A DNA stretch of 28,388 nt from a virus. Within the stretch, counting starts at the first letter, position 1. Each line of letters opens with the position of its first letter. The notes beneath the pieces are model-generated. The model worked only from the letters and a program-made list of their open reading frames with translations. It did no database searches and was not told where the DNA came from. The position numbers and the translations under genes were made by a program. Location: positions 1 through 28,388 of IMG/VR virus record IMGVR_UViG_3300033997_000163; one strand, given 5' to 3'. This document shows, piece by piece, positions 1 through 28,388 of the stretch.

Positions 1-764
1 TCGGCTTGGTATCCCTCGCCATGTTTGTCTCTTGTGGCTGGTGGCGTTTTGGCGTCTTCTTTGATGGATTCGTGGTTGAAGTAATACTTGGCGGATTTGG
101 TGAGGAGGAATAGGTATTCGTGGGCTTTGGTGCAGCGGTCGGTGACGGATTCGGGCATCGGGTTGGGTTTGTGCCAGATGATGTCTTGGCGTAGCCACCA
201 GCCGTCTGCTTGGAGTGCGAACGCGACCCGCCACGGGATACCAACCAAGTCTTTCGGCTTCAAACCGTCTGGCACGATTGCGCTGTGTCTGTGTTCTAGG
301 TGGCGTTCGTTGTGATTTGCGCCCAGGTTTCCCGCTGGACCTTTACCGCTTCCTGAATAAGAGTCTCCAAGGTTGAGCCACAGCACACCGTCATCCTTCA
401 ACACGCGGCGCACCTCACGAAACACTGCCACCATCTCTGCGACGTACTCATCGGGCGTCTGTTCTAAGCCGATTTGTGAGTCAATGCGTCGAGCGCCGCA
501 TTTGCCGCAGATGTCTTTGTAGAACTCGCGTGCCTCAGCGTTCTTGACGTCGTTGCCGGTGCCACAGTTCTTGTTGATGTTTGCTTTTGTTGCCATCGGT
601 TTGCCGAGGTGGTCGCATGACGGGTCGCCGCCTTCCCATGTGGCGGTGCCGTAGTCGCGTAGTCCCCAGTAGGGCGGGCTGGTGATGCAAGCTTGAATGC
701 TGCTGTCGGGGATGTCGTTGAGTCGGGTGCGGACGTCTCCGACGAGTATTCGTGCGGCGGGCAT
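1..764 (-). CDS. DNA methyltransferase (N4-cytosine/N6-adenine type), 3' end outside window
   Basis: Probable orphan DNA methyltransferase that would add a methyl group to cytosine N4 or adenine N6 in phage DNA, for instance to evade host restriction. I translated 254 residues with no stop before the window edge. The catalytic motif TSPPYW lies at residues 28-33, near the N-terminus, so the SAM-binding motif should come later, beyond the window, as in beta-class enzymes. Downstream are a Cys/His-rich insert (Cys50, Cys67, Cys86, Cys89), then VLWLNLGDSYSG (127-138), typical of phage methylases. The ATG is preceded by AAGGAG at a 5-base spacing. No restriction endonuclease gene is visible beside it. 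Target base and recognition site cannot be read from the sequence. Confidence 0.9.
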   Translation of the reverse strand, partial: MPAARILVGDVRTRLNDIPDSSIQACITSPPYWGLRDYGTATWEGGDPSCDHLGKPMATKANINKNCGTGNDVKNAEAREFYKDICGKCGARRIDSQIGLEQTPDEYVAEMVAVFREVRRVLKDDGVLWLNLGDSYSGSGKGPAGNLGANHNERHLEHRHSAIVPDGLKPKDLVGIPWRVAFALQADGWWLRQDIIWHKPNPMPESVTDRCTKAHEYLFLLTKSAKYYFNHESIKEDAKTPPATRDKHGEGYQA

Positions 765-796
765 TGGTTCTCCTTGTGTGGGCGGGGTTGGTCAGG

Positions 797-1042
797 TTAG
801 CAGTCGATGTCGAACCAGTCGGCCCAGATTTCGCTGGGGTGTTTGCCGAGGCGGACGGCGTACCGGTCGGCGTCCCATTGGTCGATGGTCGTTCGCGGGT
901 TGCGCCATCGTTGAACGGTGACGCGGTTGACGCCGAAGATGACGGCGAGTTGTGATGCGGAGACGTCTTTGCCGAATCGTGCGACGAGTTTCGACGCCTG
1001 GTATTTAGGTTGCGGGTTCTTGACGGTTCGTTTCCTTGGCAT
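797..1042 (-). CDS. Small helix-turn-helix DNA-binding protein
   Basis: An 81-residue basic protein. Residues 28-47 (VSASQLAVIFGVNRVTVQRW) fit a helix-turn-helix of the kind seen in MerR/excisionase-like or Cro-like proteins: a helix, a glycine turn, then a recognition helix with TVQRW. The C-terminal part is rich in Trp and acidic residues. The ATG has a GGAG-type ribosome site just upstream (GGAGCAAC). It overlaps the preceding zinc-ribbon gene and precedes the methyltransferase gene by 32 bases, so it could regulate this early or middle region. The target is unknown. Confidence is good that it is a gene, moderate that it binds DNA. Confidence 0.75.
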   Translation of the reverse strand: MPRKRTVKNPQPKYQASKLVARFGKDVSASQLAVIFGVNRVTVQRWRNPRTTIDQWDADRYAVRLGKHPSEIWADWFDIDC

Positions 1043-1148
1043 GTTGCTCCATGTGTTGTGGCGGTGTGTGGCGGGTGCAGAGCGGCGGCTCCGATGGGGT
1101 GACGTGAAGGATAGCCCGATTACCGCATCGAGCGCAGGACCACGTCAC
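1005..1148 (-). CDS. Tiny zinc-ribbon-like protein
   Basis: A 47-residue open frame starting at GTG inside a GTGA overlap with the stop of the upstream gene, which is the usual sign of translational coupling. Near the N-terminus it carries CARC, and 15 residues after that motif comes CTRH, giving CxxC-x15-CxxH, a pattern that could hold one zinc ion. The frame is open further upstream, but that part has the Arg-rich composition of a shadow frame, so I place the start at 1148. It overlaps the helix-turn-helix gene by 38 bases. Function is unknown; a nucleic-acid-binding or protein-binding knuckle is the simplest idea. Confidence 0.55.
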   Translation of the reverse strand: MTWSCARCGNRAILHVTPSEPPLCTRHTPPQHMEQHAKETNRQEPAT

Positions 1149-1387
1149 TCGTCGGGTTCGTCGTTCTCTCTGGCAATCCATGCGGCTGCAATCTTTGCTT
1201 TCTGTATGTGGGAGACGGCTTCGCAGAGGCCGATGGTTTCGGCTGCGGTCTGGTTCTCCATGCATTGGACGTAGAACGACTGGTCGCCTTCTTCGTCTTC
1301 GACGATGGCGATCAGGACGTATTTCTGGCACCAGCCTTCGCCGACGGTGTTGACGTACCGTTCGACGTAGTCAGTCTTCTTCGTCAT
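1145..1387 (-). CDS. Hypothetical protein, 80 aa
   Basis: An 80-residue protein I do not recognise. It starts at ATG with GAGG about 6 bases upstream. The middle (residues 21-43) reads as alternating hydrophobic residues (QKYVLIAIV, then QSFYVQCM), suggesting beta strands. The second half is helical and alanine-rich, ending in an acidic tail. Three cysteines are present (20, 42, 55). It couples to the zinc-ribbon gene through a 4-base overlap and sits among other very small genes of the left-hand region. No membrane segment or signal peptide is visible. Confidence 0.75.
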   Translation of the reverse strand: MTKKTDYVERYVNTVGEGWCQKYVLIAIVEDEEGDQSFYVQCMENQTAAETIGLCEAVSHIQKAKIAAAWIARENDEPDE

Positions 1388-1457
1388 CGCCGCCCTCGCA
1401 GCATGGCTTCGGGGCGGGGTTGCATCCGCATGGGCGATTCGGGTCGAGCGTGTTCAT
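1371..1457 (-). CDS. Possible 28-aa cysteine-rich peptide
   Basis: A short frame of 28 residues with four cysteines in the pattern CGC...CC and an acidic C-terminus (GGDDEED). The stop overlaps the start of the next gene by 17 bases. Only a weak ribosome site (GGA) precedes the ATG. The frame extends upstream to about 1571, but that part looks non-coding and overlaps the preceding gene. It fills most of an otherwise empty gap of about 150 bases. It may be a real small metal-binding peptide or chance. Confidence 0.3.
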   Translation of the reverse strand: MNTLDPNRPCGCNPAPKPCCEGGDDEED

Positions 1458-1479
1458 GTCGTCCAGAGTAGTGATGTGA

Positions 1480-1531
1480 CCACCCCGACTATCCGGTGGA
1501 AGGGCTGCGTGAGCTCTTGTCATCGGGGTGG
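1480..1531 (-). repeat. 9-bp inverted repeat with long loop
   Basis: Arms CCACCCCGA (1480-1488 on the plus strand) and TCGGGGTGG (1523-1531) are perfect complements separated by 34 bases. The repeat lies just after the stop of the 78-residue gene. There is no U-run on the minus-strand side, so it is not a standard terminator. It could be an operator for a dimeric protein or an RNA stem protecting the 3' end of the upstream message. Confidence 0.4.
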
Positions 1532-1537
1532 GACGTT

Positions 1538-1774
1538 TTACCTTCGCTCGAGCGTAATCGGCGGAGACCATGACGCTTCCCAGTGGCGACCCGGCTTGAA
1601 AGCCACGGTGACATGGCCTTCCTGATCGAGCGTGACGAGTAGATGTACACCACCTTGACGGTACGCGCTCATGACGTCGGTGCAGTCGATGGGTGCGACC
1701 CAGCGGGCATGTCCGTCATGGTCGCCCATGACGGTGATGAACTTCGGGGTGAGGTAGTCGGGGTCAGCAGTCAC
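1538..1774 (-). CDS. Hypothetical protein, 78 aa
   Basis: I place the start at GTG 1774, which has GAGG upstream at a good distance and overlaps the DUF6378-like gene by 11 bases. A TTG at 1801 would add nine residues of unconvincing sequence. The 78-residue product is rich in beta-branched residues and tryptophan (ARWVAPID, HLLVTLDQEGHVTVAF), suggesting a small beta-sheet fold. There is no signal peptide or membrane segment. I do not recognise the family. It belongs to the run of small co-transcribed genes at the left end. Confidence 0.6.
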   Translation of the reverse strand: MTADPDYLTPKFITVMGDHDGHARWVAPIDCTDVMSAYRQGGVHLLVTLDQEGHVTVAFKPGRHWEASWSPPITLERR

Positions 1775-2087
1775 TCTTGAACCTCGTGACGGTGTCGCCA
1801 ATCTGGTCTTGGACGTGTTCGTGGACCATGCTGAGGCAGGCGAGGTAGCCGGCGGCGTCGACGACGCTGTCGCGGTGCCAGTCGCCGCGTTGCCCGTTGG
1901 TGGCCATGCGTGCGAGCTTGACGCAGATCATGAAGGTGACGGCGTCGTGGACGGTGAGTTGGTGCCCGGTCATCAGGTGGAACAGTTCTTTGACTTTGTA
2001 GTAGTCGTCAAACGGGTGGGAGTAGGTGGCTTGCCTTGGGCCGTTGACGAGGGCGTGGGCTTCGGTGAGGATTTCGGAGCCGTTCAC
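1764..2087 (-). CDS. DUF6378-like phage protein
   Basis: A 107-residue protein resembling the phage family DUF6378: an N-terminal helix, then GPRQATYSHPFDDYYKV (residues 16-32), then LTVHDAVTFMICVKLARM (44-61) and a C-terminal SVVDAAGYLACL segment (74-85). In this family the conserved YxHP and lysine/arginine patterns recur in phages of many hosts, but the biochemical role is not known to me. The gene starts at GTG inside a GTGA overlap with the coiled-coil gene, so it is translated in the same unit. Confidence 0.75.
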   Translation of the reverse strand: MNGSEILTEAHALVNGPRQATYSHPFDDYYKVKELFHLMTGHQLTVHDAVTFMICVKLARMATNGQRGDWHRDSVVDAAGYLACLSMVHEHVQDQIGDTVTRFKSDC

Positions 2088-2308
2088 AACTCGACTCCTT
2101 GCTGGATGTGGAGACGGAGCCGTTCGACGGTGGCGGTGAGTGCGGCGATTTGGGCTTTGGCTGCGTCGGTTTCGCGGATGGCTGCGGTGAGCGAGTCCTC
2201 AAGGTTGTCGCGTTGCTCGGTGACGTGTGCCAGGGCGACGGACAGTTCCGAGATGCGGAGTTGTGCCTCCTCGTTCATTTGGCGTAGGGCGTCGGGGTCG
2301 TAGGTCAT
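2084..2308 (-). CDS. Small coiled-coil protein, 74 aa
   Basis: A 74-residue protein made almost wholly of heptad-like helix from residue 6 onward (LRQMNEEAQLRISELSVALA, then a long Leu/Ala/Glu run). It should form a parallel coiled coil. The ATG lies inside an ATGA overlap with the stop of the 43-residue gene and has GGAGAAAC upstream. The longer frame to 2482 is Arg/Pro-rich and looks like shadow. The function is unknown; similar small coiled-coil proteins are common in actinophage early regions. Confidence 0.7.
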   Translation of the reverse strand: MTYDPDALRQMNEEAQLRISELSVALAHVTEQRDNLEDSLTAAIRETDAAKAQIAALTATVERLRLHIQQGVEL

Positions 2309-2436
2309 TTCTTGTTTCTCCTTTGTAGTTCTGCTTGTAGGGCTTTGATTACTGCTTCGAGCCGGTCGACGTCTCCCGGTCCGACGAAAACTCGTCGGAG
2401 GAAGTCGATCGCGTCTCTGATTTCTTGCTTGGTCAT
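2305..2436 (-). CDS. Very small helical protein, 43 aa
   Basis: A 43-residue, basic, helical protein (TKQEIRDAIDFLRRVFVGPG, then DVDRLEAVIKALQAELQRRN). It has the look of two helices with a glycine-proline turn. The stop overlaps the next start by four bases, which supports it as a gene. The upstream extension in the same frame to 2526 crosses a perfect hairpin and is not convincing. The ribosome site before the ATG is weak (AGAAAGAC). Function unknown. Confidence 0.6.
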   Translation of the reverse strand: MTKQEIRDAIDFLRRVFVGPGDVDRLEAVIKALQAELQRRNKK

Positions 2437-2457
2437 GACGGGTCTTTCTGGTAGGAA

Positions 2458-2497
2458 GCGGCCGGGGCAGGGAAACGAACAAACCTGCCCCGGCCGC
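2458..2497 (-). repeat. Perfect 14-bp stem-loop
   Basis: GCGGCCGGGGCAGG (2458-2471) pairs perfectly with CCTGCCCCGGCCGC (2484-2497) around a 12-base A-rich (plus) or U-rich (minus) loop. It lies between a possible 26-residue peptide gene and the 43-residue gene. No run of U follows on the minus strand, so it may be a weak terminator, an RNase-resistant processing site, or an operator. The very high GC of the stem makes it very stable. Confidence 0.8.
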
Positions 2498-2503
2498 CGG
2501 GGA

Positions 2504-2584
2504 TCATTGGCGTTGGCGTGGCCCACGCAGGGCGAGCCACGTCAACGCCGCCAACAGTGCGGGCACGAGCGCGAGCTCGAGCAT
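2504..2584 (-). CDS. Possible 26-aa membrane peptide
   Basis: A 26-residue frame beginning at ATG in a TGATG overlap with the stop of the 135-residue gene. It is strongly hydrophobic from residue 2 to 19 (LELALVPALLAALTWLAL) and ends with a basic tail (RGPRQRQ), as a single-pass membrane peptide would. The overlap and the composition argue for a real gene, but it is too short to be sure, and there is no homology I can name. Confidence 0.4.
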   Translation of the reverse strand: MLELALVPALLAALTWLALRGPRQRQ

Positions 2585-2991
2585 CACCACATGTCAGCCG
2601 AAGCATCCTTGACGGGTGCCTCGACTTTGGCTTGGTATTGCTTCGGTGCGTTGAACGCGGCCGATTTCTTCTCGCCGTCGCCGACGTAGCGGACGCTGAG
2701 GGTCGCGCCGACGAGCGTCTGCACGCCCGCCTTCTCCGCCGCCTCGCGGATCGCTTTGGTCATCTGGCCGCGGACCCAGAGGTTCGCCGCCCCGGTGGGC
2801 TGCTCCAAGGTGAACACGAACACCCAGCGCGGGTCGCCGTTGTCGTAGGTCTTCAAGTTCCCCGCGGGGTCCTTGTCTTGGAGTTTCGTCACCTCGGTCA
2901 CGACACCGGTGTGGGTGTCGCCGACCTTGGCGAACTTGAGTGCAGGCAGTTTGGGGCCGCCTGCGGTGGATTGCATGAAGTCATCAGACAT
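2584..2991 (-). CDS. Possible ssDNA-binding (OB-fold-like) protein
   Basis: A 135-residue protein starting at ATG 2991 with AAGGAG seven bases upstream. The sequence reads as a beta-rich core: LKFAKVGDTHTGVVTEVTKL at residues 18-37, then PRWVFVFTLE, then TLSVRYVGDGEKKSAAFN, ending in a basic and acidic tail. This arrangement resembles small phage proteins often placed beside recombination nucleases and thought to bind single-stranded DNA, but no family signature is certain. It lies directly downstream of a 135-residue unknown and the RecB-like nuclease, which fits a recombination or replication role. Confidence 0.55.
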   Translation of the reverse strand: MSDDFMQSTAGGPKLPALKFAKVGDTHTGVVTEVTKLQDKDPAGNLKTYDNGDPRWVFVFTLEQPTGAANLWVRGQMTKAIREAAEKAGVQTLVGATLSVRYVGDGEKKSAAFNAPKQYQAKVEAPVKDASADMW

Positions 2992-3391
2992 GAGTTTTCT
3001 CCTTGATGATGTAGTGGTTGCTTGATGGGATGTATTCCAGCAGGACGCGGTCGCTGTAAATGTCCATGAGGGTGGACCAGACGCGTTCGGCGTCAATCCA
3101 GGACAAGTCCAGCAAGGCGAGCCCTGCCGTTTGGTATTGCTTTCCTGTCCGATGCATGCAGATGCTTCGGATGAGGTCTTTGTCGATGTGCCCGTCTTGT
3201 TCGGCGACTTCGAGGAGGATGCGGGCGATGCCGACCCGGCGTTCGGTGGGCGGGTCGAGGCTGATGCCGCCGTGCGCCTCGTCGGCAATCTCACGGATCG
3301 TGGCCTTCAGTTCGTCTTTCAAGTTCGCGAAGCGAACCTTGAGTTTCTCGACGTGCACGGTCGGGACGAGTTGACCTTCGAGGCGGCTCAC
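2984..3391 (-). CDS. Hypothetical protein, 135 aa
   Basis: I do not recognise this 135-residue protein. The N-terminal half is helical and charged (LKVRFANLKDELKATIREIA), and the middle is mixed alpha/beta with ICMHRTGKQYQTAGLALLDL around residues 77-96. It starts at GTG in a GTGA overlap with the RecB-like nuclease gene and overlaps the following gene by eight bases. Its fixed place between a nuclease and a possible ssDNA-binding protein suggests a part in DNA metabolism, which is inference only. Confidence 0.7.
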   Translation of the reverse strand: MSRLEGQLVPTVHVEKLKVRFANLKDELKATIREIADEAHGGISLDPPTERRVGIARILLEVAEQDGHIDKDLIRSICMHRTGKQYQTAGLALLDLSWIDAERVWSTLMDIYSDRVLLEYIPSSNHYIIKEKTHV

Positions 3392-4512
3392 TTCTTGACC
3401 TTCTTCGGGGCGGTCTTCTTGCGGACGGGTTTCGGGTCCTTGGCGATCGGCTCGAGCACCGGTTCGACGGAGTTCATGAACGGTGCCGAGAACTCCGACT
3501 CAAGTTGCTCGATGCGTATCAGCAGCACGTCCAACTCGAACTCGTCAAGTTCGGGGAGTTTTTTGCCGGGTGCGGGCCAGTGACGCTTCAGCACTTCCTG
3601 GGCGGGTTCGCTCAGGTTGCGGATGCGTCGCAGGGCGTCGCTGCGGTTGAGGTCTGCAGAGGCGGCGACGCCAGCCGTGGGCGGAACTCCGTCGTTGGCC
3701 GCCGCCTCCGCATGCACCTTGATGTGCAGGTCTTTGCGTTTGCGCCAGGCGCGCACCTCCATCGCCATCTGCGCTGCTTCCCACCCGGCGACGAGGTCGA
3801 GTTCGTACATGTCGCATTTGCCTTGCCCGGCGGGGAGGTGGATGATGACGCCGCGAGTCTTGTCAATCTCGGGCATCGGCAAGCGTTCTTGGGTTTGCCA
3901 GTTGTAGATGTATTCGGCGTTGGCGTACATCGCCATCTGGACTGCGATGGCGTTGATGGCGTAGTCGATGTTTCCGGTCTTCAGGTCGAAGATTTGTTTT
4001 TTCTTGCGTGACTTGAATCGGGCGATGCGGTCGGCGGTGCCGGCGTACTCGAACTTCTCGTTGACGAGCAGCACTTCGACGAGGCGCGGGTCGATGATGA
4101 CGCCGTGCTCGGTCATGCCGACGACGTAGGCGTCGACGTCCTTCTGCAGACCGGGCAGGATCGCTGGTTTGCGGCCGAGGTCGATCTGCTGGGTGAGTTG
4201 GTGGAGTGCGGTGCCGATGTTGGCTTTGCTCGATGCGCCCGCTGCTTCGATCGCTTGCTGGACGATGCGGTCGAGTGCTTGCTTGTCGTCGAGCGCGGTG
4301 GATGCGGCGACGAGAAGGTCGTTGCGTTGCACGAGACCGGTCGCGGTCATGCGACCTTTCCATGCGGTGAGCGAACCTTCGTCGTCGAGGCACTTGGCGA
4401 TCGTGGTGACGCGTGTGAACGACGTCTGCTTCCCTGACGTGGTGTTGATGAGGTAGCGACCCCATCTGTCCTTGGGTGCTTCGGCGGTCGTGAAATCGTC
4501 GGCGGTATTCAT
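3388..4512 (-). CDS. RecB/Cas4-like PD-(D/E)XK exonuclease
   Basis: Predicted phage DNA exonuclease of the RecB/Cas4 nuclease superfamily, 374 residues from ATG 4512. The core motifs are visible in order: GTALHQ with His104, YAGTAD with Asp161, FDLKTG with Asp177 and Lys179, then QMAMYA with Gln192 and Tyr196. These match motifs of RecB-type metal-dependent nucleases. The C-terminus is a lysine-rich tail (KKTAPKKVKK). AAGGAG lies 14 bases before the ATG, rather far; an in-frame TTG at 4596 would extend the protein by 28 less convincing residues and overlap the preceding gene. The next gene overlaps by four bases. Such enzymes act in recombination and end processing. Confidence 0.85.
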   Translation of the reverse strand: MNTADDFTTAEAPKDRWGRYLINTTSGKQTSFTRVTTIAKCLDDEGSLTAWKGRMTATGLVQRNDLLVAASTALDDKQALDRIVQQAIEAAGASSKANIGTALHQLTQQIDLGRKPAILPGLQKDVDAYVVGMTEHGVIIDPRLVEVLLVNEKFEYAGTADRIARFKSRKKKQIFDLKTGNIDYAINAIAVQMAMYANAEYIYNWQTQERLPMPEIDKTRGVIIHLPAGQGKCDMYELDLVAGWEAAQMAMEVRAWRKRKDLHIKVHAEAAANDGVPPTAGVAASADLNRSDALRRIRNLSEPAQEVLKRHWPAPGKKLPELDEFELDVLLIRIEQLESEFSAPFMNSVEPVLEPIAKDPKPVRKKTAPKKVKK

Positions 4513-4570
4513 GGTCGTTTCGTTTTCTCCTTGGTTGTTGGCGGGGCTTACTGGGATTACTGAATGTACC

Positions 4571-4924
4571 TTATCGGCGGGGTGTAGGTCGGTCAAGCAT
4601 AGCGAGCAACTCGGCCCACACTTTGGCGGGCATGACGGCGTACCAGTCGTCCACGTTCTCCGACCCGCGACGCTTCACAATGACTGCACCAGTCCAAGCG
4701 CGGGCGTTCGCCATCTCAGTTTCGAGCTCGCGGATGTAGCCCGGTAAATCTATTTTCTTCTCCGCCTTTATTTCGATACAGACGCCTGGTAGGCCGTCTA
4801 TGTCGCCACGGTCGTCGGTCCAACCGGCACGACTGCGTTCGGCGTTGATCCAACCGAACGTTCGCAGCCACTTGGCCACGAGCAACTCGGCCCGATTACC
4901 TTTGCGTTTGTTTGGATGAGCCAC
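4571..4924 (-). CDS. Holliday-junction resolvase-like PD-(D/E)XK nuclease
   Basis: A 117-residue protein with the layout of small archaeal-type Holliday junction resolvases: KRKGNRAE with Glu13 on the first helix, DDRGDIDG with Asp41, then the catalytic EIK with Glu51 and Lys53, followed by a strand VIVKRRG near residues 82-88. The role would be cutting branched DNA before packaging, with metal ions at the acidic triad. It starts at ATG inside the end of the WhiB gene (29-base overlap) and precedes the RecB-like exonuclease, so the two nucleases form a DNA-processing pair. Confidence 0.8.
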   Translation of the reverse strand: MAHPNKRKGNRAELLVAKWLRTFGWINAERSRAGWTDDRGDIDGLPGVCIEIKAEKKIDLPGYIRELETEMANARAWTGAVIVKRRGSENVDDWYAVMPAKVWAELLAMLDRPTPRR

Positions 4925-5204
4925 GGGCTCTCACTCTACGACGAGCCTCGCGCCGTCTCTCGGTCGTCGTCATCCCGCCCCAAATACCTATCTCCTCTGC
5001 GGCAATCGCATGCTCGAGGCAGTCGACGCGCACCGGGCACTTGTAGCAGTACGACTTCGCCTCGATGACGAGACGCCTGACGCCTTCCTCGAAGAACACG
5101 TCGCCCGAAACGCCGATGCAAGCGGCCTGTCGGTACCACGACGGGCGTTTCGGGACGAACGCGTTGTCTTCGTTGTTCCAGTTAGCGATTGGTTCTTGCG
5201 TCAC
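4896..5204 (-). CDS. whiB: WhiB-family iron-sulphur transcription regulator
   Basis: A 102-residue WhiB-like protein. The four cysteines that bind the [4Fe-4S] cluster are Cys29, Cys53, Cys56 and Cys62, in the usual C...CxxC-x5-C order, followed by the GIWGG turn (73-77) and a basic, DNA-contacting C-terminus (TERRREARRR). WhiB proteins work with the housekeeping sigma factor in Actinobacteria, and several actinophages carry one that alters host gene expression or blocks superinfection. The start is GTG 5204 with no strong ribosome site and a 23-base overlap with the membrane protein gene. It is the best host indicator in the window. Confidence 0.93.
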   Translation of the reverse strand: MTQEPIANWNNEDNAFVPKRPSWYRQAACIGVSGDVFFEEGVRRLVIEAKSYCYKCPVRVDCLEHAIAAEEIGIWGGMTTTERRREARRRVRARGSSKQTQR

Positions 5205-5424
5205 GACGCTTCAACACTTTCTTCAGGCGTTCGGCGTCACGCTGCTGGATGTGCTGGGACCAGTATCGGACCGCTTGGATGAAGCAGGCGATGAGCACGA
5301 TCGCGAACACTGCGACGTGCCACGGCTGGTAGGTGTCTTCCGGGTTCTCTGGACCGGTCATCCAGAGTCCGATCCATGCCGCCGTCAAGACGGTGAGGCA
5401 TCCGAGTTTCTCCATTGGTTTCAT
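5182..5424 (-). CDS. Small two-pass membrane protein
   Basis: An 80-residue protein with two hydrophobic stretches: about residues 9-24 (CLTVLTAAWIGLWMTG) and 35-55 (WHVAVFAIVLIACFIQAV), joined by a short polar loop, and a long basic C-terminal tail (RLKKVLKRRDARTNR). The ATG has AAGGAGG four bases upstream. By the positive-inside rule the C-terminus would be cytoplasmic. It lies between a secreted lysozyme-like gene and WhiB. It might act in lysis or superinfection exclusion, but there is no family match I can name. Confidence 0.75.
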   Translation of the reverse strand: MKPMEKLGCLTVLTAAWIGLWMTGPENPEDTYQPWHVAVFAIVLIACFIQAVRYWSQHIQQRDAERLKKVLKRRDARTNR

Positions 5425-5461
5425 GTTCCCTCCTTGTGGGTTCGGTTTCGACCTTAGGGCA

Positions 5462-5989
5462 TTACTGTCCGAGAGTGGTGGATGCTTTCTGCCAGGTGGT
5501 CCACTGCTTCCAGCCGCCGTATTGCCAGATGGCGAGGGCGGCGCGGGCTGCGGTGGGCGGGTCGAGCAGGTCTTCGCAGGTGTTCACTATTCGCAACGAT
5601 TGCAGATAGCCGTTCGGGTAGTACCGGTTGGGCAGGCACCACGACTTGGTGTGGATTTGCCAACTGGTCCAACTGAGGCCACGATCACCGCGCACGTCGA
5701 GCAGGCACCGGGACTCGAAGTAGGTGACGGCCCCGACCATCGGGAGCTCCGCCTCGGGCCAGCCGACCTGCCGGGCGAGTTCCATCCACCCTGGGCAGGA
5801 TTGCCCGTCAGAACGCTCCAGTTCGCTTCTGGTGGGCGTTGAGGGCTGGGGTGCCATCGTGGTGCTGGTGGACGCCACGGGGCGTCTGGAGGGCTCTGGT
5901 GAGCCTTGTGGGGCTTCGGCTGCCATCGCCGGCATCAGCCCTAGGAGGGCGGCTGCGGCGAGGGTGAGGGCTGCGGTGAGGTATCTCAT
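5462..5989 (-). CDS. Secreted lysozyme-like (transglycosylase-fold) protein
   Basis: A 175-residue protein that should cut peptidoglycan glycan strands outside the cytoplasm. It opens with a clear signal peptide (RYLTAALTLAAAALLGLMPA, cleavage near AMA-A at residue 23), then a Pro/Ser/Thr linker to about 60. The catalytic-like domain has AVTYFESRC with Glu92 as the expected acid, SWQIHT at 109-114, and four cysteines (65, 95, 118, 138) that could form two disulphides. This layout is common in secreted transglycosylase-like proteins of freshwater and soil actinobacteria. I start it at ATG 5989; a TTG at 6028 lies inside the hairpin region. Confidence 0.8.
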   Translation of the reverse strand: MRYLTAALTLAAAALLGLMPAMAAEAPQGSPEPSRRPVASTSTTMAPQPSTPTRSELERSDGQSCPGWMELARQVGWPEAELPMVGAVTYFESRCLLDVRGDRGLSWTSWQIHTKSWCLPNRYYPNGYLQSLRIVNTCEDLLDPPTAARAALAIWQYGGWKQWTTWQKASTTLGQ

Positions 5990-6015
5990 CGGGTACGCCT
6001 TTCGTTTATGAATAA

Positions 6016-6045
6016 CCGCATCAGCCAAGGAGGAAACTGATGCGG
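6016..6045. repeat. 9-bp stem-loop in 155-base intergenic region
   Basis: CCGCATCAG (6016-6024) and CTGATGCGG (6037-6045) are perfect complements around a 12-base loop. On the plus strand the loop holds AAGGAGG and the right arm holds an ATG. On the minus strand the stem is followed by TTATTC, too poor in U for a clear terminator. The surrounding gap (5990-6144) holds no other gene I can support; a TTGACA at 6143-6148 on the minus strand lacks a good -10 partner. Confidence 0.65.
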
Positions 6046-6144
6046 GGCGGTCGACTCGTGACGCCCGCCGAGGCCGAGGACCTGCCGTCGCTCAGCCTAG
6101 TGGACGCCTCCTTGTGATGTCCAAGTAGAACCCTAGCGGGGCTG

Positions 6145-6411
6145 TCAACGACCCAGCAGCTTCACGTTCTTGACCATCCCGACGGGGATGTGAACGACGG
6201 AATCCACCTGTTCGGTGCCTTCGATGCGTGACTGGTAGAGGGTGACGTGGTCCGGGCATCCGCCTTCTTGGGTCGGCACGAGCCATCCGACGCTGTGGAC
6301 GATCGCGGGTTCCTGCTCGAGCTCGCCGATGGTGAGCCATCCGTCGGAGTCGCCGTGGCAGTCGTGCCAAGTGATGATGGCGAGGGTGCCGAAGTCTTCT
6401 AACTTAGCCAT
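6145..6411 (-). CDS. Hypothetical phage protein, 88 aa
   Basis: An 88-residue protein starting at ATG 6411, overlapping the metallophosphoesterase stop by 13 bases. The order of features (ITWHDCHGDSDGWLTIGEL at 13-31, SVGWLVPTQ at 40-48, HIPVGMVKNVKLL at 75-87) resembles a small beta-rich protein family common in phages, in which a Trp-Asp near the start and a late I-P motif recur. The role is unknown. The much longer frame reaching 6885 is Arg-rich shadow of the enzyme gene. Confidence 0.7.
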   Translation of the reverse strand: MAKLEDFGTLAIITWHDCHGDSDGWLTIGELEQEPAIVHSVGWLVPTQEGGCPDHVTLYQSRIEGTEQVDSVVHIPVGMVKNVKLLGR

Positions 6412-7409
6412 ACGACGTACTCCGCTGTGACTCTTCCTCGTACCGGGTCGACGAAGTGGAGTCGTTGTGATGGATACCCGGTCGCTGCGACGAACTCTTT
6501 GGCGTAGGCCGAGTCGGATTCGATCGAGCCTGTCACCCAGACGCGGCCTCCGTTGGCGAGTGTCATGCAGATGTTCTGGTGGAAATGTCCTAGGTACGCA
6601 TCGGTGAAATCTTCGATCACGCCCGATGCCCAAGCGTTGACCTTTCGCATGATGCCGAACGCGGGCACGTTGCCGCCGAACGATTTGATTTCGTCTCCGT
6701 GCACCAACAGGACCTTGTAGTTGCCGATCTCGAATCGCTGGTACCACGAGTCGGAGTGCTGCCAGATGACGGGCAGGTCTTGGCATCTGTCCTGGGCGAT
6801 GCGGTAGGCCATGCGGTCGGCGTTGTCGCCGCCGTAGGTGCCGTCGCCGTAGCGGCCGAGCCGGCCGTGGTTGCCCCATTCGCATACGACGCGCAGCGGT
6901 TTGGCGAAGTTGGATTGGAGCGTGCGGACCATGCGCTCGATGAGCCGTGCGGTCTCAAAGAGCTGCTCGAAGAGGTGCGCTTCAATCTCCCAGACTTGGC
7001 TAGGGAAGACGTTGCCGCCGCCCTCGACCATGTCACCACCGAGCATGAGCACGCACTCGTCGACTGGGTGGTCGGCTCGCTGGATTTCCGTCAACCGGAT
7101 GACCTTGTCGGTGAACTCGGCGAGGCGTCGATCGGCGACGGCGATGTTGTACGAGGAGGTCTTCTTGCCTAGTTGCCAGTCGGTGGTGTGGACCAACGCG
7201 ACCTCGTGGCCTTTGCGTCGCTTGTCCAGGCGAGGTTGCTTGACAGCGAATCCTCGCCCAGATGCCTTAGCCGCCGCAGAGGCGGCCTGATAGACGGCTT
7301 CGACGATGTCGTCGGTTCGTCGCTTGTTTCGGGCGGCTTCGGCCTGCGTCTTTCGGAGGAGCTTCTGGAGGTCCTCGATTTGTTGGGCTTGCTCATAGTC
7401 GCTGGTCAT
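6399..7409 (-). CDS. Calcineurin-like metallophosphoesterase
   Basis: A 336-residue phosphoesterase. The metal-binding motifs come in the family order: TTDWQ with Asp77, GGD with Asp126, GNH at 179-181, VHGD with His237, and GHFH with His275 and His277. Before the catalytic domain lies a charged helical arm (10-50). The substrate could be a nucleotide, DNA or phosphoprotein; phage members of this superfamily are often placed near replication genes but poorly tested. The start at ATG 7409 lies in an ATGA overlap with the preceding small gene; the longer frame to 7541 looks non-coding. Confidence 0.88.
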   Translation of the reverse strand: MTSDYEQAQQIEDLQKLLRKTQAEAARNKRRTDDIVEAVYQAASAAAKASGRGFAVKQPRLDKRRKGHEVALVHTTDWQLGKKTSSYNIAVADRRLAEFTDKVIRLTEIQRADHPVDECVLMLGGDMVEGGGNVFPSQVWEIEAHLFEQLFETARLIERMVRTLQSNFAKPLRVVCEWGNHGRLGRYGDGTYGGDNADRMAYRIAQDRCQDLPVIWQHSDSWYQRFEIGNYKVLLVHGDEIKSFGGNVPAFGIMRKVNAWASGVIEDFTDAYLGHFHQNICMTLANGGRVWVTGSIESDSAYAKEFVAATGYPSQRLHFVDPVRGRVTAEYVVWLS

Positions 7410-7639
7410 GACGGTGCGATGGTCGAGCGGATGCGTGAGATGGCCGAATAGGAACACATGAACCCTTTGGCTTTGATGACGCGATGAATCGCCGACGTGC
7501 TGATCGCCGGGTCTTCGCAGGCTTTGACCAGGTCTTTCCAACCCGGCTCTCCGAGGTGCTCCCGGAGGCTGTCGTCTAGCCGATTACTTTTTGGCCGCTT
7601 TGATGCTTCGGCCTTGATTGCGTCTAATAGTTCTCCCAC
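7406..7639 (-). CDS. Small helix-turn-helix-like protein
   Basis: A 77-residue protein starting at GTG 7639, five bases after a perfect AGGAGG. Helical N-terminus (LLDAIKAEASKRPKSNRLDD) is followed by a segment like a helix-turn-helix (residues 45-70: DPAISTSAIHRVIKAKGF, then SYSAISRIR). Small proteins of this shape are common in actinophages between the lysis and DNA genes. It overlaps the previous gene by 56 bases in another frame and the next by four, so it is translationally coupled. Likely DNA-binding, not proven. Confidence 0.7.
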   Translation of the reverse strand: MGELLDAIKAEASKRPKSNRLDDSLREHLGEPGWKDLVKACEDPAISTSAIHRVIKAKGFMCSYSAISRIRSTIAPS

Positions 7640-7844
7640 TTGTGCCTCCTGTGGCGTGCCAGTTGATGTGCGAATCCACCTTACCTTCGACTCTCTCGAC
7701 CGTGTTGGATACCCGGTCGAGGGCTTCCATCACGGTCCCGTGGTCTTTGCGGTTCTCTTGGCGGAACTGCTGGATGACCGCGACGATGATTCCGCCGACC
7801 GACGCGATGACCGCGCCGAGGACTGCTGCGATACCGGCGTCCAT
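7584..7844 (-). CDS. Membrane-anchored coiled-coil protein of lysis region
   Basis: An 86-residue protein. Residues 3-24 form one membrane helix (AGIAAVLGAVIASVGGIIVA), followed by a helical charged region with heptad spacing (VMEALDRVSNTVERVEGKVD) and a basic tail (GRSIKAAKK). The ATG overlaps the endolysin stop by one base (TGATG). Proteins with an N-terminal helix and a coiled coil directly after the endolysin are frequent in actinophages and are thought to help lysis, but the role is inferred. The same frame open to 8258 is shadow of the endolysin gene. Confidence 0.75.
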   Translation of the reverse strand: MDAGIAAVLGAVIASVGGIIVAVIQQFRQENRKDHGTVMEALDRVSNTVERVEGKVDSHINWHATGGTSGRTIRRNQGRSIKAAKK

Positions 7845-8344
7845 CAGCCCTCCGCCGGGGCTTGCCCCGTCCTCAACTGCTCGAAGCGGGCCTTGTAGGT
7901 GGCTGCGTCGTCGGCGAACTTCGGTCCGATTTCGACGTGAACCCAGTCCCCGCCCGGCGCACCCGTGATCGCCTTGCTCGCGTAGTTCTGCCAGGCGGCG
8001 CGGTCGCATCGCCAGCCTCGGCCGTGCGGTTGCGGGAAGTAATCCAAGATGCACTCGATGTGCAGGAACCGCCAGTTCGCGACGAGGAACTCCATCGCTC
8101 GTTCGGCGTGCTGACGCCCGTTCGGTTTCCCTTTGTCGCCGAGCTTGCGGTACGAGAGGTCGACTGCTCGCCCGGTGGCGTGCACGGAGAGCGATTCTTT
8201 GCCGCGCATGTTTCGCACGACCCAGGTGCCGTTGTTCCAGAGAGCCCCGTCGGACCAAGCGTTCATCTGTCGGACGAACTCTTCGAGTCCTGCTCGTTTG
8301 CCGGCGGCCGCACCGTCCTTGGTTCCCGTGTACGGACGCGTCAC
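7844..8344 (-). CDS. Endolysin, M15-type peptidase
   Basis: A 166-residue cell-wall hydrolase of the M15 (D-Ala-D-Ala carboxypeptidase/L-Ala-D-Glu peptidase-like) group. The zinc ligands are seen in SVHATGRAVD, His55 and Asp62 in the H-x6-D spacing, and in DWVHVE with His136; Glu138 lies two residues later. There is no signal peptide and no separate cell-wall-binding domain, so it should depend on the holin for export. It starts at GTG 8344 with a weak ribosome site, four bases after the holin stop. Cleavage should be in the peptide part of peptidoglycan; the exact bond is not known. Confidence 0.87.
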   Translation of the reverse strand: MTRPYTGTKDGAAAGKRAGLEEFVRQMNAWSDGALWNNGTWVVRNMRGKESLSVHATGRAVDLSYRKLGDKGKPNGRQHAERAMEFLVANWRFLHIECILDYFPQPHGRGWRCDRAAWQNYASKAITGAPGGDWVHVEIGPKFADDAATYKARFEQLRTGQAPAEG

Positions 8345-8348
8345 GGTG

Positions 8349-8627
8349 CTACTTCTTCTTGGCTGGTTTGCCGTTGCCGAACGCCTCTTTGATTTCCTCC
8401 GCCGTCAAGTCACCGTCGACGGACGCGGCCGCGAGCTTCTGGATGACTTGGACGCACGCCATGATGCCTGAGAGCATCGCCGCTTTCGCGACGCTGACGC
8501 CGATGACGGCACCGCCGGCGATCGCCGGGAGGGCGTTGGCGAGGAAGAGGGAGAACAACCGTTGGCCGAGGTCGAGGGCTTTGGCGATGGTCGCGTTCGA
8601 TTTGATGTTCACGTCAGTCTGGCTCAT
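8349..8627 (-). CDS. Holin-like membrane protein
   Basis: A 92-residue protein with a polar N-terminus, two helices (about 24-45, LFSLFLANALPAIAGGAVIG; and 46-67) and a charged C-terminus (LTAEEIKEAFGNGKPAKKK). This is the layout of actinophage holins, which make membrane holes to release the endolysin at a set time. The ATG has AGGAG about 5 bases upstream, and the gene lies just before the endolysin gene. The family assignment is by pattern, not by search. Confidence 0.78.
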   Translation of the reverse strand: MSQTDVNIKSNATIAKALDLGQRLFSLFLANALPAIAGGAVIGVSVAKAAMLSGIMACVQVIQKLAAASVDGDLTAEEIKEAFGNGKPAKKK

Positions 8628-8784
8628 CGTTCTCTCCTCGTATGGTCAGCCACAAGTGTAATGTGACGACGATGGCCGTGACCAGCGTTGCCTGGTACAA
8701 CGTCGATCCGGTCAACGTCAGCAACACCAACGCGGTGCCGCCCCATGTCCACGAGTTCTCCAGAATGTATTCGCGCCACTTCAT
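8614..8784 (-). CDS. Small hydrophobic protein, possible second holin
   Basis: A 56-residue protein: a short charged N-terminus (MKWREYILENS), a long hydrophobic stretch (residues 17-48, TALVLLTLTG then ATLVTAIVVTLHLWLTI) and a polar tail (RGENDEPD). The ATG overlaps the stop of the secreted-protein gene (ATGA) and its own stop lies inside the holin gene, 14 bases past the holin ATG, so the three are coupled. It could be a second holin, an antiholin or a structural membrane partner. Confidence 0.7.
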   Translation of the reverse strand: MKWREYILENSWTWGGTALVLLTLTGSTLYQATLVTAIVVTLHLWLTIRGENDEPD

Positions 8785-9032
8785 CGTCTCTGCCTGCTCA
8801 AAGGTGCCACCACCGTCAGCAGGACCACGGCGTTCAACGTCGTTCGTTGTTCCTCAGGAATCCTAGAGCCTGGCGGATTCCAATCACGCTTGCACCAATA
8901 CACCGGGTCGCCGCTCCACTCGACCTCCACCTCACGACACTCAAGCTCGTAGGACTCGGCTCGTGCCTGAGACGCTGCACCGAAGATGGCGGGGATGAGA
9001 ATCAGCCAGCGAAGGCCGTTACGCGTCTTCAC
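8781..9032 (-). CDS. Small secreted protein with signal peptide
   Basis: An 83-residue protein with a clear Sec-type signal peptide: KTRNGLRW, then LILIPAIFGAA, and a likely cut after SQARA at residue 25. The mature part has two cysteines (32 and 47) that could pair, several Trp/Tyr, then a second mild hydrophobic stretch (LNAVVLLTVVAPL) before a basic end. It overlaps the previous gene by 14 bases and ends in an ATGA with the next. It sits at the head of the lysis cassette. It could be a spanin-like or exclusion protein, or a cell-wall factor; nothing shows which. Confidence 0.65.
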   Translation of the reverse strand: MKTRNGLRWLILIPAIFGAASQARAESYELECREVEVEWSGDPVYWCKRDWNPPGSRIPEEQRTTLNAVVLLTVVAPLSRQRR

Positions 9033-9264
9033 CGCTCACGGGCGAACTGAACTGCGAACCATCCCATGTATCGCCGATGCCTGCGTACTTGCCGCGATCT
9101 TTGCCTTCGATGGGGTTGTTGTTGTAACTCGTTTGCACCCATTCGCCGTTCAGGCCAAGTGACGCGATGAACGTTTTTCCTGCGGCTTCGGTCGGTGCGT
9201 CGTCGTTGCTTACGACGATGACCTGTTGCACTTTGCCGTCAATGATTTGTGCGAAATGTGCCAT
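9019..9264 (-). CDS. Conserved small tail-region protein
   Basis: An 81-residue protein of a type often seen beside tail-fibre genes in marine and freshwater phages: HFAQIIDGKVQQVIVVSNDD at the start, then GEWVQTSYNN, and GKYAGIGDTWD near residues 58-68. The repeated pattern of a short strand, W-V-Q-T-S-Y-N and Y-A-G-I-G is the mark of the family. It may be a tail-fibre accessory or chaperone. It starts two bases after the adhesin stop. Confidence 0.75.
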   Translation of the reverse strand: MAHFAQIIDGKVQQVIVVSNDDAPTEAAGKTFIASLGLNGEWVQTSYNNNPIEGKDRGKYAGIGDTWDGSQFSSPVSGEDA

Positions 9265-9266
9265 GA

Positions 9267-10475
9267 CTAAATCCTGAACCTGACGAGCACGATACCTGAG
9301 CCACCGTTTCCGCCGCCGCCTGAGTCATCGCCGCCGCCGCCGCCGCCTCCAGTGTTGGCCGTTCCTGCCGTGCCATTTCCTGTGGCAGATCCTGCTCCAC
9401 CGCCACCGACGCCGCCAGTACCGGCCGTGCCAGTGACTGAACCGCCGCCGCCGCCGCCTGCGTATTGAGTCGTTGCGGCTGCTTCGCCTCGCCAAGCAGA
9501 AGCGTCGTATCCTGCGCCACCGTTGCCGCCGTTTGCGCCTGAACCTGCGCCACCTACCGCGCTGCCACCGCCACCGCCGCCGCTGCCGTTGCCGAACGTG
9601 TTACCGCCTGCGCCACCGTTGTTACCGATAATCCCTGAGACGAACGAGTTCCCGGCAGTGTTGACAGAACCTGAGCCACCGCCGCCTCCCGATCCACCGT
9701 CGTTGGCCATGTCGTTTTCTCCGTTGTCGTTTCGGTGGTAGCCGCGACCGCCGCCAATCGTAACGACTGATGCACCGGAGGCGAACACGCCGCTGGGATT
9801 TCCGATGTTGCCGCCAGTGCCCAGGTATCCGCCTGCGCCGCCCGCACCGATCAACACTGTCGCGTTCGCACTCAATGTGATTGTGCCGAGTTGATAACCA
9901 CCAGCTCCGCCACCACCACCTGCGATTGTTGTGCCGCCAGTCAAACCGCCGCCGCCGGCACCGCCGCCAGCGACCACAAGAATGTCAAAGATGCCGGCTT
10001 TGGTGACGGTCAGTGTGCCTGACGATGTGAACGTCAGCAGCGTGTACGTCTGTCCACCGACCGTAATGGTGCTCGATGAACCGCCTGTGGCTACACCGTA
10101 GCCTGTCCCGCCACCGCGAAAAAAGATGGAGCTTGACGCGCTGGTGAAATAAACGACTCCGCCCTCCCATTGCGCCAATGTCGGTGAAGAACCAGCCGAA
10201 GAGTTCAACGTCATTCCGGTTCCTGCTGCCAACGTGATCGTGCCCGAGCCGATCGAGTGCACCCACACGATGTCACCCGCATCAAACGTCGCGTTCGGAA
10301 CAGTGACGGTTCCGGCCGAAGCCATGTTCATCACTTCACGCGTGCCCTTATCAGCGGCGACAAGCGTGTAGTTCGCAGTCTGCGTGGAGACCGACCAGTT
10401 GAAATCGTTTGCTTGCAGGGTGGTCATCTGGGCACTGGTCAGCGTCTGCCCGACCGAAAAGCTTTGCTTCGCCAT
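9267..10475 (-). CDS. Polyglycine-rich tail adhesin
   Basis: A 402-residue tail tip or fibre protein likely to contact the host. Residues 1-120 form a non-repetitive, beta-rich N-terminal domain that should attach to the tail. From about 150 there is a domain opening with TFTSSGTLTVTKAGIFDILV, and then a long glycine-rich region (about 170-390) full of GGGGG blocks separated by short hydrophobic or polar inserts, ending in GIVLVRFRI. This matches glycine-rich domains that fold as packed polyglycine-II helices, as in T-even-like gp38 adhesins. The inserts are the likely receptor-contact loops. It lies downstream of the minor tail protein gene. Confidence 0.8.
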   Translation of the reverse strand: MAKQSFSVGQTLTSAQMTTLQANDFNWSVSTQTANYTLVAADKGTREVMNMASAGTVTVPNATFDAGDIVWVHSIGSGTITLAAGTGMTLNSSAGSSPTLAQWEGGVVYFTSASSSIFFRGGGTGYGVATGGSSSTITVGGQTYTLLTFTSSGTLTVTKAGIFDILVVAGGGAGGGGLTGGTTIAGGGGGAGGYQLGTITLSANATVLIGAGGAGGYLGTGGNIGNPSGVFASGASVVTIGGGRGYHRNDNGENDMANDGGSGGGGGSGSVNTAGNSFVSGIIGNNGGAGGNTFGNGSGGGGGGSAVGGAGSGANGGNGGAGYDASAWRGEAAATTQYAGGGGGGSVTGTAGTGGVGGGGAGSATGNGTAGTANTGGGGGGGDDSGGGGNGGSGIVLVRFRI

Positions 10476-10483
10476 ACGGGTGC

Positions 10484-11734
10484 TTATCCTAGCCCAACCT
10501 CGACGTCGTCAAGTTGCGACGTGTCGAGAATGAAGGCGGTGAGGAGCTGTGCTTGGCCGAGGCCGAGGGTGACTTGGTGCAGACCGGGTGTGATTTGGTG
10601 GGCGATGCGTTCGATGAACACGTCTTGGGTGATAGAGGCGGGCGACCCGGTGGAGAAGGTCTTGCCGACTTCGATGACGTCGCCAATCTCGAAGGCGTCG
10701 ATGGCTTGGATTTGTGCCGGCGTCAGCCCGTTCATGACGAGCCCGATTTCCACGAAGCGCGAGACGGGATCTTTGTATTTGTCGACGAAGTTCTGGGCGA
10801 GCGTCGCGGCCTCGGTGGCGTCGGCGAGCGGCAGACTGTTGAGGCTGTAGTTGGTGACACCGTATTCGCTGATCGAGGTTGCGTCGGTGGCAGTGCCAAC
10901 GGCGTTGCCTTTCGTCGTGACGGTCACGGAGTTGAAGAGTGTCTCGGCACCGTAGAGCACGTCGAGCGATTGGTACGGGATGGCGGTGCCGCCGTCGGAG
11001 AAGGTGGCGATCGCGGTGGAGAAGGTGAAGTCGATGCGCGGCTGGAAGGTCGCGTTGCCGTTTTTGGCGATGAAGAATCGGCCGTCCTCGGATTCGGCGA
11101 CTTCGGTCAACGCGGCGGCGACGCTGTCGCCGTCGGCGTAGGCGAAGGTGCCGAGGGTTGCGACGCCGGTGGAAATGTTGCGGGTGGCGGTGGAATAGGC
11201 GACTTCTGGTCGGTCGAGGATGCGGTTGACGCGGGCGGAGGTGAGTTCTTGTGGCGGGTTGAACGCGAGCAGAGTGGTCTTGGCGAAGCTGGACATGTCG
11301 TCGACGCCGATGATGGTGCAGAGGCTGAGGTCGGGTTGGGCGTATTCGATGTCGAGGTCTTGGACGCGGCCGACGAAGAGCGGTTCGGTTCCGGCGGTAC
11401 CGGCGTAGACCTGCATGAAACGGCGTGGCGCGATGCCGAGGTCGCCTTGGTAGTACGGGGAGGCGGTGTTGGCTGGGTCGAAGGAGCGGCCTGATGCTCG
11501 GTCGTCGAGGACGATTTGGCAGACGCCGGGCTGGAAGTTGGATCGGAGTTGGTCGGTGCGTCCGCGGGTGATGCCGACGGAGAGGACGTATTCGGTGACG
11601 TCGACGAAGTCGGTGGAGCCGTCAAGTACGTCGGTTCCGTCAAGCGTGGACGAGTCGAGTGTGAACGCGTCTTGGATGAATCCTGCGTCGAGCAGAACCT
11701 TCAGGGTCTCACCCCACGGCATCACCTTCGCCAT
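10484..11734 (-). CDS. Minor tail protein (tail tip)
   Basis: A 416-residue minor tail protein, following the tape measure gene as expected for tail-tip components. It is rich in beta-type segments, with features like YVLSVGITRGRTDQLRSNF (48-66) and ASPYYQGDLGIAPRRFMQVY (90-109) that recur in phage baseplate-hub or distal tail proteins which orient other parts of the tip. The last 16 residues read FILDTSQLDDVEVGLG. A related stretch (FTLDSSTLDGTDVLDG) lies near the N-terminus, and a third copy opens the repeat protein near the capsid genes. Confidence 0.8.
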   Translation of the reverse strand: MAKVMPWGETLKVLLDAGFIQDAFTLDSSTLDGTDVLDGSTDFVDVTEYVLSVGITRGRTDQLRSNFQPGVCQIVLDDRASGRSFDPANTASPYYQGDLGIAPRRFMQVYAGTAGTEPLFVGRVQDLDIEYAQPDLSLCTIIGVDDMSSFAKTTLLAFNPPQELTSARVNRILDRPEVAYSTATRNISTGVATLGTFAYADGDSVAAALTEVAESEDGRFFIAKNGNATFQPRIDFTFSTAIATFSDGGTAIPYQSLDVLYGAETLFNSVTVTTKGNAVGTATDATSISEYGVTNYSLNSLPLADATEAATLAQNFVDKYKDPVSRFVEIGLVMNGLTPAQIQAIDAFEIGDVIEVGKTFSTGSPASITQDVFIERIAHQITPGLHQVTLGLGQAQLLTAFILDTSQLDDVEVGLG

Positions 11735-11735
11735 G

Positions 11736-13892
11736 TCAGGCCACGCGCATCAACGTGTCAAGCGGCCCCGCCACCGACGTGTACTGATCCAACACCTCGA
11801 TGATTTCCTTCCCGACCTGATACGCGTTCCCGCCGATACCCGCCGTCACATTCACCACGACCGAAGCCCCACCGGTTGCAGTCGCACCGCCGCCAGCGGT
11901 ACCCGTCGGTGTTGGCGTCGGCACACCGGGTAGCGGCGGAATGTTGAATTGTTTGCCTGCATCAGCCGCGGCGGCCTTCAAATCGCGATACGCCTGGGCA
12001 AGGTCTTTGATTGCTTTCTCTTCGTTGTAGATGGCCTCGTTGAGCCTGAAGGTTGCCTCTTCTTGTTTTTCTTTCGCGGCGTTGACGCTCTTCAACAAAG
12101 CGTCGTAGGTCGCGGAGCCCGGGATTGCGCCTTTGACGATTTCGTTCAGTTTTGCCTGTGCGTCGGACAAGCGTGTGGTGGATTCCAGTTGCGAATCGGT
12201 CGCATCAGCGACACGCAGTTTTGCTTCAGCCAAACGAATCTCAAGTTCGCGGATGCGTTGCGGTGTGCTTTCGGGGTCTTTGCGGGCCTCCGCCAATTCT
12301 TTTTCGGCGTCAGCGACCGCGAACACCGATTCTTCGACCGCATAGCCGGCACGTTCACGATCGCGCTGAGCCTTAGCCAAAGCCCGCTCGGCATCCTTGG
12401 CCTCTGCGGAATCGGACCCGTATCCCGTGACCGCACGATTGAACGCCTCTTGAGCCGCCAACAAATCAGTGTTCGCCTGATCCAAAGACTTTTGAGCCTG
12501 TAGACGATTGCGTTGAGCGTTGGTGACTGAACGCTCGGAGGCGGCCGTCTTGTCAAGCTGCTCCCTGTATTCCTTCAGTTTTTCGGCGGCAGTTTTTGTC
12601 GCCTTCCCTGCGGAATTGGTGACGCTGGTGAAATCGGTTCCGGATGCCGAACCTTTGATGAGGCTCGCTTCGAGGCGGCTGAGGCGGTCCGTCGTGACTA
12701 GAGCTGACCCCGAGACTTTGAGGAAGGCGGTGTCGGTCGCCAAAACGGCTCGACGCAACGCGTCAAATTTGCCTGGTAGACCGGCCGTGGTTTTGGCAAG
12801 ATTTTCTTCTGCGACATCCAATGCGATGACGACTGCCGAGGATTTGGCGAACGCCATGACGTTGCCGGTGAGAGCAGAGATTGCTGCGGCGACCAACCCG
12901 ATGTTCTGGACGAGGTTGATTGCGGAACCGATTGTTTCGAGGATTGCCAGCGTGACTTTCTCGAAGGTGTCGATTGCTTTGACTCCGAATTCGCCGAGCG
13001 AGGCGATGGCGATGATTGACGCCTGTTTGAAGCCTTTTTCACCGAGTTGGTCCGCAAAGACTTGTATGGCTGGTAGGACGCGCTCGTTGATGATCGAGAC
13101 GAACCGCAGGAAGTACGGAAGCAGCAGTTGGCCGAGAGTGGTCGAGATGTTTTCAAGTTGTGCCTTGAGGATTCGTTGCTGGTTGGCCAAACCGTCGGAC
13201 GTTCTGGCGAAGTCGCCTTGTGCGTCGGTCGTTTGCCTGAAAATGGCTTCGGTTGCGGCGAGCACTTTTTGTTGGGCGGTGAGTGCACCGTTGCCGCTGT
13301 AGATGCCCATTTCGAGGGCGATTGATTTGAGGGCCGCGTCGTTCAGGAGGACTCCGAACCTGCGGATTGGTTCGGATTCGCCGCGAAGCGCGGCACCGAT
13401 GGCTTGAATTGCCTCCTCGGGTCGGGTGTTGTTGAACGAGGCGAGGTCGGATGCCAGTGTGACGAACTTGGTCGAGAACTCCGCCAATGCGGTTCCTGAA
13501 AGTCCTGCCGATTTACCGAAGATGCCGAAGGTCGCCGCGGCGTCGATGGCTTGTTGTTTGGTTTGTCCTAGTGCGGTTGCCGCGTTGTTGGCGAAGGTCT
13601 GCACTTCTTGCGAGGACGCGCCGAAGATTTGGTTGCTCTTGGAGATGGTTTCGTTGAGGTCGCTGGCTCGTTGGATTGCGACGAACGCGGCGGCAGAGAA
13701 GGTTCCGACGGCTGCCGCTCCGACGGCGGCGATTTTGGCGAACGCGTCAAATCCGGCTCGCAGCCCTCCGAAGAGTTTGTCCGAGAACTCGTCTTGGAGG
13801 ATTCTGCCTTGTTTTTGTAGTTTTTTGAACGAGGCTATTGCGTCGTCGGAGTCGCCCAAAATTCGGACTAGAAATGTGCGCTCGCCAGCCAT
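11736..13892 (-). CDS. Tail tape measure protein
   Basis: The largest gene of the window, 718 residues. The product should extend inside the tail tube during assembly and set its length; the known rule of about 0.15 nm per residue would give roughly 105-110 nm. The N-terminal part (1-120) is an alpha-helical, alanine-rich start (AAVGAAAVGTFSAAAFVAIQ at 56-75) typical of PhageMin_Tail-like proteins. Hydrophobic helices follow at about 320-370 (IGSAINLVQNIGLVAAAISA), then a long coiled coil (about 440-650), and a C-terminal Pro/Gly/Thr-rich linker and short terminal domain. No peptidase motif is visible. Position between chaperone and minor tail genes is standard. Confidence 0.9.
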   Translation of the reverse strand: MAGERTFLVRILGDSDDAIASFKKLQKQGRILQDEFSDKLFGGLRAGFDAFAKIAAVGAAAVGTFSAAAFVAIQRASDLNETISKSNQIFGASSQEVQTFANNAATALGQTKQQAIDAAATFGIFGKSAGLSGTALAEFSTKFVTLASDLASFNNTRPEEAIQAIGAALRGESEPIRRFGVLLNDAALKSIALEMGIYSGNGALTAQQKVLAATEAIFRQTTDAQGDFARTSDGLANQQRILKAQLENISTTLGQLLLPYFLRFVSIINERVLPAIQVFADQLGEKGFKQASIIAIASLGEFGVKAIDTFEKVTLAILETIGSAINLVQNIGLVAAAISALTGNVMAFAKSSAVVIALDVAEENLAKTTAGLPGKFDALRRAVLATDTAFLKVSGSALVTTDRLSRLEASLIKGSASGTDFTSVTNSAGKATKTAAEKLKEYREQLDKTAASERSVTNAQRNRLQAQKSLDQANTDLLAAQEAFNRAVTGYGSDSAEAKDAERALAKAQRDRERAGYAVEESVFAVADAEKELAEARKDPESTPQRIRELEIRLAEAKLRVADATDSQLESTTRLSDAQAKLNEIVKGAIPGSATYDALLKSVNAAKEKQEEATFRLNEAIYNEEKAIKDLAQAYRDLKAAAADAGKQFNIPPLPGVPTPTPTGTAGGGATATGGASVVVNVTAGIGGNAYQVGKEIIEVLDQYTSVAGPLDTLMRVA

Positions 13893-13904
13893 GACACGGC
13901 GATT

Positions 13905-14615
13905 CTACTCCGAGTCGCGCACCGCCTTTTCCAGCCGACCCAGATCGTCGTAGATGAGCAGCAGTGCTTCTCGTTTGGTCATGCCTTCGTAGCGCGACAT
14001 GTTTTTGGGTCGCGTCCAGAAGTCTTCTCGCATCCATTCGAACGCTTCCCGTGGTTTGGTGACGCCGGTTCGCTCGACGGGTGCTTTGAAGATTCGCGCT
14101 GGTTGGGTGATGTCGTTGATTGTCGGGTCGACGAATCGGCCGCCGTGATACCGCACTTCGAACGGCGACCCAGCCGCGTGTTGTGGGAGGTAGAACATGC
14201 GTGCCGGGTCTTTGCAAGCTTGGTCGACTGGCAGACGCAGACGGGCGACGGTTTCCTGCCAGACGATGTGCCACCATTCGGCGGGCACTGGTTCGCTGAA
14301 CGGGATGACGACGTGCCAGTGGGGATCATCGTCACGATGGGACCATGTGGTGTACGCGCAGTATTCGAAACGGTCAAGGTTCGCCTGGTCGAATCCTTGT
14401 CCGTCGAGGTCGGCGACGAAGGCGTGGATGTGGGTGACGTTGGCGTTTCCGCGGGGTTTGCGGTGGCCGTAGGTGACGGGCGAGTACAGGTCGCCGTCTT
14501 GTTTTTGTTGCCGTTCTTTGTGGTGGTGCAAGAGGTCGACGAACTGCATCCAGTCGTGTGTGATGGTTTTCGGCCATCGGGCTTGCAGGTTGTGGAATTT
14601 GACTGCGGAGAACAG
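13905..14615 (-). CDS. Primase-fold (AEP-like) protein with CTG start
   Basis: A 236-residue protein resembling replication primases of the archaeo-eukaryotic fold (RepB/PrimPol-like). Motifs: FVADLDG with Asp69 and Asp71 (metal-binding DxD), SHRDDDPHWHVVIPF (92-106) as the second conserved strand, and LPVDQACKDPARMFYLP (128-144). The convincing reading begins at CTG 14615, six bases after a perfect AAGGAGG. The first ATG (14549) would drop 22 well-formed residues (FSAVKFHN, RWPKTITHDW). An in-frame stop lies just upstream, so CTG is the only start that uses the ribosome site. The location between HK97 gp10-like and tape measure genes is unusual for a replication protein. Confidence 0.75.
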   Translation of the reverse strand: MFSAVKFHNLQARWPKTITHDWMQFVDLLHHHKERQQKQDGDLYSPVTYGHRKPRGNANVTHIHAFVADLDGQGFDQANLDRFEYCAYTTWSHRDDDPHWHVVIPFSEPVPAEWWHIVWQETVARLRLPVDQACKDPARMFYLPQHAAGSPFEVRYHGGRFVDPTINDITQPARIFKAPVERTGVTKPREAFEWMREDFWTRPKNMSRYEGMTKREALLLIYDDLGRLEKAVRDSE

Positions 14616-14621
14616 GGCGGG

Positions 14622-14628
14622 CCTCCTT
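14622..14628 (-). promoter_or_regulatory. Ribosome binding site that decides the CTG start
   Basis: AAGGAGG, a full Shine-Dalgarno match, lies six bases before the CTG codon at 14615. No ATG, GTG or TTG is found at a proper distance in this frame. This supports non-standard initiation at CTG for the primase-fold gene. Confidence 0.7.
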
Positions 14629-14664
14629 GGTTGTCAGGCTACCGTATCGGCGGGTGTGACACGG

Positions 14665-15204
14665 TTATTTGAAAAGCTCTTGTTTCATGACGTTTCTGAT
14701 GGCCATGAGGTATTCGGTTGCGATGTTTTTCTTTTCTTTTCTGACCGTCGGCCAGAAGAAGTATCCCGACCTACCACGATGCCGAAGAAACTGGCTGGTT
14801 TCCTTGCGAGCACCACCACCGAATTCTGCACCGAAGAAGACGTCCCCACGAGTCACTTTCGTCTTGCGGTTGCGATTCGGGCGACTTTTGGACACAAAAC
14901 CCGAATTGTGTGCAAGTTTGATAGTCGGCAAACGGTCGCGTTGTGCCCGCATGCCCTTCATAACTTCTAGGGCTTGACGTGCCCTGGTGATCGAGGCGGC
15001 TTCTTTGATTGCTTCGTTGACTAGGAGTTGCGCCACCGCTTGACCGGCTTTTCGCATCTCCTTGTTGAAATTCGGTTCAATGCGTTGCAGGTCGTTGAGG
15101 ATGTCGGTCAGTCCTTCGATTGAAATGGCCGCGCCGATTGCTTTTTCGTTGCGTGCTCCGCCGGGAAGGCGTTCGCTGACACGAAAGGCCGAAACTAGAG
15201 CCAC
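14665..15204 (-). CDS. HK97 gp10-like tail/connector protein
   Basis: A 179-residue protein with the pattern of the HK97 gp10 family, which forms part of the head-tail or tail-completion structure: a helical first half (ILNDLQRIEPNFNKEMRKAG) and a C-terminal part with a basic segment (SKSRPNRNRKTKVTRG), then FGGGARKETSQFL and RSGYFFWPTVR (144-154), the diagnostic motif. It begins at GTG 15204, one base after the stop of the -1 frame chaperone product. In many phages this gene comes before the tail tube gene; here it follows the chaperone. Confidence 0.8.
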   Translation of the reverse strand: MALVSAFRVSERLPGGARNEKAIGAAISIEGLTDILNDLQRIEPNFNKEMRKAGQAVAQLLVNEAIKEAASITRARQALEVMKGMRAQRDRLPTIKLAHNSGFVSKSRPNRNRKTKVTRGDVFFGAEFGGGARKETSQFLRHRGRSGYFFWPTVRKEKKNIATEYLMAIRNVMKQELFK

Positions 15205-15205
15205 G

Positions 15206-15624
15206 TCATTCTCGGTACGGTGTCGGGTTCATTTTCACCATTTTCCATCTTAGGTATGCCTGCATGGTGAACAACATCCGCGGTGATTCTTGGAGCAGTT
15301 GTGACGGGGCTATGCCCGTTTCGCAGGACAAATACGCGATCAGCCAGTGGGCTGATTGCTCTCCAAAGGGACGATCCGGGCGTCTTCGCCACCGAGCTCC
15401 AGTTCTGAGACGGTCAGATTCCATTCGTCGAATCCGAGTGCGGTTTGTTTGTTTCGTTTCTCTGCGTGCCAGGCAATCCACGCAAGATCGGACAGGCGGA
15501 GTTCGGTGTCCATTTTTGCGACGGATTTGTTGTGCGCGTTCTCGAACGCGATGAAGTCGGCAAACTGAGCGACCACGAGCTTGCGTGTGCCTCCGTCGTA
15601 GACGACGGTCATGGGCAGTTTCAT
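15206..15624 (-). CDS. Tail assembly chaperone, long -1 frameshift product
   Basis: The longer, GT-type chaperone (139 residues expected). The first 87 codons are shared with the short form, then the ribosome slips back one base at CCCTTTG (15364-15370) and reads 52 codons in the -1 frame to a stop at 15206. The extension (GEQSAHWLIAYLSCETGIAP, then a basic, aromatic tail) is good coding sequence with no start codon of its own in the right place. In known siphophages this product binds the tape measure protein, which it helps to wrap with tail tube subunits. The stop falls one base from the next gene's GTG. Confidence 0.85.
15340..15624 (-). CDS. Tail assembly chaperone, short form
   Basis: The unshifted product, 94 residues, ending in EDARIVPLESNQPTG. 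It opens with MKLPMTVVYDGGTRKLVV, after a strong ribosome site (GGAGGTAACAA before ATG), and is helical in the second half with the Trp-rich segment SDLAWIAWHAEKRN (45-58). It corresponds to the G-type tail assembly chaperone and lies just downstream of the tail tube gene, where it is found in nearly all siphophages. It should be made in excess over the frameshifted form. Confidence 0.87.
   Translation of the reverse strand: MKLPMTVVYDGGTRKLVVAQFADFIAFENAHNKSVAKMDTELRLSDLAWIAWHAEKRNKQTALGFDEWNLTVSELELGGEDARIVPLESNQPTG
15364..15370 (-). promoter_or_regulatory. -1 programmed frameshift slippery heptamer CCCTTTG
   Basis: Read on the minus strand the heptamer is C CCT TTG, fitting X XXY YYZ with codons CCT (Pro) and TTG (Leu) in the zero frame, so both tRNAs can slip back to CCC and TTT. 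It lies seven codons before the zero-frame stop. The -1 frame is open for 52 codons and ends beside the next gene. I did not identify a clear downstream pseudoknot by eye. Confidence 0.85.
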
Positions 15625-15655
15625 TTGTTACCTCCGCAGGGTGAAGTTGATTGAA

Positions 15656-16063
15656 TCAGGCAGTGCCCTTGGTGATCGCGCCCGAAATCGGGAAGGTGAC
15701 GTCGGCGGTGGCGAGTTCGCCGACCGCGCCGTTGACCGGCGTCCACTCGGTGACGAGCACCGAGAAAGTGTACGACGGGTTCGTCGGCGACGGCGCAGCG
15801 GTGCCGTTCGGCTTGATGACGCAGGTGACTGCGGTCGAGCCGACGAGCGGGAAGAAGATGCCGTCAATCGCGTTGTAGTCGTTGTGAATCGAGAACGTCA
15901 CCGAGTTGTCAATGAGACCCGACACGCGGGTGATTGCCGACGAACCGAACGCGGTCGTCGCAACTTCAGCAGCGGTCGTCGAGAGCGACACGCTCGCCAC
16001 GTTCGCCGAGATGTCGGTGCCGTTGAACACGATGTTCGCGTCTTTGAGGACCAGCTTTGCCAT
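15656..16063 (-). CDS. Major tail tube protein
   Basis: A 135-residue, beta-rich protein that should form the stacked rings of the tail tube. It starts MAKLVLKDANIVFNGTDISA and shows alternating strands, including the SVTFSIHNDYNAIDGIFF segment (53-70) and YTFSVLVTEWTPV (97-109), as in short siphophage tail tube subunits. The ATG is preceded by AGGAG in a good position. Placement between the tail terminator and the chaperone is standard. At 135 residues it lacks the C-terminal Ig-like extension some actinophages have. Confidence 0.85.
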   Translation of the reverse strand: MAKLVLKDANIVFNGTDISANVASVSLSTTAAEVATTAFGSSAITRVSGLIDNSVTFSIHNDYNAIDGIFFPLVGSTAVTCVIKPNGTAAPSPTNPSYTFSVLVTEWTPVNGAVGELATADVTFPISGAITKGTA

Positions 16064-16065
16064 GA

Positions 16066-16239
16066 CTATTTGTCTCCTGCCTTATCGGCCTTCGAGGGTT
16101 TCTTGACTTCTTCTGCCACCGGCGAGAGAACGCCTGCTGCAATCAACAACTCTACATTGTCAATCCCGCTCCCGTCCACATGCCCGCCCGGCTGAACGCC
16201 AGTCACGGGAAATGGGCCGGAGACCAGGTATTTCGCCAT
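16066..16239 (-). CDS. Small protein before the tail tube gene, 57 aa
   Basis: A 57-residue frame starting at ATG 16239, three bases after the tail-terminator stop, and ending two bases before the tail tube ATG. It reads KYLVSGPFPVTGVQPGGHVD, then NVELLIAAGVLSPV and a lysine-rich tail. The pattern of a short beta-hairpin followed by a helix ending in A-G-x-L-x-P is seen in many small phage structural-region proteins. The tight fit between two structural genes supports it. Role unknown; a connector or assembly aid is possible. Confidence 0.7.
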   Translation of the reverse strand: MAKYLVSGPFPVTGVQPGGHVDGSGIDNVELLIAAGVLSPVAEEVKKPSKADKAGDK

Positions 16240-16242
16240 GTT

Positions 16243-16650
16243 CTAAGCGTACACGGTGACTTGAAAATCAACGCTGAGGTATGTGGTGTCGTTTGCGTCA
16301 AAATTCAGAATGTTTCTGGCTGACGTGCAGATGAGATCCTGCACTATTCCGCCGAGGGTTCTGTCTGCTTCGATTGCGGATCTCACCGATTGAGTCCCTG
16401 AATAGGAAAGGTAGCCGTCAAGTTTGTCTTGGGCGGCCCGTTCTGATTGGCGAGATACGACAACTTGTACCGTGAATTGATGGACGATGTTTCCGGCACC
16501 CATCGCTCCGTGATAGGTGACTTCTTCCAGTATTGGAAAACAAAAAGGCGGGTTGACTTGGTCTGGTTGGTAGTCGTAGACGCGCATCCCCGGTATGGTC
16601 GACAGGGCGGTTTTTAGGCCGTCTTTGATTTGATTTACTGTTGCGGTCAT
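16243..16650 (-). CDS. Tail terminator-like protein
   Basis: A 135-residue protein placed between the head-tail connector and tail tube genes, where the tail terminator is normally encoded. The N-terminal helix (VNQIKDGLKTALSTIPGMRV) is followed by a strand-rich body (QFTVQVVVSRQSERAAQDKL) and an end of VDFQVTVYA, similar in layout to the gpU/DUF3168-type terminators that cap the tail tube and join it to the head. It begins in an ATGA overlap with the connector gene. The assignment rests on order and layout rather than a search. Confidence 0.72.
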   Translation of the reverse strand: MTATVNQIKDGLKTALSTIPGMRVYDYQPDQVNPPFCFPILEEVTYHGAMGAGNIVHQFTVQVVVSRQSERAAQDKLDGYLSYSGTQSVRSAIEADRTLGGIVQDLICTSARNILNFDANDTTYLSVDFQVTVYA

Positions 16651-17273
16651 GCAAACATCCGCATGCGTCGGTATGGCTCGACGAGCTGAGCCATGTCAGG
16701 GTCGAGGAACCGAGAGACGCGGATTGCGCCGAGGTCGCCGAAGCCGGCGACGCCGAGCGGCGAGTCGTAACGCTTGAAGATGCGCGACGACTGGATGATG
16801 CACGCTTGCTTGATGGGTTCTGGTGTGGATGCCCAACCCCATTTGGCGGTCACTTGCACGAGGGCTTGTTCGCCGAAGTTCGCGTTGACGCTCGGAAAAA
16901 GGTAGTCGCCGACCGCACGAATCTTGCAGTAAGACCAGGTGAGTCCGTCGAGCACGCCGTTCAACGGTTCGAGTTGGTAGTCGCTCGTGGTCCAGGTGGT
17001 GTCAAACACTCCGTCGGCGAACGAGGAGGTCATAAGCACGAAGCTGTCGGTGGTGTAGAAGTCGTCGACGTCGCAGACGTATTCGTTGTTGGCTTGGAAG
17101 ATTCGGCTGCTTGCGGTGGATGCCGCCCAGAACTGGCGGTTGCAGTAGCCGTCGATGAGGCGCGATGCGGCCCCGATGCAGTTGTCAATCAGGACGTCGT
17201 CTGCGGTGTCGGCCGTGCCGATACGCATCGCGGCCTTGACCTCTGCGACGCTCGCGTATCCGTTGGTGGCCAT
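16647..17273 (-). CDS. Head-tail connector (gp6-like) protein
   Basis: A 208-residue connector of the HK97 gp6/gp15-like kind that docks under the portal after packaging. The N-terminal part is helical and opens with ATNGYASVAEVKAAM, then DDVLIDNCIGAASRLIDGYC (25-44), the conserved feature of the family, followed by strands, and a C-terminal helix pair with PIKQACIIQSSRIFKRYDSP (152-171). It is the first head-completion gene after the sugar cassette, which separates it from the capsid gene. Confidence 0.85.
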   Translation of the reverse strand: MATNGYASVAEVKAAMRIGTADTADDVLIDNCIGAASRLIDGYCNRQFWAASTASSRIFQANNEYVCDVDDFYTTDSFVLMTSSFADGVFDTTWTTSDYQLEPLNGVLDGLTWSYCKIRAVGDYLFPSVNANFGEQALVQVTAKWGWASTPEPIKQACIIQSSRIFKRYDSPLGVAGFGDLGAIRVSRFLDPDMAQLVEPYRRMRMFA

Positions 17274-17285
17274 GACGGGTCAATC

Positions 17286-17921
17286 CTACTCAACTCGTTC
17301 CCATTCGGAACCGACGAGGCGCAGTATCTCGCAACCGTAATCCGCACGCAAACGCTTGGCGACGATCGACAGTTGTCGTCGCGCCCCGTCGTATGACGGC
17401 GGCACACCGTAGTTGACGTACCCGGTGTACGCATCCTTGCCGCCGACCTGCCCCATGTCGACTCCGACGAGACGCATCTCCGCGCAACCCATGTACGCAG
17501 CGAGATGCATCGCGATCGCCGACGAGTTCCCGCCGCACACCAGCACGTCAGGGTCGTCGGGCCAATGGTGCTCCGGGTCCCATGCGGGTCGCTTCGCTCG
17601 GAACGTCAGGTTGTTATCCAGCGTCGGATGCGTCGGCCCGTTGTCTGGTTGCGTCAGGTCGTTGTCCGGTGTGACCATCAGGAACTCAGGATGCTGGTCG
17701 CACATGTCTTGCATGACTTGGTTGTGCCTGGAGTAGTTGCTGGCGATGAGGAAGTTCTTGATGCCGTAATAGAACGCCGACATGTTGATCGAGACGACAG
17801 TCTTCTCGTCGTAGAACTCGGGTGCCGTGGTCTCCAGCGACGGTCCCGAACCGACGACCCAGATGGTTTCGCCGCGGTGCAGGTTGCGGAGGTCGGTCAG
17901 TCTCGAAGGACGGGAGGCCAT
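17286..17921 (-). CDS. Maf/DUF115-like sugar-handling protein
   Basis: A 211-residue protein that looks like the DUF115/Maf (MptE-like) superfamily, whose members include flagellin glycosyltransferase factors and pyrophosphokinases. The N-terminal Rossmann-like strand and glycine turn IWVVGSGPSLE (20-30) and the later VLVCGGNSSAIAMHLAAYMG (residues 126-145) with RLVGVDMG (150-157) match the family. Some members move activated sugars or phosphates onto a target. It is the last gene of the sugar cassette and overlaps the one before by 25 bases. The exact substrate is unknown. Confidence 0.65.
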   Translation of the reverse strand: MASRPSRLTDLRNLHRGETIWVVGSGPSLETTAPEFYDEKTVVSINMSAFYYGIKNFLIASNYSRHNQVMQDMCDQHPEFLMVTPDNDLTQPDNGPTHPTLDNNLTFRAKRPAWDPEHHWPDDPDVLVCGGNSSAIAMHLAAYMGCAEMRLVGVDMGQVGGKDAYTGYVNYGVPPSYDGARRQLSIVAKRLRADYGCEILRLVGSEWERVE

Positions 17922-18565
17922 TCTTCACCCGGTATGACTCGACCCGTCTTCAACTGCTCGGCGAACCAGCGCACTTCATGTTCTGCCTGCGGGTCTGGCT
18001 TGGCAGTCATCGCATCGTCGTGACGTTGCCACGTCCAGCGAATCATCTTGTCGAACGTCGCCCGATAGCCGTTGGCTCGCAGCTCGCACCAGTGAACCCA
18101 ATCGACGTACTTGTGCGTGCGATACGGAATCTTGCGCCACACCGCCGTCCTGATGACCGCCAGACCAGGCATCCCGTTGTGCCCGAGGTCCAACAGTCGC
18201 TCATACTGATCGGGCGTTCCGTAGCACAAGCCACCTTCCCACCGCCCCGCCACGTTTACCGCATCACCGTCGAGCACGAGCCCGTCAAAGAAGTTCGGGT
18301 CCATCGTGTCGTCGACCGGCAGATGCGTCGCCCACTCCGACTCCGCTCGACGCACCGCGATGTTCGCGCACGGCCACACCCGCGAATCCCAATACTGCAC
18401 CACCGTCCACCAGCCCGGCACCTTCACGTCCGCGTTCGTCACCACGATGACCTCCTGCGGCTTCACGGTCAACGCCTCGACGCTGTCGACGAAACGAGAA
18501 CCGAACCGTTCCCAATAGCCGCGGTCGAACGGCGAGATGATTGCTACCGGCGACGTCGATACCAC
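17897..18565 (-). CDS. GT-A-like glycosyltransferase
   Basis: A 222-residue protein from GTG 18565, with an open frame further upstream to 18595 that I consider less likely. It starts with a strand and loop (AIISPFDRGYWERF), then a second strand EVIVVTNADV (residues 38-47), TVVQYWDSRVWPCANIAV, and DDTMDPNFFDGLVLDGDAVN (85-104), a likely acid-rich metal and nucleotide-sugar site. The fold resembles GT2-type enzymes, though the classic DxD is not exact. It overlaps the GT17-like gene by 22 bases. Sugar donor and target are unknown. Confidence 0.65.
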   Translation of the reverse strand: MVSTSPVAIISPFDRGYWERFGSRFVDSVEALTVKPQEVIVVTNADVKVPGWWTVVQYWDSRVWPCANIAVRRAESEWATHLPVDDTMDPNFFDGLVLDGDAVNVAGRWEGGLCYGTPDQYERLLDLGHNGMPGLAVIRTAVWRKIPYRTHKYVDWVHWCELRANGYRATFDKMIRWTWQRHDDAMTAKPDPQAEHEVRWFAEQLKTGRVIPGEEWPPVLRD

Positions 18566-19272
18566 GACTGCGGAGCCCTTCCCTCTTGCACCCACTCAGG
18601 CATGTCGCGATCCATGTCGCACTCCACCAGAGGCTCGCCACGAATCGAGCGGCCGATGCGATAGTTCTCTTCCATAAACGCCTCGGGGTCTTCGACCATC
18701 AGCTCCTGGTGGCAGAACTCGCGCATTTTGTTCGCCGCCCATTCAGGGCCGCCCATCCACGACAGATGCCAACCCGAACGCAACGTCGGCAACCCGTAGC
18801 GGTTCGAGCGAATCTGCTGCGCCGTGCCCGGCCGCTTGCCCCACGGACCGCCGACTGCCGTGTACTCGTCCGACAGACGCCAATACACCGACATCACCGT
18901 CCGCTTCATCACCCACGCATACCAGCCGAACTGCAACGCCTCAATGTCGCGAGGGTTCCAGATTTCGTCGCAGTCGCACACCGTCACGATGTCCTCATCC
19001 GCCGGGTCATACCGGGCGGCCAGAACGAACAGTCGGTTGCGTTGTGCCCACTCCGCAGCCCACCCAGTCTCCCCGTCATAGATGAACGGGTGATAGTCGA
19101 CTTTCGGATGCTCGTAATGCCGGGGTTGCAACCCGGTCTTCTTCGGCTTGCCCATGAACGTCTTGGTGCCTTCGAGGACGATGAACTTGTCGACCACGTC
19201 CTCGAGATGCGAGATGCGGACATCGAGCATGTCCGCTTCTTGGTTGTAGAGAATCAGGTCAAATACGCGCAT
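18544..19272 (-). CDS. GT17-like N-acetylglucosaminyltransferase
   Basis: A 242-residue protein closely fitting glycosyltransferase family 17: RVFDLILYNQEADMLDVRI (2-20), FIVLEGTKTFMGKPK (30-44) and the catalytic VCDCDEIWNP with Asp100, Asp102 and Glu103. Family 17 enzymes add N-acetylglucosamine in a beta-1,4 link, in eukaryotes as the bisecting residue; bacterial and phage members have unknown acceptors. It overlaps the methyltransferase gene by 14 bases. The C-terminal end is short and basic. It should use a UDP-sugar and act in the cytoplasm. Confidence 0.85.
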   Translation of the reverse strand: MRVFDLILYNQEADMLDVRISHLEDVVDKFIVLEGTKTFMGKPKKTGLQPRHYEHPKVDYHPFIYDGETGWAAEWAQRNRLFVLAARYDPADEDIVTVCDCDEIWNPRDIEALQFGWYAWVMKRTVMSVYWRLSDEYTAVGGPWGKRPGTAQQIRSNRYGLPTLRSGWHLSWMGGPEWAANKMREFCHQELMVEDPEAFMEENYRIGRSIRGEPLVECDMDRDMPEWVQEGRAPQSWYRRRR

Positions 19273-19834
19273 TGCTCTTCGCCAACAGGATCAGTCGCAG
19301 GTCGTTGAGCACGACCTTTGTTTCGACGTGGAAGTGCTTGCGTATCTCGGCTTCGAGTTCTTCGATGCTTGGGACGTACCAGTGGGTCGGTTGCGGAATC
19401 CACTCGTTGACCAGAATCCACTTCCCGTTCTTCGCGCAAATCTCCAGCAGGTCGCGCCAGTTTTTCTGCAAGACCAGCACTTGGCTGCAGACGATCAGGT
19501 CGTAGTCGCCCGAGGTTGCGGCCTCGAGCACGTCGCCCTGGCGGAAGTCGACGTCAGGGTAGAACGCCTTTGCTTTGTCGATTGCAGACTTGGCGATGTC
19601 GTAGGCGACGACCTTGCGACCCGGTATCGCCCAGAGGTGCGTCATCGCACCTTTGCCGCAGCCGATGTCGAGGATGCTCGGGAACAGATGCGTGCTGAGC
19701 AGCAGGTGCACGAGCCGTGTGGAGAAGTGCCGCTGGTCGGATTGGAACCATGCGTCGTATTGTTCCCCGTCTTCGTTCGAGTAGACCGCCTCGAAGTCTC
19801 CGGGTGGTGTCGTGTATTTGTGGTACTGGCCCAT
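19259..19834 (-). CDS. SAM-dependent methyltransferase
   Basis: A 191-residue class I methyltransferase with the SAM-binding motif ILDIGCGKGA (54-63), the acidic end of strand two in VVAYDI (Asp79) and the later strand YDLIVCSQVL. The start at ATG 19834 sits in a TGATG overlap with the GT2 gene and has GGTGG upstream; an alternative GTG nine bases earlier is weaker. Such enzymes in sugar clusters usually methylate a hydroxyl of a sugar, which can cap a glycan. It lies inside the cassette between two transferases, so methylation of a transferred sugar is the likely role. Confidence 0.82.
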   Translation of the reverse strand: MGQYHKYTTPPGDFEAVYSNEDGEQYDAWFQSDQRHFSTRLVHLLLSTHLFPSILDIGCGKGAMTHLWAIPGRKVVAYDIAKSAIDKAKAFYPDVDFRQGDVLEAATSGDYDLIVCSQVLVLQKNWRDLLEICAKNGKWILVNEWIPQPTHWYVPSIEELEAEIRKHFHVETKVVLNDLRLILLAKSNARI

Positions 19835-20481
19835 CAGTCCCACCCTAAATCCAGTCTGCGTTGCAGGTCCCAGTCGAGGTCATGGTCGACGTTCATCCGT
19901 TGCTGGAAGAGCTCATGGTTCGCGGCGAACGTGATCGAGTTCAGTTGCTTGAATCGGTCGCTGGAGGCGAGCGTGCTGGAGTTGCGGTGGTAGATCGCGA
20001 CGGTGGAGCGGACGATGTCGCAGCCTTTGCGTTGCACTCGAATCTCGTAGTCGTTGTCCTCGAAGTAAGCCGGGTGGAACCCTTCGTGGAACAAGCCGAC
20101 TTTCTTCACGACCTCCGAGCCGAGCCAGAAGCACGACCACGGCGGCTTGCCACCGAGCACCAGATTCGACGGCGAGCACGACGCGAAGAAGTCGGCGACG
20201 CCGTTCTCCCCGAACGTGATGTCGTGATTGACCACCATCCAACCGAGAGACTTTGGTGTCGCTTTGATACCAAGATTCCACGAACCCGCCACGCCCTGAT
20301 TCGCGGGCATCCGCAGATGCCATACCCGCTCCGCCCAATCCTCACGCGGCGTCCAATCGCACGGACCGTTGTCGATGATGACCATGTCGCGCACCCGGCC
20401 GACGAACGACGTCATCATCTGGTCGACACGGAAGTGCTCGGTGAGCACCGGCACGATCAGGCTTGGGACGATCGGCACCAT
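19834..20481 (-). CDS. GT2-type glycosyltransferase
   Basis: A 215-residue GT-A glycosyltransferase, start chosen at ATG 20481 (the frame runs to 20511, but the extra ten residues are unconvincing). Typical family features: an opening SLIVPVLTEHFRVDQMMTSF (7-26), NQGVAGSWNLG (61-71), VVNHDITF with the NHD in place of DxD (residues 85-87), GFHPAYFEDNDYEIRVQRKG with Glu141 and Asp142, the general base region. The donor is probably a nucleotide sugar bound through a metal at the NHD motif. It overlaps the GT4-type gene by 25 bases. Confidence 0.82.
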   Translation of the reverse strand: MVPIVPSLIVPVLTEHFRVDQMMTSFVGRVRDMVIIDNGPCDWTPREDWAERVWHLRMPANQGVAGSWNLGIKATPKSLGWMVVNHDITFGENGVADFFASCSPSNLVLGGKPPWSCFWLGSEVVKKVGLFHEGFHPAYFEDNDYEIRVQRKGCDIVRSTVAIYHRNSSTLASSDRFKQLNSITFAANHELFQQRMNVDHDLDWDLQRRLDLGWD

Positions 20482-21758
20482 GCGGCGAGTTCTTTCATGA
20501 CCGGCTTCCAATGCGTCTCGAACACGAAGTCTGCTTCATACTGCTTGGCGAACTCAACGCCCTTGGTGGATTTCTGTCCGCGACGCTGGTACGCCTCCTC
20601 GAGCGCATTGACCATCGCTGGGACCGACGGAGTCAAGAACCACGACTTCTGGGCCGGATCCCAGAACGGTTGCCCGTCCACGACCCAGCCGTCTCCGCAG
20701 AGTTCGGGCTGGGCGGTGAAGTTGGAGACGATGACCGGGGTGCCGCAGGCTTGGGCTTCGACGACGGGGATGCCGAACCCTTCGCCCATGCTGGCTGCCA
20801 GGAGCACGTCAGACGCGCTGTAGAGGGCCGCCATTGCGTGCTGGGGTATGCCTTGGCGGTAAAGGTACGGGTCGGTGTATTTGACGCGTTCTGGCGCAAT
20901 ACCGCACGCCTGGGCGAGGGTCTTGAGGTCGATGCCTCCCATGGCCCCGCTCTCCTCGGAGTGCATGTAGAGCACCGCGTCGGGGTGCCGTTGGGCGAAG
21001 ATGCCGAACGCCATGAAACTTTCGGCGAACGCCTTGCGCGGCGGGTGGGCTCCTTTGTTGGCGGCCGTCATCATGACTACGAACTTGGCGGCCTCGAACC
21101 CCATGATGTCCCGCCCGGTGATTGACTTGCCCGTCGGGTCCTTGACGACTGGTGTCGGCTTGAACACCGATTCGATGCCGTGCGGAACGTAGAGGCTGCG
21201 GATGTTCTGCTGCTCGAGCATCTTCTGTCCGAACTTGCTCATCGCAATCGGCATCACGTTCGGCCTCGCACACCACGCCGCCACGTCGGGCGGGCACGGC
21301 GAATGGTCCACCGGCACCCATGAAGCGATGTTCGGAACCTTCTCCAGATTCGGGGCCTTCAACACCCACACGTCAAAGAGCGTCATCAAAAGTTTCGGCA
21401 GTTTCGTCGCTTGAGTCCACTCCATCCAGTGGGCGACGATGATGTCGTCAGAGTACGGGTTCAGTCCCCGCGGGTAGATCTTGATTCCGTTCCACGTCGA
21501 CGTCGAGCCTTCGAGCCCGTAGATTGCGTGGATCGCGACTTCGTGCCCTTCTTTGACGAGCCGCTTGACCGCTTGCTCGGTTTGCTGACCGTAGCCCGTT
21601 CCCGCCCACGGGGCGTTCGAGAACCAGAGGGCTCGGACTGCGTCCGCGGATCGACGACTGACTCCTCTGGCAAGTGCGCCGCGCCCCGCTGCAAGAGCAG
21701 GATCGCCGTCGGCTCCGGCAGTTCCACCGGCACGCCCTTGATGATGACCTTCATTCAC
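20457..21758 (-). CDS. GT4-type glycosyltransferase with doubtful N-terminus
   Basis: A 433-residue frame encoding a GT-B glycosyltransferase. The body is clear: RALWFSNAPWAGTGYGQQ, about 42-59, the glycine-rich opening of the fold, and GEGFGIPVVEAQACGTPVI with Glu326 and Glu334 (E-x7-E) for the donor sugar. The first 40 residues (from GTG 21758) have the Gly/Ala/Arg look of a shadow frame, and there is no ATG, GTG or TTG in frame before the domain. GTG 21758 is five bases after AGGAGG. The overlapping small frame in the +4 base position reads better for the first 35 codons. See the finding on this start. Confidence 0.8.
   Translation of the reverse strand: MNEGHHQGRAGGTAGADGDPALAAGRGALARGVSRRSADAVRALWFSNAPWAGTGYGQQTEQAVKRLVKEGHEVAIHAIYGLEGSTSTWNGIKIYPRGLNPYSDDIIVAHWMEWTQATKLPKLLMTLFDVWVLKAPNLEKVPNIASWVPVDHSPCPPDVAAWCARPNVMPIAMSKFGQKMLEQQNIRSLYVPHGIESVFKPTPVVKDPTGKSITGRDIMGFEAAKFVVMMTAANKGAHPPRKAFAESFMAFGIFAQRHPDAVLYMHSEESGAMGGIDLKTLAQACGIAPERVKYTDPYLYRQGIPQHAMAALYSASDVLLAASMGEGFGIPVVEAQACGTPVIVSNFTAQPELCGDGWVVDGQPFWDPAQKSWFLTPSVPAMVNALEEAYQRRGQKSTKGVEFAKQYEADFVFETHWKPVMKELAAWCRSSQA
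21461..21754 (-). CDS. Small protein frame overlapping the GT4 start
   Basis: A 97-residue frame whose first 38 residues look real (KVIIKGVPVELPEPTAILLL, then QRGAAHLPEESVVDP), like small proteins found after the capsid gene in other phages. The remainder (from about 42) is a Ser/Arg/Lys-rich shadow of the GT4 gene. AGGAGG lies nine bases before the ATG. Either a true small gene overlaps GT4, or the N-terminal part is fused to GT4 by a frameshift. Coding signal changes frame at about 21640. Confidence 0.5.
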   Translation of the reverse strand: MKVIIKGVPVELPEPTAILLLQRGAAHLPEESVVDPRTQSEPSGSRTPRGRERATVSKPSKRSSGSSKKGTKSRSTQSTGSKARRRRGTESRSTRGD

Positions 21759-21784
21759 GCAGTCCTCCTGTCGCAGGTATGTGT

Positions 21785-21834
21785 AAAAAGTCTAGGCGGG
21801 CCGGGACGACCCTGCGTGTTTCGTCCCGACCCGC
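21785..21834 (-). terminator. Intrinsic terminator after the capsid gene
   Basis: On the minus strand a 14-bp stem (21821-21834 with 21796-21809, one G-U pair) with an 11-base loop, AACACGCAGGG, is followed after six bases by a run of five T (21785-21789). The stem is GC-rich. It lies 44 bases past the stop of the capsid gene and before the sugar cassette, so it should lower cassette expression relative to the capsid. Confidence 0.88.
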
Positions 21835-21877
21835 TTCGACATCTGTGTGCCCGTCAAGGCACCTCAGCGGTTGCCGA

Positions 21878-23062
21878 CTAGGCGGCGTTGCCGATGAAGT
21901 GCTTGATGTGGCTCGTCTGCGGCAGGTTGCCGTCGACGCGCATCGTCGCACGGAAGGTGACGAGGTCCGCGTTGAACGCGTAGTCGTCGCTCCGGTCGAG
22001 ACGCAGACCGCCCGCCATGCGGACGTAGTAGCTGGGGAGGTGTCCGAAGAGGACCGACTTAGCCGACAGACCTGCGTCCGCCATCGCCGGGTTCTCGTAC
22101 ACCGGGAAGTTCAGCACGCGGTCGTTCCCGTCGGCAAGAGCCGGCGAGAAGACGTAGTAGCCCGCGCTGTCCTTCAAGGTGCGAACCGCACCCAGTGACT
22201 TGGTGTTCATCATCCAGCCGACGCCAGGCAGACGACGCGCTGCGCCGTTGATGCTGTACGCCAGGTTGATGAGGTTGTCCGCCGTGAAGGCACCGGTGAC
22301 ACCCGTGCCGCCGGTGATGCCGAGCGAGCTCTGCGTCACGACGCCTGCGGGTTGGTTGGTGCCCGTGCCGGTGGTGAGCCCGGCGTTCACGCGGAAGCCG
22401 AGTTCGTTGCCGGTCTGGGTGGCGAGGAAGGCGAGGATGTCCACGCCCGAGTCCTCGATCAGTTCACGCGACAACTGCACCAGGAACGAGTACTTGTACG
22501 CGCTCAAGGTGATGAAGCTGTTGAACGTGGGATCGGACTCCGCGATCGCGGTGCCTTCGCCGACGATTGCCGCCGTCGACCAACCGGCCTGCGACGGAAT
22601 CTGGAGGTTCTCGCCGCCAGCCGTGCGGAGCACGGTGGAGGTATCGAGCATCGGGCCAACGAGACGAGCCTGCGCGATGACCTGGTCGAAGAACGAGGTC
22701 GGAACAGGTGAACCGGTCGACGTCTTGACGACGTCGCGGGTCTCGAAGGTGAAGCTGCGCGTCTCGCCTTTGGCCATCGAGCGCAGGACTTCTGCGTCGG
22801 TGGATGCGGCCTTCGCTGCCGGACGAACCTGGCCGGCGATCTCGCGGGTTGCCGCTTCGATCTTGGCCTCGCGCTCGGCATCAGCCTTCAAGGCTTCGAT
22901 GCGAGCGGCACGCTCGTTGAGGTCAGCGTTGATGCGCTGGTAGCTCTGCTCTTCTTCTGCGGTGAGGTCGCGCTTCTCGGCGGCAGCCTTGTCGAGAAGG
23001 GCCTTGGCCGCTTCCCAAGCACGCTGACGCTGCTCGACCTGACGCTCAATGTATTCCTTCAT
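21878..23062 (-). CDS. Major capsid protein, HK97 fold
   Basis: A 394-residue capsid protein. The first about 100 residues are charged and coiled-coil (VEQRQRAWEAAKALLDKAAA), fitting the delta domain that acts as internal scaffold and is cut off by the prohead protease. The HK97 core starts near ETRSFTFETRDVV (residues 99-111) and shows FFDQVIAQARLVGPMLDTST (124-143), TLSAYKYSFLVQLSRELIED (187-206) and GVGWMMNTKSLGAVRTLKDS (280-299), all regular features of this family. Its ATG has GAAAGGA upstream at about ten bases. The gene is flanked by the protease gene and a strong terminator. Confidence 0.95.
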   Translation of the reverse strand: MKEYIERQVEQRQRAWEAAKALLDKAAAEKRDLTAEEEQSYQRINADLNERAARIEALKADAEREAKIEAATREIAGQVRPAAKAASTDAEVLRSMAKGETRSFTFETRDVVKTSTGSPVPTSFFDQVIAQARLVGPMLDTSTVLRTAGGENLQIPSQAGWSTAAIVGEGTAIAESDPTFNSFITLSAYKYSFLVQLSRELIEDSGVDILAFLATQTGNELGFRVNAGLTTGTGTNQPAGVVTQSSLGITGGTGVTGAFTADNLINLAYSINGAARRLPGVGWMMNTKSLGAVRTLKDSAGYYVFSPALADGNDRVLNFPVYENPAMADAGLSAKSVLFGHLPSYYVRMAGGLRLDRSDDYAFNADLVTFRATMRVDGNLPQTSHIKHFIGNAA

Positions 23063-23107
23063 GATGTCAGTGTCCTTTCAGGACGTAGTTGTTGGACACG
23101 CAGGGAT

Positions 23108-23136
23108 TTTTTATTACGCCCAGCGAGGCTCCTCAA
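23108..23136 (-). promoter_or_regulatory. Candidate promoter for the capsid gene
   Basis: In the 120-base gap before the capsid gene, the minus strand has TTGAGG (23131-23136) and TAAAAA (23108-23113), 17 bases apart, each matching four of six bases of the housekeeping sigma consensus. The -10 is about 46 bases from the ATG. An AT-rich run in a GC-rich genome supports it. It is a match by eye and could be chance. Confidence 0.4.
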
Positions 23137-23182
23137 CTGGCATCGTCGCAGCGGCTCCGCACATCAACGTGTGCGAACGAGT

Positions 23183-23884
23183 TTAGAGGGTGATGCGCTG
23201 AAGTTCAAGTTGCTTCGCAAGAATCGAAGCAGGCACCTGATCGGGTTGCTTACGCAACTTGCCGACCACATCGACCAGGAGCGAAGCCTGCTCGTCGGAT
23301 AGTTCCGACCCGGCCTCAAGAATCGTGATTGCTTCGGCCAGTTTGTCCGCATCCGACGAGGTGCGCTCGGCCAGTTTGTCCAGGCTGCGGACGCTCGCCG
23401 AGGTCGCGGCGTAGGCGGGGAAGCCGGTGACGACGGAGACTTCGTAGAGCTTGACTTCTTTGAGTTCGCGCACCATGCCGTCGTCGGACCATTTGTCGCC
23501 GCGGGCAGGAACCGAGAATCCGAACGACATCGAGTCGACGTCGCCGCGCTTGATGAGCGTCGACAAATCGCGACCGACCGTCGTGTCAGGCAAGTCGGCT
23601 TCGACCTTGAGACCGCGCTCGTCTTCCATCAGTCGCAGCGTCTTGGCGCGAGTCGTCGCGAGAAGCATCGTCGAATCATGGTTCAGGTACATTCGCACGT
23701 TGTTGCGTGAGCGCAACGATTTGCTGAACGCACCGGGCAGGATTCTCTCGGTGAACGGCAACGGTTCGGAGTCCGAGTTGAAGACCGCCGCATAGCCGCT
23801 GAACGACATGCCGTCGCCGGCTGGACCTTCGCGCAACTCGAAGTCGTTGACGGTGAGTCGGCGGGTCTCGATCTTCTCGGTCAT
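23183..23884 (-). CDS. Prohead (HK97-family U35) protease
   Basis: A 233-residue capsid maturation protease. The family motifs are present: FSGYAAVFNSDSE (28-40), the catalytic histidine in YLNHD (His69), GLKVEADLPDTTVGRDL (91-107) and the serine in DSMSFGF (Ser118 or Ser120), with EVKLYEVSVVTGFPAY about 20 residues on. It trims the capsid scaffold arm and then itself. I start it at ATG 23884; a TTG nine bases upstream is possible. It lies directly before the capsid gene, separated by 120 bases. The C-terminal 70 residues are a helical extension that may act in assembly. Confidence 0.93.
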   Translation of the reverse strand: MTEKIETRRLTVNDFELREGPAGDGMSFSGYAAVFNSDSEPLPFTERILPGAFSKSLRSRNNVRMYLNHDSTMLLATTRAKTLRLMEDERGLKVEADLPDTTVGRDLSTLIKRGDVDSMSFGFSVPARGDKWSDDGMVRELKEVKLYEVSVVTGFPAYAATSASVRSLDKLAERTSSDADKLAEAITILEAGSELSDEQASLLVDVVGKLRKQPDQVPASILAKQLELQRITL

Positions 23885-23912
23885 GAACGACAATGCTAGT
23901 CGGAACTGGAGA

Positions 23913-25037
23913 TTACTTGTCCACGAACAACTTTGACAAGCGAGCCAAGGTGACGAGGTAGCCGAGGCGGCCTTCCTCTTCGCGGACGCGTTCAGCCTGA
24001 CGCTCGAACCAGTTCATCGCCGGACCCGGATCGAGCGGGTCAATGCCCCACAGGTAGAACGCGACCGCACCCGCACCGGGGAACTGGTCGTTGTCGGCGT
24101 CGCTGTTCTGCGGAGCCTCGAGGTCTACCAGGTGTCTTGCTCCCCAAGCGTTCGCACGAATGACTTTATCCTCGCTGATTCTTCCCGCAGCCATGTCGCG
24201 GGCTTCGCGAATAGTTCGCGCCACAAGACCGTCACCACCGAGGCCCTGCCCGTAGTAGTCGAGACCTTTGCGTGCGGCGTCACGGATGTAGGTCGGAACA
24301 TCGAACGAAAGTTGACGGTCGTAGGTGTTCGGGTAGTCGGTGTAATAGTTCGGGTCTTCGTCGCTGACGTCGCCGGTCTGAACGGTTTGTCCTGGGTTGT
24401 CATTCGGAGTTCCTTCCACGGGAGCCCACGCGTTGCAGTAGTAGGCGGGCGAAACTTGCGCGTCCCAGCGTTTGCAGTAGAAGTTCTTATAGAACGCACA
24501 GTTGCCGCAGTTGTGGTTCGCAGGCACGTCGGCCGACGAAGCCGGACGATAGTTGTCGGGCAGGGCCCGATCCTCCATCTCGTCCTCGTCGTCTTCCTCG
24601 TCCTCAGGTTCGTCTTCCGGTTCCTCGAGTTCGCCGATGCGAGTGAGCGTGGAGAACTTGTGACCGACGATGACATCGGTGTCTTCCCACCCGCCCTCGA
24701 CTTGCTGGTAAATCTGAATCAGCGCGACTGGGTCGTCTTCGCTTGCGTTCAACACGAAGTCGGTGCCCGGTACGCGGACGCGACCAGAGCGGAAGATTTC
24801 TTTTATTTCGCCGCGGGCACGACCACCAGCAGAGTTCCACGAGACGTAGTCGCCGACCATGAGCTCGTCGGGTGCGGCACGCTCACCGCCCGGCTCCATG
24901 TCCTCGGCAATCGACACCGCGACCATCTGGTCGATGGCGGCCTGCTTGGTCGTGTGGCAGCCGATAACTTCACCATCTTCCTTGATCGTCGCCCAACCGG
25001 CGCAATCAGGAGATTTGTCGGTGATGAAGTACGGCAT
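23913..25037 (-). CDS. Composite capsid-region protein: TUDOR-like, 4-Cys and helical modules
   Basis: A 374-residue modular protein. Residues 1-50 form a small Cys/His-type module (CAGWATIKEDGEVIGCH at 12-28), then a DUF2945/hypervirulence-TUDOR-like domain (about 59-134: VGDYVSWNSAGGRARGEIKE, GTDFVL, GHKFSTLTRI), an acidic linker (135-158), a four-cysteine cluster (Cys177, 180, 188, 201: CGNC...C...YYC), and a C-terminal helical domain (about 255-374) with ARTIREARDMAAGRISEDK and GARHLVDLEAPQN. Similar modules occur next to prohead protease genes in other phages. It shares one base with the gene before (TGATG). Likely role in head assembly, not proven. Confidence 0.7.
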   Translation of the reverse strand: MPYFITDKSPDCAGWATIKEDGEVIGCHTTKQAAIDQMVAVSIAEDMEPGGERAAPDELMVGDYVSWNSAGGRARGEIKEIFRSGRVRVPGTDFVLNASEDDPVALIQIYQQVEGGWEDTDVIVGHKFSTLTRIGELEEPEDEPEDEEDDEDEMEDRALPDNYRPASSADVPANHNCGNCAFYKNFYCKRWDAQVSPAYYCNAWAPVEGTPNDNPGQTVQTGDVSDEDPNYYTDYPNTYDRQLSFDVPTYIRDAARKGLDYYGQGLGGDGLVARTIREARDMAAGRISEDKVIRANAWGARHLVDLEAPQNSDADNDQFPGAGAVAFYLWGIDPLDPGPAMNWFERQAERVREEEGRLGYLVTLARLSKLFVDK

Positions 25038-25300
25038 CAGGAAGTCTGCGCGATGTAAGTGACGTTATGACCGGCCTTCGAGGAGACGGCGAACAACCGC
25101 TCGCCCGGATTCAAGATGAACTCGATGCGCTCCAACTTCGCGAGCACGAGCCCGGTGGTCGTGGTCACGTCGCTGTTGCCGAGATACACCGTGTCGGTGT
25201 TGTCGTTGTTCGAGATGTGGAATCGCATCGGGTTGTTCGACGCGCCGTTGATTTGCGTCGCGACCGTTCCGACGGCGACGCTTCCGCTTGTGAGAGCCAT
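25037..25300 (-). CDS. Small beta-rich virion-type protein, 87 aa
   Basis: An 87-residue protein rich in strands: SGSVAVGTVATQI, then MRFHISNNDNTDTVYLGNSD (25-44), and a final ERIEFILNPGERLFAVSS (57-74). This pattern, common in phages next to capsid genes, resembles small jelly-roll or decoration-type proteins that sit on the particle. No transmembrane segment is seen. It lies between the repeat protein and the composite Cys protein, ten bases after the first and overlapping the second by one base. Exact role unknown. Confidence 0.75.
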   Translation of the reverse strand: MALTSGSVAVGTVATQINGASNNPMRFHISNNDNTDTVYLGNSDVTTTTGLVLAKLERIEFILNPGERLFAVSSKAGHNVTYIAQTS

Positions 25301-25310
25301 GTGTTCTACC

Positions 25311-26015
25311 TCAGAGCATCAACAATACTTGCAAGTCATCGTCTTCGGCGACGAACGTGACGGAACCCGAAGCGGTCGCGGAGACGCTCGCGACTATCGG
25401 CGTGCAGTACGCCTGCACCGTCTTGACCGGCACGACGACGATCTCGGGTTCGACGACGGGTTGCGGTGCAGGTTGTTTCGGTCGTGACTGACGGTAGGGA
25501 TGCAAGCGTCCACCGCCGCCGCCCTGCGTCTGTGGTTGCGGAGGTGTCGGTTGCGGGGTGACGGTACCGATGGCGGTCGCATCGAGTCCGCCAAGGTTGG
25601 CGGTCATCGTGCCGAGTGGCGTGACCGAACCAGTGGCGATCGCGATTACAGAACCGAGGTTTCCTGTCGCGGTAGCAACGACGCTGACCGACCCGATTGC
25701 ACTTGATACAAGTCCGCCCAGCGACGCATCGCCAGAAGCAGGATTGTCGATGTTGGCTGTAGCCGACGCCGACAAACCACCGAGCGTCGCGTCGGCTTCG
25801 GCGTCGACGGTGACGGTGACTTCGCTGACTTCGGCGACGAGTTCGCCGAGCGTGCTCGAAGCCGACGCAATCTTGGTGACGGTCGCAACTGCTGATGCGG
25901 TTGATGCGCCGAGCGGTGCTGCGCCTGTCCCGTTGAGCGGAAAGTTCGGGCCGTCAAGCCCGACGGTTTCGTCGTTGAGTTGGCTCGTGTTGAGCGTGAA
26001 GCGGCTGAACGCCAC
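25311..26015 (-). CDS. Repeat-containing virion-type protein
   Basis: A 234-residue protein with an N-terminal segment FTLNTSQLNDETVGL and then six repeats of 21-22 residues between about 29 and 155, following a pattern of A-x-LGGL-x-A-x-A-x-G-x-V. A Pro/Gln/Gly linker (QPTPPQPQTQGGGGG) follows, then a basic stretch and a C-terminal piece that recalls the repeat (VASVSATASGSV). The repeats suggest a thread of short beta strands, as in fibrous virion proteins. It lies near the portal and protease genes; head-fibre or decoration is possible. Confidence 0.65.
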   Translation of the reverse strand: MAFSRFTLNTSQLNDETVGLDGPNFPLNGTGAAPLGASTASAVATVTKIASASSTLGELVAEVSEVTVTVDAEADATLGGLSASATANIDNPASGDASLGGLVSSAIGSVSVVATATGNLGSVIAIATGSVTPLGTMTANLGGLDATAIGTVTPQPTPPQPQTQGGGGGRLHPYRQSRPKQPAPQPVVEPEIVVVPVKTVQAYCTPIVASVSATASGSVTFVAEDDDLQVLLML

Positions 26016-26023
26016 GGCTCAAC

Positions 26024-26407
26024 CTACGATGCGAGCGTCAACGAAACAGTGAGAGAACCCGACGAGATCGTGAACGTGTCGCCGGCGGTGTAGGCGTTGG
26101 CGGTGATGGTTCCCGAAAACAGGAAGTTGCCTGCCGAGACGTTGTCCCATGCGGTGAAGTGCGTGGCGTCTTGCGAGCCTGCGATGTTCGTCCAGGTGAT
26201 GTCGGCATCGGATGCGAGCGAGCCCGCGGAAGCCGCGGCGAACGATGCCGCTTTGCGGGTCGTTTCTGTCGCGGCGTTTGACGTGCCGTTCGCTCCGGGA
26301 TCACCGACGTGCAGTTTGACGTACACGGTCGTGACCGCGAACGAGGTGTTGTTGCCGAGCGCGTCAAGCCACGCCCCGGCCAGGTAGGAGGAGATGCCGG
26401 TCGCCAT
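26024..26407 (-). CDS. Gp80-like virion protein, 127 aa
   Basis: A 127-residue beta-rich protein of a type common in phages (Gp80-like, often called tail fibre or minor virion protein): SSYLAGAWLDALGNNTSF at the start, VYVKLHVGDPG (28-38), then TWTNIAGSQDATHFTAWDN (71-89), and a final FTISSGSLTVSLTLAS. The conserved order is short helix, VY-V-L, T-HF-W and a final strand. It begins in a TAATG overlap with the portal stop. Its place between portal and protease suggests a head part, though relatives are also placed in tail regions. Confidence 0.78.
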   Translation of the reverse strand: MATGISSYLAGAWLDALGNNTSFAVTTVYVKLHVGDPGANGTSNAATETTRKAASFAAASAGSLASDADITWTNIAGSQDATHFTAWDNVSAGNFLFSGTITANAYTAGDTFTISSGSLTVSLTLAS

Positions 26408-27954
26408 TAGTCCTCAGTCCTTTCGATGATTTCGCTGATGCGGCCGTCCTCGCCGCGCACGACGCTGCGAATCACGGTCCGCTGCTCGGGCACGTTCACG
26501 TTGACGACGGTCTCTGGGATGTTGACGACCGGGGCGTCGACGTGCACCGCGGGCGGGGCGACGTGGATGACTTGCTCGGGCATGTTGAGGTTCAGTTCGC
26601 GTGTGCCTGCGTCGTAGACAGTCGCAGGCGCGATCGGGTTGATGGCGGCTACTGGTTGCAGCGACGCGGTCGGCACACCCGTGTGCTCGATCTCCGGCAT
26701 CTCCAACGCTTGCATCACGGCGGCCGGTTGGAAGCCGGAGGCGATGAGACGCTGCGCGATGACGGATTTGCGGTCAAGGTCGGCGAGGTTGGATGCGGTG
26801 ATGTCGATGTTGGTGAGCGGGACTCGGTAGGTGTCGCCGCCTTCGATCGGTGTCATGTCCTCGAAGCGGCGCACGTCGTTGACCGACAGGTAGCCGTTGT
26901 TGAGTCCTGACTGGTACGAGGCGTTGCGTGCCTGGATGTCTCCGCGCAAGAGTCCTGCAGAGGAGAATCGGATGAACGCACGACCAGCGAGTAGCACAGA
27001 ATACTCCGACTCCACTTTGGCCAAAATAGGAGTCAAGGAATGGACTAAGAAGGAAAGATTGTTGGCCTCTACGGACGCGTAACTCATCGCGCCTGGCGTC
27101 GTGACACCAATCATCGACGGCGGGACACGGAAGATGCGAGCGATTTCCTCGACCGCGAACTGGCGTGACTCGATGAACTGCGACTCGTTCGGGTTCACAC
27201 CCGTCTTCTCAAACGTCGCACCACCGAACAGGATGCCGGGACGGTGCGAACGGCGCAGTCCTTTGTGGCCGTCCTCGAACGCATCCACGAGGTTCTTGGC
27301 TTGCTCGCGTGAGAGGTTGCCGGGGAACTGGATGATGCCGGTCGTCGTGGAGCCCTGGCCGAAGAAACGGGCGGCGAACTCTTCGAGTGCGCGTGCGAGA
27401 CCGAGGTTCTCTTTGACGAGGTCGATGCGGGACTTGCCGCGCAACTCGCCCGGCAGAGTCAGGTCACGGATATGAATCATGTCCACGTCCTCGATGCGGC
27501 TGGACTCTTCGTAGACGTAGAAGATGCGGCCGTAGTTGTCGCGACGCACGTCGGTGCGCTGCGGGTTCAGCACCGACAGGGCGAGCACTTCGCCGTCCTC
27601 GTCGCGGATGATGCGAGTGAACGAGTTGCCGTTCAACAGCAGCGAAACGACGACCTGCTGGAAGTGGTCTTCTTTGGTGACGCCGATGTCGGGCGCGTCA
27701 AGCCACGCGGGTCGCGGCCGGTACTGGAGACGCACGCCTTCCTGGCGAATGTAAGCATCGACCGGCAACGTTGAAATCGTGTCGGCAATCAGACGCACGC
27801 ACGCGTACACGGTGCCGATTTTGAGTGAATCTTCCTGCGTGACGTAGACGCCAGAGTTCGTCGTGAACGTGTAGCCGTCGCCCAACGCGAAGAGCGACTG
27901 ATAGGAAATCGCTCGCTCTTCCTCCGGCTTGTTGAGCAGACGGTCGAAGATCAC
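26407..27954 (-). CDS. Portal protein, HK97 family
   Basis: A 515-residue portal that forms the ring through which DNA enters the head. The core is clear: KIGTVYACVRLIADTISTLP (46-65), LNGNSFTRIIRDEDG, LGLARALEEFAARFFGQGST (186-205), the clip and crown parts following. It is longer than the common 400-440 residues because of a C-terminal extension (about 430-515) with a Val/Pro repeat (see findings) and a charged tail. The start is GTG 27954, four bases inside the stop region of the small membrane protein gene. The gene lies right after terminase, as expected. Confidence 0.94.
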   Translation of the reverse strand: MIFDRLLNKPEEERAISYQSLFALGDGYTFTTNSGVYVTQEDSLKIGTVYACVRLIADTISTLPVDAYIRQEGVRLQYRPRPAWLDAPDIGVTKEDHFQQVVVSLLLNGNSFTRIIRDEDGEVLALSVLNPQRTDVRRDNYGRIFYVYEESSRIEDVDMIHIRDLTLPGELRGKSRIDLVKENLGLARALEEFAARFFGQGSTTTGIIQFPGNLSREQAKNLVDAFEDGHKGLRRSHRPGILFGGATFEKTGVNPNESQFIESRQFAVEEIARIFRVPPSMIGVTTPGAMSYASVEANNLSFLVHSLTPILAKVESEYSVLLAGRAFIRFSSAGLLRGDIQARNASYQSGLNNGYLSVNDVRRFEDMTPIEGGDTYRVPLTNIDITASNLADLDRKSVIAQRLIASGFQPAAVMQALEMPEIEHTGVPTASLQPVAAINPIAPATVYDAGTRELNLNMPEQVIHVAPPAVHVDAPVVNIPETVVNVNVPEQRTVIRSVVRGEDGRISEIIERTED

Positions 27955-28106
27955 TTGCCGTCATCCTTGCCGACGGTGCGAGACAACGCGAACGCGGTAC
28001 CGAGAGCCATGATGCCGATGACCGCCATTCCCAACGCCGGCGACACCAGCCATCCCGCCGCTATGAAACTCGCCATCCCGACCAACTCCAATACGAACAC
28101 TCTCAT
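27951..28106 (-). CDS. 51-aa membrane protein between terminase and portal
   Basis: A 51-residue protein with one or two membrane helices (VFVLELVGMASFIAAGWLVS and ALGMAVIGIMALGTAFAL) and a short basic end (SRTVGKDDGK). The ATG follows AGGAGG at a five-base spacing, and the stop TGA overlaps the portal GTG. The strong ribosome site and tight coupling argue for a real gene. Function unknown; membrane proteins at this place are unusual among siphophages I can recall. Confidence 0.75.
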   Translation of the reverse strand: MRVFVLELVGMASFIAAGWLVSPALGMAVIGIMALGTAFALSRTVGKDDGK

Positions 28107-28138
28107 CCCAGCCTCCTAGGTTAGACGATTGAGTTTAG

Positions 28139-28388
28139 TCAGACCACGAAGAAACCGGGTTCGGGCGTGTCGACCGGCGTCGTCGTGGCACGATCGACGG
28201 CCATCGCCAACGCAATGACCGCGTCAATCTTCCGTTTCGACTTGCCTTTCGACAACGTCCACCCGTTGTCCTTGACGCGTTGCGCCGCAGACAACACCTG
28301 ATCGGAGAAGATCGGGTTGCCGTCGTGCGCGAGACGCTGATTCACGATGCACTCATAGAGATGCCCGCACGCAGGCACCATCCGTTGC
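28139..28388 (-). CDS. terL: Terminase large subunit, C-terminal end (5' part outside window)
   Basis: The final 82 residues of the packaging motor. The nuclease end is recognisable: NQRLAHDGNPIFSDQVLSAA, then KSKRKIDAVIALAMAVDRA, where the Asp after KI is the conserved acidic residue of the RNase-H-like nuclease site, and a short tail FFVV. The reading frame is open to the window edge, so the ATPase domain is outside. It is followed at a distance of 32 bases by the small membrane protein gene and the portal gene, as in HK97-type phages. Confidence 0.9.
   Translation of the reverse strand, partial: QRMVPACGHLYECIVNQRLAHDGNPIFSDQVLSAAQRVKDNGWTLSKGKSKRKIDAVIALAMAVDRATTTPVDTPEPGFFVV

Follow-up and report, generated by a model that had tools for sequence, protein, structure and literature searches.

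Descriptions of archaeo-eukaryotic primases (AEPs) in phages present them as replication proteins that often carry additional domains, for instance a helicase. In a 28,388-base IMG/VR virus record (here called the window), an AEP/RepB-like primase had nevertheless been predicted between a gp10-like gene and the tape measure gene, which raised the question of whether it is a displaced replication gene or whether the fold has a structural or early-injection role in this position. The placement itself was borne out by the open reading frame and by profile matches of the neighboring genes. The relevant features, all on the minus strand, are the following.

13905 to 14615, minus strand: tail-module AEP gene, 236 aa, with a CTG start at 14615 and the stop at 13905 included
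14622 to 14627, minus strand: Shine-Dalgarno-like AGGAGG, 6 nt ahead of the CTG start
14665 to 15204, minus strand: gp10-like/tail completion-Neck1 protein, upstream neighbor of the AEP gene, conserved in relatives
11736 to 13892, minus strand: tape measure protein (phrog_7025), downstream neighbor of the AEP gene
15340 to 15624, minus strand: tail assembly chaperone-like gene (G part, by position), which covaries with the AEP gene
15656 to 16063, minus strand: major tail protein (phrog_4574), on the upstream side of the exchanged cassette

The gp10-like/tail completion neighbor matched phrog_27 (1.7e-4) and phrog_5 (6.4e-4), and the tape measure gene matched phrog_7025 at 2.8e-20. The predicted span of 13893 to 14664 proved to be the gap between the two neighboring genes, within which only 13905 to 14615 is coding. 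In the window, the tape measure start lies 12 nt past the AEP stop (usually 15 to 17 nt in relatives), and an in-frame stop is found just 5′ of the AEP gene start. In place of ATG, CTG is the probable start codon and has a strong AGGAGG ahead of it. Homologous genes from 61 distinct relatives begin with ATG (57), GTG (3), or CTG (1); a CTG start is found in L001 (position 2797), as at window positions 14613 to 14615, and L001 is 99% identical to the window. AGGAGG or GGAGG precedes the start in most relatives. Counted from the CTG, the numbering of Asp69 and Asp71 in the original prediction is correct. No sigma-70-like promoter was seen in positions 13000 to 17300, although such scans say little. 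Farther upstream, in the interval that separates gp10 from the major tail protein gene, the frames at 15340 to 15624 and 15206 to 15481 overlap (window 15206 to 15624) and resemble the G and GT frames of a tail chaperone joined by programmed frameshifting.

To what family does the protein belong? In single-sequence searches, it gave partial-domain matches to phrog_9765 (DNA primase; E=1.5e-12) and phrog_256 (DNA helicase; 2e-7), and these profiles were matched by 72/72 and 67/72 members of the tail-AEP family, respectively. The best Pfam match to the window protein reached only E=0.23 (REP_ORF2-G2P), and a Pfam search with the 72 members recovered no family at E≤0.01, PF09250 included. NCBIfam and PADLOC contained no family for the protein, and a sequence search of the PDB found no relative. 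A shallow alignment of close relatives gave an AlphaFold2 model with a pLDDT of 44; an alignment of 72 sequences extending to about 35% identity, two remote ones among them, raised the mean pLDDT to 85.8, with about 95 in the core (model m72916c4fcbcb). The structure prediction that had been proposed as a check yielded the RRM-like catalytic fold of AEPs, whose nearest solved counterpart was the AEP domain of the cyanophage S-2L PrimPol (6zp9_A; Foldseek E=1.9e-5; Z 9.0 over 140 residues at 3.5 Å). Lower-ranked matches included other AEPs (CAPP, PriS, and LigD-Pol), the uncharacterized HP0184 was also high in the list (Z 7.1), and the RepB and circovirus Rep folds came further down, at a Z of about 3. 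In the viral model library (BFVD), the matches were phage primases/helicases and one uncharacterized full-length relative, A0A6J5S580.

The model divides the protein into an AEP core (residues 1 to 165), a variable, low-confidence linker (about 168 to 190), and a conserved C-terminal appendage (about 195 to 236), in which W200, G211, and P203 are retained in 106, 105, and 103 of 106 proteins, respectively. When the appendage was sought in the six frames of the window and in 18 sequences from relatives, AEP genes alone matched. No helicase or ATPase domain is fused to the 236-aa protein, which has only this appendage of about 40 residues. By its modeled fold and its motifs I and III, the tail-module protein is a member of the AEP superfamily. 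The phrog_9765 match, the modeled fold, the invariant active-site residues, and the dN/dS values (below) speak against a chance finding. Of the label AEP/RepB-like, the first half is thus upheld by the modeled fold, and the second half found no support, as there was no match to RepB, PF09250, or any other Pfam family.

The predicted active site maps to the following codons.

14403 to 14411, minus strand: motif I, Asp69-Leu-Asp71 (DxD), conserved in 106/106
14313 to 14321, minus strand: motif II, His99-Trp-His101 (HxH), with H101 opposite the active-site residue H118 of S-2L PrimPol in the alignment
14223 to 14225, minus strand: motif III, Asp131, which aligns with S-2L D146
14199 to 14213, minus strand: Lys135-Asp136-Pro-Ala-Arg139, in which K135, D136, and R139 are invariant

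Residues D69, D71, H99, H101, D131, K135, D136, and R139 are invariant across 106 distinct proteins with identities down to 35%, and H93 is altered once; loss of the Asp69/Asp71 pair, which would have counted against the prediction, was seen in none of them. Motif I (hhhDhD/E) appears as FVADLDG or LVVDMDG, and D131 provides motif III (h-Asp/Glu). Motif II is defined in AEPs as small-x-His and varies among AEP families (PMC5862659). Here it reads H99-W/Y/F-H101, with an invariant His at the "small" position, so its sequence suggests that the chemistry could differ from that of the textbook site. In S-2L PrimPol, residues H118 and D146 are reported to be conserved and functional in AEPs (PMC8065100). 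A profile alignment placed H101 on H118 and D131 on D146; this alignment is weak alone (probability 8.5, E=0.004) and agrees with the fold match and the motif spacing. S-2L R157 aligns with Tyr142 and has no identical counterpart in the tail AEP, for which the invariant R139 is a candidate. The dN/dS of the AEP gene (0.13 to 0.16) is within the range of its structural neighbors, indicating purifying selection.

The two histidines of motif II could also be read as an HUH motif, in which case H99-W-H101 would mark a Rep-like nuclease of the rolling-circle type. The invariance of HxH in 106/106 proteins, the weak REP_ORF2-G2P match, and the presence of RepB and circovirus Rep in the fold list are all in keeping with such an enzyme. 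The helix that follows the HxH strand (residues 112 to 126), however, lacks a conserved Tyr, and for this reason we rejected the assignment. The AEP fold is also far ahead in the fold comparison (Z 9.0 versus about 3), the AEP metal ligands are present as the invariant DxD and D131, and at the HxH site [RF]xR is found in related primases. We therefore regard an HUH-type endonuclease as very improbable.

The tail AEP shares with the AEP domain of S-2L PrimPol (PDB 6zp9; PMC8065100) the fold, the motif I acids, the motif II His, and the motif III Asp. The two differ in that they are only about 16% identical and the tail AEP has HxH at motif II; S-2L PrimPol has additional PriCT-2 and C-terminal domains (PMC8065100), whereas the tail AEP is a stand-alone protein, and the S-2L gene (S2L_32) lies outside the tail genes, whereas the tail AEP lies inside the tail cassette. 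The closest sequence relatives of the core are the phrog_9765/AEP proteins of the Caulobacter phiCbK group, Clostridioides phiCDKH02, phage C48C1, and L015, in which parts of the T.SH and D..aTKDPaR.FYlP blocks of the tail AEP recur. These proteins are mostly larger (about 500 to 1200 aa; 315 aa in C48C1) and carry extra domains, and in those that were aligned motif II is [RF]xR, in contrast to the HxH of the tail family. UniProt A0A6J5S580, from an uncultured Caudovirales phage, is 38% identical over its full length (BFVD) and has no function assigned there; judging from this similarity, it is probably a database member of the tail-AEP family. A related AEP domain was also observed in a 627-aa protein of the Vibrio campbellii plasmid pIFL1_1 (L201 2902 to 4785), whose gene is separated by about 1.2 kb from a TraF gene of conjugal transfer.

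Whether the position of the gene is an accident of this one genome was addressed by synteny. A scan with the AEP alignment found 448 relatives. The 80 best were retained, and those examined (49 to 99% identity) share the gene order chaperone, gp10, AEP, and tape measure. So that the sample would not be biased toward the AEP gene itself, we seeded a second scan with the gp6 connector. Among the best 80 gp6 matches, which sample the same broad clade and include a few contigs already in the AEP scan, 53 loci spanned gp10 to the tape measure gene, and 52 of these 53 had an AEP in the same slot, with identities down to 36%. The synteny comparison thus confirms that the slot is kept. Within the annotated phage collection, no match covered at least 80% of the tail-AEP protein; scans of genome contigs revealed no host or prophage copy of the gene, and the open-license papers searched contained no report of an AEP within a tail module. 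In nine loci (L033, L055, L068, L070, L071, L078, L079, L083, and L086), about 400 extra bases lie between gp10 and AEP and carry small ORFs (about 60 to 72 aa) of several unrelated types, a possible insertion hot spot.

An otherwise close relative, L127, has its gp10 and tape measure genes about 40 nt apart (10560 to 10640) with nothing between them, and no AEP gene is present elsewhere within its 25.6 kb. On at least one occasion, the AEP gene has therefore been dispensable. Among cultured phages, the nearest relative found was Pontimonas phage phiPsal1 (MCP, 48%; portal, 43.5%), in which the gene just ahead of the tape measure gene is gp017 (L103 11169 to 11822, 217 aa). The gp017 protein had no detectable relationship to either AEP or gp10.

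The AEP gene covaries with part of the tail module. Across 62 distinct loci, the pairwise identity of AEP was correlated with that of gp10 (Spearman, 0.78), the chaperone (0.72), the tape measure (0.47), and the tail tube (0.32). The L001/L117 pair has near-identical flanks (tail tube, 0.98; gene past the tape measure, 0.91) around diverged chaperone (0.54), gp10 (0.51), AEP (0.37), and tape measure (0.17) genes. These correlations, together with pairs of the L001/L117 type, indicate that the AEP gene travels with the tail-assembly cassette; the tape measure gene is frequently replaced even between loci with similar AEP genes. Physical linkage alone could explain the covariation with gp10.

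Coinheritance with gp10 and the chaperone, as well as a gene position flanked by neck and tape measure genes, would also fit a structural or assembly protein that reuses the AEP domain without catalysis. A scaffold, however, would not need the active-site residues that are invariant in 106/106 proteins, and L127 has gp10 and a tape measure without the AEP. Because L127 lost the gene cleanly, a required tail part is unlikely, and the purely structural role that had been put forward as one option is disfavored by this loss and by the intact active site. We consider such a role unlikely overall.

Alternatively, an ordinary phage primase may have moved into the tail module, where it would work with a host or phage helicase. 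The AEP fold with its intact active site is compatible with this idea, as is the fact that the closest sequence relatives are replication primases/helicases (phrog_9765 and phrog_256). However, a separate Prim-Pol with a PF09250 match was found in 7/15 records tested. In G001 and G002, this protein is 609 to 610 aa long, includes an AAA_25 helicase part, and is encoded in the replication module; the G001 protein (G001:364-2193) scores 146.8 bits against PF09250. It thus belongs to the AEP superfamily and occurs in the same genomes as the tail AEP, but it is helicase-fused and replication-associated, whereas the tail AEPs have no PF09250 match. Contig reach was compared for G001, G002, G004, G003, and the window only. 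In G001, G002, and G004, the Prim-Pol lies 1.0 to 2.2 kb past the homolog of window gene 1145 to 1387; beyond this gene or its homolog, the window extends 1.1 kb and G003 extends 0.6 kb. Its absence from the window and G003 is expected from the truncation of both. From its relatives, we infer that the window's own phage encodes such a Prim-Pol in a replication module beyond the window end. In at least seven relatives, the tail gene is by sequence a second AEP, of a different subfamily. Its slot is, moreover, fixed across proteins that are only 35% identical, so any displacement was not recent, and the gene was lost in L127. With the slot kept in 52/53 loci and another Prim-Pol-helicase in relatives, the displaced replication gene of the original prediction is disfavored, and we judge it quite improbable.

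The reading that we prefer, and hold with moderate confidence, is that the protein is a catalytically intact, stand-alone AEP-type nucleotidyltransferase, a predicted second primase-polymerase beside the Prim-Pol-helicase of the relatives. The AEP would be expressed together with the tail proteins and would bind a (d)NTP and two metals via D69, D71, and D131 with H101. It may then synthesize primers on phage DNA or close gaps there, either at a late stage of infection or during packaging or entry. The conserved C-terminal appendage that follows the variable linker may tether it to a binding partner, for which a virion protein and DNA are candidates. The site of action would be either the producing cell or, after carriage with the genome, the next host.

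Carriage with the genome would be a stronger form of this second-primase reading, and an attractive one: the AEP would be incorporated during tail or neck assembly, ejected with the genome, and prime the first synthesis in the new host. The slot fixed between two virion genes, the close spacing of the AEP stop and tape measure start, the conserved appendage past a variable linker, and the different Prim-Pol available to relatives for ordinary replication are all consistent with delivery in the virion. As precedent, the transfer of primases along with DNA has been described, and phage proteins whose genes lie close to the late genes are often packaged (PMC5512222). A conceptual parallel comes from two primases of conjugation, RP4 TraC1 and R64 SogL, which travel with plasmid DNA (PMC5512222); they are, however, of the Toprim (DnaG) fold and act in plasmid conjugation, and their delivery has been shown, whereas that of the tail AEP is a proposal. 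Against delivery, glycosyltransferases and a methyltransferase (17286 to 21758), which are not known virion parts, are also encoded among the structural genes, and the tape measure is often swapped while the AEP stays similar. Because enzyme genes also sit among structural genes, little can be concluded from gene position about incorporation into the virion. We therefore offer delivery as a tentative possibility. The same caution applies to the broader proposal that a tailed phage lineage packages a tail-operon AEP with an HxH variant site whose priming or gap filling precedes phage gene expression, which we think may be true but would not presume.

If the AEP is carried in the virion, a primase would be delivered with phage DNA, as a phage counterpart of the conjugative primases. 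If it is not, the second primase would probably be late acting, with packaging-linked repair, end filling, and counterdefense as candidate purposes. In both cases, the sequences delimit a precise and testable family whose active site is a variant one. Within the AEP superfamily, this family combines an unusual motif II with stand-alone architecture and a tail-operon context that is fixed. Across aquatic phages that form a large and divergent group, several of them with another Prim-Pol as well, the solo protein has been retained in the tail-assembly cassette with its active site intact.

The sequence pattern of the gene at window positions 4896 to 5204 is that of a WhiB-like protein. Because of this protein and of phiPsal1 as the nearest cultured relative, an actinobacterial host is indicated, and the uncultured aquatic phages with a tail AEP are probably actinophages. 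The glycosyltransferase and methyltransferase genes at 17286 to 21758 lie, with a sialyltransferase-like gene, between the major capsid and gp6 connector genes; the content of this cassette varies among relatives and is partly retained in phiPsal1.
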